Below are positions 1 to 64,000 of a stretch of DNA of 64,000 bases, piece after piece. The notes below the pieces were generated by a model. It ran no database searches. It was not told the origin of the DNA and was given only the letters and a program-made list of their open reading frames with translations. Made by a program: the position numbers and the translations under genes. Origin of the DNA: Luteibacter sp. dw_328 (GTDB lineage Bacteria; Pseudomonadota; Gammaproteobacteria; Xanthomonadales; Rhodanobacteraceae); NCBI RefSeq assembly GCF_018449605.1, contig NZ_JAAVUW010000005.1, positions 1 to 64,000 of the forward strand, read 5' to 3'. Numbering within the stretch: the stretch's first letter is position 1; each line of letters begins with the position of its first letter.

Positions 1-450
1 GATCTGCCGAACGACCAGAAGCATCAGCTGCGCATCTACGGTACTTACGCGCCGAACGATGAGTGGGCGTTCTCGACCGTTACCCGTATCGCCTCGGGCT
101 ACCCGGTCAGCTGCATCGGTACCCGCCCGGACTCCGTCGGTGGCGATCCGTACCAGTATGGCGCCGCTTACTTCTACTGCAATGGCCAGCCCGCCCCGCG
201 CGGCAGCTTCGGCCGGACACCGTGGACGTACAACGTGGACCTGAGCGTCGCCTGGAAGCCGGCCTTCGCCGACCACAAGCTCACGCTTTCGGCCGACGCA
301 TTCAACGCATTGGGTAAGCAGCGCGTTACCCAGTACTACGAGTACGGCGAAACCGACAGCGGCACGCCGGATCCGCAATACAAGCGTGCCCGTTCGTTCT
401 CCGATCCGCGCACCATCCGCCTCGGAGCTCGCTACGACTTCACGCTGTAA
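1..450 (+). CDS. TonB-dependent receptor, C-terminal part (Oar-like)
   Basis: The gene enters from the left edge, so only the last 149 residues are visible. They read as the final strands of an outer-membrane beta-barrel: alternating aromatic and polar residues, a predicted extracellular loop with two cysteines (IGT...FYCNG), the stretch DAFNALGKQRV and a terminal strand ending YDFTL. This fits the C-terminus of Oar-type TonB-dependent receptors, which are abundant in Xanthomonadales and import large substrates using TonB energy. The substrate cannot be read from this fragment. A strong intrinsic terminator follows 57 bases after the stop. Confidence 0.75.
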   Translation, partial: DLPNDQKHQLRIYGTYAPNDEWAFSTVTRIASGYPVSCIGTRPDSVGGDPYQYGAAYFYCNGQPAPRGSFGRTPWTYNVDLSVAWKPAFADHKLTLSADAFNALGKQRVTQYYEYGETDSGTPDPQYKRARSFSDPRTIRLGARYDFTL

Positions 451-506
451 CGAAAACGCTTAGCTATATCGCATAACAACAACAGCAAAGCATTTCCCCG
501 GATATT

Positions 507-537
507 GGCCGCTCTAGATGGAGCGGCCTTTTTTTTT
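507..537 (+). terminator. Intrinsic terminator of the receptor gene
   Basis: An 8-bp perfect stem (GGCCGCTC / GAGCGGCC) with a six-base loop is followed directly by nine T residues. It lies just downstream of the TonB receptor stop codon. Confidence 0.9.
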
Positions 538-544
538 GCATCAT

Positions 545-624
545 GTGGGAGCCGCTTCAGCGGCGATGGGCGCTTACCGGAACATGGGCCGCTGCCGCGG
601 GTTCGCCGATGAATCGGCTCCTAC
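545..624. repeat. Inverted pair of GTAG-type REP elements
   Basis: Copy 1 (545-567, head on the plus strand) has core GAGCCGCTTCAGCGGC. Copy 2 (603-624, head on the minus strand) has core GAGCCGATTCATCGGC. Each is a short imperfect palindrome with a GTAG/GTGG head. The head of copy 2 supplies the TAG stop codon of the EamA gene. Confidence 0.85.
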
Positions 625-1508
625 CGTGCTGCGATGGTCTGCTGCTTCCGGAGATAGGGTGCGCAGACGAAGATCGCTACACCCGTCAGCATCACCGCCG
701 CCCCGATCCACACACCCGTTGCGAAGTGCTCATCGAAGGCGAGATAAGAAGTGACGATGCCCGATACCGGCACGATCAGCGACAGCGGCGCGACACTGGC
801 CGCGGGATACTTCTTCATCAGGTTATTCCAGACCATATAGCCGAACACCGTGGTGACATACGCCTGGAAAAGCACCGAACCGATCGCTGCCCATGACACG
901 CCGTGCGACAGCGCGACGAACGGCGCCGCCCCCTCGCTCACGTAGGTCAGCACGAACAATACGGGCGCTGAGAACACACTCGACCACGCCACGAAGGCCA
1001 TCATGTCTTTCGGCTTGTGCCGTTTCACGATGAGATTGCAGACGCTCCAGCTGACGGCCGCGAGTAACACGAGCACGACACCGAGCGTCGTCGATGTTCC
1101 GCTCGTGGCATGTATGACCACCAGCAATCCGGCGGCGGCAACAAGCATGCCCACCAGCTGCGGCGCACGCATCCGTTCACGCAGTACCACGGCGCTCAAG
1201 ATTACGGTGAAGAACGCGCTGAACTGCAGCACCAGCGATGACAGTCCGGGCGACATGCCCTTGGACATCGCCAGATTCACGACCCACCACAGGCCGACGC
1301 CGAAGAGCAGGCCATACGCTGCGAGGGAGGGAAGCGGCACATCGCGCGGCCGCGGCAGGAACAGGATCAGCGGGAATGCCGTGAAGGCGAACCGTAACCC
1401 GGTGAGCAGAAAAGGATCGAGGTCACGCAAGCCGACCTCGATCACCGAGAAGTTACTGCCCCAGATGAGGGTGACGACGATGCCTAGAATGAGATCACGT
1501 GGTTTCAT
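621..1508 (-). CDS. EamA-family (drug/metabolite) transporter
   Basis: The 295-residue protein is almost entirely hydrophobic, with about ten membrane segments arranged as two EamA repeats. The first begins near residue 5 (LILGIVVTLIWGSNF) and the second near residue 145 (VLVLLAAVSWSVCNL). This is the standard layout of inner-membrane DMT exporters of metabolites or amino acids; the substrate is unknown. Most likely it works as a dimer and uses ion gradients, as known for the family. The start is the ATG at 1508. The stop codon TAG is formed by the GTAG head of a REP element, so the C-terminus may have been set by that element. Confidence 0.85.
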   Translation of the reverse strand: MKPRDLILGIVVTLIWGSNFSVIEVGLRDLDPFLLTGLRFAFTAFPLILFLPRPRDVPLPSLAAYGLLFGVGLWWVVNLAMSKGMSPGLSSLVLQFSAFFTVILSAVVLRERMRAPQLVGMLVAAAGLLVVIHATSGTSTTLGVVLVLLAAVSWSVCNLIVKRHKPKDMMAFVAWSSVFSAPVLFVLTYVSEGAAPFVALSHGVSWAAIGSVLFQAYVTTVFGYMVWNNLMKKYPAASVAPLSLIVPVSGIVTSYLAFDEHFATGVWIGAAVMLTGVAIFVCAPYLRKQQTIAAR

Positions 1509-1543
1509 TTACTTCCTTGTCTGATGAGACGAGGCCAGCACCC

Positions 1544-1567
1544 ATCGCCGCTGAAGCGGCTCCTACA
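1544..1567 (-). repeat. GTAG-type REP element
   Basis: Single copy with head on the minus strand and the CTTCAG-type core. It lies between the EamA start and the end of the AMP nucleosidase gene, 24 bases from the latter's stop codon. Confidence 0.85.
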
Positions 1568-1591
1568 GAATGCGCGAGTTACCCTACTTTC

Positions 1592-2380
1592 TCAGTCGGC
1601 GGAATCGTCTTCGAACCGTAGGTGCTTCACGCTCCGGCCATGGCGCCGCACTAGCTTCAGTGCCTCGATGCCTACCTTGATATGCCGCTCGACATAGTTG
1701 GCGGTGACGACCGCATCACTGCTTTCAGTTTTCACGCCCTCGGGAATCATGGGCTGGTCGGAGACCAGGAGCAGGGCGCCGCAGGGAATGTGGTTGGCGA
1801 AGCCCGCGGCGAAGATCGTCGCCGTTTCCATGTCGATGGCCATGCTGCGCGTGCGACGCAGGTAGTCCTTGAAGGCTTCGTCGTGTTCCCAGACCCGGCG
1901 ATTGGTCGTGTAGACCGTGCCTGTCCAGTAGTCATGGCCAAGGTCGCGAATCATCGTCGACACGGCACGCTGGAGCTGGAAGGCCGGGAGGGCCGGCACC
2001 TCGGGAAGCAGGTAGTCGTTCGAGGTGCCCTCACCGCGGATCGCTGCGATGGGCAGGATCAGGTCGCCGATTGAGTTTTTTCTCTTCAGGCCGCCGCACT
2101 TGCCGAGGAAGAGGACGGCCTCCGGCGCGATGACACTGAGCAGATCCATCACCGTGGCAGCGTTGGGGCTACCCATGCCGAAGTTGATCAGGGTGATGCC
2201 GTCGGCCGTGGCGTTAGGCATGGGACGGTCGCGGCCCCGCACTTCCACGCCATGGTCGAGGGCGAAGCGTTCGACGTAATGGCCGAAGTTGGTCAGCAGG
2301 ATGTGCTGGCCGAAGGCCTCCAGGGGGGTGCCCGTATAGCGGGGCAGCCAGTTGGAGACGATCTCGTTCTTGGTTTTCAT
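1592..2380 (-). CDS. amn: AMP nucleosidase (short form)
   Basis: This 262-residue protein belongs to the PNP/UDP phosphorylase superfamily. It shows the substrate-site signatures LINFGMGSPNAATVMDLL (about 64-81), FLGKCGGL (about 91-98) and the late acidic motif MAIDMETATIFAAG (about 182-195), where the glutamate contacts the ribose. The length fits the short AMP nucleosidases, which lack the extra N-terminal domain of the E. coli enzyme. The reaction would be AMP + water to adenine + ribose 5-phosphate in cytosolic purine salvage. A related nucleoside phosphorylase is the alternative. The start ATG at 2380 has no strong ribosome-binding site. Confidence 0.8.
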   Translation of the reverse strand: MKTKNEIVSNWLPRYTGTPLEAFGQHILLTNFGHYVERFALDHGVEVRGRDRPMPNATADGITLINFGMGSPNAATVMDLLSVIAPEAVLFLGKCGGLKRKNSIGDLILPIAAIRGEGTSNDYLLPEVPALPAFQLQRAVSTMIRDLGHDYWTGTVYTTNRRVWEHDEAFKDYLRRTRSMAIDMETATIFAAGFANHIPCGALLLVSDQPMIPEGVKTESSDAVVTANYVERHIKVGIEALKLVRRHGRSVKHLRFEDDSAD

Positions 2381-2581
2381 GGGGAGCCCGGTTGCGCAAG
2401 CGCCGGCGGAGGCGGAGGGCTGCCTTCACGGACCGACGGCGCGGTTACCGGCGACGCCACGCCGGCGGAGTGCCAAATTCATTCGGGCAAGTGTAGCATC
2501 CGGCCCAAGCGGGGCGAGATGGAACGCAGCGGGCGTTTCGGGTGCCGCTGGGCCAAAGGCCTTCGACGGGGGTAGTACCCG

Positions 2582-3526
2582 ATGCGAATCGGTGTAGCGA
2601 TTGATGCGGCCTGTGACGTGCCGCAGGATTTCCTGGAACGCAACGGCATCGCCGTGATGCCGATTACCGTGAAGGTCGACGGCCAGAAGTTCAAGGACGA
2701 CCGTGACCCGGTCGAGATCCAGCGTTTCCGCGACCAGAAGCTCGGCAGCAAGAGCCACTCGGGCGAAACCGAGCCCAGTTCGGTCGAGGACGTGCAGAAC
2801 CTGTTCCTGGACCGCCTGGTCAAGGATTACGACTGCGTCGTTTGCCTGACCATCATGGCCACGCGCAGTCCGATCCACGACAACGTGATCAAGGCCAGTT
2901 TCGCCATCCTGAAGAACTACCGCCCTATCCGCGAGGCGGCGGGGATCACCGGACCGTTCCTGATGCGAGTGGTCGATACGCGCAACATCTTCGCCGGCTC
3001 CGGCCCGGTGGTGGCCGAAGCCGTGCGCATGATCCAGTCCGGCAAGTCGCCGGCCGAGGTACGCGAACGGGTGGCGCACATCGCCGACTGCTCCTACGGC
3101 TACATGCTGCCCCGCGATCTCAACTACCTTCGTTCCCGAGCCCGCAGCAAGGGTGACCGCAGCGTCAGCTTCATGAGTTCCATGCTGGGCACCGCCCTGG
3201 ACATCAAGCCGATCCTGCGCGCCCATCGCGGCGAGACCGGCCCGGTCGGCAAGGTGCGCGGCTTCGACCACGGCGCCCAGGTGCTGTTCGACTATGCGTC
3301 CAAGCGCGTCCAGGCCGGGCTGCTCGTGCCCTCGCTGTCGCTGAGCTACGGCGGCGACCTCGAGGAGATGCGCGCGTTGACGGGTTACCACGCCCTCACG
3401 CGCGTCTGCGGCGATGCCGGCGTCGAGATCCTGGAAAGCCCGATGAGCATCACCGGCATGGTCAACGTCGGCGAAGGCGCCATGACCCTCGGGTTTGCGT
3501 CCGAAGACCACGTCGCGGACTTCTGA
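2582..3526 (+). CDS. DegV-family fatty-acid-binding protein
   Basis: The 314-residue protein starts with the DegV signature (IGVAIDAACDVP, residues 3-14) and contains a central SHSGETEPSS segment, where a bound acyl headgroup normally sits. In Firmicutes, DegV/FakB proteins present fatty acids to the kinase FakA. In proteobacteria the role is less clear, and no fakA partner is visible here. Two bases separate its stop from the DUF4124 gene, so the two are probably co-transcribed. A GGGGG tract about 8-12 bases upstream supports the ATG at 2582. Confidence 0.8.
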   Translation: MRIGVAIDAACDVPQDFLERNGIAVMPITVKVDGQKFKDDRDPVEIQRFRDQKLGSKSHSGETEPSSVEDVQNLFLDRLVKDYDCVVCLTIMATRSPIHDNVIKASFAILKNYRPIREAAGITGPFLMRVVDTRNIFAGSGPVVAEAVRMIQSGKSPAEVRERVAHIADCSYGYMLPRDLNYLRSRARSKGDRSVSFMSSMLGTALDIKPILRAHRGETGPVGKVRGFDHGAQVLFDYASKRVQAGLLVPSLSLSYGGDLEEMRALTGYHALTRVCGDAGVEILESPMSITGMVNVGEGAMTLGFASEDHVADF

Positions 3527-3528
3527 GC

Positions 3529-4176
3529 ATGCGTTGCACGGTGTACGCGCTCGCCGCCCTGGCCTTCGCGGCCACGAGTGGCGTGAGCGCGGAGACCGTC
3601 TACAAGTGCCTGGCTGGCGGGCAGACGATCTACCAGCAGACGCCGTGCGCGAAAAGCCAGCGGCAGGAGACACTCCAACTGGAGGACTCCGCGCCGGCCA
3701 GTGGCCAGGTCGCGCCGATGCCCGACGCGCCTCGGCGAGACGATGCAACTTCAGATCCTCCGCCACCTCAATCCCAGCCGTTGCCGCCTCCGCCGCGGAT
3801 GTTCGGCTGCATCCGTGCAACGGACGGCAAACCGTACACCAGCGCGGATGGCAATCCGCAGCCCTACCTCGCGCCCCTCGGTGTGCTCGGTGTCGCTGGC
3901 GGGTCACTGTCCGATACCTACGGTAACCCCAACTCCGCCGTGGCCTCGGCCCCGGAGCTCAACCGCGGCAAGGGCAATGTCGGCGCCATCGCGACGAGCA
4001 ACTACGTCTGGGTGCAGGACCAGTGTCGGGAACTCAGCCCCGCGGAAACCTGCCAGGCATTGCGCAGCGAGTCGGAAGCGACGCAACGGCAGATCCGCAA
4101 CGCGTTCAAGAGTGACCGTCCACCGCTGGACGCGAAGGACGCACGCCTTCGCAGCCAGTTGCAGTCGTGCCCTTGA
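3529..4176 (+). CDS. DUF4124 periplasmic protein
   Basis: The 215-residue protein has a Sec signal peptide (MRCTVYALAALAFAATSGVSA, cleavage after residue 21). A short DUF4124 domain follows (ETVYKCLAGGQTIYQQTPCA), with two conserved cysteines. The middle is proline-rich (about 75-90), and the C-terminal half has several cysteines that could form disulfides. DUF4124 proteins are common in Xanthomonadales envelopes and have no settled function. It follows degV by two bases, which suggests co-transcription. Confidence 0.75.
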   Translation: MRCTVYALAALAFAATSGVSAETVYKCLAGGQTIYQQTPCAKSQRQETLQLEDSAPASGQVAPMPDAPRRDDATSDPPPPQSQPLPPPPRMFGCIRATDGKPYTSADGNPQPYLAPLGVLGVAGGSLSDTYGNPNSAVASAPELNRGKGNVGAIATSNYVWVQDQCRELSPAETCQALRSESEATQRQIRNAFKSDRPPLDAKDARLRSQLQSCP

Positions 4177-4188
4177 GGCGACGCCCCG

Positions 4189-4641
4189 TCACGCCTCGAC
4201 GGGGCGATGCTTTACGAAGCGGCGCGAGTCCGTACCGTAGCCCAGCGATTCGTAGAACCGATGCGCCTCGGGGCGGTGGTTTCCGCTGGTCAGGTCCACT
4301 CGTGCCGCGCCGGATGCCCAGCTCCATTGTTCTGCCGCGACCATGAGTGCCGTGCCGATACCTTGACGCTGGTGGCCGTCACGAATGGACAGCGCCGTGA
4401 CGCGTGCGAGGTGCCCCGGCGCGTGGAAGAGTGGCGTGATGTGAACACTGACGACACCGACGATGAGCACCCCATGGCACGCGACGAGAACGGCATCGGA
4501 CTGTTCGCCGAATGCCGCCAGCTTTGCCCGGACCAGGTCGGCCGAGGCGCCATAGCCGAGCGACTGCAGGCAGATCGCGACCTGGTTTGCATCGGCCATT
4601 TCCGCCCGACGAATGCGCAAGGACATCGTTTCATCGTTCAT
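4189..4641 (-). CDS. GNAT-family N-acetyltransferase
   Basis: This 150-residue single-domain protein carries the acetyl-CoA binding motif A (HQRQGIGTALM, about 94-104) and the typical C-terminal ending RFYESLGYGTDSRRF. The acceptor substrate cannot be predicted from sequence. Two in-frame ATG codons (4641 and 4626) are possible; the upstream one is used here. It lies 77 bases downstream of the SDR gene on the same strand, so read-through from that gene is likely. Confidence 0.8.
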   Translation of the reverse strand: MNDETMSLRIRRAEMADANQVAICLQSLGYGASADLVRAKLAAFGEQSDAVLVACHGVLIVGVVSVHITPLFHAPGHLARVTALSIRDGHQRQGIGTALMVAAEQWSWASGAARVDLTSGNHRPEAHRFYESLGYGTDSRRFVKHRPVEA

Positions 4642-4718
4642 TATCGACTCCCCGTAGACCTTCGTAACGATGCCCGCATCGTCTGGCGTTGTCCGGGCGG
4701 GACCGTGACAAACGCCGG

Positions 4719-5501
4719 TCAGAATCCGTAACGAAGAAAACCACCGTCCACGGCGACGATCTCACCGGTGACATAGCTCGACGCCGGCATGCAGAGGAAG
4801 GCCACGGCGCCCGCCACTTCCTCGGGCTCACCGATGCGTCCCATCGGCGTGCGGTCGAGCACCTCTTCGAGATACTCCGCGTTGGCGAGCGCCGGCTCAC
4901 TGCGCTGCGTGCGGATGTACCACGGCGCGACGGCGTTGACGCGAATGCCGTCTTCCGCCCATTCCACGGCAAGGTTGCGCGTCAGCTGGTGCAACGCGGC
5001 CTTCGTCATGCCGTACGGAGACCCGGTACGCACATGCGTGATGCCGGAGACCGAGCCGATGTTTACGATGGCCGCATTCGCATGCTGCACCAGGTGGGGA
5101 TACGCCGAGCGGCACATCTCGTACGCCGAGAAGACATTGAGTTCGAAGAGTTGCCGGTATTCCTCCGGTTCGTAGTCGAGCGTGGCGCGCGGTGTGTTGC
5201 CTCCGACGTTATTCACCAGGATGGAAAGATTCACCTCCAGGTCGGCTACCCAGTCGAACACGGCAAGCCGGTCTTCCTCGTCGGCCAGGTCGGCGGCCAT
5301 GGCGAGAATCTCGACATCGGGGCACTCCTCGGCGAGTTCGTCGCGCACTTCCTCCAGTTGAAGCTCGTCGCGGGCCACTAGCAACACGTCGGCACCGAGA
5401 ACAGCGAGCTCACGCGCGCAGGCGTAACCGATGCCCTTGCTGGCTCCGGTCACAAGGGCAGTACGCCCGTCGAGGCGCCAGCTACTGAGTCGTGGGTGCA
5501 T
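4719..5501 (-). CDS. SDR-family oxidoreductase (tropinone-reductase-like)
   Basis: A 260-residue classical short-chain dehydrogenase. It has the cofactor motif TGASKGIG (18-25), the NNVGG structural motif (about 96-100) and the active-site Ser/Tyr/Lys set in [18 protein letters not shown]. It ends in the canonical [17 protein letters not shown], where the loop after VDGG lines the substrate site. Such enzymes reduce carbonyl groups with NAD(P)H. The nearest plant/bacterial relatives are called tropinone reductase-like, but the true substrate is unknown. It is divergent from the ABC ATPase gene, with 90 bases between the starts. Confidence 0.85.
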
Positions 5502-5591
5502 GAGTGGTCTCCGTCTATGAGCGAATCGTACCGCGTGCCTGCCTTGCGACGAAGGGTTGAGCGCAACACGCCCTTACGACAGGATGGACCG

Positions 5592-6392
5592 ATGAACGAT
5601 CACGACACCCTGCTTTCCATCGACCGTGCCACGGTGTTGCGTGAAGACCGGAGGCTGCTCGACGCCCTCTCGCTGTCGATCGCACCCGGTCAGCACACAG
5701 CCATCCTGGGCCCGAACGGCTCGGGCAAATCCACCCTGGTCAAGCTGGTCGAACGACGGTTGTATCCGATTGTCCATGCGGACGGCTCGCCGGTCGTCCG
5801 TGTGTTCGGGCGCGACCGCTGGAGCGTGGCCGAACTGCGCTCCCTGCTCGGCGTGGTGTCGTCCGACCTGCGCCGCGAGTTCGAAGCCAGCAACGAACAA
5901 GCCTTGAATGCCGTGCTTTCCGGATTCTTCGCGTCCATGACGCTCTGCCTCGACCATATCGTGGACGAGGCCATGCGCCACCGTGCCGCCGAGGCACTGG
6001 CACGCGTCGGTGCGGTGCACCTCGCCGAACGGGATGTGTCGACGCTGTCCACCGGCGAAGCCCGAAGGGTGCTGATTGCCCGGGCGCTAGTTCATCGCCC
6101 GCGTGCGTTGCTCCTGGACGAGCCCTGCGCCGGACTCGATCCGGGTACCCGGCGCCGCTTCCTCGACCTGCTCAGCGAACTGGCGCGCGAGGGCACCACC
6201 TTGCTGCTGGTGACCCATCACGTGGAGGAAATCGTGCCGGAGATCGGTCACGTGGTGATGTTGCGAGAGGGCCGCCTCTTCGACCAGGGCCCAAAGGAAC
6301 GCCTGCTCGCCGACGACCGCCTCTCGGAACTCTTCGGGTGGGAGATGGAAGTGGAACGGGGCAACGGTTTCTACGGTGCGCGATTGCGCTGA
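5592..6392 (+). CDS. Stand-alone ABC transporter ATP-binding protein (YlmA/ModF-like)
   Basis: A 266-residue single ABC domain: Walker A GPNGSGKST (about 38-46), signature LSTGEARRVLIARAL (about 152-166), Walker B RALLLDEPCAGLD (about 170-182) and the switch histidine in LLLVTHH. No permease gene is adjacent. ATPases of this YlmA type usually stand alone and may be regulatory or translation-associated rather than transport proteins. The ATG at 5592 is preferred because AGGA lies 7 bases upstream; an in-frame extension to 5496 would overlap the divergent SDR promoter. Confidence 0.8.
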   Translation: MNDHDTLLSIDRATVLREDRRLLDALSLSIAPGQHTAILGPNGSGKSTLVKLVERRLYPIVHADGSPVVRVFGRDRWSVAELRSLLGVVSSDLRREFEASNEQALNAVLSGFFASMTLCLDHIVDEAMRHRAAEALARVGAVHLAERDVSTLSTGEARRVLIARALVHRPRALLLDEPCAGLDPGTRRRFLDLLSELAREGTTLLLVTHHVEEIVPEIGHVVMLREGRLFDQGPKERLLADDRLSELFGWEMEVERGNGFYGARLR

Positions 6393-6439
6393 CCGGCAAC
6401 GCGAGAGAGACTCGGTATGTCTCTTAAGGCTGACCTGCC

Positions 6440-6658
6440 ATGACCCGCACCCTTTTGCTGCTCACGCTCCTCCTCGCCTGTGCTGCCTGTTCAAAACCGG
6501 CGGCACCGACACCACAGCAACCGCCGACGCCGCAGGCCCGCGTTTCGACGCCCTGGGATGCCATGGAGGCGCAGAAGAAGAAAGCGGAGGACGTGCAGAA
6601 GACCGTCGACGAACAGGCGAAGAAGCAACGTGAGGCTGTCGATGCGCAGACGCTGTGA
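6440..6658 (+). CDS. Small predicted lipoprotein
   Basis: The 72-residue protein starts with a leucine-rich signal (MTRTLLLLTLLLACAAC). Cys17, in the context CAAC|S, fits a lipobox. A proline-rich linker follows (APTPQQPPTPQ), then a charged helix rich in Lys, Gln and Glu (about 43-70) that could form a coiled coil. No family was recognised. It is 47 bases after the ABC ATPase gene and may be co-transcribed with it. Confidence 0.6.
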   Translation: MTRTLLLLTLLLACAACSKPAAPTPQQPPTPQARVSTPWDAMEAQKKKAEDVQKTVDEQAKKQREAVDAQTL

Positions 6659-6679
6659 TGCTCTGTTGCACCCTGCCCG

Positions 6680-6702
6680 GTAGGAGCCGATTCATCGGCG
6701 AA
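6680..6702 (+). repeat. GTAG-type REP element
   Basis: Single copy with head on the plus strand and the ATTCAT-type core. It sits between two convergent genes and ends 4 bases from the sppA stop codon. Confidence 0.85.
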
Positions 6703-6706
6703 GCTT

Positions 6707-8626
6707 TTAGCGCGGCGAACAGAAGCAGTAAGCGTAAACGTGCGGCTTGCCCGCCTCGGCCGTGCGGAACAACGCGAACTCCGGTGCAAGGCGCGGCAGC
6801 TCGGCGACCCAGCTCGGCAGGCGCAGACCCCACGACAACGCAACGTGCGTTTCCGAGCTGTCGCCGACGTTGGTCAGGAAGCGCTCGAAGGCACCCATCG
6901 GCTTCTCGGCGTAGCGCACCGTGAAGTCCTTGCCGAGCTTGGCCTGCTGCGCGGCATCGCGAATGGCATCGTCGAGGCTGCCGAGTTTATCGACCAGGCC
7001 GCGATCGAGCGCTTGCTGGCCTGTCCACACGCGACCCTGCGCGATCGCATCGATAGCTGCGAAATCCTTCCCGCGGGCCTTGGCGACATTGCCCACGAAG
7101 TCGCGATAACCCTTGTCGATGATGCTCTGGATGAGGATGCTCACCTTCGGATCGAGCGGACGCGTGATATCGAACGCGCCTGCAAGCGGACTCGTGGCGA
7201 CGCCGTCGCTCTTCACGCCGATCTTGGCCAGCGTATCGGGCACCGTATAGAACATGCCGAAGATGCCGATCGAACCGGTGATGGTGTTCGGCTCCGCATA
7301 AATGCGATTGGCATTCATGGAAATCCAGTAACCGCCGCTTGCGGCGACATCGCCCATCGAGACGATCACGGGAATGCCCGCCGCGCGTGTCAGCTCTACT
7401 TCACGGCGAATCTGTTCGGCGGCGTAGACTTCGCCGCCCGGCGAATTCACGCGCAGCACCAGTGCACGGGTGCGGCGATCGGCACGCACGGTACGGATCA
7501 AAGCGGCCGTGGTATCGCCGCCAATACTGCCCTGCGCCTGCTTGCCGCCGGTGATCTCGCCTTCGGCGACGACCACCGTGACGCCCGGATCGGTCTGCAG
7601 CATGTCGGTGGTGGAGAGTCCGCGGTCGGCGAGGTAACCGTCGAGTTCGACCTGTCGGAAGCCCTGGTCCTTCTTGCCGGCGGGCACGCCGCTCTCGCGC
7701 AGCATCTGCACGAACTGCTGTTCGGTGGCGATGCCGTCAGCGAGTTTTTCCTGCACGGCCAGATCGGCGAGGCTGCCATGGGCGTCACGCACGCGTTCGG
7801 CGAGGTTGTCCACATCGCCGCGCAGCGTGGCCGGCGCGATATGGCGCAGTTTCGCCACTTCGTCGATCCAGGTCGTCCAGAGTCCGCCGAGCCAGTAGGC
7901 ATCAGCTTCCTTCGACTCAGGCGAGGCGTGATCGAGGATGAATGGCTCGGCCGCACTTTTGAACTGACCGACGCGGAACAGGTGCACTTCAACGCCGAGC
8001 TTGTCGAGGAGGTCCTTGTAGAACAGGCGGTAGTTCGCAAGGCCCGTGGCCATCACGCCGCCCTGCGGATCGACGTATAGCTTGTCCGCGTGCGCGGCGA
8101 GGTAGTACTGGCCCTGTTCAAGGCTCACGGCCCAGGCGAGCACCGGCTTGCCTGCGGCACGGAAGCGATCCAGAGCCGCTCCCACTTCGCGCAGCGCAGC
8201 GAATCCGCCTGCCTGCAGCTTGTCGGTACGCAGCACGATCTGGCTGATCCGGCTGTCTTTCGTGGCGGCATCGATCGCACGCACCAGGTCGCGCACCTGC
8301 ACCTGCTTCACGCCATCGCCGGACATCCGCGAGATGGCTCGCGAGAGCCCATCGGCGCTGTACTGCTCGACCAGCGCCCCCTCGGGCGCCAGGACCAGCA
8401 CGGTCTTGTCCTGCACCGCGCTCGTATGGCCACTGACCATAAGCGCGATCAGGAAAACCGCAAGCAGCCCGAAGAAGATCACGTTGATGATGACCAGCCG
8501 GGTGATGTTGATGCCCCGACCGAGGCCGCGCAGGAACCGGCCGAAACCGCCTCCGCGCCGCGGCGGCGGAACGGGTTGCGGGCGACCTGGCAGGGGCGGC
8601 GGCGTGACGTCGTGACGGTCCGGCAT
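6707..8626 (-). CDS. sppA: Signal peptide peptidase SppA, 67K type
   Basis: The 639-residue protein is a membrane-anchored serine peptidase. A proline-rich cytosolic start is followed by one membrane segment (about 41-64, LVIINVIFFGLLAVFLIALMV), then two tandem S49 domains. The catalytic lysine is expected in the N-terminal domain (VGQFKSAAEPF). The catalytic serine is in the C-terminal domain (GDVAASGGYW), with the nearby NSPGGEV motif. It degrades cleaved signal peptides at the periplasmic face of the inner membrane. The length fits the full double-domain form of E. coli rather than the short archaeal/Bacillus form. Confidence 0.93.
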   Translation of the reverse strand: MPDRHDVTPPPLPGRPQPVPPPRRGGGFGRFLRGLGRGINITRLVIINVIFFGLLAVFLIALMVSGHTSAVQDKTVLVLAPEGALVEQYSADGLSRAISRMSGDGVKQVQVRDLVRAIDAATKDSRISQIVLRTDKLQAGGFAALREVGAALDRFRAAGKPVLAWAVSLEQGQYYLAAHADKLYVDPQGGVMATGLANYRLFYKDLLDKLGVEVHLFRVGQFKSAAEPFILDHASPESKEADAYWLGGLWTTWIDEVAKLRHIAPATLRGDVDNLAERVRDAHGSLADLAVQEKLADGIATEQQFVQMLRESGVPAGKKDQGFRQVELDGYLADRGLSTTDMLQTDPGVTVVVAEGEITGGKQAQGSIGGDTTAALIRTVRADRRTRALVLRVNSPGGEVYAAEQIRREVELTRAAGIPVIVSMGDVAASGGYWISMNANRIYAEPNTITGSIGIFGMFYTVPDTLAKIGVKSDGVATSPLAGAFDITRPLDPKVSILIQSIIDKGYRDFVGNVAKARGKDFAAIDAIAQGRVWTGQQALDRGLVDKLGSLDDAIRDAAQQAKLGKDFTVRYAEKPMGAFERFLTNVGDSSETHVALSWGLRLPSWVAELPRLAPEFALFRTAEAGKPHVYAYCFCSPR

Positions 8627-8679
8627 CTAAGCGGGTTCCTCGAAGGTTGTGTCGAGCGTAGCGCGTCGGCGCGGCGGCA

Positions 8680-10065
8680 TCACGTGTGGATTGGCAGGGG
8701 CGCGGATCCGGCGTCGTCCGGCCAGCGGCCGGTGGCGCTGCTTCGCCAGAAACGCAGGAAAAGGAGGATGGCAGCCATGCTCAGCCCGGCGATCAGACCC
8801 ATCCACATGCCACGCGCGCCCAGGTCGTGGGGGAAGGCGAGCCACCAGCCCACCGGTACGCCCACGCCCCAATACGCGAACATGGTGATGCCCATCGGCA
8901 CCCGTGTGTCCTTCAGCCCACGCAGGGCACCGTTGGAGGCGACCTGGATGCCGTCGGAGAACTGGAAGAAGCCGGCCAGGATCAACAGCTGCGAGGCCAT
9001 GGCGATCACGGCGGGGTCGTTGGTGTAGAGACTGGCAATGGGGCGGGACAGGAGCAGCATGGTCCCAGAGGAGAGGAATTGGGTGACCAGCACCAGGGCG
9101 ATGCCCGACATGCCGGCGTAACGCACGCCGGTGATATCGCGTCGGCCCGCGGCGTTGCCGACACGCACGGTGATGGCCATGGACAGGCCCAGCGGAATCA
9201 TGAAGGCCACGGACGCGACATTGAGCGCCACGTGGTGGCTCGCCGTTACCGTCTCACCGAGGCGGCCGATCATCAGGGCGACGGCGACGAACATGCCCGC
9301 TTCCATCAACAGGGTAACCGCCATCGGCAGGCCGATATTGAGCAGCTGGCCAATCTTGCGGAGGTCCGGCTTCGCCATGCGCTGGCGAAGATTGAGGTCA
9401 CGGTAGTTGCGATGGTTGAAGATGTAGATCGCGAAACCGATCGTCTCCAGCCAGAGCACGATCGCCGTGGCCATGCCGCTGCCCCGCGCGCCCATGACGG
9501 GGAAGCCGAGCTTGCCGTACATCAGGACATAGCCCAGCGGCGCCAGAATGAGCAGTCCGCCGAAGCTGAAGTACATCGACGGGCGCGGCATGGATAAGCC
9601 CTCGGAAAGACCTCGCAAGGCGAAATAGGTGGTGATCGCTGGCGCCGCGAAGCAGATGGCGTGCAGGAAGGCCGTCACGTCGGCACGCATCGATTCCACC
9701 ACGCCGAACAGCGCCATCAAGGGCGAGGCATGCCAGACGGCGAACGTCATGAGCGCGCCGAGCACCCAGGCGATATAGAGCGCCTGATGGAAGATCGGGC
9801 CAACTTCGCCGCGCCGCCCCGCGCCGTCGAGTTGGGCCACTGTCGGCGGCACGGACATCATCGTGCCGAGGCCGAACACGAGCGCGAGCACCCAGATATT
9901 CACACCGGTAACCACTGAAGCCTGCGTATGCGCGCCCTGGTGTCCGGCGAGCACCGCGTCGACGACGTTGGGCGCCATGGCGGAGAGCTGCGCGAAGATC
10001 ATCGCAAGGGCCAGCCGGACGGTGGCGCCGATCTCGCGACGCGCGCGGGCACGGTCGAAGGACAT
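8680..10065 (-). CDS. MATE-family multidrug efflux protein (NorM-like)
   Basis: A 461-residue membrane protein with about twelve hydrophobic segments in two halves, each starting with an LALPM/LALAM-type stretch. These are seen at about residue 20 (LALAMIFAQLSAMAPNVVDAVLAGH) and about 245 (NIGLPMAVTLLMEAGMF), the family hallmarks. MATE proteins export cationic drugs in exchange for Na+ or H+. The ATG at 10065 is chosen over upstream in-frame codons because the family start (basic residues just before the first helix) begins there and the extra residues look non-coding. The gene is divergent from the DUF3667 gene. Confidence 0.88.
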   Translation of the reverse strand: MSFDRARARREIGATVRLALAMIFAQLSAMAPNVVDAVLAGHQGAHTQASVVTGVNIWVLALVFGLGTMMSVPPTVAQLDGAGRRGEVGPIFHQALYIAWVLGALMTFAVWHASPLMALFGVVESMRADVTAFLHAICFAAPAITTYFALRGLSEGLSMPRPSMYFSFGGLLILAPLGYVLMYGKLGFPVMGARGSGMATAIVLWLETIGFAIYIFNHRNYRDLNLRQRMAKPDLRKIGQLLNIGLPMAVTLLMEAGMFVAVALMIGRLGETVTASHHVALNVASVAFMIPLGLSMAITVRVGNAAGRRDITGVRYAGMSGIALVLVTQFLSSGTMLLLSRPIASLYTNDPAVIAMASQLLILAGFFQFSDGIQVASNGALRGLKDTRVPMGITMFAYWGVGVPVGWWLAFPHDLGARGMWMGLIAGLSMAAILLFLRFWRSSATGRWPDDAGSAPLPIHT

Positions 10066-10154
10066 GGGGGAAAGCACGCAGGGAGGGCCGCCCATTGTAG
10101 CCACCTCCCATGCCATCATCCGAATTCGTAAGGGGAAAACACGGGGTTGTAAGG

Positions 10155-11330
10155 ATGAACGAACTGAAGCCGTCGCCCGTCCTGCTGTGCGCGAACTGCA
10201 CCGCGGCACTCCAGGGCGCCTTCTGTCACGACTGCGGCCAGTCCGTGAAAAGCGTGATCCAGCCGGTATCGCACATGCTCGAGGACGCGGGAGACCTGTT
10301 CTTCCATCTCGACGAACGCATCGTGCATACGCTGCCGCCGCTCTACACCAAGCCGGGGTTCCTCACCCTGGAATACTTCTCCGGACGGCGCGTACGGTAT
10401 ATCGCCCCCTTCCGGCTGATGTTCGTGTTCTGCCTGCTCGCCTTCTTCTTCATGCATCTGGCCATCGGCGACTTCAAGGTCGGCGGATCCGAAGGCACGG
10501 CACCGCGCGATTCGATCGACGCCTTCGCCAGCGCGAAGACGGCCGAAGAGGTCCACACGCTCTACGACGACCAGATCCACGAGGTGCGTACGGCCCGCAA
10601 CGACCCCTCGCTACCGGGCGCCGCAAAGGCCGGCCTCGGCGCCGCCGCGGGCCTGATCCGGGAGGCGGCAAACACCCGTCTGGTGGCGCTCAAGGCAACC
10701 CCGATCCCCGCTGAGGCGGGCGAATCCGCACCGACTGAAGACCACCCTGGCCGGGGCGAGGCCAGGGTCGAGAAATGGTTCGGCAGCGATTCCAAAATTG
10801 ATGTTGGCTGGTTTCCGGATGCGCTGAATCACCGGCTCAACGTCGCCTTCGGCCACTTGAAAGCCAATCTCATTCCGATCATGAACAAAGGACCGGGGAA
10901 GGATGAAGCGGTCCGTCGCATCCTGGACGGCTTCTTCTCTGTCCTGCCACAGACGATGTTCTTCATGATCCCGGTGTTCGCCCTGATCCTGAAGTTGTTC
11001 TATGTGTTCCGCCGACGGCTGTACATGGAGCACCTCATCGTCAGCCTGCATAGCCACGCCTTCATTTTCATCTCGTTGATGGGACTGATCCTGTTGAGCT
11101 TCGCGCGGGAGGCCATTGCCCCCCGGCTCGCCCTGGCGGGAACCGCTATCGGCTTCGTGCAGTTCGCCATGTGGGTGTGGATACCGATTTACCTGCTGAT
11201 GATGCAGAAGCGCGTTTACCGGCAGGGATGGCCCATGACTATCCTGAAGTACTGGTTGATAGGCAGCGCCTATTTCTGGCTGCTCCTGTTCGCGGTGGTC
11301 ATAGCGGCCATCGTGGGCATGACCCACTAG
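10155..11330 (+). CDS. DUF3667 membrane protein with N-terminal zinc ribbon
   Basis: The 391-residue protein starts with a zinc-ribbon-like pair of motifs (CANC...CHDC, about 12-29). A membrane segment follows (FRLMFVFCLLAFFFMHL, about 86-102). A soluble loop of about 170 residues comes next, then four hydrophobic segments at the C-terminus (FFMIPVFALILKLFYVF onward). This is the DUF3667 (Yip1-like) layout common in Xanthomonadales, with no established function. The start ATG at 10155 places the zinc ribbon at the very N-terminus. Confidence 0.75.
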   Translation: MNELKPSPVLLCANCTAALQGAFCHDCGQSVKSVIQPVSHMLEDAGDLFFHLDERIVHTLPPLYTKPGFLTLEYFSGRRVRYIAPFRLMFVFCLLAFFFMHLAIGDFKVGGSEGTAPRDSIDAFASAKTAEEVHTLYDDQIHEVRTARNDPSLPGAAKAGLGAAAGLIREAANTRLVALKATPIPAEAGESAPTEDHPGRGEARVEKWFGSDSKIDVGWFPDALNHRLNVAFGHLKANLIPIMNKGPGKDEAVRRILDGFFSVLPQTMFFMIPVFALILKLFYVFRRRLYMEHLIVSLHSHAFIFISLMGLILLSFAREAIAPRLALAGTAIGFVQFAMWVWIPIYLLMMQKRVYRQGWPMTILKYWLIGSAYFWLLLFAVVIAAIVGMTH

Positions 11331-11532
11331 GATTTTTTCCTACCGCGCAGGCGGTTGTGCACAGGCCCGAAGACCCCTTCGCTTTTGTCAAGGTTTTATA
11401 GATGCCAGATGAACGGCGCGGCAGCCTCATTTTTAAGTTATTGAAATGATGGAATATTTCAGTATGGTTAAAATCTACCCAAGGTAAGCCGAAGGGCCCA
11501 ACCATGCGCCTTGGATGCCCCCCATCCGGAGC

Positions 11533-11567
11533 TCATCCACAGACTTATCCACAGGTCTTGTGGATAA
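11533..11567. promoter_or_regulatory. Cluster of DnaA boxes upstream of priA
   Basis: Two perfect consensus DnaA boxes face each other: TTATCCACA at 11545-11553 and its reverse complement at 11559-11567. A one-mismatch box, TCATCCACA, lies at 11533-11541. Three 9-mers of this type within 35 bp are far above chance. They suggest DnaA binding, either to regulate priA or as a DnaA-titration or initiation site. Confidence 0.7.
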
Positions 11568-11648
11568 CATGGAAACCCCCTTTGGGGCGGGCACTTACCT
11601 TCGATTCCTCTTTTGGGGGATCTCATATCAGCCCAAGCCTATGGCGCA

Positions 11649-11667
11649 CTGGTCAATCATTGACCAG
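11649..11667. promoter_or_regulatory. Perfect palindrome upstream of priA, operator-like
   Basis: CTGGTCAA and TTGACCAG are separated by three bases, forming an 8-3-8 perfect inverted repeat 35 bp before the priA start. There is no T-run, so it is more like a protein-binding operator than a terminator. The binding factor is unknown. Confidence 0.5.
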
Positions 11668-11701
11668 CGAAATCGGCATAGGTCGTTAAACTAGGGGTCG
11701 C

Positions 11702-13876
<2,175 letters not shown>

Positions 13877-13973
13877 CAGAACGCCGCATTGCTGAACCGA
13901 AACCTTTGGATGCCTACACGCCGGGGGCAATCGGCGCGACAATAGAGGTCTCCCAGGTAACGGAAACCCCAAC

Positions 13974-14927
13974 GTGACCACTCAGCTCGAGCAACTGCGC
14001 AAGATCACCACCGTCGTAGCCGACACCGGCGACATCTCGGCCATCGCCAAGTACAAGCCGGAAGACGCGACCACCAACCCGTCGCTGCTGCTGAAGGCGG
14101 CCGGTATCCCGACGTATTCGGGCTACATCGACGAAGCCGTGCAGTGGGCCAAGGGCCAGAGCAACAAGCGCGAGCAGCAGCTGGTCGACGCCAGCGATCG
14201 CCTGGCCGTACTGGTCGGCCGCGAGATCCTGAAGATCGTCCCGGGCAAGGTCTCCACCGAGGTGGACGCCCGCCTCTCGTTCGACACGAACGCCTCGATC
14301 GACAAGGCCAAGCGCCTGATCGGCTTCTACGACGAACTCGGCATCAAGAAAGAACGCATCCTGATCAAGCTCGCTTCCACGTGGGAAGGCATTCGCGCCG
14401 CGGAAAAGCTGCAGAAGGAAGGCATCAACTGCAACCTTACCCTGCTCTTCAGCTTCGAACAGGCCGTGGCCTGCGCCGAAGCCGGCGTGTTCCTCATCTC
14501 GCCGTTCGTTGGCCGCATCTTCGACTGGTACGTCGCCAACACCGACAAGAAGACCTACGCACCGGCTGAAGATCCGGGCGTGCAGTCCGTCCGTCGCATC
14601 TACGACTGGTACAAGCTGCATGGCTACGAGACCGTCGTCATGGGCGCCAGCTTCCGCAACATCGGCCAGATCCAGGCCCTCGCCGGCTGCGACCGCCTGA
14701 CGATCGCTCCGGAGCTGCTCAAGGAACTGGACGAGAACACCACCGACCTGCCGGTCGCCCTGAAGGACACCGGCGCCAAGGAAGACAAGCCGGCCAAGCT
14801 CGACGAAGCGAAGTTCCGCTGGGGCCACAACGAAAACGCGATGGCCACCGACAAGCTCGGCGAAGGCATCCGCAAGTTCGCGGTCGACCAGCGCAAGCTG
14901 GAAGAACTGCTGGGCGCGAAGCTGTAA
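13974..14927 (+). CDS. tal: Transaldolase
   Basis: The 317-residue protein is a classical TalB-type transaldolase. It shows the N-terminal signature [11 protein letters not shown] (about 33-43), the Schiff-base lysine in [16 protein letters not shown] (about Lys133) and a C-terminal helical end. It moves a dihydroxyacetone unit between sugar phosphates (sedoheptulose 7-P and glyceraldehyde 3-P) in the non-oxidative pentose phosphate pathway. The start codon is GTG at 13974. An intrinsic terminator follows 23 bases after the stop. Confidence 0.96.
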
Positions 14928-14950
14928 GTCTCGCTAAACGGTGTCACGAG

Positions 14951-14975
14951 AAGGGGCCTCACGGCCCCTTTTTTT
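14951..14975 (+). terminator. Intrinsic terminator of tal
   Basis: AAGGGGCC / GGCCCCTT stem with a TCAC tetraloop and a run of seven T residues, just after the transaldolase stop. Confidence 0.9.
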
Positions 14976-14993
14976 GTTTGTGCGACCGGCTTT

Positions 14994-15013
14994 GTGTGGG
15001 AGCCGGCTCCCAC
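14994..15013. repeat. Collapsed REP pair (20-bp palindrome)
   Basis: TGTGGGAGCCGGCTCCCACA is a perfect palindrome made of two REP heads joined without the usual core and tail. It looks like an inverted REP pair with an internal deletion. It ends 8 bases before the aldehyde dehydrogenase stop codon. Confidence 0.6.
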
Positions 15014-15021
15014 ACCACTTT

Positions 15022-16419
15022 TTACCTACGGATCTTGAAGCCGAGCAATCGATCGACTGTCTTTCCATAGGGCGGTCGCAGCATCGCCGAGACGTCGAAG
15101 CGTGCCTGCCGATACACCGAGCGGGCATGGCTGAAAGTGCGAAAGCCGTCGACGCCGTGATACGCACCCATGCCCGACGGACCGACGCCGCCGAAAGGCA
15201 GGTCGTCCATCGTCAGGTGCAGAATCGTGTCGTTGATCGTCACGCCGCCGACCACCGTGCGTGCGAGAACACGCTCCTGCTCTTCGTGATCGTTGCCGAA
15301 GTAGTAGAGACTCAACGGCCGCTCGTGCGCGTTGATGTGCGAGATGGCGACGTCTATCCCGTCATACGGAATCACCGGCAGGATCGGCCCGAAAATTTCC
15401 TCGCGCATCACGTCCATCGTGTCGTTGGCACCGAGCACGACGGTCGGTGCGATACGACGATCGACGAACGTCTCCGCAGCTGATCCGAGCGAACGCACGG
15501 TCGCGCCCTTCGACATCGCGTCGTCGAGATAGCCGAGCAGCCGCTCGTGATGACGTGTGTTGACGATGGATGTGTAATCGGGATTGTCGCGCAGCGTCGG
15601 AAACATGCCTGTCACTGCGCGCTGCAGCGCGTCGACGAACGCTTCCACGCAATCCTTCGGAACCAGCGCGTAATCGGGTGCGACACACACCTGCCCCGCA
15701 TTGAGCGTCTTGCCGAACATCAGTCGCTTCGCGGCGAGATCGAGATCCGCGTCGCGGCCGATGATGGCCGGGGACTTGCCGCCCAGTTCCAGCGTGACAG
15801 GCACGAGGTTCGCCGCGGCGGCGCGCATGACATGCCGCGCGACCGACGTCGCGCCGGTGAAGATCAGGTGGTCGAACGGCAGTGCGGAGAACTGTTCGCC
15901 CACATCGCTGCCACCCGTGATCACGGCGACCTCGCTCTCGTCGAAGCCCTTGGCGATCATCTGCTGCATCAGCGCGGACGATCGTGGCGTGAACTCAGAC
16001 GGCTTGATCATCGCGCGGTTGCCTGCAGCAAGGATGCCGGCGAGGGGCGAGAAGGTGAGATTGAAAGGAAAGTTCCAGGGCGAAATCAGACCGACCACGC
16101 CCTTGGGCTGGTAGTCGACCCAGGCGCGTGCGCCGAGCAAGGCGAGTGCGGCGGGCGTGACCGGACGCGGGTCACGTCGCATCCAGCGGCGCACGTGCTT
16201 CTTCGCGTGCTTGAGGGGATCGATGGACGCCGCGACGTCGGTGATCAATGAACCCTGCACGGAGCGATGCCCGAAGTCATCGCGCAGGGCGTCGGCGATG
16301 TCTGCCGAGTGATCGACCAGGAGGCCGATGGCGCGATCGAGCCGATCGATACGGACAGCTACCGACGGCGAGCCATCGGTCAGCTGGGCGAGCTTCTGGC
16401 GTTCGAGGATGACATGCAT
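15022..16419 (-). CDS. Aldehyde dehydrogenase, coniferyl-aldehyde type
   Basis: A 465-residue NAD(P)-dependent aldehyde dehydrogenase. The cofactor/catalytic signatures are GVVGLISPWNFPFNL, ITGGSDVG, FTGATSVARHVM, the general-base ELGGKSP and the catalytic cysteine in LNAGQVCVAPDYAL. The last motif, and a short C-terminus without the usual extension, place it with coniferyl aldehyde dehydrogenases, which oxidise lignin-derived or medium-chain aldehydes. The ATG at 16419 is chosen because the 22 residues encoded further upstream (MNRLLQKS...) come from a REP element. The exact substrate is uncertain. Confidence 0.88.
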   Translation of the reverse strand: MHVILERQKLAQLTDGSPSVAVRIDRLDRAIGLLVDHSADIADALRDDFGHRSVQGSLITDVAASIDPLKHAKKHVRRWMRRDPRPVTPAALALLGARAWVDYQPKGVVGLISPWNFPFNLTFSPLAGILAAGNRAMIKPSEFTPRSSALMQQMIAKGFDESEVAVITGGSDVGEQFSALPFDHLIFTGATSVARHVMRAAAANLVPVTLELGGKSPAIIGRDADLDLAAKRLMFGKTLNAGQVCVAPDYALVPKDCVEAFVDALQRAVTGMFPTLRDNPDYTSIVNTRHHERLLGYLDDAMSKGATVRSLGSAAETFVDRRIAPTVVLGANDTMDVMREEIFGPILPVIPYDGIDVAISHINAHERPLSLYYFGNDHEEQERVLARTVVGGVTINDTILHLTMDDLPFGGVGPSGMGAYHGVDGFRTFSHARSVYRQARFDVSAMLRPPYGKTVDRLLGFKIRR

Positions 16420-16469
16420 GGCGCCGAGTGTACGGCGCCGGGGGTGGCCGTGGCGGGCAGTGCTTTTTT

Positions 16470-16553
16470 GTAGGAGCCGATTCATCGGCGATTCCTGCGG
16501 AGAGGGGCATCGGGAATGACGCGAGCACCCATCGCCGATGAATCGGCTCCTAC
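16470..16553. repeat. Inverted pair of GTAG-type REP elements
   Basis: Copies at 16470-16492 (head plus) and 16531-16553 (head minus), both with the ATTCAT-type core, are separated by 38 bp. The pair lies between the aldehyde dehydrogenase start and the stop of the outer-membrane efflux gene and could fold into one large cruciform. Confidence 0.88.
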
Positions 16554-16568
16554 AACGGCAGCGAGCCT

Positions 16569-18014
16569 CTACCCCTGGGACCAGCCACCGCCAAGGGCGC
16601 GGATCAGCTGGACGCTGGCACGAAGCTGCTGGGTCTCGAGGTCGATCACGCTGCGGCGGGCCGTGAGGGCATCGGTCTGTGCCTGGACCACGTCGAGGTA
16701 GCCGACCGCACCGTTACGGTAACGATTCATCGACAGGTCCACCGAACGCTGCGCGGCGTCGGCGGCGGCGCGCTGATCCGTGAGCGCCGTGCCGAGGTCG
16801 CGCAGCAGGACGAGGTTGTCCTCCACCTGGGCGAAGGCGTTGAGCACCACGTCCCGATACGTCGCGCCGGCCTCGTCGGTCGCCGCCTTCGCGGCATCCA
16901 CGACCGCCTTGCGGCGACCGCCATCGAACACGCTCAGCAGCAAGGTCGGGCCAATCGACCAGAAGCGGTTCGGCGCGGTGGCGATGCTGGCCCACGCGCT
17001 ACTTTGCCAGCCACCCTGGGCGTCCAGCGTGAGCTGCGGAAAATAAGCGGAGCGTGCCACGCCGACACGCGCATTGGCCTCCGCTGTACGCCGTTCCGCG
17101 GCCGCGATGTCCGGGCGACGCTGGAGAATCACCGACGGTACGTCGAGCGGAATGGTTGGCACCGTCACCTGTGCGTCGTTCGTGGCGAGGGTAAAGGTCG
17201 ATGCGGAATCGCCGACGAGCACCGCAATCGCATGCTGGATCAGTGCACGTTGCGCCTGTGCCTGGGTCAACTGTGAACGCGCGTTGGACAGCTGTGTCTG
17301 CGCGCGGGCCACGTCCAGACCGGACGAGATCCCGCCCTCGTGCCGCGATTCAGTGAGCTCCAGCGCGCGACTGAACGCGACGATGCTCTCGTTAAGCACC
17401 TTTACCTGCCGATCGAGACCGTTGAGCTGGAGATAGCTGTCGGTCAGCTGGGCCTGCAGGCTGAGACGCGCGGAGGCGAGATCCCCCGCCGCGGCCGCCT
17501 GCTCGGCGGTGCCGGCGGCGACAGTGTCACGCACGCGACCCCACAGATCGACTTCGTAGTCCGCCTGCGCGCCGATCGTGTACGAGTTGTACATGGAAGG
17601 CGAGGTGGTGCCACGAAGCGGACGCGTATCCGATTCACGGTCCCGCTGGCCATTGGCATTCAGGCCGAGCGTCGGAAAGAGCGCGGACCGCACCTGCCGG
17701 GTAAACGCCTCGGACTGCTCGTAATGCGCAAGTGCGGCGGCGAGACTCGCGTTGTTCGCGATCAGCTTCGTCTGCAGGTCATCGAGGCGCGGGTCGCCAT
17801 AGAGCTTCCACCAGGCATCGCGGTCGAGATGGTCAGCCGGCTTCGCTTCGGTCCAGGGCGAATTCGCGTTGGCGTACTGGTCGGCGACCGGTACGTCGGG
17901 GACCTTGTACGTGGGCGCGAGCGAGCAGGCCGAGATGCCCAGCGACACGAGGGCGGCAAGCGCACCGGCCCGGTACACGCGGAGGCCGCTGGCGGAATCA
18001 GGCCTTCGGAGCAT
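16569..18014 (-). CDS. RND efflux outer-membrane factor (OprM/NodT lipoprotein)
   Basis: The 481-residue protein has a lipoprotein signal ending LGISAC|SLAPTY (Cys around 30). Two internally homologous OEP repeats follow, with typical segments QADYEVDLWGRV, LDVARAQTQLSNARSQ and PSVILQRRPDIAAAERR. It forms the trimeric TolC-like channel that carries substrates from the inner-membrane pump across the outer membrane. The ATG at 18014 gives a 17-base overlap with the upstream adaptor gene, which supports translational coupling. It is the last gene of the regulator-pump operon. Confidence 0.92.
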   Translation of the reverse strand: MLRRPDSASGLRVYRAGALAALVSLGISACSLAPTYKVPDVPVADQYANANSPWTEAKPADHLDRDAWWKLYGDPRLDDLQTKLIANNASLAAALAHYEQSEAFTRQVRSALFPTLGLNANGQRDRESDTRPLRGTTSPSMYNSYTIGAQADYEVDLWGRVRDTVAAGTAEQAAAAGDLASARLSLQAQLTDSYLQLNGLDRQVKVLNESIVAFSRALELTESRHEGGISSGLDVARAQTQLSNARSQLTQAQAQRALIQHAIAVLVGDSASTFTLATNDAQVTVPTIPLDVPSVILQRRPDIAAAERRTAEANARVGVARSAYFPQLTLDAQGGWQSSAWASIATAPNRFWSIGPTLLLSVFDGGRRKAVVDAAKAATDEAGATYRDVVLNAFAQVEDNLVLLRDLGTALTDQRAAADAAQRSVDLSMNRYRNGAVGYLDVVQAQTDALTARRSVIDLETQQLRASVQLIRALGGGWSQG

Positions 18015-19176
18015 GGTCGCCTTCCACCTTCTTCGGCGCGCTGACGCGCACGGTGTCACCGTCGGCCAGGCCATCGGGCGGGCTTTCGATCAGGCGATCA
18101 CCCGCGGCGATTCCCGAGCCCAGCTGGATCGTCTTGCCGAAGTCGCGCGTGATCGTGACGTCCTTGAACTTCACTTTGTTCTGGGCGTCGACCAGGGCGA
18201 CGCGAAGGCCGCGATCGTCGTACACGACCGCGCTCGCGGGCACACTGAACAAGGTGGCATTCGCCGGGAGGCCGAAGGTGGCGCTCGCATAGCTACCCGG
18301 AAGCAGCTTGCCGTCCTTGTTATCGACCGAGACTTGCACGAGCGTCGTACCGGAGGCTGCGTTGATCGCGGCGGACGACGATTCAATCGTGCCGGTGAAC
18401 GTCTGGCCCGGGTACTCGGGCACCGTGAGCTTCACCGGCTCGCCCGGCTTGATCGCCGGGGCGTAGTTCTGCGGCACGTTCACGTACATGCGCAGCTTGC
18501 GCGTATCGGACACCACGAACAGTTCCTGCCCCACCCCGCCGGCATTGATCAAAGCGCCGACATCCGTCTCGCGGGCCGTCACCGTGCCGTCAAACGGCGC
18601 GGTGAGCTTGGCGTAGCCCTTCAGCGCCTGGATGCGTTCGAGATTCGCGGCCGCGGCCGCGGCGAGCGCGTGCTTGGCGTCGTAATCGCCCATCTTCTCA
18701 TCGACCTCCTGCTTGGACACCGAGTCGGAGTCGCGCATGTCCTTCCAGCGCGTGGCCGTCGTCTGTGCCAGCGATTCATTGGCGCGTGCGCTGGCGAGGT
18801 CCGCCTTCGCCTGGAGCAACTGCTGGTCGAGGTCGGGTGTCTCGATCTCGCCGAGGACATCGCCGGCCTTCACCTTCTGGCCGATATCGACTTTCCAGTA
18901 CTTCAGGTAGCCGCTGGTACGCGCGAAAATAGGCGCGCGGGCGTATGCCTGGAGGCGGCCCGGCAGGTTCAGGTCACCGCCGCCCTGTCCACTCTGCGGC
19001 GACACGACGTTGACCGTTGGCGTGGCCTGGTCGTCCGTCCATGTACGCAGCTTGCGCGAATCGTTCGCGCGGGTGGCGACGCCGGCCACCACGATGGCAA
19101 GGACCACGATGGCGGCGATGATGCCGGCCAGACGGAGTCGGCGCGGCGGCGGAGTGTGCAGGGTTTCAGGCGACAT
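17998..19176 (-). CDS. RND efflux periplasmic adaptor (membrane fusion protein)
   Basis: The 392-residue adaptor has an N-terminal membrane anchor (IIAAIVVLAIVVAGVAT, about 19-35). The lipoyl half-motifs follow (GYLKYWKVDIGQKVKAGDVLGEIETPDL and LTAPFDGTVTARETDVGALI), flanking a coiled-coil hairpin rich in Ala and Gln (about 115-175). A beta-barrel and C-terminal domain complete it. It bridges the RND pump and the outer-membrane channel in the periplasm. It overlaps the permease gene by 11 bases and the channel gene by 17 bases. The order permease-adaptor-channel is less common than adaptor first. Confidence 0.92.
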   Translation of the reverse strand: MSPETLHTPPPRRLRLAGIIAAIVVLAIVVAGVATRANDSRKLRTWTDDQATPTVNVVSPQSGQGGGDLNLPGRLQAYARAPIFARTSGYLKYWKVDIGQKVKAGDVLGEIETPDLDQQLLQAKADLASARANESLAQTTATRWKDMRDSDSVSKQEVDEKMGDYDAKHALAAAAAANLERIQALKGYAKLTAPFDGTVTARETDVGALINAGGVGQELFVVSDTRKLRMYVNVPQNYAPAIKPGEPVKLTVPEYPGQTFTGTIESSSAAINAASGTTLVQVSVDNKDGKLLPGSYASATFGLPANATLFSVPASAVVYDDRGLRVALVDAQNKVKFKDVTITRDFGKTIQLGSGIAAGDRLIESPPDGLADGDTVRVSAPKKVEGDHAPKA

Positions 19177-22100
19177 GGACGGGCTCCCCGGGATTCACCG
19201 GGCTGTGGGACGGGTGACCACGACGCGCGTGGATCATGCTGAAAACGACGGGGACGAAGAACAGCGTGGCAGTGGTAGCGAAGAGCAGGCCGCCGATCAC
19301 GGCGCGACCGAGCGGGGCGTTCTGCTCGCCGCCCTCACCGAAGCCCATGGCCATGGGCGCCATGCCGATGATCATTGCCAGCGCGGTCATCAACACCGGG
19401 CGGAAGCGAACGAAGCCTCCTTCGAGTGCCGCGGCGGTCGCGTCGCCGAGTACGTCGAGACGCTCGCGACAGAAACTGACCACAAGGATGGAGTTGGCCG
19501 TCGCCACACCCATGCACATGATCGCGCCCGTCAGCGCGGGAACGGACAAGGTGGTGTGGGTGGCGAACAACATCCAGATGATGCCGGCGATGGCGGCAGG
19601 CAATGCCGTGATGATCACGAACGGATCGCTCCACGACTGGAAGTTCACCACGATCAGAAGGTAGATCAGCACGATGGCGCCGAGCAGGCCGAAGATAAGG
19701 CCGGAGAACGAATCGTTCATCGTCTGCACCTGGCCCAGCAACGCGGTGGACGATGCCTTCGGCAGAAACTTCTTGTTCGCCTCCACGATCTTCTGGATGT
19801 CGGCGGAGACGGCACCGAGGTCACGATCCTGCGTGGTGGCGTAGATCTCGACCATCGGCTGGATGTTGTACTGGCTGATCACGGCATTGGTCGCCGTGCG
19901 CGAAACATGCGCGATACCGCCGAGGATCTGCGATCCACCCGTGCCGGAGCTCGGGCTGATCGGCACGTTCTCGAGATCGGGCAAGGTGTCGAGGCTGTAC
20001 TGCGGCGTCTGCATGACGATCGGGTACGACACGCCGTTCTGCGGGTTCAGCCAGAAGGTCGGCGCGATCTGGCTCGAGCCCGCGAGGTTCACGCCGAGGC
20101 TGGCGGTCACGTCACGCTCGTTGATTCCGATTTCCTGGGCACGGCTGCGATCCACGTCGATGTTCAGCGTGGGCACCGCGTTCGATTGCTGGATACGTGC
20201 ATCGGCCACGCCGGGCACGCGACGGATGTCGCGAAGCAAGCGGTCCGCGTAGGCGAAGTTGGCGGCAAGATTAGGACCGCGTATCTGCAGGTCGATGGGT
20301 GCCGGCGATCCGAAATTGAGGATCTGGCTGGTGATGTCGGCGGGCGGGAAGGAGAACGTGACGCCCGGGAACTCACGCGGCAGCTGCTCGCGAAGCTTGC
20401 GGACGTAATCCGGTGTCGAGGCGTGGCCCTCGTTCAGCGCGATCTCGATATCGCCGTCCTGCGAGCCGATCGTTCCCGTGTTGTTGTACGTATTGTTGAT
20501 GCCCGACGACGACAGGCCCATGTTGTCGACCACGGTGCCCAGCTCTTCCTTCGGGATGATCCGGCGCACGGCATTGGTCACGTCGGCGAAGAGACGCGCA
20601 CTTTCCTCCACGCGCGTTCCGACCGGCGCGCGCACATGCATCAGGATCTGGCCCGCATCCACCGATGGGAAGAAGTTGCGGCCCAGCATAGGCACCAGCG
20701 CGAAGGTCAGGATCACGAAAGCCAGGAAGCAGGCAGCGAACACCTTGCGGTGATGCAGCGCCAGCTTGAGCAGGTCGTGATAGCTCTCGCGAGTCCTCTC
20801 GAAGCCCGCCTCGAACCGGCGCTGGAAGCGAACCAGCGGATTGCGCGACGGCTTCTTCCCTTCGCCATGCGGATCGTCGTGAGTGTGCTTGTGAAGCATG
20901 TACTTCGCCATCGTCGGTACCAGGGTACGCGAGAGGATGAACGAGGCCGTCATGGAGAACATCACCGCTTCGGCCATGGGCACGAAGAGGAAGCGCGCCA
21001 CGCCGGTCAGGAAGAACATCGGCACGAACACGATGCAGATGCACAACAGCGCCACGAAGGCCGGGGCGAAGATCTGCGCGGCGCCATCGATGATCGCCGG
21101 TTCGACGTCCTTGCCCTGCTCCAGGTGCCAGTTGATGTTCTCGATGGTCACCGTGGCGTCGTCGACGAGGAGGCCGACCGCGAGCGCGAGACCACCCAGT
21201 GTCATGATGTTCATCGTCTCGCCGATAGCCGACAGCGCGGCGATCGCAGCGAGGATCGCCAGCGGGATCGACGTGGCGATGATCAGGGTCGAACGCCAGC
21301 TGCCAAGGAACAGCAACACCATGAGGCTGGTGAGCGCTGCCGCGATGATGCCCTCGCGGATCACGCCTTCGATGGCGGCGCTGACGAAGAGCGACTGGTC
21401 GCCGATCGGCACGATCGTCAGGTTCGGCGGCAGGCCGTCCTTCATCGCCTTCACGCGATCCTTGATCCCGGCGATGATCGCCAGGGTGGACGCGGAGCCG
21501 TTCTTCAGCACCGTCATCAGCACCGAGCGATCACCGTTGACGTGCACGATGTTGGTCTGCGGCGGCGAGCCATCGCGCACGTGGGCAACGTCGCGCACGA
21601 AAACGGTGGCACCGTTGACGCTCTTGATGGGCAGGTTGCCGAGTTCGTTGATATCGGACGGTGCGTTGTTGAGCTGCAGCGTGTACTCGTACCGCCCGAT
21701 CTTCTGCGTACCGACCGGCGTGATCAGATTCTGTGCGGCCAGGGCATTGGCCACGTCCTGCGCCGATAGCCCACGCGCCTGCAGCGCCGGCGGATCGATG
21801 TCGATCTGCACCTGGCGCGTCTTGCCGCCAAACGGATACGGGATCGCCGCACCCGCCACCGACGTCAGCTGCGGACGGATGTTGTTGAGGCCGAGATCGC
21901 CGAGGTTCTGCTCGGTGAGGCCCTCGCCAGACAACGCCAGCTGGATGATCGGAACCGTCGAGGCGCTGTAGTTCAGGATCAGCGGGGGCGTGGTACCCGG
22001 GGGCAGCTGGCGCAGCAGCGTCTGCGAGACGGCGGTCACCTGCGCGTTGGCCGTCTGGATGTTGACCGTGGGCTGGAAGAAGATCTTGACGATACCGAAG

Positions 22101-22366
22101 CCGTTGATCGAGCTGGCTTCGATGTGCTCCACGTCGTTCACTGTCGTGGTCAGCACGCGCTCGAAGGGCGACGAGACGCGACCGGCCATCTGGTCCGGCG
22201 GCAGCCCGGTGTACTGCCAGACCACCGCGATCACGGGAATGTTGATGTTGGGGAAGATGTCCGTCGGCGTGCGCAGGGCCGCAAGCGGTCCCACGATCAG
22301 GATCAGCAAGGCGAGGACGACAAATGTATACGGCCGCGTTAAAGCGATCCGGACGATGTCAAACAT
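19166..22366 (-). CDS. RND multidrug efflux permease
   Basis: A 1066-residue AcrB/HAE1-type inner-membrane pump. The N-terminus IVRIALTRPYTFVVLALLILI begins the first of twelve membrane helices. A large periplasmic loop follows each of TM1 and TM7. The proton-relay region in TM4 reads GLALAVGLLVDDATVTIEN, with the two adjacent aspartates. It exports drugs, detergents or metabolites using the proton gradient; the substrate range is unknown. The ATG at 22366 is used because the 21 residues further upstream do not resemble the family. The 79 bases before it, after the kinase gene, may hold an extra promoter. Confidence 0.93.
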   Translation of the reverse strand: MFDIVRIALTRPYTFVVLALLILIVGPLAALRTPTDIFPNINIPVIAVVWQYTGLPPDQMAGRVSSPFERVLTTTVNDVEHIEASSINGFGIVKIFFQPTVNIQTANAQVTAVSQTLLRQLPPGTTPPLILNYSASTVPIIQLALSGEGLTEQNLGDLGLNNIRPQLTSVAGAAIPYPFGGKTRQVQIDIDPPALQARGLSAQDVANALAAQNLITPVGTQKIGRYEYTLQLNNAPSDINELGNLPIKSVNGATVFVRDVAHVRDGSPPQTNIVHVNGDRSVLMTVLKNGSASTLAIIAGIKDRVKAMKDGLPPNLTIVPIGDQSLFVSAAIEGVIREGIIAAALTSLMVLLFLGSWRSTLIIATSIPLAILAAIAALSAIGETMNIMTLGGLALAVGLLVDDATVTIENINWHLEQGKDVEPAIIDGAAQIFAPAFVALLCICIVFVPMFFLTGVARFLFVPMAEAVMFSMTASFILSRTLVPTMAKYMLHKHTHDDPHGEGKKPSRNPLVRFQRRFEAGFERTRESYHDLLKLALHHRKVFAACFLAFVILTFALVPMLGRNFFPSVDAGQILMHVRAPVGTRVEESARLFADVTNAVRRIIPKEELGTVVDNMGLSSSGINNTYNNTGTIGSQDGDIEIALNEGHASTPDYVRKLREQLPREFPGVTFSFPPADITSQILNFGSPAPIDLQIRGPNLAANFAYADRLLRDIRRVPGVADARIQQSNAVPTLNIDVDRSRAQEIGINERDVTASLGVNLAGSSQIAPTFWLNPQNGVSYPIVMQTPQYSLDTLPDLENVPISPSSGTGGSQILGGIAHVSRTATNAVISQYNIQPMVEIYATTQDRDLGAVSADIQKIVEANKKFLPKASSTALLGQVQTMNDSFSGLIFGLLGAIVLIYLLIVVNFQSWSDPFVIITALPAAIAGIIWMLFATHTTLSVPALTGAIMCMGVATANSILVVSFCRERLDVLGDATAAALEGGFVRFRPVLMTALAMIIGMAPMAMGFGEGGEQNAPLGRAVIGGLLFATTATLFFVPVVFSMIHARRGHPSHSPVNPGEPVHVA

Positions 22367-22445
22367 GAGGGACGGATTCCGGGCGTGATGTTGCGTCGCA
22401 GCGGATTTTGCGCCCGTACCTTCGTACAACGTAGTTAAGAATTAT

Positions 22446-23816
22446 TTAGGTGGCCGGACACACCACGGAGATGACTGCGCCCTTCTCGGTTCCACCCACC
22501 GACAGCGAGAACCCGTGCAGGCGCACGATGGCGCTGACGATGGCAAGGCCCAGGCCACAGCCCGGCTTTGCGCGCGTCTCATCGCTCCGGTAGAACCGGC
22601 GAAACACCGCTTCCCGTTCGTTGGGCGGGATTCCAGGCCCGGTATCGGCGATATCGATACGCGCGTCACCCGTCGGGTCGGTACTGGCCACCAGGCGGAC
22701 AGCACCGCCGTCGGGCGTGAACTTGATGGCGTTGCCGACGAGATTGGCGAAGGCTTCGAACATCAACTGCGGGTCACCGCGCAGTGGCGGCAGCCGGCCC
22801 ACCTCGAGTTCGAACACCTGACTGCGGTCTTCAGCCAGCGGGGCGTAGAACTCGTGGACGTTGCGGAGGACGTCGCCCAGATCGAGCGTTTCAAAACACG
22901 CGCTGCGCTGGCGGTCTTCGAGTTCGGAAACCCTTAGCAGGGCGCGGAAGCGTGACAGCACGGTGTCGATCTCGGCCACGCAGGCGTCCAGCTGGTCGCC
23001 TTCCGGCTTGCCGTCGAACTGCTGCTGCAAGCGATGGAGACGCGTGCGCATCCGGGTGAGCGGGGTGCGGAGATCGTGGGCGATGTTGTCGGTGACGCCC
23101 TTCACTTCGCCCAGCAGGCGTTCGATCTCACCCAGTGTCGTGTTCACGGTGGATGCGAGCAGGTCGACCTCGTCGCCGCCACGTGTCACGGGCAGGCGCA
23201 CGCTGAGGTCGCCCTCGCGGATCGGCTCCATCGCCTGCTGGATTGCACGAATGCGACGCGCGGGTCCACGGGCGATGAGGATGCCGCCGAGTACACCGGG
23301 GATGAGGGTCAGCGAAAGCCCCCAGAGCAGGCCACGGCGAATGATCGCGCCTACGCCGTCGATCGTCGTGCTCTCCTTGGCCACGACCAGCCGATCGCCA
23401 TTGGGCAGCACGCGCGTGACGCCACGAGCGCGCGTGGGCGTATTGCGCTTGGGATCCACGAGGCTCGCGCGTATCGACTGGACCATGTCTTCGTCGGTGA
23501 GCTCGGCCGGCACACTTTCGATGTTGCCGGCGATGCGCCTGCCCTGCGGGTCGAACAGGCCGACCCACATGTAGCCCTGGACATCGATCTGGCTGGCCGC
23601 CTCCACCGTCGCGGGGAGCCGGCGCGGATCGGAGGTTTCCAGATAGTGGATGCGCGCGGCGAGCATGCCGTCGACGACGTTGGACAGGTAGCGCGAGGCT
23701 TCCCACTGGACGACGCCCAGCAGCACCACGCACCAGATGGCGAAAAGCGCGCCGTAGATCAGGATCAGGCGCGACGTGGCGGAACGCCAGGCATCAATCA
23801 GCGGGCGCAATGACAT
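22446..23816 (-). CDS. Sensor histidine kinase (class I, OmpR-partner type)
   Basis: The 456-residue membrane kinase has two membrane helices (about 14-34 and 160-185) around a periplasmic sensing domain. A HAMP segment follows, then the phospho-acceptor motif NIAHDLRTPLTRMR (His around 247), an N box (LVGNAIKFTPDGG) and G boxes (DTGPGIPPNE, GCGLGLAIV). It probably senses an envelope or drug signal and phosphorylates the neighbouring regulator. Its start overlaps the regulator gene by 23 bases, so the two are translationally coupled. The downstream RND pump is the likely target operon. Confidence 0.9.
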   Translation of the reverse strand: MSLRPLIDAWRSATSRLILIYGALFAIWCVVLLGVVQWEASRYLSNVVDGMLAARIHYLETSDPRRLPATVEAASQIDVQGYMWVGLFDPQGRRIAGNIESVPAELTDEDMVQSIRASLVDPKRNTPTRARGVTRVLPNGDRLVVAKESTTIDGVGAIIRRGLLWGLSLTLIPGVLGGILIARGPARRIRAIQQAMEPIREGDLSVRLPVTRGGDEVDLLASTVNTTLGEIERLLGEVKGVTDNIAHDLRTPLTRMRTRLHRLQQQFDGKPEGDQLDACVAEIDTVLSRFRALLRVSELEDRQRSACFETLDLGDVLRNVHEFYAPLAEDRSQVFELEVGRLPPLRGDPQLMFEAFANLVGNAIKFTPDGGAVRLVASTDPTGDARIDIADTGPGIPPNEREAVFRRFYRSDETRAKPGCGLGLAIVSAIVRLHGFSLSVGGTEKGAVISVVCPAT

Positions 23817-24474
23817 ACCCCGAGCCGCGCACCGTACGGATGAGCGGCACCTGGCCGGCGCCGTCGATCTTTCGACGGAGGCGGCCGATATGGACGTCGA
23901 TCACGTTGGTACCCGGATCGAAATGAAAACCCCACACGTGCTCGAAGATCATCTGGCGCGTGACCACCTGGCCGGCGTTGCGCATCAGGAATTCGAGCAG
24001 GCGGAATTCGGTAGGTAACAGGGTCAGCGGCTGTCCATTGCGCAGCGCGTTGTGACGCACAAGGTCGAGCTCGAGATCGGAAACCCGCAGCCTGTTGCTG
24101 TTGGCATTGGGTTGCCGACGGCGCAGCAGTACTTCCGCGCGTGCGGCCAGTTCGTCCGGCGAGAAAGGCTTGGTCAGGTAATCGTCGCCGCCGGCGCGCA
24201 GGCCGCGGACGCGTTCGTCCACATCGGACAAGGCGCTGATCATCAGCACGGGCGTGTCCACGGAGCGTTCGCGAAGAGCAAGCACCACGTCGATCCCGTC
24301 CATGCCCGGAAGCATGCGGTCGAGGGTGATGATGTCGAAGCCATCTTCAAGGGCACGCGCGAGACCGTCGCGCCCATTGGCCACCCACTCGGCCGTTAGG
24401 CCGTGCGCACCCAGCTCCGCGACGATGTCGCGAGCGGTGACTTCATCATCTTCGATGACCAGTGCCCTGGGCAT
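23794..24474 (-). CDS. OmpR/PhoB-family response regulator
   Basis: The 226-residue protein has a receiver domain (acidic pair in VIEDDEV, phospho-acceptor Asp in ITLDRMLPGMDG, switch Lys in LTKPF). A winged-helix DNA-binding domain follows (TEFRLLEFLMRNAGQVVTRQ ... IRTVRGSGYVI). The ATG at 24474 is preferred because GGAG lies 8 bases upstream; a GTG at 24483 is also in frame. It is the first gene of the operon running into the RND pump. It starts only 29 bases beyond the rpoH terminator hairpin, so its promoter overlaps the end of rpoH or it depends on read-through. Confidence 0.92.
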   Translation of the reverse strand: MPRALVIEDDEVTARDIVAELGAHGLTAEWVANGRDGLARALEDGFDIITLDRMLPGMDGIDVVLALRERSVDTPVLMISALSDVDERVRGLRAGGDDYLTKPFSPDELAARAEVLLRRRQPNANSNRLRVSDLELDLVRHNALRNGQPLTLLPTEFRLLEFLMRNAGQVVTRQMIFEHVWGFHFDPGTNVIDVHIGRLRRKIDGAGQVPLIRTVRGSGYVIAPAD

Positions 24475-24502
24475 CCTCTGCACTCCGTAGGGGGAACAAC
24501 GG

Positions 24503-24527
24503 AAAACGGCCCCACCAGGGGGCCGTT
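24503..24527 (-). terminator. rpoH terminator / attenuator
   Basis: On the minus strand, AACGGCCCC and its complement form a stem followed by TTTTCC, 25 bases after the rpoH stop. The T-run is short, so partial read-through into the regulator-pump operon is plausible. Confidence 0.7.
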
Positions 24528-24552
24528 CCGGATCTTACGCCCAACGACGCAC

Positions 24553-25413
24553 TCAGGCGGCGATGGCGACGCGCATCTTCTTCATGGCGTTCGCTTCGAT
24601 CTGGCGGATGCGTTCGGCGGAAACACCGTATTCATCGGCAAGATCCTGCAGCGTGGCCTTGTTGTCTTCAGCCAGCCAGCGGCGCTGGATGATGTCACGC
24701 GAGCGGGCATCCAGGTTGCCGAGCGCCGAGGACAGCGCACCCATCTGGTTCTTGCTCGCGTCTTCTTCGGCAAGGTTGTCGTACGGATCCGCACCTTCGT
24801 CGACAAGAAAGGCGGCCGGGGCCGGCTTGTCATCGTCATCGGCGTCGGCAGGAGCCTCGAAACCAACGTCACGGCCGGACAGGCGTGATTCCATCTCGCG
24901 AACCGTCGCCTCGGGCACGCCCAGGTCCTGGGCAACCACGCGGACTTCCTCGGCATTCATCCAACCCAGGCGCTTCTTGCTCTTGCGCAGGTTGAAGAAC
25001 AGCTTGCGCTGGGCCTTGGTCGTAGCGACCTTCACGATGCGCCAGTTACGCAGGATAAATTCGTGCATTTCGGCACGGATCCAATGCACTGCAAAGCTGA
25101 CCAGACGAACGCCCTGATCCGGGTCGAAGCGCTTCACGGCCTTCATCAGGCCAATATTGCCTTCCTGGATGAGGTCCGAGAGCTGCAGGCCGTAGCCGTT
25201 GTAGCCACGAGCCACATGGACCACGAAACGCAGGTGGGACATAACGAGCTGCTTGGCGGCGTCGAGATCGGCGTCGTCACGGAAGCGGCGCGCCAGCGAC
25301 TGCTCCTCGTCAAGGCTGAGCACCGGGATGCGATGGACCGCCGAGATGTAGGAATCCAGACTGCCAACGACGCTCGGGAGCCCGTAGTTACGGGTGGCGA
25401 GGACCTGAGACAT
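24553..25413 (-). CDS. rpoH: RNA polymerase sigma-32 factor RpoH
   Basis: The 286-residue sigma factor carries the RpoH-box [10 protein letters not shown] (135-144), region 2 motifs ([19 protein letters not shown]) and a region 4 helix-turn-helix ([20 protein letters not shown]). It directs RNA polymerase to heat-shock promoters. A perfect GGAGG ribosome-binding site lies just upstream of the ATG at 25413. A sigma-E-like promoter lies about 47-73 bases upstream, which would mirror the E. coli rpoH P3 wiring. An acidic insertion ([18 protein letters not shown]) before region 4 is longer than in E. coli. Confidence 0.97.
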
Positions 25414-25459
25414 GTGTGGAACCTCCTGAAAACTGGTGTGCAGATTAGCAGTCCCGAAG

Positions 25460-25486
25460 TGAGAGTGCTAAGCCATGCCGAAGTTC
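25460..25486 (-). promoter_or_regulatory. Candidate sigma-E (RpoE) promoter of rpoH
   Basis: On the minus strand GAACTT (25486-25481), a 16-base spacer and TCTCA (25464-25460) match the sigma-E consensus GAACTT-N16-TCTgA. The arrangement is the same as the E. coli rpoH P3 promoter. The predicted transcript start is about 40 bases before the rpoH ATG. Confidence 0.55.
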
Positions 25487-26140
25487 ATATCGGTTAACTG
25501 TACGCTATGGTACAGAAATACCCCTGGCATGTCCAGAGGGGGTCCAAAGGGATTCAGGAGGCAGACGGCTCCCCGGCCGCGGAGGGCGCGGCAGCAGGGT
25601 CGTCGACGAGGCTATGTAGCCGTCGTGCCTACAGTTATTGGGGCCGAGGGCTGGCTTTAAAGGGGCGTCGTCCCGCCTAGGCTGGGGACATGGCACTGCG
25701 TTTTTCCCCTCGAGCCGGCACCCTGGCGATCTGTCGATTCCCATCGCCGGGCACTGCAGTGGGCGCCGAGATGGTGAAGGCTCGGCCCGTTATGGAGAGA
25801 GAAGACGGGGGATCGTTGGGCCAAGTGCGACATGGTGACCACCGTCAGTCTCGAGCGGCTCAGCATGGCCGACGCGCGTCATCACGATGGGAGGCTCAGA
25901 TACCGTTCCGCCGAGATCGATGCACAGGCGCTACACCGCATCCGGCAAGCACTTGCTTATATCTTCGAAGTTTTCTGAAAAATCGAAGTATCGATCGCTG
26001 GGTCGTTGACCCGAGACCCGTGGACATCTAACTTTGCACCCGTCAGTCGGTTCGCCCGACCTCAAGACCTCGGTGAGACCTTCGGGTGGCAGCCGCGGCA
26101 GGCCGAATGCGCGATGACAAGCGCCTCGGATCCTAAACTG
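25487..26140. other. Long intergenic region, largely unexplained
   Basis: About 650 bases between the rpoH promoter and the terminator hairpin at 26141 contain no recognisable gene family. Base composition shifts towards AT around 25940-26030. A short open frame (25832-25978) is listed separately at low confidence. A hairpin formed by CTTCGA ... TCGAAG (25962-25987) surrounds its stop codon. The intrinsic-type terminator on the plus strand suggests that part of this region is transcribed rightward. Confidence 0.5.
25832..25978 (+). CDS. Possible small protein or gene remnant
   Basis: A 48-codon frame starts with ATG-GTG and ends in TGA. The translated C-terminal half (EIDAQALHRIRQALAYIFEVF) is amphipathic and could be a helix. 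There is no clear ribosome-binding site and no recognised family. The support is only that it lies in an otherwise empty region upstream of a plus-strand terminator. It may equally be a random frame or the tail of a decayed gene. Confidence 0.2.
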   Translation: MVTTVSLERLSMADARHHDGRLRYRSAEIDAQALHRIRQALAYIFEVF

Positions 26141-26167
26141 GCCCGCGAGCTTCGGCTCGCGGGCTTT
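26141..26167 (+). terminator. Terminator hairpin with UUCG tetraloop
   Basis: GCCCGCGAGC and GCTCGCGGGC form a perfect 10-bp stem closed by TTCG and followed by TTTGT on the plus strand. The T-run is better on the plus strand than on the minus strand, although it also lies 24 bases past the ung stop and could serve both. Confidence 0.65.
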
Positions 26168-26190
26168 GTCACTTCTGGAGAATGCTTTCT

Positions 26191-26886
26191 TCAGAGCTCG
26201 GAGCGCGGCGGCAGCGACCAGTCTATCGGCGCTTCACCCCGTGATTCGAGGTACGCGTTCGCCTTGGCGAAGTGGCCACAACCAAGGAAGCCGCGGTGCG
26301 CGGATAGCGGCGACGGATGCACGCTGCGCAGGATCAGATGGCGATTGCCGTCGATCAACTGGCCCTTCTTCTGCGCATGACTTCCCCACAGTAGGAATAC
26401 GAGTCCCTCGCGCTGGCGATTCAATGCATTGATCGCCGCGTCGGTGAAACCTTCCCAGCCCTTGCCTTGATGCGAGGCGGCCTGTGCCGCTTCCACGGTG
26501 AGCACGGCGTTGAGCAGGAGCACTCCGCGGTCGGCCCACGGCGTCAGGCATCCATGATCGGGGCGCGGAATACCGAGGCTACCCTCAATCTCCTTGAACA
26601 TGTTCTGCAGCGACGGCGGCACGCGCACGCCCGGGCGCACCGAAAAGCTCAAGCCGTGCGCCTGACCGGGGCCGTGATACGGATCCTGCCCGAGGATGAC
26701 CACGCGCACCTTGTCGAAGGGCGTGTGCTCGAAGGCATTGAAGATGTCCGGCCCAGGTGGATAGATGTCTTTGCCGTGCGCTTTTTCCTCACGCAGGAAC
26801 TGGGACAGCGCCAGCATCTCCGGCCGATCGAGGTAGTCGCCGATCCGCTGCTTCCACGAGGCTTCCAGTCGCACGCGCTCGTTCAA
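26191..26886 (-). CDS. ung: Uracil-DNA glycosylase, family 1
   Basis: The 231-residue enzyme carries the water-activating loop [13 protein letters not shown] (66-78, catalytic Asp68) and the leucine-loop motif [17 protein letters not shown] near the C-terminus. It removes uracil from DNA in base excision repair. The length matches E. coli Ung. The start codon is TTG at 26886, which overlaps the stop of the upstream regulator gene (TTGA), with AAAGGG 7 bases before it. Translational coupling to the ftsEX-regulator operon is therefore likely. Confidence 0.94.
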
Positions 26887-27722
26887 CCGGCAGCCCTTTC
26901 GCGAAGGTGCAGCGCAACGCGCAGCTGGAAGAGCAGCTTCGTGATCAGCAGCTTCTCCTCGACAGGTTTCTCGACGAGATCGTTGGCGCCGGCGCGCAGC
27001 AGCGCGGCCTGGTTCGCCGGATTCTCGTCACCGGTCATGATCAGGGTGGGCAGCTGCCCCTTCCCGTAGCCGAATTCGTTGCGAATGCACTCGACGAGAT
27101 CCCCACCGGTGAGTTCTCCCTTGAGGCTCACGTCGGTCAACACGATGTCGGCGCCCACCTCACCACGCGACCTGGCTTCATGCAGGTACGCGATGGCATC
27201 TTCGGCACTGATCACGTGACGGACGGTGAGTCCGTACTTCTCCATCATGCGACGCGTGGCCAATGCGACCACGCGACTGTCCTCGACGTACAACACGTCG
27301 CCCTCGGCACCGCCTTCGGGCCGAACATAGCCACGAATGAATTCCGCGAGCGCGCCGAAACCCAGCGACTTGTCGAAGTAGTCGGTGACGAACTCACCCA
27401 ACTCGCGCTTGTGCAGGCGCGCTTCGACGTCGCCCGAGACGACGACGATAGGCATGTAGATCTGCGGAGCGGACTCGCGAACGAAACGGGCGACGTCGAG
27501 GCCGTCCATATCCGGCAGGCGCAGGGCGACAGTGACGAAATCGAAGACGCCGCGTTGCAGTTCAGACTGCGCTTCGGCGCCTGTGGCCACGCCGATGATC
27601 TCGACACCCGGCACTTCGGCCGCGACCACGCGCGAAATCAGCTGGCGAACGACTTTGGAGCCGTCGACCAACAGGATTCGCGGCGCAGCGCCGGCGACAC
27701 CCGAACCGATGTGAGATCCCAC
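26883..27722 (-). CDS. Double-receiver response regulator, no output domain
   Basis: The 279-residue protein consists of two receiver domains and nothing else. The first (about 14-133) keeps one acidic residue (ILLVDGSK) and the switch lysine (DKS, Lys118). Its phospho-acceptor position is alanine ([10 protein letters not shown], Ala66), so it is a pseudo-receiver. The second (about 142-275) is intact: VEDS, TDVSLKG (Asp197), MTGD (Thr230) and EKPV (Lys252). The start is GTG at 27722, with GGGGAG 8 bases upstream. It lies 13 bases after ftsX and overlaps ung. The partner kinase is not in the window; the role is probably signal relay by protein contact. Confidence 0.85.
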
Positions 27723-27735
27723 CCCTGTCTCCCCT

Positions 27736-28716
27736 TCAGGCCATCGCCGCGCGGCGAATTTGCCGAGCGCTGACGAGCCGCGCGCCCAGCCACCCAAGCA
27801 ACGCCGAAGCGAAGGGTACCGAAAGCAGCAGCCATGCGGGGAGTCCGCCGAAACTGACACTGCCGTCGTAGGCAGCAGTGAGGCGCCCCACTGGGCCGGC
27901 CATGGCCAGTTCGAGGACGACGGCCAGGACCACGGCCAGTATCCCCGCGAGCAAGCCGAGCCAGATGCCTGCATAAAGATAGGGTCGACGAACGAAGGGG
28001 CGACTGGCGCCGATGAGGAGCAGCACGCCGATTTCGGCGCTACGGCTCTGGATATCCACACGAATGGTGTTGCCGACCACCAGGAGAGCGGCAATACCCA
28101 GGAGCAGGGCCAGCAGGGAAACCGCCCGGCTTCCCACGCCGAGAAGCGCATCGAGGCGCTGTCGCCAGGCGCCCGTGTCCTGGACCATGTCGACACCCGG
28201 TGTCGCCTTCATGGCCTCGACCAGGCGGTCGACCTGCTCGACCGGCAGACCCGGCTTCGGCTGCACCGATAGAACGTACGGGAGCGGATTCACATCGAGC
28301 GACTGCAGCGATCCGGAGAACCCCTGCACTTCCGCCAGCTCGTCGAGGCCATCCTTCGGCGTGCGCACGACGATTTCGGCGACCTCGGGGCGACCACGCA
28401 GGGCCGAGGCGGCGGTCTCCGCCATGGCACCGTTCTGCCCGGGCTTCATGAACGCACTGATGGATTGGTTCCGGCCGAGGGCATCGCCCATCCGCTGAAC
28501 ATTGCCCAGCAGCAGGTAGAAGGCCAACGGCAGGGCCAGCGCCACGCCCATGACGGCGACCGTCAGCAAGGTGCCAAGCGGCCGGGCACCCAGGCGACGC
28601 AGGCTGATAGACAGGCTCCACACGTGGTGCTCGCGCCAGGCGCTCACGTGACGAGGGCCGCTGCGACGCGTCTTTTCCGGCTCGGGCTGACGGCGCTGCT
28701 CGCGAACGGCGTTCAT
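27736..28716 (-). CDS. ftsX: Cell division ABC-type membrane protein FtsX
   Basis: The 326-residue protein has four membrane helices (about 48-70, 195-218, 245-268 and 294-315) and a periplasmic domain between the first two. The C-terminus LLSVPFASALLGWLGARL fits the family. With FtsE it regulates peptidoglycan hydrolases at the division site, usually through EnvC-like partners. Its ATG overlaps the ftsE stop codon by four bases (ATGA). The basic cytosolic N-terminus is about 40 residues long. Confidence 0.93.
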   Translation of the reverse strand: MNAVREQRRQPEPEKTRRSGPRHVSAWREHHVWSLSISLRRLGARPLGTLLTVAVMGVALALPLAFYLLLGNVQRMGDALGRNQSISAFMKPGQNGAMAETAASALRGRPEVAEIVVRTPKDGLDELAEVQGFSGSLQSLDVNPLPYVLSVQPKPGLPVEQVDRLVEAMKATPGVDMVQDTGAWRQRLDALLGVGSRAVSLLALLLGIAALLVVGNTIRVDIQSRSAEIGVLLLIGASRPFVRRPYLYAGIWLGLLAGILAVVLAVVLELAMAGPVGRLTAAYDGSVSFGGLPAWLLLSVPFASALLGWLGARLVSARQIRRAAMA

Positions 28717-29390
28717 ACCACCTCCGTGGCGGGGACATCGGCAACCAGCTTGCCGTGGTCGAGGACGACGACGCGTTTTTTCATTCGCTTGATCAGCATG
28801 AGGTCGTGGCTGGCGACAAGAACCGCGGTCCCGACCTGCTGGAATTCGGCGAACAGACCCATGATTTCCATGGCCAGCTGCGGATCGAGGTTGCCTGTCG
28901 GTTCATCGGCAATGAGCACGGCGGGCTTGGCCACGATGGCGCGGGCGATGCCGACGCGCTGCTGCTCGCCCGTGGAAAGGGAACCGGGCAGCTGCTTCTC
29001 ATAGCTGAGCAGGCCGACCTTCTCCAGGGCCGCGCGCACGCGACGCCCACGGTCGGCCGGCGCCACGCCGGCGATCACCAATGGCAGTTCCACATTGGCG
29101 AAGACGGTGCGATCCATCAGCAGCCGGTGGTCCTGGAAAACCATGCCCAGCTTGCGACGGATGCGCGGGATATCGGAGGGACGGACGGTATTGAGCTTCT
29201 GGCCGTCGAGGGTGACGACGCCGTTGGTCGGGCGCTCGATCATGGCCAACAGCTTGAGCAGGGTGCTCTTGCCCGCGCCGGAGTGACCGGTGACAAAGGC
29301 CATCTCGCCGGCTTCGACACTGAACGACACATCGGTAAGGGCCTGGTGATCGCCCTCGTACCGTTTACTCACCAGATCGAAACCGATCAC
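28713..29390 (-). CDS. ftsE: Cell division ATP-binding protein FtsE
   Basis: The 225-residue ABC ATPase has Walker A GHSGAGKST (35-43), signature LSTGEQQRVGIARA and Walker B AVLIADEPTGNLD. It partners FtsX at the inner face of the membrane and couples ATP hydrolysis to septal peptidoglycan cleavage. The start codon is GTG at 29390, at the position of the family's N-terminus (IGFDLVSKRYEG). It heads the unit ftsE-ftsX-double receiver-ung. Three REP elements lie between it and rhlB. Confidence 0.95.
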   Translation of the reverse strand: MIGFDLVSKRYEGDHQALTDVSFSVEAGEMAFVTGHSGAGKSTLLKLLAMIERPTNGVVTLDGQKLNTVRPSDIPRIRRKLGMVFQDHRLLMDRTVFANVELPLVIAGVAPADRGRRVRAALEKVGLLSYEKQLPGSLSTGEQQRVGIARAIVAKPAVLIADEPTGNLDPQLAMEIMGLFAEFQQVGTAVLVASHDLMLIKRMKKRVVVLDHGKLVADVPATEVV

Positions 29391-29473
29391 CGCGTTACCC
29401 GTTGGCCCGTTGAACCCCAGAGGATAAGGGAAGTGGTGTGGGTTTTGCGGCGGCTGGGTCGCGCTTCGCGCTG

Positions 29474-29601
29474 ATCGCCGATAAATCGACTCCTACAGGG
29501 CCGTCGCCGCTGAAGCGGCTCCCACAAGAAGCCCCGAAACCCCGGGGGCCTGCGCTCGCCCGGGGGCCCGCGCTCTGTGCAGGAGCCGATTCATCGGCGA
29601 G
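29474..29601. repeat. Cluster of three REP elements
   Basis: Copies at 29474-29496 (head minus, slightly degenerate ATTTAT core), 29503-29525 (head minus, CTTCAG core) and 29579-29601 (head plus, ATTCAT core, GCAG head). The last ends 3 bases from the rhlB stop codon. A G/C-rich inverted repeat (CCCCGGGGGCC / CGGGGGCCCG) lies between copies two and three. Confidence 0.85.
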
Positions 29602-29604
29602 CTC

Positions 29605-31395
29605 TTAGCTACCGCCGAACAGACGACCGATGCGGCGGAAGAAACCCACCTTTTCCTGGCCGCCCGAGGCAACCGGAGCCGGGCCGCTGGCCGACGGACG
29701 GTTAGCCGCCACCTGACGCGACGGGCGGCGGTTCGGATTGCCCTGCCCCTCGGCGGTCTGGCGCGGCGCTGCGGAGCCGTTCGGCTTTTCACCCTGAACG
29801 TTCGTCGGGGTGCCCCCAGCACCGTTGCCATTCTCGGCGCCCTCGCGGGCACCGCGACCACGGCCACCGCGACGGCGACGCTTCTTCGGTGCGCCATCGG
29901 CGGCCATAGCCTCTGCAGCGGCCGGGAGATCGGCGACCGTCTCGGCGACGACAACCGTCTTCATCGGCACTTCGACAGGCGCGGCGCCGGTGGCGACGAC
30001 GGGCGCGTCGGGACGGGGCGTGCGCGGACGGCGTTCGGCGCTGCCCGAACGCTCGCGGCTGCCGGAGCGCTCACCGGACCGCGGACCGCCACGGCCACCG
30101 TCACGGCTGCCACTGCGGCCACCCTTCTCCGGCGGCGCGCCGCGGGTCGGGATGTGGCCGTCGTTGTCGTTCGGATCGTCGATTTCGTCCTGCACGCCGT
30201 CGGCGCGCGGGCGCGGGGCGGGCATCACCAGCATCCGGGCCTCAATGGAGGCGGTCGGAATCTTTTGGTTGATGTAGGTCTCGATGTCCGGCAGGCCCAT
30301 GGCGTACAGGTCGCAGGCGAAGCTGACCGCATCACCCTCGGCGCCCAGGCGCGCGGTACGGCCGATGCGGTGGACGTAGTCCTCGGCATCCTGCGGCAGG
30401 TCGTAGTTGAACACGTGGCTGACGGCCGGGATGTGCAGGCCGCGGGCGGCCACGTCGGTCGCGACGAGCAGGTCGATCTGGCCGTCCTGGAAGCGCTGCA
30501 GCAGCTTCTGGCGCTTCACCTGCGGCACGTCGCCGGAGATGGCGCCGACGCGGAAGTTGTGGCGCTTGAGACGGTCCGTGACACGCTCGGCGGCGGCCTT
30601 GGTGTTGACGAAGATGATGCTGCGCTCGGTCTTGCTCTCCTCGAGCAGGTTGAGCAGCAGCGGCAGCTTCTCTTCCTTGGAAGGGAAGTAGACGACCTGG
30701 CGCACACGGTCGGCGGTGACGTTCTCGGTCTCCACGACCATCTTCTCGGCCTCGTGCATGTGCTCGTAGGCGAGCTCCAGCACGCGATGGCTGAGGGTGG
30801 CGGAGAACAGCAGCACCTGGCGCTTTTCCCGGGCAGGCAGGCGACGGAAGATGAAGCGCACGTCCTTGATGAAGCCGAGATCGAACATGCGATCGGCTTC
30901 GTCGATGACCATGACTTCGACGCTGCCGAAGCCGAAGACATCCTGCTTGTAGTAGTCGAGCAGGCGACCCGGCGTGGCGATGATGATGTCGCAGCCATCG
31001 CGCAGCTGCTGGCGCTGCTTGTCGTAGTCGACGCCGCCGTAGATCAGGGCGCTGCGCAGGCCGGTGGCCTTGCCGATGACCTGGAAGTCCTTCTCGATCT
31101 GGATCGCCAGCTCGCGCGTCGGCGCGATGATCAAGGCGCGGGGATCGGCGTCCTTGCGGTCCGGCGCGGCCGGGTTGTTGAGCAGGCGGTTCATCAGCGC
31201 GACCAGGAAGGCGAAGGTCTTGCCCGTGCCCGTCTGCGCCTGGCCGGCCACGTCGCGGCCAAGCAGGGCGACCGGGAGGGTGAGCGCCTGGATCGGGGTC
31301 ATACGGGTGATGCCGGCGGCGGCAAGGCCCTGCTGGAGGAGCGGATGAAGGTCGAAGTTTTCGTAGAAGACGTCGGTGAGAACGGTTTGGGACAT
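29605..31395 (-). CDS. rhlB: DEAD-box RNA helicase RhlB with long disordered tail
   Basis: The 596-residue helicase has the Q motif (GITRMTPIQ, 29-37), motif I AQTGTGKT (about 55-62), DEAD ([13 protein letters not shown]), SAT and HRIGRTAR. About 200 C-terminal residues are low-complexity: Arg/Gly/Ser-rich, with the basic run [12 protein letters not shown]. RhlB unwinds RNA, in E. coli within the degradosome; the basic tail probably binds RNA or RNase E. The ATG at 31395 matches the family start, although the frame stays open upstream. It is divergent from trxA, as in E. coli (rhlB/trxA/rho). Confidence 0.93.
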
Positions 31396-31827
31396 GATGG
31401 GTGGGTGACCTGGAAGTCTCGCGCCGCAAATGCGCGGCAGCGGCCCGGCGGCAACAGAAGGAGCCGCGGGACGGTGGGGGATCCGGCCGGCGTCACGGGA
31501 GAGTCGGGGGCGGCCGGTGCCATGCCGGCGGCCGTACGACGCGCCCGGCGCACGATGGCCGGAGGCGGCGGCGCGCGACCCGACGACTCCCGCTGGCATA
31601 GGTGAAGGGGCTCTGCGCCGAGCCTGTTCACCTATGTCAACGGAAGCCATCCCGTCGGCGCCCTTGAATCGCTTGTATCGCGCCCCTAGTTGCGTTGGAA
31701 TGAGGGCCACCGGCTGCAATAGCCAAGACCTTCGGTTCCGGTTGGACCCGCGACATGGGGCTCCTTAGTGTAGCCGATGCTGGCGTCACGGTCGTCAACC
31801 CCCTTTCACCCCCTTTTGGAGATCACG
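31396..31827. other. Divergent control region between rhlB and trxA
   Basis: A 432-base region with no supported gene. The rhlB frame remains open to 31719, but the residues are unlike the family. It must contain both divergent promoters. A weak trxA candidate is TTGGAC (31742-31747) followed, 18 bases on, by TAGTGT. Nothing else recognisable was seen. Confidence 0.4.
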
Positions 31828-32154
31828 GTGAGCGACAAGATCACCCATACGAGCGACGCTGCCTTCCAGACAGAAGTTCTCGATTCCGACACCCCCGTCC
31901 TGCTCGACTTCTGGGCGGAGTGGTGCGGCCCCTGCAAATCCATTGCCCCGGTCCTCGATGAGTTGGCTGGCCAGTACGAAGGTAAGCTTAAGATCGTCAA
32001 GATCAACATCGACGAGAACCAGCAGACCCCGCGCCAGTTCGGCGTTCGCGGCATCCCCACCCTCATGATTTTCAAGGATGGCAAGGTCGCCGGCACCCAG
32101 ATCGGCGCCGTGGGCAAGAGCCAGCTGACCCAGTTCATCGACAAGTCCATCTGA
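31828..32154 (+). CDS. trxA: Thioredoxin
   Basis: The 108-residue protein is a canonical thioredoxin with the redox motif WCGPC (about 32-36), the cis-proline loop GIPTLMIF and the buried Asp in VLLDFWAEW. It reduces cytosolic protein disulfides with electrons from thioredoxin reductase. The start is GTG at 31828, with GGAG 7 bases upstream; the in-frame ATG at 31777 adds non-family residues. It lies upstream of rho, the conserved trxA-rho order. Confidence 0.96.
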   Translation: MSDKITHTSDAAFQTEVLDSDTPVLLDFWAEWCGPCKSIAPVLDELAGQYEGKLKIVKINIDENQQTPRQFGVRGIPTLMIFKDGKVAGTQIGAVGKSQLTQFIDKSI

Positions 32155-32184
32155 TCGTTTCGCTGTACGGTTCCACCAAGCCGC

Positions 32185-32216
32185 CGCGTGAGGCGCTTTA
32201 CGCCGCGCCTCACGCG
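32185..32216 (+). promoter_or_regulatory. Strong leader hairpin between trxA and rho
   Basis: CGCGTGAGGCGC and its exact complement (12 bp) enclose an eight-base loop. The hairpin is not followed by T residues, so it is not a standard intrinsic terminator. It may be an attenuator or RNA-stability element in the rho leader, since rho genes are commonly self-regulated. Confidence 0.5.
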
Positions 32217-32312
32217 ATGCTAGGCTTCAGAGGTTCGCCGGGACATGCCTTGTCCCCCACGCTGCGAACCCTCTCCCATTTTTTCTTCAACGGCGCCCCG
32301 TGAGGTTTGCCC

Positions 32313-34238
<1,926 letters not shown>

Positions 34239-34260
34239 CCGCGCTTCGTAGAATCCAGCG

Positions 34261-34286
34261 AAAGGCCGCCTCCGGGCGGCCTTTTC
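34261..34286 (+). terminator. Intrinsic terminator of rho
   Basis: AAGGCCGCC / GGGCGGCCTT stem with a short loop followed by TTTTCGTTTTC, 22 bases after the rho stop codon. Confidence 0.85.
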
Positions 34287-34360
34287 GTTTTCGATCTTCA
34301 GCAGAGATTTTGACGAAGCTCGTTGCTGACCGGCTACTAAAGTTGCCGAAACATCACATC

Positions 34361-34389
34361 TTGTGTTGCATGGCCCGCCGATCTAGACT
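34361..34389 (+). promoter_or_regulatory. Candidate sigma-70 promoter of a small transcript
   Basis: TTGTGT (34361-34366), a 17-base spacer and TAGACT (34384-34389) in an AT-rich stretch after rho. The predicted start is near 34396. No open frame with a ribosome-binding site follows before the terminator at 34429-34456. Confidence 0.45.
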
Positions 34390-34395
34390 CTTTAA

Positions 34396-34456
34396 CTAAG
34401 TGGATTGGGGGTTCCCGGTCGGCGTTATAGCCTCGGTGAGTTCACCGGGGCTTTTC
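34396..34456 (+). ncRNA. Candidate ~60-nt small RNA, antisense to the DUF3800 3' end
   Basis: It is bounded by a sigma-70-like promoter and a strong terminator hairpin (34429-34456) with TTTTC. The last ~15 bases overlap the end of the DUF3800 gene on the opposite strand. No family was recognised; the evidence is only promoter plus terminator. Confidence 0.3.
34429..34456 (+). terminator. Terminator hairpin at the DUF3800 3' end
   Basis: AGCCTCGGTGA pairs with TCACCGGGGCT (one G-T pair) and is followed by TTTTC on the plus strand. On the minus strand there is no T-run, so it serves a rightward transcript. It overlaps the last codons of the DUF3800 gene. Confidence 0.65.
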
Positions 34457-35338
34457 GCTTTCTGCGCCAGGGAAAATTTTCAGACCCCAGCCTTCGAAAT
34501 CCACGCCGAGCTTCTGCCGCCCTCCTTTGCAAAAGAACTTGCGCTTAAGAACCTCAAAGGCGCGATTCGGCCTGCCCGGCCGAAGCACCGACAGTCCGAT
34601 CGGACGAGCCACAAGATCCGCAAGCTGCAAACCGGATGAATTGGTTTTCTTGTCGGCGAACTTGATTGCGAACGGAAGCTGTCGACTCCAGCGGTTCGCG
34701 CCGTCGCATATCCTCCTGAACTCAAGCTCGAGGTCGCGATCCTCTTTCTTGCCTCGGCACTCGACGACGATATGAGTCGGGTAGCCTTCCTGATGCTTCT
34801 CTTGAATGAACTCGAAGAGAGTCTCAAGACAAAACCCCAGAGCCACGTGGTATGGGTTGCTCTCCAGCAGGGCCCGTTCTTTTAACCTTGCCTTGTCAAT
34901 CACGCAGCTGACCAGAATGAACTTGCTCGTCTCGATTACTCCGGTCAGTTCGTCGACGAAGCCTTCCTTCTCCAATCGGTCATTGAACCGAAAGCTCCCC
35001 TTCTCCTTGCGGATCTCCTGCTCGTGAAGGACCACGATGTCGTGACCGAAGTGCTTGAACTTGAACGATTCGATAGCAGGAACAACTTTCTGCGCGTAGT
35101 GCCCTTTGTGAAAGATGCAGAGGGCAAGCACGAAGACCGGATAGTTGGGATCCACCGTTTCAAGGCCGTGATCCCCGCTCTCGTCAACGTAGACGACGTA
35201 ATTGCTGAACCGTTCCGTCGGCGCCGAAAGGACGGGAATGGAAAGCGCGCTATCGCTCTGCGGTACTAGCGGCAAGGCAAACTGGCCCGCCGGGGACTGC
35301 TCTTTCTCGTGCACCCCACCTGTCTTCCGCTTGCTCAT
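34442..35338 (-). CDS. DUF3800 domain protein
   Basis: The 298-residue protein has the DUF3800 hallmark YVDESGDHG (about 49-57), a later conserved LHEQEIR stretch and a C-terminal acidic site in SSGLQLADLVARPIG. The family has an RNase H-like fold with conserved acidic residues, suggesting nuclease activity, but no function is established. It is often found alone in variable regions. The gene is visibly more AT-rich than its neighbours, which suggests transfer. The ATG at 35338 has AGAGG 6-7 bases upstream. It sits between rho and glutamate-cysteine ligase. Confidence 0.8.
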   Translation of the reverse strand: MSKRKTGGVHEKEQSPAGQFALPLVPQSDSALSIPVLSAPTERFSNYVVYVDESGDHGLETVDPNYPVFVLALCIFHKGHYAQKVVPAIESFKFKHFGHDIVVLHEQEIRKEKGSFRFNDRLEKEGFVDELTGVIETSKFILVSCVIDKARLKERALLESNPYHVALGFCLETLFEFIQEKHQEGYPTHIVVECRGKKEDRDLELEFRRICDGANRWSRQLPFAIKFADKKTNSSGLQLADLVARPIGLSVLRPGRPNRAFEVLKRKFFCKGGRQKLGVDFEGWGLKIFPGAESEKPR

Positions 35339-35611
35339 CAATAGCCTCTGACCATCCTGGTCGAGGCGCAATGCCTCGTGGAACGGCAGTATACGAAGCA
35401 CATGTCTCGAGCTGTGCGATGACCGGCGTCTTATGGAGACGCCACCCAGAAGTACCGGACTGACTCCGGGGCACCTTCAAGATCTGCCCATGCACAATGC
35501 AGTCGGGTCATTTGCTAACCTGCGCCGCCGGGCATAACACCTTTTCCCGGCGGGCATACGCCCCCATGTGTGCCGACATCCGGCCCTGCCGCTCTCGTCC
35601 AAGGAAAGTCC

Positions 35612-36982
35612 GTGTCCATACCCAGCGCCGCCAAGAGCACGCCTATCGGCGACCGTAACGATCTGGTCACCTATCTCGCCGCTGGCGAGAAACCGCGTGA
35701 AGCCTGGCGCATCGGGACCGAGCACGAGAAATTCGGTTTCTATACGGACGACCTCACCCCGCCGCCTTTCGACGGCGACCGCCCGGGTATCCGCCAGCTT
35801 CTGGAGACGCTGGCCACGCGCTTCGGCTGGGACGTCGCCCGCGAGGGCGACACGCCGGTCGCGCTGACCAAGGGCATGGCCAACATCACCCTGGAGCCGG
35901 CCGGGCAGCTGGAGCTCTCCGGCGCGCCGCTGCTCTCGGTCCACGAGACCTGTGACGAGGTGACCGAACACCTGAAGGAAGTCCGCTCAGTCGCCGAGGA
36001 ACTCGGCATCGGCTTCCTCGGCATGGGCTTCCAGCCGAAATGGCGTCGCGACCAGATGCCGTGGATGCCCAAGGGCCGCTACAAGATCATGCGCGAGTAC
36101 ATGCCCAAGGTCGGTTCGCTCGGCCTGGACATGATGACCCGCACCTGCACGGTGCAGGTCAACCTCGACTTCGCCACCGAAGCGGACATGGTGAAGAAGT
36201 TCCGCGTGGCGCTGGCGCTGCAGCCGATCGCGACGGCACTGTTCGCCAACTCACCGTTCACCGAAGGCAAGCCCAACGGCTACAAGTCCTATCGCTCGCA
36301 CGTCTGGACCGACACCGATGCCGATCGCACCGGCATGCTCGATTTCGTCTTCGAGGACGGCTTCGGTTACGAGCGCTACGTCGACTACATCCTCGATGTG
36401 CCGATGTACTTCAGCTACCGCGACGGCAAGTACGTCGACCTTTCCGGCCAGGACTTCAAGAAGTTCATGCGGGGCGAACTCGCCTCGCTGCCGGGCGAGA
36501 AGGCCAACATGAAGGATTGGGCAGATCATCTGACCACGGCCTTCCCGGAAGTGCGCCTCAAGCAGTACCTGGAAATGCGCGGTGCCGACACCAGCACCTG
36601 GAACTCGCTGTGCGCACTGCCCGCTTTCTGGGTTGGCCTTCTGTACGACGACGTCGCACTCGATGCGGCGTGGGATCTCGTCAAGGACTTCACCAAGGCC
36701 GAACGCCACGCCCTGCGTGACGGCGTGCCGAAGGACGCCCTGGCGCTACCTTTCCGCAATCACAGCGTGCGCGAACTTGCGCTCGAAGCCGTGAAGATCG
36801 CCTCGCATGGTTTGAAGCGTCGTAACGTGCAGGGCCATCGCGGCACCGACGAGTCGATCTACCTCGAGCCACTGGAAGAGATCGCGCTGTCGGGCAAGAC
36901 CCAGGCCGACACCAAGCTGGAACTCTTCCATGGCCGTTGGAACGGCAGTGTGGATCCGATCTTCCGTGAATACGCGTACTGA
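35612..36982 (+). CDS. gshA: Glutamate-cysteine ligase (GCS2, plant/proteobacterial type)
   Basis: The 456-residue enzyme belongs to the GCS2 class. Signatures include WRIGTEHEKFGF (about 31-42), LEPAGQLELSGAPL and the RTCTVQVNLDF strand of the active site. It joins glutamate and cysteine through a gamma bond, the first and rate-limiting step of glutathione synthesis. This class, found in plants and alpha/gamma proteobacteria, is unrelated in length to E. coli GshA. The GTG at 35612 is preferred because AAGGAAA lies just before it. The next gene (UPF0149) follows after 10 bases. Confidence 0.93.
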   Translation: MSIPSAAKSTPIGDRNDLVTYLAAGEKPREAWRIGTEHEKFGFYTDDLTPPPFDGDRPGIRQLLETLATRFGWDVAREGDTPVALTKGMANITLEPAGQLELSGAPLLSVHETCDEVTEHLKEVRSVAEELGIGFLGMGFQPKWRRDQMPWMPKGRYKIMREYMPKVGSLGLDMMTRTCTVQVNLDFATEADMVKKFRVALALQPIATALFANSPFTEGKPNGYKSYRSHVWTDTDADRTGMLDFVFEDGFGYERYVDYILDVPMYFSYRDGKYVDLSGQDFKKFMRGELASLPGEKANMKDWADHLTTAFPEVRLKQYLEMRGADTSTWNSLCALPAFWVGLLYDDVALDAAWDLVKDFTKAERHALRDGVPKDALALPFRNHSVRELALEAVKIASHGLKRRNVQGHRGTDESIYLEPLEEIALSGKTQADTKLELFHGRWNGSVDPIFREYAY

Positions 36983-36992
36983 GCCCCTTCCT

Positions 36993-37688
36993 ATGCAGAT
37001 GAGTGAAACCCGACTCGGCCGTCTCGACGACTTGTTGTCGTCGACCAACCGCTACTCGCTCGAGACGCTCGACGGTCTCTTCTCGGCCGCCCTCGTCGGA
37101 CCGGCCGACGTGGACGTCGACGCCTGCATGGCGGTCCTCGAACTGGGCGGCGCGACACCCTGGGCCTCGGAAGCCGAGGCGAACGAGGCAGGCGTACTGC
37201 TGCGGGAGTTCTGGAAGGTCATCGCCGATCGCGTGGCCGCGGACCCGGTCGTGCTGGGCGAGGAGTCCCTGCCCTTCATCGATTCGCCGGAAGAATTCGA
37301 CGAGATTGAGGACATCAGCACGTATACGGGCGACTTCCCGATCGCCAGTGACTGGGCCGTCGGCTTTCGCTTTGCCATGAATGAGTGGGGCGAGGAGTGG
37401 TCCGAGTGGACGGACGAGAGCCTCTTTCCGTTCATCGGCATGCTGATGACGCTGTCTGCGGATCAGACCGAGCCGACCCCGGATATGCCGGCGTTGCCAT
37501 TGCCGTCGTTCGAAGAGCGGATGGGCCTGCTCAATGAAATTCCGTTTCAGCTGGCGGCGCTGTATCGGCGGCGGCATCCGGGACACGGGCAGACGGTGCG
37601 GCGTGACCCGGCGAAAGTCGGCCGGAATGATCTGTGTTCGTGCGGGAGCGGGAAGAAGTTCAAGAAGTGCTGCGGTAGCCAGGGGTGA
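36993..37688 (+). CDS. UPF0149 (YecA-like) protein with SEC-C motif
   Basis: The 231-residue protein combines an all-helical UPF0149 domain (about 10-185) with a C-terminal SEC-C zinc motif (GRNDLCSCGSGKKFKKCCG). The cysteines CxC...CC bind zinc, as at the SecA C-terminus. YecA of this type binds SecA or ribosomes; a role in protein export or quality control is possible. The starts at 36993 (ATG-CAG) and 36999 (ATG-AGT) cannot be distinguished. It lies 10 bases after gshA and is probably co-transcribed. A REP begins 3 bases after its stop. Confidence 0.85.
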   Translation: MQMSETRLGRLDDLLSSTNRYSLETLDGLFSAALVGPADVDVDACMAVLELGGATPWASEAEANEAGVLLREFWKVIADRVAADPVVLGEESLPFIDSPEEFDEIEDISTYTGDFPIASDWAVGFRFAMNEWGEEWSEWTDESLFPFIGMLMTLSADQTEPTPDMPALPLPSFEERMGLLNEIPFQLAALYRRRHPGHGQTVRRDPAKVGRNDLCSCGSGKKFKKCCGSQG

Positions 37689-37691
37689 AGC

Positions 37692-37714
37692 ATCGCCGCT
37701 GAAGCGGCTCCCAC
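37692..37714 (-). repeat. GTAG-type REP element
   Basis: Single copy with head GTGGG on the minus strand and the CTTCAG core, starting 3 bases after the UPF0149 stop codon. Confidence 0.85.
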
Positions 37715-37760
37715 AGGGCGCGGTTCGCGCAGGTAGTGGCAGTCACACGTTTCTGGCATA

Positions 37761-37793
37761 AAAAAACCTCCCCGTCGCCGGGGAGGTTTTTTC
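37761..37793. terminator. Bidirectional intrinsic terminator
   Basis: CCTCCCCG / CGGGGAGG stem with a TCGC loop, flanked by seven A residues on the left and six T residues on the right. It terminates both the UPF0149 transcript and the convergent fadL transcript. Confidence 0.92.
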
Positions 37794-37818
37794 GTTTCAG
37801 GCCTTACTGATCAGACGA

Positions 37819-39246
37819 TCAGAATGCGTACTTGGCCGACACGCTGAGCAGGTTGCCCTTGTCATCGCTCTCGCCAGCAATGCGGTCCAGCGTGGCGCTT
37901 TCGCCGCCGGCGATGTGCGCCTTGTTGACGAAGATGTGGGCGAAGCCCGCATTGATCTCGAGACGGTCGGTGGCCTTGTAGCCCAGACCGAAAGCGAGCC
38001 ACTTGCGGGTGGAGTCCGGCACGCGGACGTCACGGTTCTGGTCTTCGGTCGGCGTGGTATCGACGGCGACACCGCCACGCACCGTGAACTTGTCGGTGAC
38101 GTAGTACTCGCCACCCACGGACACGAACCAGCTGTTATGCCAGCCGAAATGTTCACTGCTCGTCGGCTGGTTCGGGTTCGCGAAGTTGACGGTGAGGTCC
38201 TCGAAGGAATCCCACTTGGTCCACGAGGCGTCCATACCCCAGCCCCACTTCGTTGCCTGGTGCCAATAGCTGGCAGTCGCCACGGCCGGCGTGGTGAAGC
38301 CTGCCGTGCCTTCGGTGTGGGTGAACGGCGGCTGGCCGCTGCCAAGCAGCGCGCCGACGGCCGGGTTCGACAGCACGGCAGTCACGTTCGACGGCTGCGT
38401 GAAGTTACCGGTGCCGTCGAGCGAGTGCTTGATCTTGCTGCGGTAGTTCAGCGCGATGCGATCGGAGTCCGTCAGGCGCCACAGGCCGCCCAGCTGCCAG
38501 CCGAAGTTCCAGTCGGAACCCTTGATGCGGGCGATGCCGTCGCTGCCCGGCGGGACCACGGTGGCGTACTGCTGTGCAAGGCCACGGGCAACCAGCGGCG
38601 AGATCTCGCCGGCCGCAGCGGCCTGCTGGATCAGGCCGAGGCCGACGGTGTTGTAGTTGATCGCGCTGGTCAGCTCGGCGCTGGTCTTCTGCGCGATGAT
38701 GCTGGCACCGATGGCGAAGGTGTCCGTGACGTCGAACGAGCCGGACAGCGTGGCATCGAACGACTTGAAGTCGGACTTGATGCCGTTGTAACGACCCTTC
38801 CAGTCGGAGTCGTAGTCGGTCTTGAAGCCGAACGGCGCGGTCAGGCCAAAGCCGATGTGCGTGCGGTCGCCGACCTGGGTGGCGAAGTACATCGCCGGGA
38901 CCGGGATGGTCGTGCCGGCGTCGCCGCCGTTGCCACCGGAGATCGGGCGGCCCTGTGCGTCGGTCGCGGTGCCGTTGAACTTGGTGCTGAAATTGATGCC
39001 GGTGACGTCGGCCTGGATGACATTGCCCTTGAGCAGGGACATGGCGGCCGGGTTGTTCACGATCACCGAAGCGTCGTCACCTGCGGCGGCGGAGCCGGCG
39101 AAGGCACGACCGAGCGCGGCGGCGCTGTTTTCCTTCAGCTGGAAGGCGCTGGCGTGAGCGGCCTGGGGAACCACCAGCGCGCCGGCGATGGCCAGCGAAA
39201 GGGCGGCAATGGCCAGCGGACGGGTATTGAGGTTCAGCTTCGACAT
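37819..39246 (-). CDS. fadL: FadL-family outer-membrane transport protein
   Basis: The 475-residue protein has a signal peptide cleaved near AHA|SAFQ (about residue 32). The FadL N-terminal plug motif SAFQLKENSAAALGRAFAG follows, then the NPA box (VIVNNPAAMSLL). The rest is a beta-barrel ending in the strand VSAKYAF with a terminal phenylalanine. Such channels take up long-chain fatty acids or other hydrophobic molecules by lateral diffusion from the barrel. AGGAG lies 9-10 bases before the ATG at 39246. The gene is monocistronic, with a bidirectional terminator after it. Confidence 0.93.
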   Translation of the reverse strand: MSKLNLNTRPLAIAALSLAIAGALVVPQAAHASAFQLKENSAAALGRAFAGSAAAGDDASVIVNNPAAMSLLKGNVIQADVTGINFSTKFNGTATDAQGRPISGGNGGDAGTTIPVPAMYFATQVGDRTHIGFGLTAPFGFKTDYDSDWKGRYNGIKSDFKSFDATLSGSFDVTDTFAIGASIIAQKTSAELTSAINYNTVGLGLIQQAAAAGEISPLVARGLAQQYATVVPPGSDGIARIKGSDWNFGWQLGGLWRLTDSDRIALNYRSKIKHSLDGTGNFTQPSNVTAVLSNPAVGALLGSGQPPFTHTEGTAGFTTPAVATASYWHQATKWGWGMDASWTKWDSFEDLTVNFANPNQPTSSEHFGWHNSWFVSVGGEYYVTDKFTVRGGVAVDTTPTEDQNRDVRVPDSTRKWLAFGLGYKATDRLEINAGFAHIFVNKAHIAGGESATLDRIAGESDDKGNLLSVSAKYAF

Positions 39247-39481
39247 TCGGGGTGGCTCCTGCTTTTGTTCTGCTCTGGGTCGACGTCAGATTCGCGGAAA
39301 ACCTAAAATTTATCCGTTTTCATACGCGCGTTTAACAATCTGGGGTGGAACTCTGGACGACTTGACGAGAAATTTGCAAGTGCTAATGCAACAAAGCTGT
39401 AACGGCGGGGGTTTACAGCACTGCCCGGGGGCCGCCTCTTTTGGTAGGGTGGTACGCCGAATCGCAAGCGAGACTGCCGTC

Positions 39482-39784
39482 ATGCACTGCTACGTCTACG
39501 CCAGCCTGCGCAAACCCGACACCTACGTCTGGATGACCCGCCGCGACGGGTTCGACATGCTTCCCGAGCCGCTCGTCCTGTTGCTGGGCGAACTTCGGTT
39601 CGTTCTGGAGGTGGAATTGACGCCGCAGCGGAAGCTGCCCCACGACGATTCGGACCGGATCCTGACCAATCTCGGCGGGTGCGGATGGCACCTGCAAACA
39701 CCGTCCAACGAAACGCTCACCGTCTGCAATCAGCCCAATTTCAATCGGCAGATCGATCCAGACCAGACGCTCGTCCGCGCCTGA
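39482..39784 (+). CDS. YcgL-domain protein
   Basis: The 100-residue protein starts with the family signature MHCYVYASLRKPDTYVW and continues with the LPEPLVLLLGELRFVLEVEL segment typical of YcgL (DUF709). It is a small single-domain cytosolic protein widespread in gammaproteobacteria. Its molecular function is unsettled. The ATG at 39482 matches the family start exactly, although the reading frame is open much further upstream. It is divergent from fadL. Confidence 0.85.
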   Translation: MHCYVYASLRKPDTYVWMTRRDGFDMLPEPLVLLLGELRFVLEVELTPQRKLPHDDSDRILTNLGGCGWHLQTPSNETLTVCNQPNFNRQIDPDQTLVRA

Positions 39785-39874
39785 CCCAGCCGAATACGCA
39801 CACAGGTGCGTCGTGTAACGCGGGTTAACGCCGCGTTACCGCGCCACCCCTGTGGCGTCCGTATACTCCCGCGC

Positions 39875-42800
39875 ATGGCCAATCCCAAACGTCGACGACC
39901 ACCGCTGATCAAGGCACTGCCCTGGTTCCTCCCCGCCCTCGCCGCTGTCGCGTGCGCCGGGTTGACCGCTTCGCCGCTCGCGCTGATACCGCTCCTGCTC
40001 GCCAACGCCCTGGCCATGGGCGCTGTGTGCCATGCGATCGGCTTCGACCCGGAGCAGAGTTACCTGCGCACGACGCTACGCCGCGGCTCGGCCCACGTAG
40101 TGATGTTTACCGTCTACACCTTCGTCGTCTTCGTGCTGGTCGCTTTCCCGGTCCTCAAGCTGACCCAGGCGCCCACCCTCAGTTCGGCCCTGCTACTCGC
40201 CGCGGCCCTCGTTGCCGCTCTCGCCGTCCTGTGGCGCGTGTGGCCGGCCTTCGGCCTGCTTTTCCTCTGGGATGACGCGTACCCGGAAGACAGCAACACC
40301 GGCTCGTGGATCTTCACCGCCGTGGCGCGATCGGTCTCGTTCGGCCGCCACCTTTCGGCCGAAGATCGCTTTTTTTCACATTTCGTTCCGGCGGCCCTGG
40401 GCCTGCTGGTGCTGGCCTTCTGCGCCGTGGCGTTGTCCGGCCTTTATGGTGTTTTCCCATCGGAGATGCGCATTGCCGCGCTGGCCATCTATGGCGTAGT
40501 GCTGCTGCCAGTCTGCGGCATGGTGATCGCCAACCGCACGCTGCGCGCCCTTCTCTGCGATCGCCGCGGGCACATCCGCACGGCACGTACGGAACCGCGT
40601 CGCGAGCCCGCCTTCGAAACACCGGTCGCACCTGCGCCGATTCCCGTCCTTTCCAGCGAAGAGAGTCAGCCCGGTGTGCGTGAACGCGCCCTGCTTGCTG
40701 CCGCGCGCGACGGCGATATCGCCCGCGCGGTAGCGCTCGTGGAAGCCGGTGCCGATCCCAATACAGGGGCGGAGCCGGGCGAACGGGATCAGCGCCCGGT
40801 ACTCACTCTCGCCGCGCTGTCGCCCGACATGCGCTTGCTCCGCTCGCTCATTGCACGCGGTGCGCAGGTCAACCGCGCACAGAACGGCGTGACCGCGCTG
40901 CTTGCCGCCACGCGTGACAGCTGGCATGGCCGGCCGGAGGCCGTCCTCACGTTGCTGACCAACGGCGCGGATGCATCCGGGACCGACACGGAGGGCAATA
41001 CGCCACTGCACGGCGCCGTACTCGGTGCCGAACCGACCGTCGCCGCCATGCTGCTCGATGCAGGCGCAGCCGTCGATGCCGCGAACGCCGCTGGCGATAC
41101 GCCGCTCGCGATCGCCTGCCGCGCAGCCAACTGGGCACTTGCCCGCTTCCTTCTGGAGCACGGCGCAAAACCTGCGCCGGTGGGCGGCGAACCGGCCCTC
41201 GTGGCGGCCGCCGGGATCGCGGACGACGATGCCGAAGGCGTGAAGGTACTGCTGCGGCACAAGGGTCCGGTCAACGCCGTCAATGCACAGGGCCGTACAG
41301 CTTTGATTGCCGCCGCCGCCGAAGGGCACGAACAGATCGCGCGCGCTCTGCTGCAAGCCAACGCCAATCCCAATCTCGCCGACCGCCACGGCACCACGGC
41401 GCTGATGGAGGCCGCACGCGCAGGCGCCCACGGCATCGTGCAGCTGCTGGCCGAAGCCAACGCCGATGCGTCGCCACGCGATGGCCACGGGCGTGACGCC
41501 CTCACGCTCGCCACCCAGTCGCCCCGCGCTCAGGCAGCTACGGTGCGTGCCCTTCTCGCCCTGGGCGCACAACCGAAGGAGCCCGGCGCCGATGGCCGCA
41601 GCCCACTGGATCACGCGGCCTCCGCCGGCCGTTGGGATTTTGTCGCCCTGCTCGATCCGGACACGCCGCTGCCGACATCGCTGAGCGAGTCGGTCGTTCC
41701 GGAAGCCGGCGCCGACTCGCCGATGCATCTCTACGACGCGCTTCGCTTCGGTCACTGGGCCGTCGCCTCCACGTTTGCCGCCAAGGTGCGCGAATGGCCC
41801 GCGGAAGAACTCGCCGCGCTGTATGTCGACCTCGCAGGCGCCGGCTTCGAGTCCGCACGCGCGTGGCTGCTCGACCACGGCCTGAGCGCTGAAGCACGCC
41901 TCGCGGCACCGGCCGACGAACCGAACGCGCTAGGCCGCCGTCTCTTCGATGCCCTGCTACCGCAATTGCCCCAGGCCGCCGATGCCCTCCTGCAACTGAT
42001 GCGGACAGGGGCCACCCCGGCGGGCGCCGGCCTGCTCGGCCAGGCCATCTGCCGACTGGATGGCGCGGACGAGCGCCTGACGCTGGCCATGCTCGACGCC
42101 GGCGCCGACCCGTTCGGTGCGGACGGCCGAGGCCGCACGCCCGTACACATGGCGGCCGCAACAGGTCGTGTCGCGTTACTCGGTGCACTCCTTGCCCGCG
42201 GCATGGATCCGAACGTGCGTGACGCTGGCGGTCGTACGCCGCTGCACGCTGCCCTTGAACAGGGTGGGGAGAGCCTGCCCCTGGTGCGCCTGCTCGTCGC
42301 GAACGGCGCCGACCCCGAGGCCGCCGATGTCAACGGCGAGACGCCGTATGGACTGGGCATTGGCCATGGCGATGTGGAACGTTGGCTCAGCTGGGCCGCG
42401 TGGCCACTGCCGCGCCGTGCCTTGCGCGCCGACGACCTCCCCGCTGCCGCTGCCGCCGGCGACACGCACGCCGTGGATCGCCTGCTCGAACTAGGCTTCG
42501 CCGTCGACACGCGCGACGCGCAGGGAGCAACTGCCCTGTTGCGCGCCGCCGGCGCTGGCCAGCGCGATGTCGCAGAGCAGCTTTTATCGGCCGGCGCCGA
42601 TTCAGCCGTCACGGCGGCATCAGGCATCACACCGCTTGCCGCCGCCGTCAACGCACGCCGCGAAAGCGTCGTCGAGCTCCTGCTCGCACGCGGTGTCGAC
42701 GCCGACCAGCGCCTGCCGGGGGATGCCACGGCGCTCATGATCGCCGCGACGCTGGGGTATCCCGAGATCGCTGACATGTTGCTGGCGCATGGCGCCGATG

Positions 42801-43300
42801 CGAACGCCGAAGACGCTCACGGCCATACGGCCCTGCATGCGGCAGCCCAGTATTGCTTCGGCGGAAGCGACAGCCTTCGTGCACGCCGTCTACTCGACAT
42901 CGTCATCGGCAAGGGCGCGGACGTGAACAAGGCTGACAAGGATGGCGCCACGCCGTTGCTGCTCCTGCTTGGCGCACATATGCGTCCGGGGAGCGCGGCC
43001 GATGCGACCCACCTCGGGGCGCTCGTCCCTGTACTGCTCGACGCCGGTGCGAAGCTCGAGCACGCCGATCATCGCGGGGTAAGTCCTCTGCATGCGAGTG
43101 CCATGCACGCCCTGCTTCCGCCGGCGCGTGTGCTGCTGCACCGTGGTGCCAACCGCAATGCAGCCGATGCCTTCGGCCGCACGGCGGGCGATGTCGCACG
43201 TCACCTGGGCTTCGTGGATATCGCACACGAACTGGGCACGCGCGTCGGCGCGATTCCGAGCGTGAGGCAGACCCTTCGCCAGCCGGCTCAGCCCGACTGA
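39875..43300 (+). CDS. Membrane-anchored ankyrin-repeat protein
   Basis: A 1141-residue protein in two parts. The N-terminal ~240 residues contain about six membrane helices (for example AVACAGLTASPLALIPLLLA and VVMFTVYTFVVFVLVAFPVL). The remaining ~870 residues are ankyrin repeats (units such as GNTPLHGAVLGAEPTVAAMLLDAGA), some regular and some degenerate, with a non-repeat break around 600-690. Ankyrin stacks bind proteins, so this is probably an inner-membrane scaffold with a cytosolic solenoid. Partners are unknown. Similar large proteins occur in Xanthomonadales. The ATG at 39875 begins a basic stretch before the first helix. It converges with the KefC gene, 34 bases apart. Confidence 0.85.
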   Translation: MANPKRRRPPLIKALPWFLPALAAVACAGLTASPLALIPLLLANALAMGAVCHAIGFDPEQSYLRTTLRRGSAHVVMFTVYTFVVFVLVAFPVLKLTQAPTLSSALLLAAALVAALAVLWRVWPAFGLLFLWDDAYPEDSNTGSWIFTAVARSVSFGRHLSAEDRFFSHFVPAALGLLVLAFCAVALSGLYGVFPSEMRIAALAIYGVVLLPVCGMVIANRTLRALLCDRRGHIRTARTEPRREPAFETPVAPAPIPVLSSEESQPGVRERALLAAARDGDIARAVALVEAGADPNTGAEPGERDQRPVLTLAALSPDMRLLRSLIARGAQVNRAQNGVTALLAATRDSWHGRPEAVLTLLTNGADASGTDTEGNTPLHGAVLGAEPTVAAMLLDAGAAVDAANAAGDTPLAIACRAANWALARFLLEHGAKPAPVGGEPALVAAAGIADDDAEGVKVLLRHKGPVNAVNAQGRTALIAAAAEGHEQIARALLQANANPNLADRHGTTALMEAARAGAHGIVQLLAEANADASPRDGHGRDALTLATQSPRAQAATVRALLALGAQPKEPGADGRSPLDHAASAGRWDFVALLDPDTPLPTSLSESVVPEAGADSPMHLYDALRFGHWAVASTFAAKVREWPAEELAALYVDLAGAGFESARAWLLDHGLSAEARLAAPADEPNALGRRLFDALLPQLPQAADALLQLMRTGATPAGAGLLGQAICRLDGADERLTLAMLDAGADPFGADGRGRTPVHMAAATGRVALLGALLARGMDPNVRDAGGRTPLHAALEQGGESLPLVRLLVANGADPEAADVNGETPYGLGIGHGDVERWLSWAAWPLPRRALRADDLPAAAAAGDTHAVDRLLELGFAVDTRDAQGATALLRAAGAGQRDVAEQLLSAGADSAVTAASGITPLAAAVNARRESVVELLLARGVDADQRLPGDATALMIAATLGYPEIADMLLAHGADANAEDAHGHTALHAAAQYCFGGSDSLRARRLLDIVIGKGADVNKADKDGATPLLLLLGAHMRPGSAADATHLGALVPVLLDAGAKLEHADHRGVSPLHASAMHALLPPARVLLHRGANRNAADAFGRTAGDVARHLGFVDIAHELGTRVGAIPSVRQTLRQPAQPD

Positions 43301-43302
43301 AA

Positions 43303-43326
43303 CATCGCGGAGCCGGCCGGCTCTAC
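43303..43326 (-). repeat. Variant REP-like palindrome between convergent genes
   Basis: On the minus strand it has a GTAG head, a GAGCCGGCCGGCTC palindromic core and a CGCGAT tail. This resembles the REP layout with a different core. It fills most of the 34 bases between the ankyrin and KefC stop codons. Confidence 0.5.
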
Positions 43327-43334
43327 GCGCGTGC

Positions 43335-45143
43335 TCAGTGGTCTTCCTCGCGAACCCGCTCCTCGACCGCATCGGCTTCGAACAGCTGCTGCAGGTCGTG
43401 GAGCGCATCCTTCGTGCTCTGCACCAGCGCAGCATCGTCGTCATACACGAGGTACTGCGAGCGCAATACCTGACTGTCGTGCTTGCGGAAACGAGCGATG
43501 CGCGCCTCGACGACCTCCGGCGGCAGGCCGAGTGAGTCGAGCACGTGCCGGGTCATCTCGAGACTCGAGTAGAAGGTCTCGCGTACGGGATCTTCCACAC
43601 CGATATCCATGAGTCGGAATACGTGCTGGCGGTTACGCGCGCGGGCGACGATCTTCAGGTTCGGGTATTGCCTGCGCACCAGACGTGCCGTACGTATGTT
43701 CGCCTCCGGGTCGTCAGTAGCGATGACGAACACTTCTGCCTTGTCGGCCTGAGCCGCACGGAGCATCTCGGGACGCCCCGGATCGCCAAAGAACAGCGAC
43801 GTGCCGCCAAAGCGACGCGAGGTTTCGACCTGCTCCACCGAGCTTTCCAAGGCCACGAACTGGATGCCTTGCGCACGGAGCACACGGGCGACGATCTGAC
43901 CCATGCGGCCAAAGCCCGCGATGATCACGCGCGGTGTATCGGCCTCGATCGTGTCGAAAGCGCGGTCTGGCTTGCGCACACGTTCATGCACGAGTCGCGA
44001 TGCCGCCAGCACGAGCAGCGGGGTCAGCGCCATCGACAGCGAAATGGCCATCACCATCAGGTTGCGCTGGCTGTCGTCGATCAGGCTCTTCTGCTGGGCA
44101 AGGTTGAGAATGACGAAGGCGAATTCGCCACCGCTGGCGAGTACGGCGGCAAGACGGACCGAGTCCGCCGTAGTGAGCCCGCCGACCAGCTTGCCGAGAG
44201 GCACGATCAGCAAGGCTTTCACCGTCAGCAGCAGGGCGACCATGCCGAGCACCAGCAGAGGCTGTGCGACCAGCAGTGCAAGATCCACCGACATGCCGAC
44301 GCTGACGAAGAACAGGCCCAGAAGCAGCCCCTTGAACGGCTCGATGTTCGATTCCAGCTCGTGGCGATATTCGGAATCGGCCAGAAGCAGGCCCGCGAGG
44401 AAGGCACCGAGCGTCGTCGAGATGCCGGCGAGCTCCATCAGCCACGCCGTACCCATCACCACGAGCAAGGCGGTGGCGGTGAAGACTTCGGTGCTCTTCG
44501 CGCGCGCAACAAATCGGAAAACGTGACGCAACAACAACCGGCCGCCAATAATGACGGCGAGGATCGTCCCCACCACGCGAACCACGCTCATGAGGTCGGG
44601 CGCATGCGCATCGCGCGCCAGCGCGCCGCCCAGCAGGGGGACGGCGGCGATCAACGGAATCGCGGCCAGATCCTGGAAAAGCAGGATGGCGAAGGCCTGC
44701 CGACCGTAGACGGTGCCGGCCTCCTTGCGCTCCGCCAGGATCTGCAGCCCAAAGGCGGTCGATGACAGGGCAAGACTGCCGCCGATGATCACGGCGGCCT
44801 TCCAGGTCAGGCCGAACAGGAAATAACCCATCGCACCGAGCGCCAGGCCGCAGGTGAGTACCTGCAGGCTGCCGCTGCCGAAGACGGCGCGACGCATCAC
44901 CCAAAGCCGTGATGGCGAGAGTTCCAGACCGATAACGAAGAGCATCAGCACCACGCCGAAGTCGGAGATCGTGGCGACGCCTGCGGTATCGCTTACCAGG
45001 CCAAGGACAGACGGACCGATGACCACGCCGGCCAGCAGGTAGCCGAGGACGGCGCCGAGACGGAATCGCTTCGTAAGTGGCACGGCGACCACCGTCGCCA
45101 GCAGAAAGACGACTGCCGTCTCGAGAAAATGATGTCCATCCAT
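43335..45143 (-). CDS. Monovalent cation:proton antiporter, KefB/KefC type (CPA2)
   Basis: The 602-residue protein has an N-terminal Na+/H+ exchanger domain of about 12 helices (about 5-385), including a conserved acidic site in LLFQDLAAIPLI. A cytosolic TrkA-N domain follows with the nucleotide-binding motif GFGRMGQIVARVL (about 415-427). Kef systems release potassium in exchange for protons during electrophile or pH stress, usually gated by glutathione adducts. A KefF/KefG ancillary subunit is not visible here. A glutathione synthesis gene (gshA) lies 8 kb away, but no direct link is shown. Confidence 0.9.
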   Translation of the reverse strand: MDGHHFLETAVVFLLATVVAVPLTKRFRLGAVLGYLLAGVVIGPSVLGLVSDTAGVATISDFGVVLMLFVIGLELSPSRLWVMRRAVFGSGSLQVLTCGLALGAMGYFLFGLTWKAAVIIGGSLALSSTAFGLQILAERKEAGTVYGRQAFAILLFQDLAAIPLIAAVPLLGGALARDAHAPDLMSVVRVVGTILAVIIGGRLLLRHVFRFVARAKSTEVFTATALLVVMGTAWLMELAGISTTLGAFLAGLLLADSEYRHELESNIEPFKGLLLGLFFVSVGMSVDLALLVAQPLLVLGMVALLLTVKALLIVPLGKLVGGLTTADSVRLAAVLASGGEFAFVILNLAQQKSLIDDSQRNLMVMAISLSMALTPLLVLAASRLVHERVRKPDRAFDTIEADTPRVIIAGFGRMGQIVARVLRAQGIQFVALESSVEQVETSRRFGGTSLFFGDPGRPEMLRAAQADKAEVFVIATDDPEANIRTARLVRRQYPNLKIVARARNRQHVFRLMDIGVEDPVRETFYSSLEMTRHVLDSLGLPPEVVEARIARFRKHDSQVLRSQYLVYDDDAALVQSTKDALHDLQQLFEADAVEERVREEDH

Positions 45144-45253
45144 CCCGTGACTCCCGAAAGACCGCCTTCGATTATGTCACGGGTGCGTGTCCGTCATTTG
45201 GACGAAACAGCTATCGCGGGACCTTGGTTACCGCTTCACCGCTTTGTTGGCTT

Positions 45254-45276
45254 TTCGCCGCTGAAGCGGCTCCCAC
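45254..45276 (-). repeat. GTAG-type REP element
   Basis: Single copy, head GTGGG on the minus strand, CTTCAG core, ending 6 bases from the hemB stop codon. Confidence 0.85.
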
Positions 45277-45281
45277 ATTGT

Positions 45282-47141
<1,860 letters not shown>

Positions 47142-47145
<4 letters not shown>

Positions 47146-48179
47146 CGCACGCCCTCCCCGATACGACGCCGTAACAGCAGCCACAGGAAGAACGGGCCGC
47201 CGACCAGCGCCGTGAGCACGCCAAGCGGCAATTCACCGGGGGCCACGACCGTACGCGCCAACGCGTCGGCAGCCACCAACAGGATCGCGCCGCCCAGAGC
47301 CGACGCCGGCAGGAGGAAGCGGTGGTCCGGACCGAACACCATGCGCAGGAGGTGCGGCACGACCAGCCCGACGAAACCGATCACACCGGTGAACGCCACC
47401 GATGCGCCCACGGCGAGGGCGACCATCCCGACCAGAAGCGGCTGCAGGCGCTCCGGCCGAAAGCCCAGCAGCGTCGCCTCGCCTTCCCCCAGCAACAAGG
47501 CATTCAACGCGCGGGCCGCTCTGGGCAGGCACAGCAGGGGCAGCAGAACCCACGGCGCCACCGTCGCTACGCGGGCCCAACTGGCGCCTCCGAGACTACC
47601 CAGCGACCAGAACGTCAGGTCGCGCAATTGGTTCTCACTGGCCATGAAGGTCAACAGACCCACACCGGCCATGGCGATCGCGTTGATCGCCACCCCGGCA
47701 AGCAAAAGGTTGGCGACGCCAGGACGTCGACGACCAAGTACGAAGACCAGCGAGGTCGCGGTCAGGCCACCAGCGAAGGCCAGCGCGGCGACCAGCCACG
47801 ATCCGGATGAGCCGCCAAGCACGATGGCGGCAACGGCACCCAGCGCCGCACCCGCCGAGACGCCGATCAGACCGGGATCGGCCAGCGGATTGCGGAACAG
47901 CCCCTGCATCGTCGCGCCACCGCACGCCAGCGTCGAACCGACCAGCATCGCCAGCAACAGGCGGGGCGCACGCAGCATCAGCACGACGTTGTCGTCGCCG
48001 TGCGCCGCCGTGCCCTCGAACCATCGGGCGATCGCGCCGACGACCTGGGCCGCGGGAATGTCGATCGCCCCGTGCGACAGGCTCCACAGTGCCGAGGCGA
48101 CGAGCGATGCCGCCAGCGCGACCAGCGCGGCGCGACGACGCGAGTGGGGCCTTGGCAGCGCGGCGGTCACGGCATTCAT
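47142..48179 (-). CDS. hmuU: Heme ABC transporter permease (FecCD family)
   Basis: The 345-residue protein has about ten membrane helices and the FecCD signatures LLLAMLVGSTLACGGATMQG (about 73-92), NPLADPGLIGVSAGA and GVIGFVGLVVPHLLRM. It forms the dimeric inner-membrane channel for heme, with HmuV as motor and HmuT as donor. It overlaps hmuT and hmuV by four bases on each side (ATGA), a tight import operon. Confidence 0.94.
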
Positions 48180-49126
48180 GGCGCCACGCTGGCCCAGCGG
48201 CGCTGCAACTCACTCGCCGCAGCGGGCGTCCGGGGTCCGAAGCCGAGCAGGGCCTGGCCCTCGACGAAATAGATGCGCTTCGCCTTGCCTGCGGGTGTAT
48301 CGGCTACGCCGGGCAAATGCAGTACGCCGTCGACGCCACCAACGCCCTCCTCGCGCTCGCTCATCAACAGGATGACGTCAGGCTTCATTGCCACCAGCGC
48401 TTCAGGAGACACCGCCTTATAGCCCTCCATGCCGGTGGCGACATTGAGCCCTCCTGCCAACGCGATCGCACGGTCCGCCGCCGTTTCACGGCCAGCCGCC
48501 ATCGGGCTGCCCTGCCCCGTCGACATCAGGAACACCGTTCGGGGATGCGACGGCATCGCCGCCACCGCGGTGGCCAGCGACGCGAACTGGCGCGCGACCT
48601 CGGACGCAAGCGTATCGGCCTCCTTCTCATGCCCCGTCAACCGGCCGATCGTGCGGATCTTGCTTTCGATATCGGCCGCGCTTCGCGATGGCGGCAAGGT
48701 CTCGATACGAACGCCTGCATCGTGCAACTGCGCCATGACCGAGGCAGGACCGGCATCGTGGGTGGCGAGAATCAGGTCGGGGCGCAGCGCGAGAACTCCC
48801 TCGGCACTGAGCTGGCGCACGTAGCCGACGTCCGGTAACTTTTTTGCCGCCTGAGGCCACGTGCTCGTGCTGTCGACAGCGGCGAGTTCACCCTGGGCAT
48901 GGATGGCGTAGATCGTCTCCGTGACATCGCCGCCGAGCGAAACGATGCGCGACGCGGCCGGCGACGCGAAGGAGGCAACCAATCCCAGCCAGCCTGCTTT
49001 TTGTAGGAGCCGCTTCAGCGGCGATGGGTGTGCACGGTGCGCTGGCCGCCCGCTACGCGGGCGGATCGCCGCTGAAGCAGCTCCTACAGAGCTGCGTCGC
49101 ACGAAGGTGACTATCTTCACGACCAT
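48176..49126 (-). CDS. hmuT: Heme-binding periplasmic protein with REP-encoded signal-peptide segment
   Basis: The 316-residue BtuF/HmuT-like protein binds heme in the periplasm. The mature part begins near ASRIVSLGGDVTETIYA and contains two lobes, with VGYVRQLSAEGVLALRPDLILAT in the first. The ATG at 49126 overlaps the hmuS stop codon (ATGGTCGTGA), which supports this start. Residues about 14-42 are encoded by an inverted REP pair (49003-49087) lying in frame between a basic start (MVVKIVTFVRR) and the hydrophobic end of the signal (GWLGLVASFASPAAS). The signal is therefore about 60 residues long, unusual for Sec export. Confidence 0.85.
   Translation of the reverse strand: MVVKIVTFVRRSSVGAASAAIRPRSGRPAHRAHPSPLKRLLQKAGWLGLVASFASPAASRIVSLGGDVTETIYAIHAQGELAAVDSTSTWPQAAKKLPDVGYVRQLSAEGVLALRPDLILATHDAGPASVMAQLHDAGVRIETLPPSRSAADIESKIRTIGRLTGHEKEADTLASEVARQFASLATAVAAMPSHPRTVFLMSTGQGSPMAAGRETAADRAIALAGGLNVATGMEGYKAVSPEALVAMKPDVILLMSEREEGVGGVDGVLHLPGVADTPAGKAKRIYFVEGQALLGFGPRTPAAASELQRRWASVAP
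49003..49087. repeat. Inverted REP pair inside the hmuT coding region
   Basis: Copies at 49003-49025 (head plus) and 49065-49087 (head minus), both with the CTTCAG-type core; the second has one mismatch (GCAGCTCC). A further palindrome (GGCCGCCCGC / GCGGGCGG-like) lies between them. The whole pair is translated within the hmuT N-terminus without a stop. Confidence 0.9.
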
Positions 49127-50190
49127 TCCTCCAGCTTCGCCAGCAGTGCGCGCCAGTCCTCGCGCTCCGGCACACCCGGCTTGCGCTTACCGAACACCTG
49201 CACGATCTGCGTGCCGTCTTCCGCATAAAGCTCGAGCGAGGTCACCACGCCCTCGGGCACCGGCTTGCGTACGATCCAGCTGCTTGCGATGGCGTCGCTA
49301 CGCAGATGAAGGTTGAAGCCGTCGTCGAGCACGTTAAGCCAGGGCCCCGCCATCTTCACCGTGTGCACGGGACCGGTGTGGATCTGCACCACACCGGGCG
49401 ATCCGACGAAGATCATCAGGGGCTCGCCCCCCAGCGCCGCCGTCTCGAGCACCTGGCGTATGGCCCCGTCGTCGACACGCGTGGCGAACTCACCACCCAC
49501 CAGACGTAGCGCCTGCGTGCGCGTCACCTTGTGCTTCTTGAGCAAGGCGAAAAAATCGTGCGGGTCGCGCAGCGCGCGCCAGTGATCGCGCAATGCGTCG
49601 ACATCGACCGCGTCATCGTCCAGACGCGCGGGCAGCGGATCCTCCACGACAACGCAGTCGATCAGTGGCGACTGCACGGCCGCCGTGTAGCGGTGGACGA
49701 GCGCGCGCCAGGCCGGACGATTCGTGGCGTCGGTGACGTACACCTTGTGCACGGCTCGGCCATCACCGTCGAAGAACTGGAGGCTTTCCAGTTCGCGCCC
49801 CCGCGAGGCCTCGCGCACCGCAAAACCGTAACGCCAGTGCCGCAGGAACAGGCGCAGGTCGATTTCCTCGGCCAGCACGATGCCCATGACACCACCGATG
49901 TCGATGTTGTCGTAAGCACCCTTCTTCTCGTGAACGCAGTAAGCATTCCGCGTCAGGGCCATCACGCGGCCCAGGCCAGGCAGTTCGCGAATGAGCTCGG
50001 GGAGCTCGCCTTCGAGCCGGGTGACACCGTCGCCGACGCGGCTCGCCACGAGTGCGCCTTCGCTCACACCGAGGCGTTCTGCGGCGTCCCGTGCACGAAG
50101 CCCGGGTTCGGTTTCCCGTAGCCGACGCCAGTCGCTGATCAGTGCGGGAATATCGATACGGGGAGCGGATGGGGTGGGCATGTCTTGCAT
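49117..50190 (-). CDS. hmuS: Hemin-degrading factor (HmuS/ChuS family)
   Basis: The 357-residue cytosolic protein consists of two similar HemS/ChuX-type halves. The first carries MALTRNAYCVHEKKGAYDNI. The second carries IFVGSPGVVQIHTGPVHTVK, with a candidate heme-ligand His, followed by GPWLNVLDDGFNLHLRSDAI. Family members bind imported heme and release iron or hand heme on. Its start follows hmuR by 13 bases, with GGAG upstream. Its stop overlaps hmuT, so the order hmuR-S-T-U-V is complete. Confidence 0.93.
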   Translation of the reverse strand: MQDMPTPSAPRIDIPALISDWRRLRETEPGLRARDAAERLGVSEGALVASRVGDGVTRLEGELPELIRELPGLGRVMALTRNAYCVHEKKGAYDNIDIGGVMGIVLAEEIDLRLFLRHWRYGFAVREASRGRELESLQFFDGDGRAVHKVYVTDATNRPAWRALVHRYTAAVQSPLIDCVVVEDPLPARLDDDAVDVDALRDHWRALRDPHDFFALLKKHKVTRTQALRLVGGEFATRVDDGAIRQVLETAALGGEPLMIFVGSPGVVQIHTGPVHTVKMAGPWLNVLDDGFNLHLRSDAIASSWIVRKPVPEGVVTSLELYAEDGTQIVQVFGKRKPGVPEREDWRALLAKLEEWS

Positions 50191-50203
50191 GGCTGTCGAC
50201 TCC

Positions 50204-52510
50204 TCAGAAGGTGTAGCGGGCCGAGACGGTGACGGCGCGACCCGGCATCGTCAGGCGTTCGATCTGGGCGTTGCGTACCTGGGCATCGTCGACGCCGCCA
50301 CCCGTGGCGACGTTGGCGAGTACGCCACCATGCAGGGACCCCCAGTCCCAGTACTTACGATCGGCGAGGTTGGTGAAACCGGCCATCAGTTCCAGCGACT
50401 CGACCGGCTTCCAATGCGCGTAGAGGTCGAGTGTCGCGTAGCCCGGCGCACGGAAGGTCGTCGTGGTATCCAGACGCGACTTGCGACGCACCCCCTTGCC
50501 AAGCAACTCGAGCCCCCAGTTCTTCGCGTCGTACGAGAGACCCAGCACGGCACTGAGGGGATCGACGCTATTCAGTGGCGACCAGCCTGACTGGCCGATC
50601 ACCTGCTTGTCGCCCTTTGAGGCGGCGAGGTTGCCTTCGATGCGCCAGCCCTGCAGCGCATCGCTGAGTGCACCGAGGCGCAGGCCGCCGGACGCTTCCA
50701 CGCCCTTGATGGTTGCCTTGGGGAAGTTCACCGCCTGCATCACGATCAGAAGGTTCTGATTGAGTGCCCATTGCGGCCATTGGCTGCGGTCCAGCGTGTA
50801 ACCGCCATAGATGAAGTTGCGGTAACGGTTGTAGTACGCGCTCGCTGAGAAATAACCCAGCTCGCCATTGCCGCGAATGCCGAATTCCAGACCTTTGCTC
50901 GTTTCGGGCTTCAGCGACGGATTGGGCACGATGCCGTAAAGACGCGGAGTACCCCATGCGACGGCGAGCTCGTTATAGAGCGGCGGGCGGAAGCCTTGCG
51001 CATACTGGCCGTAGATCTCGATCGCGTCGGTGACCGCATAGGACACGCCAAGCTTCGGCGAGAACCGGCTCGCTTTCACATCGCCCAGCCCACCCTGTAC
51101 GAACGAGCTGTTGTAGTAGGGGTCGGACATGTCCGGCTTGAATGCATAGTGATCCCATCGCACACCCGGAGTGATCCGCAGCTTGCCATCCAGCAGGGCG
51201 ATCTCGTCCTGCGCGAACAACGCGTAACGGTCGGTGTCGTTCTTCGGGAAGAAGCGCAGCGGGTAGTTCTCCGGCATGTAAGGCGTATTGCTGGAGACGA
51301 TGCCCGTGCGAACGTCGCGACCTTCACCACCGAGGTCGCCCGTGGGCGTGGTGCGCGACACTTCCATGCCATAGGCGATCCGCTGCTCGACACTGCCACC
51401 AGTGATCGATTTGAACAGGGTCAGCTTGCCGCCGAAGAGACGTTCGTCGAGATTGCTGAGATAGAGACGGTCGTAAGTAGCGTTGCGAGACGGCACGTAG
51501 GCAAGCGTACGCGTGGTCGATTCGGTCTCGGATTTCTGCCAGTAGACGTCCCATTCGAGGCGGTCGGCGACGCCCAGATCGATGTTCGCGTACCGCTGAC
51601 CCACGGAGATGCGTGCACGCGTTGCGCGATCATTCGCCTGGTCGCTGAGCAGGCGCGTCGTTCCGGCCTGGCCCAGCGCGCTGAGTACATCGGTGTTGAC
51701 GTTATTGCGATACAGGTCGGCGGTGACCCGGTCTTCCCGACCGGATGGCGCCACATGCACGTACTTGCCGAGCACACTGGTGGTGTTCTGCGAAAGGGGG
51801 TCCGGCCGCGTGCGCAGGTAGTTCGACGTGTCGACATCGCCCTTGTTGTTCAGGCCGCTGGCTTCACGGTGATCGGCAACGAACACGATGCCGTTGGTCG
51901 GCGTACCCCCGGCGAGCGTCAGTGAGGTACCAAGGGAGCGATCCGCGCTGCTATAGCGTTCCTTCACTGAGACATAGACGTCCTTGCCGTCGCGAAGGTA
52001 GTCCGACGGATCCTTCGTCACGTAGCGAACTGTGCCGCCCAACGCGTCGGAGGGGTCCAGTGCCGAAGCCGGCCCCCGAATGATTTCCACGCTTTTCAGC
52101 GTGTCGGGATCGACGAAGCTGCGGCCCGCACGCATACCGGTGGTCGAGAAGCCGAACGAGCTCGACGCCGACACACCGTCGGTAAGGATGGCGACGCGGT
52201 TGCCGTCGAGGCCCCGGATGTTGAAGCTGTCCAGGCCCCAGCGGCCGGCCGTGCCGACGGCGGAAACGCCCGGCTCGTATTTCACGAGGTCACGGATGTC
52301 GGCGACGAGGTGCCGATCCATCTTCTGCCGGTCGATGACCGACACCGTGGCCGGCACGTCGAACTTGAAGGCCGATCCGATGGCCGTGACGGTGATCCGC
52401 GGCAGGTCGTCGGTGTTCGTCGTGGGAACGACTGCATCGGCGGAAAGGGCGGCGAGCGGGCAGGCGATAGCCGCGCCGATGAGCGCAGCGAGGACATTCT
52501 TTGGCAACAC
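50204..52510 (-). CDS. hmuR: TonB-dependent heme/hemoglobin receptor
   Basis: The 768-residue outer-membrane receptor has a signal peptide (about 1-24), a TonB-box-like start (LPRITVTAIG) and a plug domain (GLDSFNIRGLDGNRVAILTDGV, VEIIRGPASAL). A 22-strand barrel ends in VTVSARYTF. Receptors of this group extract heme at the cell surface. The GTG at 52510 is chosen because GAAGGAAG lies 6 bases upstream; a TTG at 52528 is the alternative. A Fur-type operator overlaps its promoter. It is the first gene of the hmu operon. Confidence 0.92.
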   Translation of the reverse strand: MLPKNVLAALIGAAIACPLAALSADAVVPTTNTDDLPRITVTAIGSAFKFDVPATVSVIDRQKMDRHLVADIRDLVKYEPGVSAVGTAGRWGLDSFNIRGLDGNRVAILTDGVSASSSFGFSTTGMRAGRSFVDPDTLKSVEIIRGPASALDPSDALGGTVRYVTKDPSDYLRDGKDVYVSVKERYSSADRSLGTSLTLAGGTPTNGIVFVADHREASGLNNKGDVDTSNYLRTRPDPLSQNTTSVLGKYVHVAPSGREDRVTADLYRNNVNTDVLSALGQAGTTRLLSDQANDRATRARISVGQRYANIDLGVADRLEWDVYWQKSETESTTRTLAYVPSRNATYDRLYLSNLDERLFGGKLTLFKSITGGSVEQRIAYGMEVSRTTPTGDLGGEGRDVRTGIVSSNTPYMPENYPLRFFPKNDTDRYALFAQDEIALLDGKLRITPGVRWDHYAFKPDMSDPYYNSSFVQGGLGDVKASRFSPKLGVSYAVTDAIEIYGQYAQGFRPPLYNELAVAWGTPRLYGIVPNPSLKPETSKGLEFGIRGNGELGYFSASAYYNRYRNFIYGGYTLDRSQWPQWALNQNLLIVMQAVNFPKATIKGVEASGGLRLGALSDALQGWRIEGNLAASKGDKQVIGQSGWSPLNSVDPLSAVLGLSYDAKNWGLELLGKGVRRKSRLDTTTTFRAPGYATLDLYAHWKPVESLELMAGFTNLADRKYWDWGSLHGGVLANVATGGGVDDAQVRNAQIERLTMPGRAVTVSARYTF

Positions 52511-52640
52511 GTGGTGCTTCCTTCGCAAGGTCGTGGCCGTGAAGACACGGTTCGGGAGCTTGCGAAGGAGGCATCGTGCCTCCGGCTGGCGGCCGGTTCG
52601 GGGAGAGTTCGCGCCGCCTCAGGGGCGACGTGAGAGCATC

Positions 52641-52669
52641 TTAATAAGAATGGTTCTTATTCACAACAA
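52641..52669 (-). promoter_or_regulatory. Fur-regulated promoter of the hmu operon
   Basis: On the minus strand, TTGTTG (52669-52664), a 17-base spacer and TATTAA (52646-52641) form a sigma-70 promoter. A perfect 8-3-8 palindrome AATAAGAA / TTCTTATT (52643-52661) covers the spacer and -10, matching Fur boxes. Binding of Fe-Fur would block transcription in iron-rich cells. Confidence 0.8.
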
Positions 52670-52671
52670 GA

Positions 52672-53769
52672 TCATGCGATGTCGATGCGCGCCGTCGATT
52701 CGGGGTCGAAGAAATGCAGACGCTCGGCGTGGAAGCCCAACGCGATGTCGCTTCCCGGCTGCACCGTGGAGTACGGCGGAACCCGCGACACAAGCTCATC
52801 GCCTGCGTGACGCATGTTGAGGAAAACCTCATTACCCACGGGTTCGACGACGTCGACATGCGCTTTGAAGCGCTCTTCCACCGCGGGATGATCCGCCACG
52901 GTAAGCAGATCTTCCGGACGAATGCCAACCACCAGCGGTTTGTCGACATACGCCGCAAGCGCGGACGCGTCGGTGCCGAGCAATACCGTGCCCTCCTTCA
53001 TCTCCAGGCGAAGCCCATCGGCGCGGCGCAACGTACCGTGGAACAGGTTCATCGCCGGACTACCCAGGAAACCGGCCACGAACAGATTGGCCGGCTTGTT
53101 GTAGAGATTCATCGGCGTGTCGAGTTGCTGGATGACGCCGCCGTTGAGCACGACGATGCGCTGGCCCAGGGTCATGGCCTCGATCTGGTCGTGCGTGACG
53201 TAGACCATGGTGGCGCCGACGCGGCGATGGATGCGCGCGATTTCCACACGGGTCGACAGGCGCAGCTTCGCGTCGAGGTTGGATAGCGGCTCATCGAGCA
53301 GAAAGACCGACGGATCGCGCACCATGGCGCGGCCAAGGGCGACGCGCTGTCGCTGTCCACCCGAAAGCGCTGCGGGCCGATGATCGAGGCGCTCATCGAG
53401 ACCGAGCATCCCGGACGCTGTTGCCACGCGTCGATCGATCTCTTCCTTGGCGGTGCCGCGCAGGCGCAGGCCGAAGCCAAGGTTCTCGCGCACTGTCATG
53501 TGCGGGTACAACGCATAGTTCTGGAAGACCATGGCGATGTCTCGGTCCTTCGGCGGGACATCGTTGATCACGCGGTCACCAATCATCATGGTGCCCCCGG
53601 AGATCGACTCGAGGCCGGCGATCATGCGCAGCAGCGTCGTCTTGCCGCAGCCTGACGGACCGACCAGCACCAGGAGTTCACCGTCGGCGATCTCGAAGCT
53701 TGCCTCCTTCAGTGCCACGTGGCCGTTCGGATAAACCTTGCGCACCTTGTCCAGGCGGACCGCTGCCAT
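52672..53769 (-). CDS. ugpC: UgpC/MalK-type sugar ABC transporter ATP-binding protein
   Basis: The 365-residue ATPase has Walker A GPSGCGKTT, signature LSGGQRQRVALGRAM, Walker B VFLLDEPLSNLD and a C-terminal TOBE/regulatory domain (VVGIRPEDL ... VEPVGNEVFLNMRHAG). Proteins of this type energise sugar or glycerol-phosphate importers. No permease or binding protein lies nearby, so it probably serves several importers, as MsiK does. The ATG at 53769 fits the family start. A LacI-type operator covers its promoter, and glk lies divergent. This context suggests sugar control. Confidence 0.92.
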   Translation of the reverse strand: MAAVRLDKVRKVYPNGHVALKEASFEIADGELLVLVGPSGCGKTTLLRMIAGLESISGGTMMIGDRVINDVPPKDRDIAMVFQNYALYPHMTVRENLGFGLRLRGTAKEEIDRRVATASGMLGLDERLDHRPAALSGGQRQRVALGRAMVRDPSVFLLDEPLSNLDAKLRLSTRVEIARIHRRVGATMVYVTHDQIEAMTLGQRIVVLNGGVIQQLDTPMNLYNKPANLFVAGFLGSPAMNLFHGTLRRADGLRLEMKEGTVLLGTDASALAAYVDKPLVVGIRPEDLLTVADHPAVEERFKAHVDVVEPVGNEVFLNMRHAGDELVSRVPPYSTVQPGSDIALGFHAERLHFFDPESTARIDIA

Positions 53770-53834
53770 CACTAACTCTCCCGTTGGGTCCCGGTCTGTC
53801 AGGCAACTGCCTGCCATTGACCCGGGCAATGCGG

Positions 53835-53863
53835 TATTCTGCCGACGTAATCGTTTACGTCAA
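53835..53863 (-). promoter_or_regulatory. LacI-type operator overlapping the ugpC promoter
   Basis: GACGTAA TCGT TTACGTC (53844-53861) is a perfect inverted repeat with the central CG of LacI-family operators. On the minus strand TTGACG (53863-53858) and AGAATA (53840-53835) are 17 bases apart, so the operator lies between -35 and -10. It may also affect the divergent glk gene. Confidence 0.65.
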
Positions 53864-53994
53864 AGTGTCGGTTAGCCTCTCACACCCTGGAAGCCCTGCG
53901 CGCGTCAACGCAATGCAGAGCAAACCGTCACTAGACGCCAGCCCCCTCGCGAGGCACCCTTGCGAGCTTCCGTGACATGACAGGTTTCCCAAAC

Positions 53995-55035
53995 ATGGCC
54001 AACGTAAGCGCCAAGGCGCCTACCCTGCTCGCCGATCTCGGCGGCACCAACGTGCGCTTCGGCATCGCGCATCCGGATGAAGATCAACCGCTTATCCAGG
54101 AGAGCGTGCGCAAGTACCACGTCAAGGACTACGCCTCCCTCGGTGACGCCGCCAAGCAGTACTTCAAGGATGCCGGGCATGAGGCGCAGCGCGCCATCAT
54201 CGCCGCCGCTGGCCGCATCGATAACGGCGAGACCGTCAAGGTCACCAACAATCCCTGGGCCATCTCGGCCAAGAGCCTCGCCAAGGAACTGGACCTCGAG
54301 TGGGTCCACCTCGTGAACGATTTCGCCGCCCAGTCCATGGCGGTGATGCTGATGACCGACGAGAAGACCGCCGATGGCCACCAGGACCTGGTGCCGGTCG
54401 GCAAGCTGGCTGTGCCGAAGATCGGTGCCAAGGACGAGCAGACCTTCGTCGTCGTCGGCCCGGGCACGGGCCTGGGCGTGGGTGGCCTGCTCATCCGCGG
54501 TGACAAGGTCAGCGTGCTGCAGACCGAAGGCGGTCACGCCGGCTTCGCTGCGCACAGCGCCGAAGACATCGAGATCCTCAAGGTGCTCAACCTGCGCTAC
54601 GGCCGCGTCTCCAATGAGCGCCTGATCTGCGGCCAGGGCCTCGTGAACCTTTACGAAGCCATCTGCGAGATCTCCGGACAGAAGCCGCAGGAAGGCATCA
54701 CGCCCGAAGAAATCACCAAGCGCGCCGCCGATCCCACCTGCCCCATGTGCGAGCGCGCGGTCGAAACCTTCGCCGGTATCTTCGGCAGCGTCGCAGGCGA
54801 CCTCGTGCTGACGCTCGGCGCGTGGGACGGTGTCTACCTCACCGGTGGCATGACCCCGATCCTCCTGCCGTGGATCCAGAAGGGCAATTTCCGCGAGCGC
54901 TTCGAAGCCAAGGGCCGCTTCCGCGACACGATGGAACAGGTGCCCACGCAGGCGATCATGAACCCGGAGCCGGGCCTGATCGGTGGTGCCGCGCTGGCGA
55001 TCGTGGAAGCTGGTGGTACGCCGCTTCGTCGTTGA
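53995..55035 (+). CDS. glk: Glucokinase
   Basis: The 346-residue enzyme has the N-terminal phosphate loop LLADLGGTNVRFG (11-23), the catalytic region LVNDFAAQSMAV and the second phosphate motif VVVGPGTGLGVGGL. The sugar-binding stretch EGGHAGFAAHS follows. It phosphorylates glucose with ATP for glycolysis or the Entner-Doudoroff pathway. This is the E. coli-like Glk family rather than the ROK type. The ATG at 53995 matches the family. It is divergent from ugpC and ends 9 bases from the convergent antitoxin stop. Confidence 0.95.
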   Translation: MANVSAKAPTLLADLGGTNVRFGIAHPDEDQPLIQESVRKYHVKDYASLGDAAKQYFKDAGHEAQRAIIAAAGRIDNGETVKVTNNPWAISAKSLAKELDLEWVHLVNDFAAQSMAVMLMTDEKTADGHQDLVPVGKLAVPKIGAKDEQTFVVVGPGTGLGVGGLLIRGDKVSVLQTEGGHAGFAAHSAEDIEILKVLNLRYGRVSNERLICGQGLVNLYEAICEISGQKPQEGITPEEITKRAADPTCPMCERAVETFAGIFGSVAGDLVLTLGAWDGVYLTGGMTPILLPWIQKGNFRERFEAKGRFRDTMEQVPTQAIMNPEPGLIGGAALAIVEAGGTPLRR

Positions 55036-55044
55036 GTGAAAACA

Positions 55045-55329
55045 TCATGTCGCGCGCAGGTGCAGACCTAGCGCGCGCATGACGCGCATCACGGTTGCGA
55101 ACTCCGGATTGCCGTCCACGGAAAGTGCGCGGTAGAGACCTTCCCTGGAAATGCCCGCTGCGCGCGAAACGCGGCTCATGCCGCGTGCACGCGCGATGTC
55201 GCCCAGAGCAGCACGAATGAGGCTGCCGTCGCCCGGATCCTCCTCGAGGCTCGCGTTGAGATAGACCATTTGATCGGCCTCGCTGACGAGATGATCGACG
55301 GGATCCCAGCGAGTGAACTTCTCTTGCAT
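55045..55329 (-). CDS. Antitoxin of a RelE/HigB-type system (helix-turn-helix)
   Basis: The 94-residue protein matches addiction-module antidotes. The N-terminus FTRWDPVDHL is followed by an acidic region (EEDPGDGSL) and a helix-turn-helix (MSRVSRAAGISREGLYRALS, about 57-76), ending NPEFATVMRVMRALGLHL. It should neutralise the upstream toxin and repress the operon through the palindrome at 55638-55653. ATG codons at 55344 and 55329 are both possible; the second matches the family. The toxin frame runs 154-169 bases into this gene. Confidence 0.88.
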   Translation of the reverse strand: MQEKFTRWDPVDHLVSEADQMVYLNASLEEDPGDGSLIRAALGDIARARGMSRVSRAAGISREGLYRALSVDGNPEFATVMRVMRALGLHLRAT

Positions 55330-55628
55330 GCTTGCTTGTCCCATGCTTTTGCGAGCTTCGCTGCCCGCAGTATGTCGTCCTGCTGCGTACGCTTATCGCC
55401 ACCGCAAAGAAGGACGATAAGTTCCGTCGCCCGGCGAATGAAGTACACGCGGTAGCCAGGCCCGTAGTCGATGCGCATTTCGCGAACACCTTCGCCTACA
55501 TGCTTTACGTCGCCCAAGTGACCGAGCGACATGCGACGAAGTCGAATATTTACTCGCCCCCGCACCTCGCGGTCGCGAAGGCTGCAAAGCCAGCGGCGAA
55601 ATGTCTCGTTATGGATAATCTCGTACAT
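55176..55628 (-). CDS. RelE/ParE-superfamily toxin with extended C-terminus
   Basis: The first ~97 residues are a complete toxin of the HigB/addiction-module-killer type: FRRWLCSLRDREVRGRVNIRLRRMSLGHLGD, EMRIDYGPGYRVYF and IVLLCGGDKRTQQDDILRAAKLAKAW. Such toxins normally stop here. In this gene the frame continues for about 53 more residues of unrelated composition, reading through the antitoxin start in another frame. The extension looks like loss of the original stop codon or a small indel. The toxin would cleave ribosome-bound mRNA if active. The ATG at 55628 fits the family. Confidence 0.82.
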   Translation of the reverse strand: MYEIIHNETFRRWLCSLRDREVRGRVNIRLRRMSLGHLGDVKHVGEGVREMRIDYGPGYRVYFIRRATELIVLLCGGDKRTQQDDILRAAKLAKAWDKQACKRSSLAGIPSIISSARPIKWSISTRASRRIRATAASFVLLWATSRVHAA

Positions 55629-55637
55629 GGAGCGAAC

Positions 55638-55653
55638 GTAACCCATAAGTTAC
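55638..55653 (-). promoter_or_regulatory. Operator-like palindrome before the toxin gene
   Basis: GTAAC and GTTAC flank six bases. Together with the repeat of CCATGGGTAAC at 55659-55669, it forms paired sites just upstream of the toxin ATG, where the antitoxin would bind. A TTGTAA (-35) and TAACTT (-10) 18 bases apart overlap it. Confidence 0.5.
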
Positions 55654-55740
55654 GTTATGTTACCCATGGATTACAAGTTGCGCGTGTGACACCGACGCGA
55701 ATGAAGGGCGCATGGCACCCTTATGGTCGAGAATGTTTCG

Positions 55741-58700
55741 TCACGCCGAAGGCGCGAGCAACGCGTCCAGATCACTCTCGTCGAAGCTGAGGCGCTCTCG
55801 ACTCCCACCACCCTCGAGCACGGCATCGGCAAGCTCGGCCTTGCGAGCCTTCAACTCCTCGATGCGTTCTTCGACGGTGCCGGCGGTGATCAGGCGATAG
55901 ACGAAGACAGGCTTGTCCTGGCCGATGCGATGCGCGCGGTCGCTTGCCTGTGCTTCGGCGGCGGGGTTCCACCACGGGTCGTAGTGGATGACCGTATCGG
56001 CGCTGGTCAGGTTGAGGCCGACGCCGCCGGCCTTCAACGAAAGCAAAAACAGCGGCACTTCGCCATCCTGGAAACGCTGCACGGGTTCGGCGCGGTCGCG
56101 CGTCTCACCGGTGAGCGTGACGTAGCTGAGGCGACGACGGTCGAGCTCGACGGCGATCAGCTTGAGCATCTCGGTGAACTGACTGAACAGCAGGACACGG
56201 CGGCCTTCGGCGAGCAGCGCCGGGAGCATGTCCATCAAGAGTTCGAACTTGGCCGACTCACGCACACCGCGTGCCGCTTCGAGCTTCACCAGCCGTGGAT
56301 CGCAACAGACCTGACGTAACTTGAGCAACGCATCGAGAACGATGATGCCGCTGTGCGCAATGCCACGCTGTGCAATGACCTCGCGCAACTCTTCGGCGAG
56401 CGACAGGCGCAGGCTTTCATAGAGGTCGCGCTGCTTCGGCTCCATGACGACGCGACGGGTGATCTCCGTCTTTGCCGGCAATTCGGACGCGACCTGGGCT
56501 TTCGTGCGACGCAGGATGAAGGGTGCGATGCGGCGATTCAGCCGCTCCTGGCATTCGACGTCCTGGTGCTTTTCGATCGGGCCGCGGTAGTGACGACGGA
56601 ACGCACCCTCGTCGCCCAGCAAACCCGGTACGGCGAGATCCACCTGCGACCAGAGTTCGCCCAGATGATTCTCAAGCGGTGTGCCTGTGAGGCACAGGCA
56701 GCGCGGCACCTTCAGCGTGAGCAGCGCACGACGTGCCTGCGTACGAGGATTCTTAACCTGCTGGGCTTCATCGAGTACGACCAGCGAGAACGGCTGTTTC
56801 TTCAGCGTCTCCACGTCGCGCGGCAACAAGGCGTACGTCGTCAGGACGACGTCGTACTCACCCATGTGTGCGAACGTTTCCGCACGCTGCGGACCGTGCA
56901 GCGCCAGCAGGCGCAGGCTCGGCGCGAACTTCGCAACTTCGGAAACCCAGTTGGGAACGAGGCTGGTCGGCACGACGACGAGCGCGGGCGCCATCAGGGA
57001 GCCTGCCTCCTTGAGAGCAAGCAGATGCGTGATGAGCTGCAAGGTCTTGCCCAGGCCCATGTCGTCCGCGAGCACGCCACCGGTGCCGGCTTCTGCCAGC
57101 GCATTCATCCAGCGCAGGCCGTCGCGCTGGTAGCCGCGCAGTTCGGCGTTGAGGCCGGCGGGCACGGCGTCGCTTGCGCGTTCGGCGGCTTCGCGCAGGC
57201 GCTTGGTAAACCCACGTAGTCGCTCAGGCGCTTCGAATGAGCCGCCACTGGGCAACGCCTGCACGAGTTCTTCGAGACGGCCCGCCTGCACGCGCGGCAG
57301 ATGCAGCTGTTGACGCGGCTTTTCGAGGTACTCGGCCAGAGGCGCGAGCAGACCACGCAACTCCTTCAGCCTTACAGGCACCCGGCGCCGCTCATCGACA
57401 GGCGCATACCAGACGGAATCTTCTGCCTCACCCGGAGCGGGGCTGAGGCTGAGCTGATGTTCGGCCAGCGCCTGCGCAACGGCGGGCAGGAGGTTGACCC
57501 GCTTGCCTTCGACATCGATGCCGATTTCCAGATCGAACGCTTGATCGGCATCGTCTTCGTTGGCCTTGCCATACCAGCGCACCGGTCCTTCGAGCACCTC
57601 GAAAGGGAAGCTGGGCGCGTACTCGAGCAGGAAGCCATCGGCCTCGAGCTTCGGTCGCAGCGCCAGCCAGCGTGCAGGTGTATTGACTTCGAGGGCGCCA
57701 GCGTAGCCCTTGCCGGGAAACAGCCACGCGTCATCGGGCAACGTGTCGGCCATGTCCCACGGGAGGCCCTCAGTGTCCACGGCGGGATTGAGGCCCGCCG
57801 TCTCGAGGGTTTCCATCGTCGAGAGTTCTTCCGCACGGCGACGACAAATCTCGAGCAGCACGCCGTTACGCACACGACGCACCAGCGGCTCGCCCCCGCG
57901 GCCGGGCAAGCGCTCTCCCGCGTAGTCGAACGCGAGGCGGCCGTACGCCAGCGGAGGGGTGCCAGCGGCCAGGCGCGCGTGGCGTGTGAGCGCATGCAGG
58001 ACGAGGACAGGCCTCGGCGACACCTCGGCACGACGCATCTCACCGAACACCTGCGGCGCAGGCACGCGCGGACCCATCGGCGTCGATGCCAGCTCGGCGC
58101 GAAACACGGCCGTGTTCTCGGGCGCCAGCGGTGGCAGGTCGAGCCAGGCACTCTCGCCGACATCGGCTTCGAGCGGACCGACTTCCGCGTGCTCGGCGTC
58201 GAGGAACCAGAGCGAACCGATGCGGAACAGTCGCTGGCTCGCGGGTACGGCCGGCACCAGCTTCTGGCCGCCGTCCTTCTCCAGGTTCCAGCGCCACTTC
58301 AACGGGTGCGGCTTCCCGCGGGAGAGATGCAGGCCCGCCACGCCACCGAAGAAGCAGGGCGCGGCGTCGAGGATGTCGGCAAGAAGATGGTCGCCCAGCG
58401 AGCCGGCAAAGCGAGCGTAGCTTCGGCTCTTGCGTAGCGTCTGCGGCAGGCCAAGCAGGGTCGCCGCAAGGCGACGCTCGGTGTCCGTCAGCGGGGCATC
58501 GGGAAGATGGCGGCTATCGAGTGGAATCGGCCGCGAGTAGCGGCCATCGGCGCCGAGCGTGAGCAGCACGGGCGCCACGTCCAGTCGCGCCGCCGGCTCG
58601 TGGTCATCGTTGATGGCCTCGAGGAAGAAGCCGAGCACGCTGCGCTCGCCCGCCACGGCCGGCTCGGCCTGGCCGAGCACGCGCTGCCACGCCAGCGGCA

Positions 58701-58752
58701 GCGGCGGCGGCGCCACTTCATTTCGTTTGCGCTTGTCGTCCGGTTGATGCAT
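55741..58752 (-). CDS. SNF2-family DEAD/DEAH-box helicase
   Basis: A 1003-residue SWI2/SNF2 ATPase. The N-terminal ~530 residues carry no recognised zinc or SWIM motif. The helicase core has motif I [10 protein letters not shown] (about 557-566), DEAQ (about 660-663), [17 protein letters not shown] and the C-terminal lobe [12 protein letters not shown] ... [22 protein letters not shown] ... DRAHRIGQ. Such proteins translocate on DNA and remodel protein-DNA complexes, for example in transcription or repair. The specific role is unknown. The ATG at 58752 is followed by a charged start ([11 protein letters not shown]). The toxin-antitoxin pair lies just downstream. Confidence 0.9.
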   Translation of the reverse strand: [1003 protein letters not shown]

Positions 58753-58873
58753 CCGTATCGATCCCGCCCGCACGATCAAAACAGGAAGCTTAGCAAAGGC
58801 AGCAGAACGTGCCCGTAAGACTTTTTTCCTGAGGATCGCCCCGGTTCAGCGAAGCGGGAGAAGCGCCGCGGCC

Positions 58874-59911
58874 TTAGCCGCGACGGTTGGCGAACAAGTC
58901 GACGGGATACTCGGGCTTTTGCTCGCGCCCCATCAGGGTGCGCAGGCCCTGGACGGGAGTCACTTCGCCGTGCAGGACGGAGCGGACGGCCGCCGCAATG
59001 GGCAGATCCAGCCCATGGAACCCAGCCAGGCGGGCTACTTCGTCCGCCGTGACCACGCTTTCGACGACCTGGCCGATCTCACGTACCGCGTCCTCGAGCG
59101 ATATGCCACGACCGAGCGCAAGGCCCAGGCGACGATTGCGCGAGAGGTCGCCGGTGCAGGTGAGCACCAGGTCACCCAGGCCGGCCAGACCCATCAGGGT
59201 CTCGGCACGGGCACCGAGCGCCACGCCCAGACGAAGCATCTCGTTCATGCCGCGGGTGATCAGGCCGGCGCGTGCATTGAGTCCGAGCTCCATGCCATCG
59301 GCCACGCCGGTGGCCACGGCCAGCACATTCTTCATCGCACCGCCCAGCTCGGCTCCCAGGATGTCGTTGCCCGTGTAGGCGCGGAAATCCGGGGCGTGCA
59401 ACAGCACGGCCAGTTCTTTGCCAAAGGCGTCGTCCGTCGCGTGTACCGTGACAGCACTGGGCAGGCCGGCGGCTACTTCCCGGGCGAACGACGGCCCGGT
59501 GATGACGGCCGCCGGTCGCCCGGGCAGCTTCTCATTCACCAGTTCATGCAGGAACCGACCGGTACCGGTCTCGAAACCCTTGGTAGCCCACGAGATTTTT
59601 GTGCCCGGGTCGAGCATCGGCACGATTTCGTCGAGCATCGACGCGAAGGCGTGACTCGGCACGACGATGAGGACGATGCCCACGCCGCGCAGGATCGTCG
59701 CCAGGTCAGCTTCGTAACTGAGCTCGGTCGGCAGATCGAGGTCCGGCAGGTAGCGCAGGTTACGGCGCGACGCGGCCATGGCCGCGAGCGCGTCGGCATC
59801 GCGCCCCCACAACCGCGTGGGGACGTCGTTGCGCGCCAGCAGCGCGGCCAGCGCGGTGCCCCAGGAACCGGCGCCGAGGACGGCGACGGTGGGTCGGGAG
59901 ACGGAGGTCAT
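58874..59911 (-). CDS. gpsA: NAD(P)+-dependent glycerol-3-phosphate dehydrogenase
   Basis: The 345-residue enzyme has the nucleotide-binding motif [16 protein letters not shown] (about 9-24), the substrate signature [10 protein letters not shown] and the catalytic lysine region [17 protein letters not shown]. It makes sn-glycerol 3-phosphate from dihydroxyacetone phosphate for phospholipids. The ATG at 59911 (or the GTG directly before it) starts within a few bases of the secB stop, the conserved secB-gpsA order. Confidence 0.95.
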
Positions 59912-59914
59912 CAC

Positions 59915-60406
59915 TCAGCTGTTGAGCGTATGGGCCCCGGCGCCCTCGACCTGCTGACGCTGCTGCTCGGCGTAGAGGGCGTCGAAATTGATCGGCTGGA
60001 GCAGGAACGGCGGGAAGCCGCCTTCCTGGATCATGGCGGAGACCATCTGGCGGGCGTACGGGAACAGCAGGTTCGGGCAGTACGAACCCAGAATGCCGTC
60101 ACGATCTTCGCTGGTGAAACCGCCGATGCCGAAGATGCCGGCCTGATGCACTTCGGCGAGATACGCGGTGCGCTCGCCCAGGTTGCAGGTAAGCGTGAGG
60201 CTGAGGACCACTTCGAACTGCTCGTTGCCGAGGTCGACGGCCTTGTGGCCCAGATTGAGCTGGACCTGCGGCTGGGCCTCGGTCTCGCCCATCTCCTGGA
60301 AGACCTGGGGCGCGTTCGGCGCTTCGAAGGAAGCGTCCTTCACGTAGATCTTCTGCAGGACGAGCTGCGGCTGGCCGGCCTGGCCGTTGGGGGTGATGTC
60401 TGCCAT
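59915..60406 (-). CDS. secB: Protein-export chaperone SecB
   Basis: The 163-residue chaperone has the typical core [19 protein letters not shown], the [10 protein letters not shown] strand and the conserved [36 protein letters not shown]. It keeps precursors unfolded and delivers them to SecA. The ATG at 60406 has GAGG 8 bases upstream. It is co-transcribed with gpsA and divergent from rpmB. Confidence 0.96.
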
Positions 60407-60710
60407 TGCGTGTTCCTCGGAAAGGCGTCTTGTAGGCGGCTTCGTGCGGAGGCACGAAAGCGGAGATTGTTTCACACAACCCCCGGCGCCGCACAGTCCG
60501 GCTTGCGTGAACACGTGGAATTCTGAGAGAATGCCCGGCTTCCCTATGCCGACCCGATTCGTCGGGCAGGTCCGTCACGCGATGCGGGCCTCAAGCGGCG
60601 GGAACGCTCCACCCCCTCCAGCCATCGCGTGGCGCCCCGTATTCATGGGTCGTGGCTGGGCCGATGCCGTCCTGGCCAAAGGGCGGTCAAATTATCTAAA
60701 GGAGGTCGCC
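60407..60710. other. Divergent region between secB and rpmB
   Basis: A 304-base region holding the secB and rpmB promoters, with no supported gene. A rpmB promoter candidate is TTGCGT (60503-60508), 18 bases, GAGAAT (60527-60532), giving a leader of about 170 bases. The leader contains several short inverted repeats (for example CCGACCCGATTCGTCGGGCAGG) and may have a regulatory role. Confidence 0.4.
60503..60532 (+). promoter_or_regulatory. Candidate rpmBG promoter
   Basis: TTGCGT and GAGAAT are separated by 18 bases in the only AT-richer part of the secB-rpmB gap, pointing towards rpmB. Confidence 0.35.
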
Positions 60711-60947
60711 ATGGCCCGTAGATGCCAAGTCACCAATAAGGGTGTGCAGACCGGTAACAACGTCTCGCACGCAAACAACCGCACCCGTCGCCGCTGGCTG
60801 CCGAACCTGCACGAGCGTCGTTTCTGGGTCGCCAGCGAGAACCGCTGGATCAAGCTGCGCATCTCGAACCACGCGCTGCGCACGATCGACAAGAACGGCA
60901 TCGACGCCGTGCTCGCCGACCTCCGTTCCCGTGGCGAAAAGATCTAA
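60711..60947 (+). CDS. rpmB: 50S ribosomal protein L28
   Basis: The 78-residue basic protein begins [20 protein letters not shown] and ends LRSRGEKI, the full-length bacterial L28. It is part of the large ribosomal subunit near the tRNA exit region. A perfect AAAGGAGG ribosome-binding site precedes the ATG at 60711. It is followed 11 bases later by rpmG, the conserved L28-L33 operon. Confidence 0.98.
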
Positions 60948-60958
60948 GGAGATCGAAC

Positions 60959-61123
60959 ATGGCTGGTAAGCGTGATAAGCATCGCCTGATTTCCACCGCG
61001 GGAACCGGGCACTTCTATACGACGGACAAGAACAAGAAGAACACGCCGGAAAAGATGGTGTTCATGAAGTACGACCCCGTCATCCGGAAGCATGTCGAAT
61101 ATAAGGAAGGCAAGATCAAGTAA
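60959..61123 (+). CDS. rpmG: 50S ribosomal protein L33
   Basis: The 54-residue protein reads [20 protein letters not shown], then [13 protein letters not shown], and ends [10 protein letters not shown]. This is the zinc-free (C-minus) form of L33, without the CxxC pairs, as in E. coli. AAGGAG lies 8 bases before the ATG at 60959. An intrinsic terminator follows 29 bases after the stop. Confidence 0.97.
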
Positions 61124-61152
61124 GAGCGCCTCGCGCCTTGCAGATCTTCAGG

Positions 61153-61177
61153 AAACCCGCCGCAAGGCGGGTTTTTT
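61153..61177 (+). terminator. Intrinsic terminator of rpmBG
   Basis: AAACCCGCC / GGCGGGTTT stem with a GCAA tetraloop and a run of six T residues, just after rpmG. Confidence 0.93.
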
Positions 61178-61230
61178 GTTGTCTGCGAGAATCTCGCTTC
61201 GCGAGTGCCTGGTATCAGCGGCTTACGCCG

Positions 61231-61300
61231 AGGCGGGCGCGGGCGGGCGGGCGCGGGCGGGCGCGGGCGGCGCGGGCGGCACGGGGCGCGGCGGCGAGGC
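61231..61300 (+). repeat. G-rich tandem tract (GGGCGCGGGCGGGC units)
   Basis: About 70 bases of imperfect tandem repeats made of GGGC and GCGGGC. At least eight runs of three or more G residues on the plus strand make G-quadruplex formation possible. It lies immediately before element A and is probably hard to assemble and copy exactly. Confidence 0.7.
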
Positions 61301-61301
61301 G

Positions 61302-61445
61302 CAGAGCCTTCGGTGCCCACCCTCGCTGCTCAGACACGTCCTCCGCGTTTCGTACCGGAAAGGCCGCTGCGCGGCCGTGTACTTATTTGGCCTACGGCCG
61401 CTCCACTTGTGCGGAACTCGCCTCGAGGGTGGGCACCGAAGGCTC
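61302..61445 (+). repeat. Element A: ~144-bp repeat with perfect terminal inverted repeats
   Basis: The ends (61302-61324 and 61423-61445) are exact 23-bp inverted repeats containing TTCGGTGCCCACCCTCG. The interior holds a hairpin GGCCGC-TGC-GCGGCC and a conserved stretch CTACGGCCGCTCCACTTG. The same interior occurs in element B in the opposite orientation. No open frame in it resembles a transposase. Confidence 0.85.
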
Positions 61446-61473
61446 TTCCCATCCCTGAGGTTCGTGTGGGTCG

Positions 61474-61497
61474 AGCCGAAGCAACGCTGCTTCGGCT
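61474..61497. repeat. Perfect 10-bp hairpin between elements A and B
   Basis: AGCCGAAGCA and TGCTTCGGCT are separated by ACGC. It is not followed by a T-run. It lies in the 243-bp segment between the two inverted elements, which has no recognised gene. Confidence 0.7.
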
Positions 61498-61688
61498 GCT
61501 GGTTCGTCGCCGTCGCCAGACGGTCAACCCTGGCGCGCTGGTCGCGATCGGCCGCGCGAGCTGGCGCAGCGGCGAGGAAGGCGCTCACCGAGCCGGAGCG
61601 TCCGTACCAGCACGCCCGCCGTAACGGTCCGCTTGGGCGGCCACATCCACACCAACGGCTCTCCTTCCCGCTGACCGTCGCGTCGTGA

Positions 61689-61830
61689 GAGACCTTGGTG
61701 TCCACCCTCGAGGCGAGTTCCGCACAAGTGGAGCGGCCGTAGGCCAGTAGGTACATGGGCCGCGTGAGCGGCCTTTCCTTGTCGAACGCGGAGGACGTGT
61801 CTGAGCAGCGAGGGTGGACACCAAGGTCTC
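61689..61830 (-). repeat. Element B: inverted copy of element A with a compensated stem
   Basis: The ends (61689-61710 and 61809-61830) are exact 22-bp inverted repeats containing TTGGTGTCCACCCTCG. The interior matches element A read on the opposite strand, including GGCCGC-TCAC-GCGGCC. The stem differs from that of element A at four aligned positions, and each change is matched on the other arm. Confidence 0.85.
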
Positions 61831-61893
61831 CCCGCGAGACGCCCAAGTGTACGAAGCGACGGCGAAGCCGAGCCCGCGAGGTGCGAGATGAAC

Positions 61894-61924
61894 CAAAAAA
61901 AGGCCCGCCAGTGGCGGGCCTTTT
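61894..61924. terminator. Bidirectional terminator, mainly for the desaturase
   Basis: AAGGCCCGCCA / TGGCGGGCCTT stem flanked by seven A residues on the left and four T residues on the right. On the minus strand it ends with seven T residues after the desaturase gene. Confidence 0.9.
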
Positions 61925-61945
61925 GTCTACCTGCGAGCGAACCGC

Positions 61946-63139
61946 TTACGCGCCCACCGCCGAGTATCCCTTCAATCTTTCAGCAAACTGCTGCAGCGAG
62001 CGAATCCCGCTTTGTTCCGCTTCGACAATCCACTGTTGGAGCGACTTCAGCGCCTTATCCGCGCCACGCTCTTCCATCAGCGCCACCAGACGGGCGCGGA
62101 ACTCGCACACCGTGGTCAGCGTCGGGCGATTGGCCAGCGCGGCATGCATGCGCTCGCGGGCATCGTTGTCCAGCCAGCGGCCGCCATCGGCCAGTGCACG
62201 GCGCACGCGACGCGGCACGGCTTTCACGCTGTCCCCCGCCTGACTGACTTCTTCGCGCATGGTCGGCAGGATCACGTTGCGGTAGTAGTCGGTCGTGGCC
62301 TGGAAGCGCAGCGCCAGCACACCCTTGAGGGTCTCGGCGTCCGGCAGGTGCACGTTAGGACGGATATTGAGGGTCGGTGCGACGCGCAGCACCTTGGCGA
62401 GGCCTACGGCGCGGAGAGTGCAGATAGCGGCCCAGCCAATGTCGAACTCCCACTTGCGCAGTGCGAACTTCGCCGAGCTCGGGAAAGCATGGTGGTTGTT
62501 GTGCAACTCTTCGCCGCCGATCCAGAAACCCCAGGGCGAGATGTTCGTCGCCGTGTCCGAGCTCTCGAAGTTGCGGTAGCCCCACCAATGGCCGATGCCG
62601 TTGACGAAGCCAGCGGCCCAGAACGGGATCCAGATCATCTGGATGGCCCAGATCGCCAGGCCGACCACGCCGAACAGCGACACGTTGATGATCGCCATCA
62701 AGGTCGGGCCCCAGTACGGGTGGCTGCCGAACAGCTTGCGCTCGAACCAGTCGTCAGGCGTGCCGCGACCGTACTTCTCCATGTCGGCCTTGTTGTAGCT
62801 GGCCTCACGGTAGAGGGCGACGCCGTCGAAGAAGACCTTCTTGATCCCGAACACCTGCGGGCTATGCGGATCTTCCTCGGTCTCGACCTTGGCGTGGTGC
62901 TTGCGATGGATAGCGACCCACTCGCGCACGACCATGCCCGTCGTCAGCCAGCCCCAGAAACGGAAGAAGCCGTTGAGGGTCCAGTGGAAATCCACGCCGC
63001 GATGGGTCGCGCTCCGGTGGTAATACAGGGTCACCGTGAAAATGGTGAGCTGCGTCAGCACGAGCAGATAGACCACCATTTCGCCCCAGCTTGCGCGGGA
63101 GAGACCGTTGGCCAGGAAATCGAGCAGGGTGTCGAGCAT
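61946..63139 (-). CDS. Acyl-CoA/acyl-lipid desaturase (delta-9 type)
   Basis: The 397-residue membrane di-iron desaturase has the three histidine boxes HRSATH (41-46), HRKHH (78-82) and HNNHH (213-217). They are separated by membrane segments such as VVYLLVLTQLTIFTVTLYY and SLFGVVGLAIWAIQMIW. It introduces a cis double bond into saturated acyl chains with oxygen and an electron donor. The C-terminal ~130 residues form a helical cytosolic tail, longer than in many bacterial homologues. A good intrinsic terminator follows. Confidence 0.9.
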   Translation of the reverse strand: MLDTLLDFLANGLSRASWGEMVVYLLVLTQLTIFTVTLYYHRSATHRGVDFHWTLNGFFRFWGWLTTGMVVREWVAIHRKHHAKVETEEDPHSPQVFGIKKVFFDGVALYREASYNKADMEKYGRGTPDDWFERKLFGSHPYWGPTLMAIINVSLFGVVGLAIWAIQMIWIPFWAAGFVNGIGHWWGYRNFESSDTATNISPWGFWIGGEELHNNHHAFPSSAKFALRKWEFDIGWAAICTLRAVGLAKVLRVAPTLNIRPNVHLPDAETLKGVLALRFQATTDYYRNVILPTMREEVSQAGDSVKAVPRRVRRALADGGRWLDNDARERMHAALANRPTLTTVCEFRARLVALMEERGADKALKSLQQWIVEAEQSGIRSLQQFAERLKGYSAVGA

Positions 63140-63381
63140 TTAGTCGGTACCGCGCGGGGAGTGAAGGGAAAGTACAAGTGTATATCGGCAGTCTAACCGC
63201 CTGTTTCCATACCCACCAGCACGTTCTTCGGCGAAATGTGAAGCCGGCGGTTGTGGGAAACGGAGCCGTTTGCGCACAATCGCGCCATGAGATTCCTCCC
63301 CGTCGTTCAGAAGCCACCCCTCGCGCCCGCACGTTGGGCACGGAATCCTGCAAATAGCCCGCCGTTCGGCGACGTAGGCGC

Positions 63382-64000
63382 ATGACCGACCTTCCGCTCC
63401 TGAACGTGGCGGGTCTCTCCCGTCGCCGCGCCGGCCGCGCAGCCGTGACCGACCTTTCGTTTTCCCTGAACCGTGGTGAAGTCCTCGGCCTGCTAGGGGT
63501 CAATGGCGCCGGGAAATCCACCACGTTGTCGATGCTCGCAGGCGCGCTCCGCCCGGAAGCGGGAAGCATCACCCTGGACGGTCGCGATTTCGTGACGCAT
63601 CCCGGCATTGCCCGCTCCCTGGTCGGCTGGCTGCCCGAGGCTGCGCCCCTGTGGCCCGAACTGTCAGTGGAGGAACATCTCCTGGCCTTTGCCCGCCTCC
63701 GCGGCTTTTCCCGCACGGCGGCCCGAAAGTCTGCCGATGCGATGATCGTCCGCCTCCAGCTGGGCGACCTGCGGCGACGCCTCGCAGGGGTTCTCTCCCA
63801 GGGCCAGCGGCAGCGCCTCGGCGTGGCCTGCGCCCTGGTCCACGATCCGGCACTGATCATCCTCGACGAACCCGCCAACGCGCTGGACCCTGTTCAGACC
63901 GGCGAATTGCGCAAGCTGGTTCGCGAGCGGGCGGCAGCCGGGGCGGCGGTGATCCTTTCGACCCACGTACTCGGTGAAGTCGTCGCTGTGTGCGACCGGG
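63382..64000 (+). CDS. ABC transporter ATP-binding protein, partial (GldA/NosF type)
   Basis: The gene runs off the right edge after 206 codons. It shows Walker A LLGVNGAGKSTTL (about 36-48), signature LSQGQRQRLGVACAL, Walker B LIILDEPANALDPVQ and the switch His in ILSTHVLGEV. This group (CcmA/GldA/NosF-like) powers export or lipoprotein/gliding-type ABC complexes whose permease gene usually follows. That part is outside the window. The ATG at 63382 starts at the family's usual position. Confidence 0.9.
   Translation, partial: MTDLPLLNVAGLSRRRAGRAAVTDLSFSLNRGEVLGLLGVNGAGKSTTLSMLAGALRPEAGSITLDGRDFVTHPGIARSLVGWLPEAAPLWPELSVEEHLLAFARLRGFSRTAARKSADAMIVRLQLGDLRRRLAGVLSQGQRQRLGVACALVHDPALIILDEPANALDPVQTGELRKLVRERAAAGAAVILSTHVLGEVVAVCDR

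Follow-up and report, generated by a model that had tools for sequence, protein, structure and literature searches.

The rpmG-desaturase intergenic locus

The window analysed here, 64,000 nucleotides of a contig of Luteibacter sp. dw_328 (genome G000), encodes two convergent genes on either side of an inserted repeat unit: rpmG, coding for the 50S ribosomal protein L33 (60959..61123, plus strand; NCBIfam TIGR01023), on the left, and a gene coding for a DesA-family fatty acid desaturase (61946..63139, minus strand; NCBIfam NF049918) on the right. Both are followed by an intrinsic terminator: that of rpmG (61155..61177, plus strand, recognised in the sequence) has its T-run to the left of where the unit inserted, and that of the desaturase gene (61898..61924, minus strand) has a T-run that abuts the right end of the unit. 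The C-terminal domain of the desaturase is shared with ISL3 transposases (NF049919, DesA_ISL3_tail), and weak PF01610 matches like that of this tail are present in all 23 genomes of the genus.

Between the terminators lie two structured domains, element A (61302..61446, sense strand minus) and element B (61688..61832, sense strand plus), which match a 145-position covariance model (R1, built from 48 chosen elements) with 160.8 and 167.5 bits, respectively. In element A, AGAGCCTTCGGTGCCCACCCTCG (61303-61325) pairs perfectly over 23 bp with its complement at 61424-61446 to form the closing stem (P1), whose end is one base further to the right than in the sequence-only reading; the closing stem of element B is 22 bp long and likewise perfect (61689-61710 and 61809-61830). 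As that reading had described, the two are inverted homologues (inverted pairs of 59 nt, 93% complementary, and of 51 nt, 88%), their stems differ at four positions (C/A, T/C, C/T and C/T), each difference being matched on the other arm, and GGCCGC...GCGGCC is retained in both interiors around different loops. DNA folds of A and B, on both strands, are 6.5 to 8.2 standard deviations below dinucleotide shuffles; because the folds lie so far below the shuffles and the genome contains the domain 61 times (at least 147 bits), the A/B pattern is not due to chance.

A and B are parts of one larger repeat unit, whose right end is at 61894. In brief, this unit includes, beside the two domains: (i) a middle (61447..61687, 241 bp, without assigned strand), most of which is matched by 23 other G000 copies at 75-86% identity and part of it by five more, and which varies in length and sequence between species; (ii) a B-side outer module (61833..61881, plus strand) ending in ACGCCCAAGTGTACGAAGCGACGGCGAAGCCGAGCCCGCGAGG and common to many G000 copies, the blastn homology of many of which stops near 61878-61881; and (iii) a shortened ISL3-type terminal inverted repeat (TIR; 61883..61894, minus strand), which ends in GATGAACC against an A-run, scores 15/22 at 61894 and is kept in a fuller form by G116 at the same site. 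No left TIR was found in the window copy, in which only the right end remains. A G+C-rich simple repeat (GGGCGGGCGC..., 61225-61300) separates the rpmG terminator from element A, at the place expected for the left TIR.

The orthologous rpmG-desaturase site was reached through the PF01610 match of the desaturase tail in 18 loci, in two of which (L229 and L230) rpmG was not found; 16 were compared by eye, and all 16 have a hairpin with a T-run after rpmG. The gap is an empty site in G103 and G111, with two facing terminators only and no model match, and it holds a unit with a single domain in G116 and G114. In G115 and G107 it holds other inserts, likewise with GGTTC...GAACC or GAGCC ends beside T/A-runs, and in the remaining loci other sequence. 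Model matches were obtained in three of the 18 loci only (L225 of G000, L222 of G116 and L221 of G114); G103, G105, G107, G108, G111, G112 and G120 carry the element elsewhere in the genome and none in these loci. The insert of G115 (L214) is about 70 bp long, with GGTTCTTC...GAAGAACC ends beside A-runs, and is perhaps a much shorter ISL3-type miniature element.

Copies of the unit and its ISL3-type ends

The covariance model search revealed 61 strong copies of the ~143-nt domain in G000 (at least 147 bits); the 124 matches at E<=0.01 consist of these, of two palindromic loci matched on both strands (76-91 bits) and of 59 antisense echoes (at most 48 bits). The sequence-only reading was to be refuted if A and B were the only two copies, made by a single recent duplication, which this number rules out. 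The strong domains form 27 pairs and seven singles, two of the latter at contig starts, and the unit is present about thirty times. All 27 pairs are in the '-+' arrangement, with sense strands pointing outward and the domains 202-261 bp apart. Among the matches listed, the pairs of other genomes are likewise outward (G112, 16/16; G118, 12/12; and, at E<=1e-9, G105, 12/12; G124, 4/4; G103, 1/1), giving 72 outward pairs out of 72 for G000 and these five genomes. According to a crude neighbour-orientation script, which missed rpmG at the window locus, 16 of the 27 G000 units lie between convergent genes.

Interior sequences differ on average by 6.0 between A copies and by 7.4 between B copies, hence each of the two domains has a lineage of its own. 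Conversion of one domain by the other inside a unit was considered and rejected, the interior difference within pairs being 11.27 vs 11.75 under random pairing, with 203 of 2000 permutations as low (26 of the 27 pairs used).

Several other features of the copies were observed. The two palindromic loci (L171, G000:C16:17934-18095; L172, G000:C20:228726-228893) are near-palindromes from which the middle and some of both domains have apparently been lost. To the left of A, many copies (L012, L007, L010, L258) have ~30-bp repeats in head-to-tail order, derived from the P1 arm (GCGCAGAGCCTTCGGTGCTCAGACGTAGCG and alike), and GCGAGGT heptamers follow B. Two loci in other genomes have domains that are further apart: in L336 (G124:C83:31500-35300) a pair 2.2 kb apart (2,237 bp) surrounds a DUF4365 gene together with an ORF of 386 aa that has no Pfam match, and in L337 (G105:C1:1426300-1429300) the 1,549-bp gap separating the domains of a G105 unit encodes an IS110-family transposase.

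The outer flanks of 25 G000 units were compared, and many of these units span from GGTTC(T/A)TCGCGGAATGCCGGGG to the complement of GGTTC(T/A)TCGCGGATTACCGGGG, with T- or A-runs outside. The TIR pattern GGTTC(T/A)TCGCGGATTACCGGGG occurs at 38 sites in G000, vs none for the reversed control; 36 of them are within 600 bp of a domain and the other two are near contig ends. In the 8 bp outside 30 TIR sites, 215 of 240 bases (90%) are A or T, vs 35% in 30 G000 loci. Both ends are kept in 13 of 32 G000 loci (one of 320 bp and twelve of 646-819 bp) and are not both visible, at the score used, in the other 19. In the 13 loci the two flanking octamers agree at 8, 7, 6, 7, 6, 7, 7, 6, 6, 7, 4, 8 and 5 of 8 positions, with a mean of 6.46 vs 3.67 under random pairing (0 of 5000 trials as high); they are identical in two loci (e.g. 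TTTAATAA), and two others agree at only 4 and 5 of 8. Most of these octamers are homopolymer runs, so the length of the target duplication, about 8 bp, is inexact. The A/T-rich flanking octamers agree as target duplications do, and in this respect the unit resembles ISL3 elements.

ISL3-family insertion sequences and the miniature inverted-repeat elements (MITEs) derived from insertion sequence ends resemble the unit in their closely similar TIRs, their A/T-rich flanking octamers and their insertion at T/A-runs. Seven of eight plasmid ISL3 relatives (protein 48-78% identical) have closely similar TIRs at A/T-runs on both sides; in the eighth record (L305, H4) the script found no such TIR pair. 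ISPpu12a, an ISL3 element, has 24-bp inverted repeats and an 8-bp repeat (PMC4133298). G124 encodes a real ISL3 transposase, in an element that starts at CCTTTTTTTT/GGTTCATCGCTGATAACCGTGG and has, at its left end, an end like the G000 TIR; the reading frame runs off the contig. In these comparisons the Luteibacter unit differs in having no transposase and in having a conserved outward folding pair, which in five species occurs free of such ends. TIMEs, miniature elements derived from Tn3, are comparable in being non-autonomous, foldable and bounded by inverted repeats; as they are described in PMC4133298, however, they have Tn3 ends and 5-6-bp duplications, not those of ISL3.

The absence of a transposase frame from the unit, stated in the sequence-only reading, holds: the sole PF01610 match of G000 is the desaturase tail, which lies outside the unit, and ISL3 in G000 was rejected as a candidate on that account. 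A search with PF01610 thus detected no ISL3 transposase in the G000 assembly and a true one in one of the 23 genomes of the genus (G124). It is possible that an ISL3 partner was lost in assembly, as some contig ends fall at units. With its ISL3-type ends and targets, the G000 unit can be classed as an ISL3-type non-autonomous element, which was probably moved in trans by an ISL3-family transposase. The proposal of a non-autonomous mobile element is thereby supported for the whole unit, by its ISL3-type TIRs, its agreeing octamers and its lack of a transposase. The accompanying suggestion that it moves as a hairpin is not supported; the termini and the octamers beside them match an insertion sequence of the ISL3 (DDE) type. 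An autonomous A-B element with its own transposase was also considered and set aside, the genes within the long gaps being taken for passengers or nested insertions.

Inverted palindromes near gene ends are characteristic of REP/BIME sequences, and the inverted hairpin pairs at gene ends, together with a Y1_Tnp match in 22 of the 23 genomes of the genus, could point to a REP/BIME-like element spread by a RAYT (Y1) transposase. This is very improbable: Y1_Tnp matches, one to three in each of the 22 genomes, also occur in genomes without the element, and among 25 Y1_Tnp loci the core motif GAGGCGAGTTC was found in none and GTAGGAGC-type REPs in 15. RAYT is accordingly disfavoured as the mover, Y1_Tnp being neither linked to nor correlated with the element, which is also far longer than REP/BIME sequences.

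Outside G000, the ISL3-type ends are not general. In a TIR scan of 400 bp outside the domains (score of at least 16/22; reversed control 1/150), ends were found on 35/54 sides in G000, 13/24 in G116, 13/22 in G118, 4/8 in G112, 6/6 in G123, 3/3 in G108 and 3/4 in G107, and on 0/29 sides in G103, G105, G124, G120 and G111 together; G124's own units have ISL3 ends on 0/6 sides, though its genome encodes an ISL3 transposase. In G103, G105, G124 and G111 the same pair is flanked instead by a CGGTTCATTCGC...GCGAATG module. Five species thus carry the outward pair without ISL3 ends, and the pair is therefore not tied to these ends. In an unrooted tree of one gene, that of the desaturase, from the 23 genomes, these five species form one clade (100/100); on the opposite side of the branch are eight genomes with ISL3 ends, the label of one of them, G114, having been assigned by eye, and genomes without the element. 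The idea that the pair predates these ends was discarded, since the five species form a single clade and the unrooted tree is compatible with gain as well as loss.

Core loops, covarying stems and wobble pairs

In an alignment of 48 elements, 99.6% of 1871 cells are paired, and 12 of 39 pairs have changed on both sides. The covariation value is 0.188 vs 0.068 when shuffled (none of 500 shuffles near), and six slides of the alignment leave 37-49% of cells paired, none near the true register. Covariation is seen in helices P1 (8 pairs) and P4 (4 pairs); P2 and P3 barely vary and are uninformative. The compensatory change first noticed in two copies recurs, in P1 and P4, across 13 genomes. Among the consensus sequences of the 13 species, the mean difference is 0.017 in the 5' core (AGGCGAGTTCCGCACAAG), 0.050 in the 3' core, 0.046 in P3, 0.131 in the P1 arms, 0.218 in the P4 arms and 0.310 in the other interior. 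If a folded strand is under constraint, its core loops should be nearly fixed while its stems vary pairwise, as is seen here.

Wobble pairs were counted in 119 elements (61 of G000 and 58 of 12 other genomes), six matches of at most 91 bits having been dropped from 125. Read on the sense strand, G.U cells outnumber A.C cells by 106 vs 12, one fixed G.U pair being left out and the rows being related, such that tests on them are not independent. Counted once per species and pair, the numbers are 38 vs 11; by distinct positions they are 16 vs 8, which alone is not significant. This bias to one strand is suggestive.

Quasi-palindromes can be corrected during replication, when a hairpin forms, the template switches and both arms change together. 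If replication hairpins and template switching copied one arm onto the other in this way, the stems would covary without selection; we regard this as unlikely to account for the element, while giving it some weight. The DNA does seem prone to hairpin formation or misalignment, as two G000 loci (C16:17934 and C20:228726) look like collapsed palindromes. However, one-sided wobble variants persist in many copies (two pairs have 44 and 33 such cells), A.C mismatches are rare, and the asymmetric loops beside P1 have not been erased and are the most conserved part. Arm-to-arm correction could thus yield the stem covariation by itself, but not the frozen loops. The earlier statement that the fold is selected is supported by paired change in two stems across 13 genomes and by near-invariant core loops; the stems, taken alone, could be explained by neutral correction.

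Larger variants of the domain were also found. In G111 and G120, an extra foldable insert is present, P1, AGGCGAGTTC and the GGCCGTAGGCC hairpin stay, and CCGCACAAG is absent. In G105, a ~185-nt form makes up 14 of the 30 matches; the four of these that were aligned retain P1 and the 5' half, with other sequence, which has an GTAGGAGC-type REP hairpin, in place of the 3' half. Two G124 forms resemble the latter. Common to most of the variants seen are P1, the loop AGGCGAGUUC (AGGCGAGTTC) and the hairpin GGCCGnAGGCC.

These data also bear on whether the two elements are genes for small structured RNAs, with transcription running outward, such that selection would keep the RNA and the transposon ends would be only its vehicle. 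Such RNAs would fit the covariation of P1 and P4, the near-invariant core loops, the wobble bias, which in both elements favours the sense strand, and the larger G111 and G120 forms, in which a foldable insert is added and P1 is retained along with parts of the core. On the other hand, promoter-like sites were not detected in the unit by a crude scan, the middle, where promoters would have to lie, is divergent, G105 commonly has forms in which the 3' half is replaced, and seven of the 23 genomes of the genus are without a match. Rfam gave no match over A, the middle or B at E<=1, and none at gathering scores in six loci. The pair of structured RNAs offered by the sequence-only reading is thus possible, with both a promoter-like site (crude scan) and an Rfam match absent, and is judged improbable, slightly more so than arm correction.

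The nearest printed class that was found is that of the MRSC (mobile/repeat sequence candidates, e.g. MRSC-65-2, PMC11109978), which, as presented there, share with the unit dozens of copies per genome, a covariation-supported stem and an ambiguity between an RNA and a DNA fold. The Luteibacter unit is itself multi-copy with a covarying stem. In that account MRSC-65-2 is a single long stem from diverse phyla (PMC11109978), whereas the Luteibacter unit is a multi-helix domain from one genus, in outward pairs bounded by TIRs.

Distribution and proposed mode of spread

A DNA search gave matches in 13 of 233 genomes of the family, all within the 23 genomes of Luteibacter. With the model, matches at E<=1e-3 were found in 16 of these 23 genomes, three of them weak (G109, G115 and G121), and none in seven; with stricter filters, matches were found in 12 of 398 genomes of the order, all of the same genus. 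The 13 species with strong matches have 6 to 115 model matches each, antisense echoes included. The exact core pattern, compared with the GTDB collection, was found in 73 stretches, all from Luteibacter, in five genomes, and searches of viral contigs, plasmids and phages gave no match. As far as these sequence searches reach, the repeat unit appears confined to the genus Luteibacter, and no description of it was found in literature searches. In the three species with weak model matches only (G121, G109 and G115; L129, L130, L131, L145), there are palindromes with long stems of a related kind (AGAGCCGnCGG...CACCCTCG and alike), the interiors of which differ.

Taken together, the best explanation, to which we assign a probability of roughly 0.6, is an outward pair of folding domains carried in an ISL3-type MITE, with the folded strand being recognised. 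A and B are two outward-facing copies of one ~143-nt folding domain, paired in one repeat unit, and in G000 many such units lie, with their ISL3-type TIRs, beside terminator T-runs. This unit would have spread as a non-autonomous, selfish element, moved in trans by an ISL3-family transposase that is now lost or unassembled here. The domain would be kept because one of its strands, RNA or single-stranded DNA, adopts the fold and is a target of recognition, in all likelihood by a protein; if RNA, the folded strand could come from read-through transcription. A further-reaching possibility, held tentatively and at well below even odds, is that the twin outward domain represents a new class of folded-strand element (RNA or single-stranded DNA) recognised by a protein, with ISL3 ends in some Luteibacter only and with a function that keeps the core loops while the stems change in pairs and the flanks drift.

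The unit would then be a miniature transposon that has a constrained nucleic-acid fold as a passenger, in many species and always in outward pairs, and its ISL3-type ends beside terminator T-runs would explain the place of such repeats at gene ends. If the fold is functional, some 'junk' repeats carry structured elements, and Luteibacter, with 13 species with strong matches and none in seven of 23 genomes, would offer a natural comparison.
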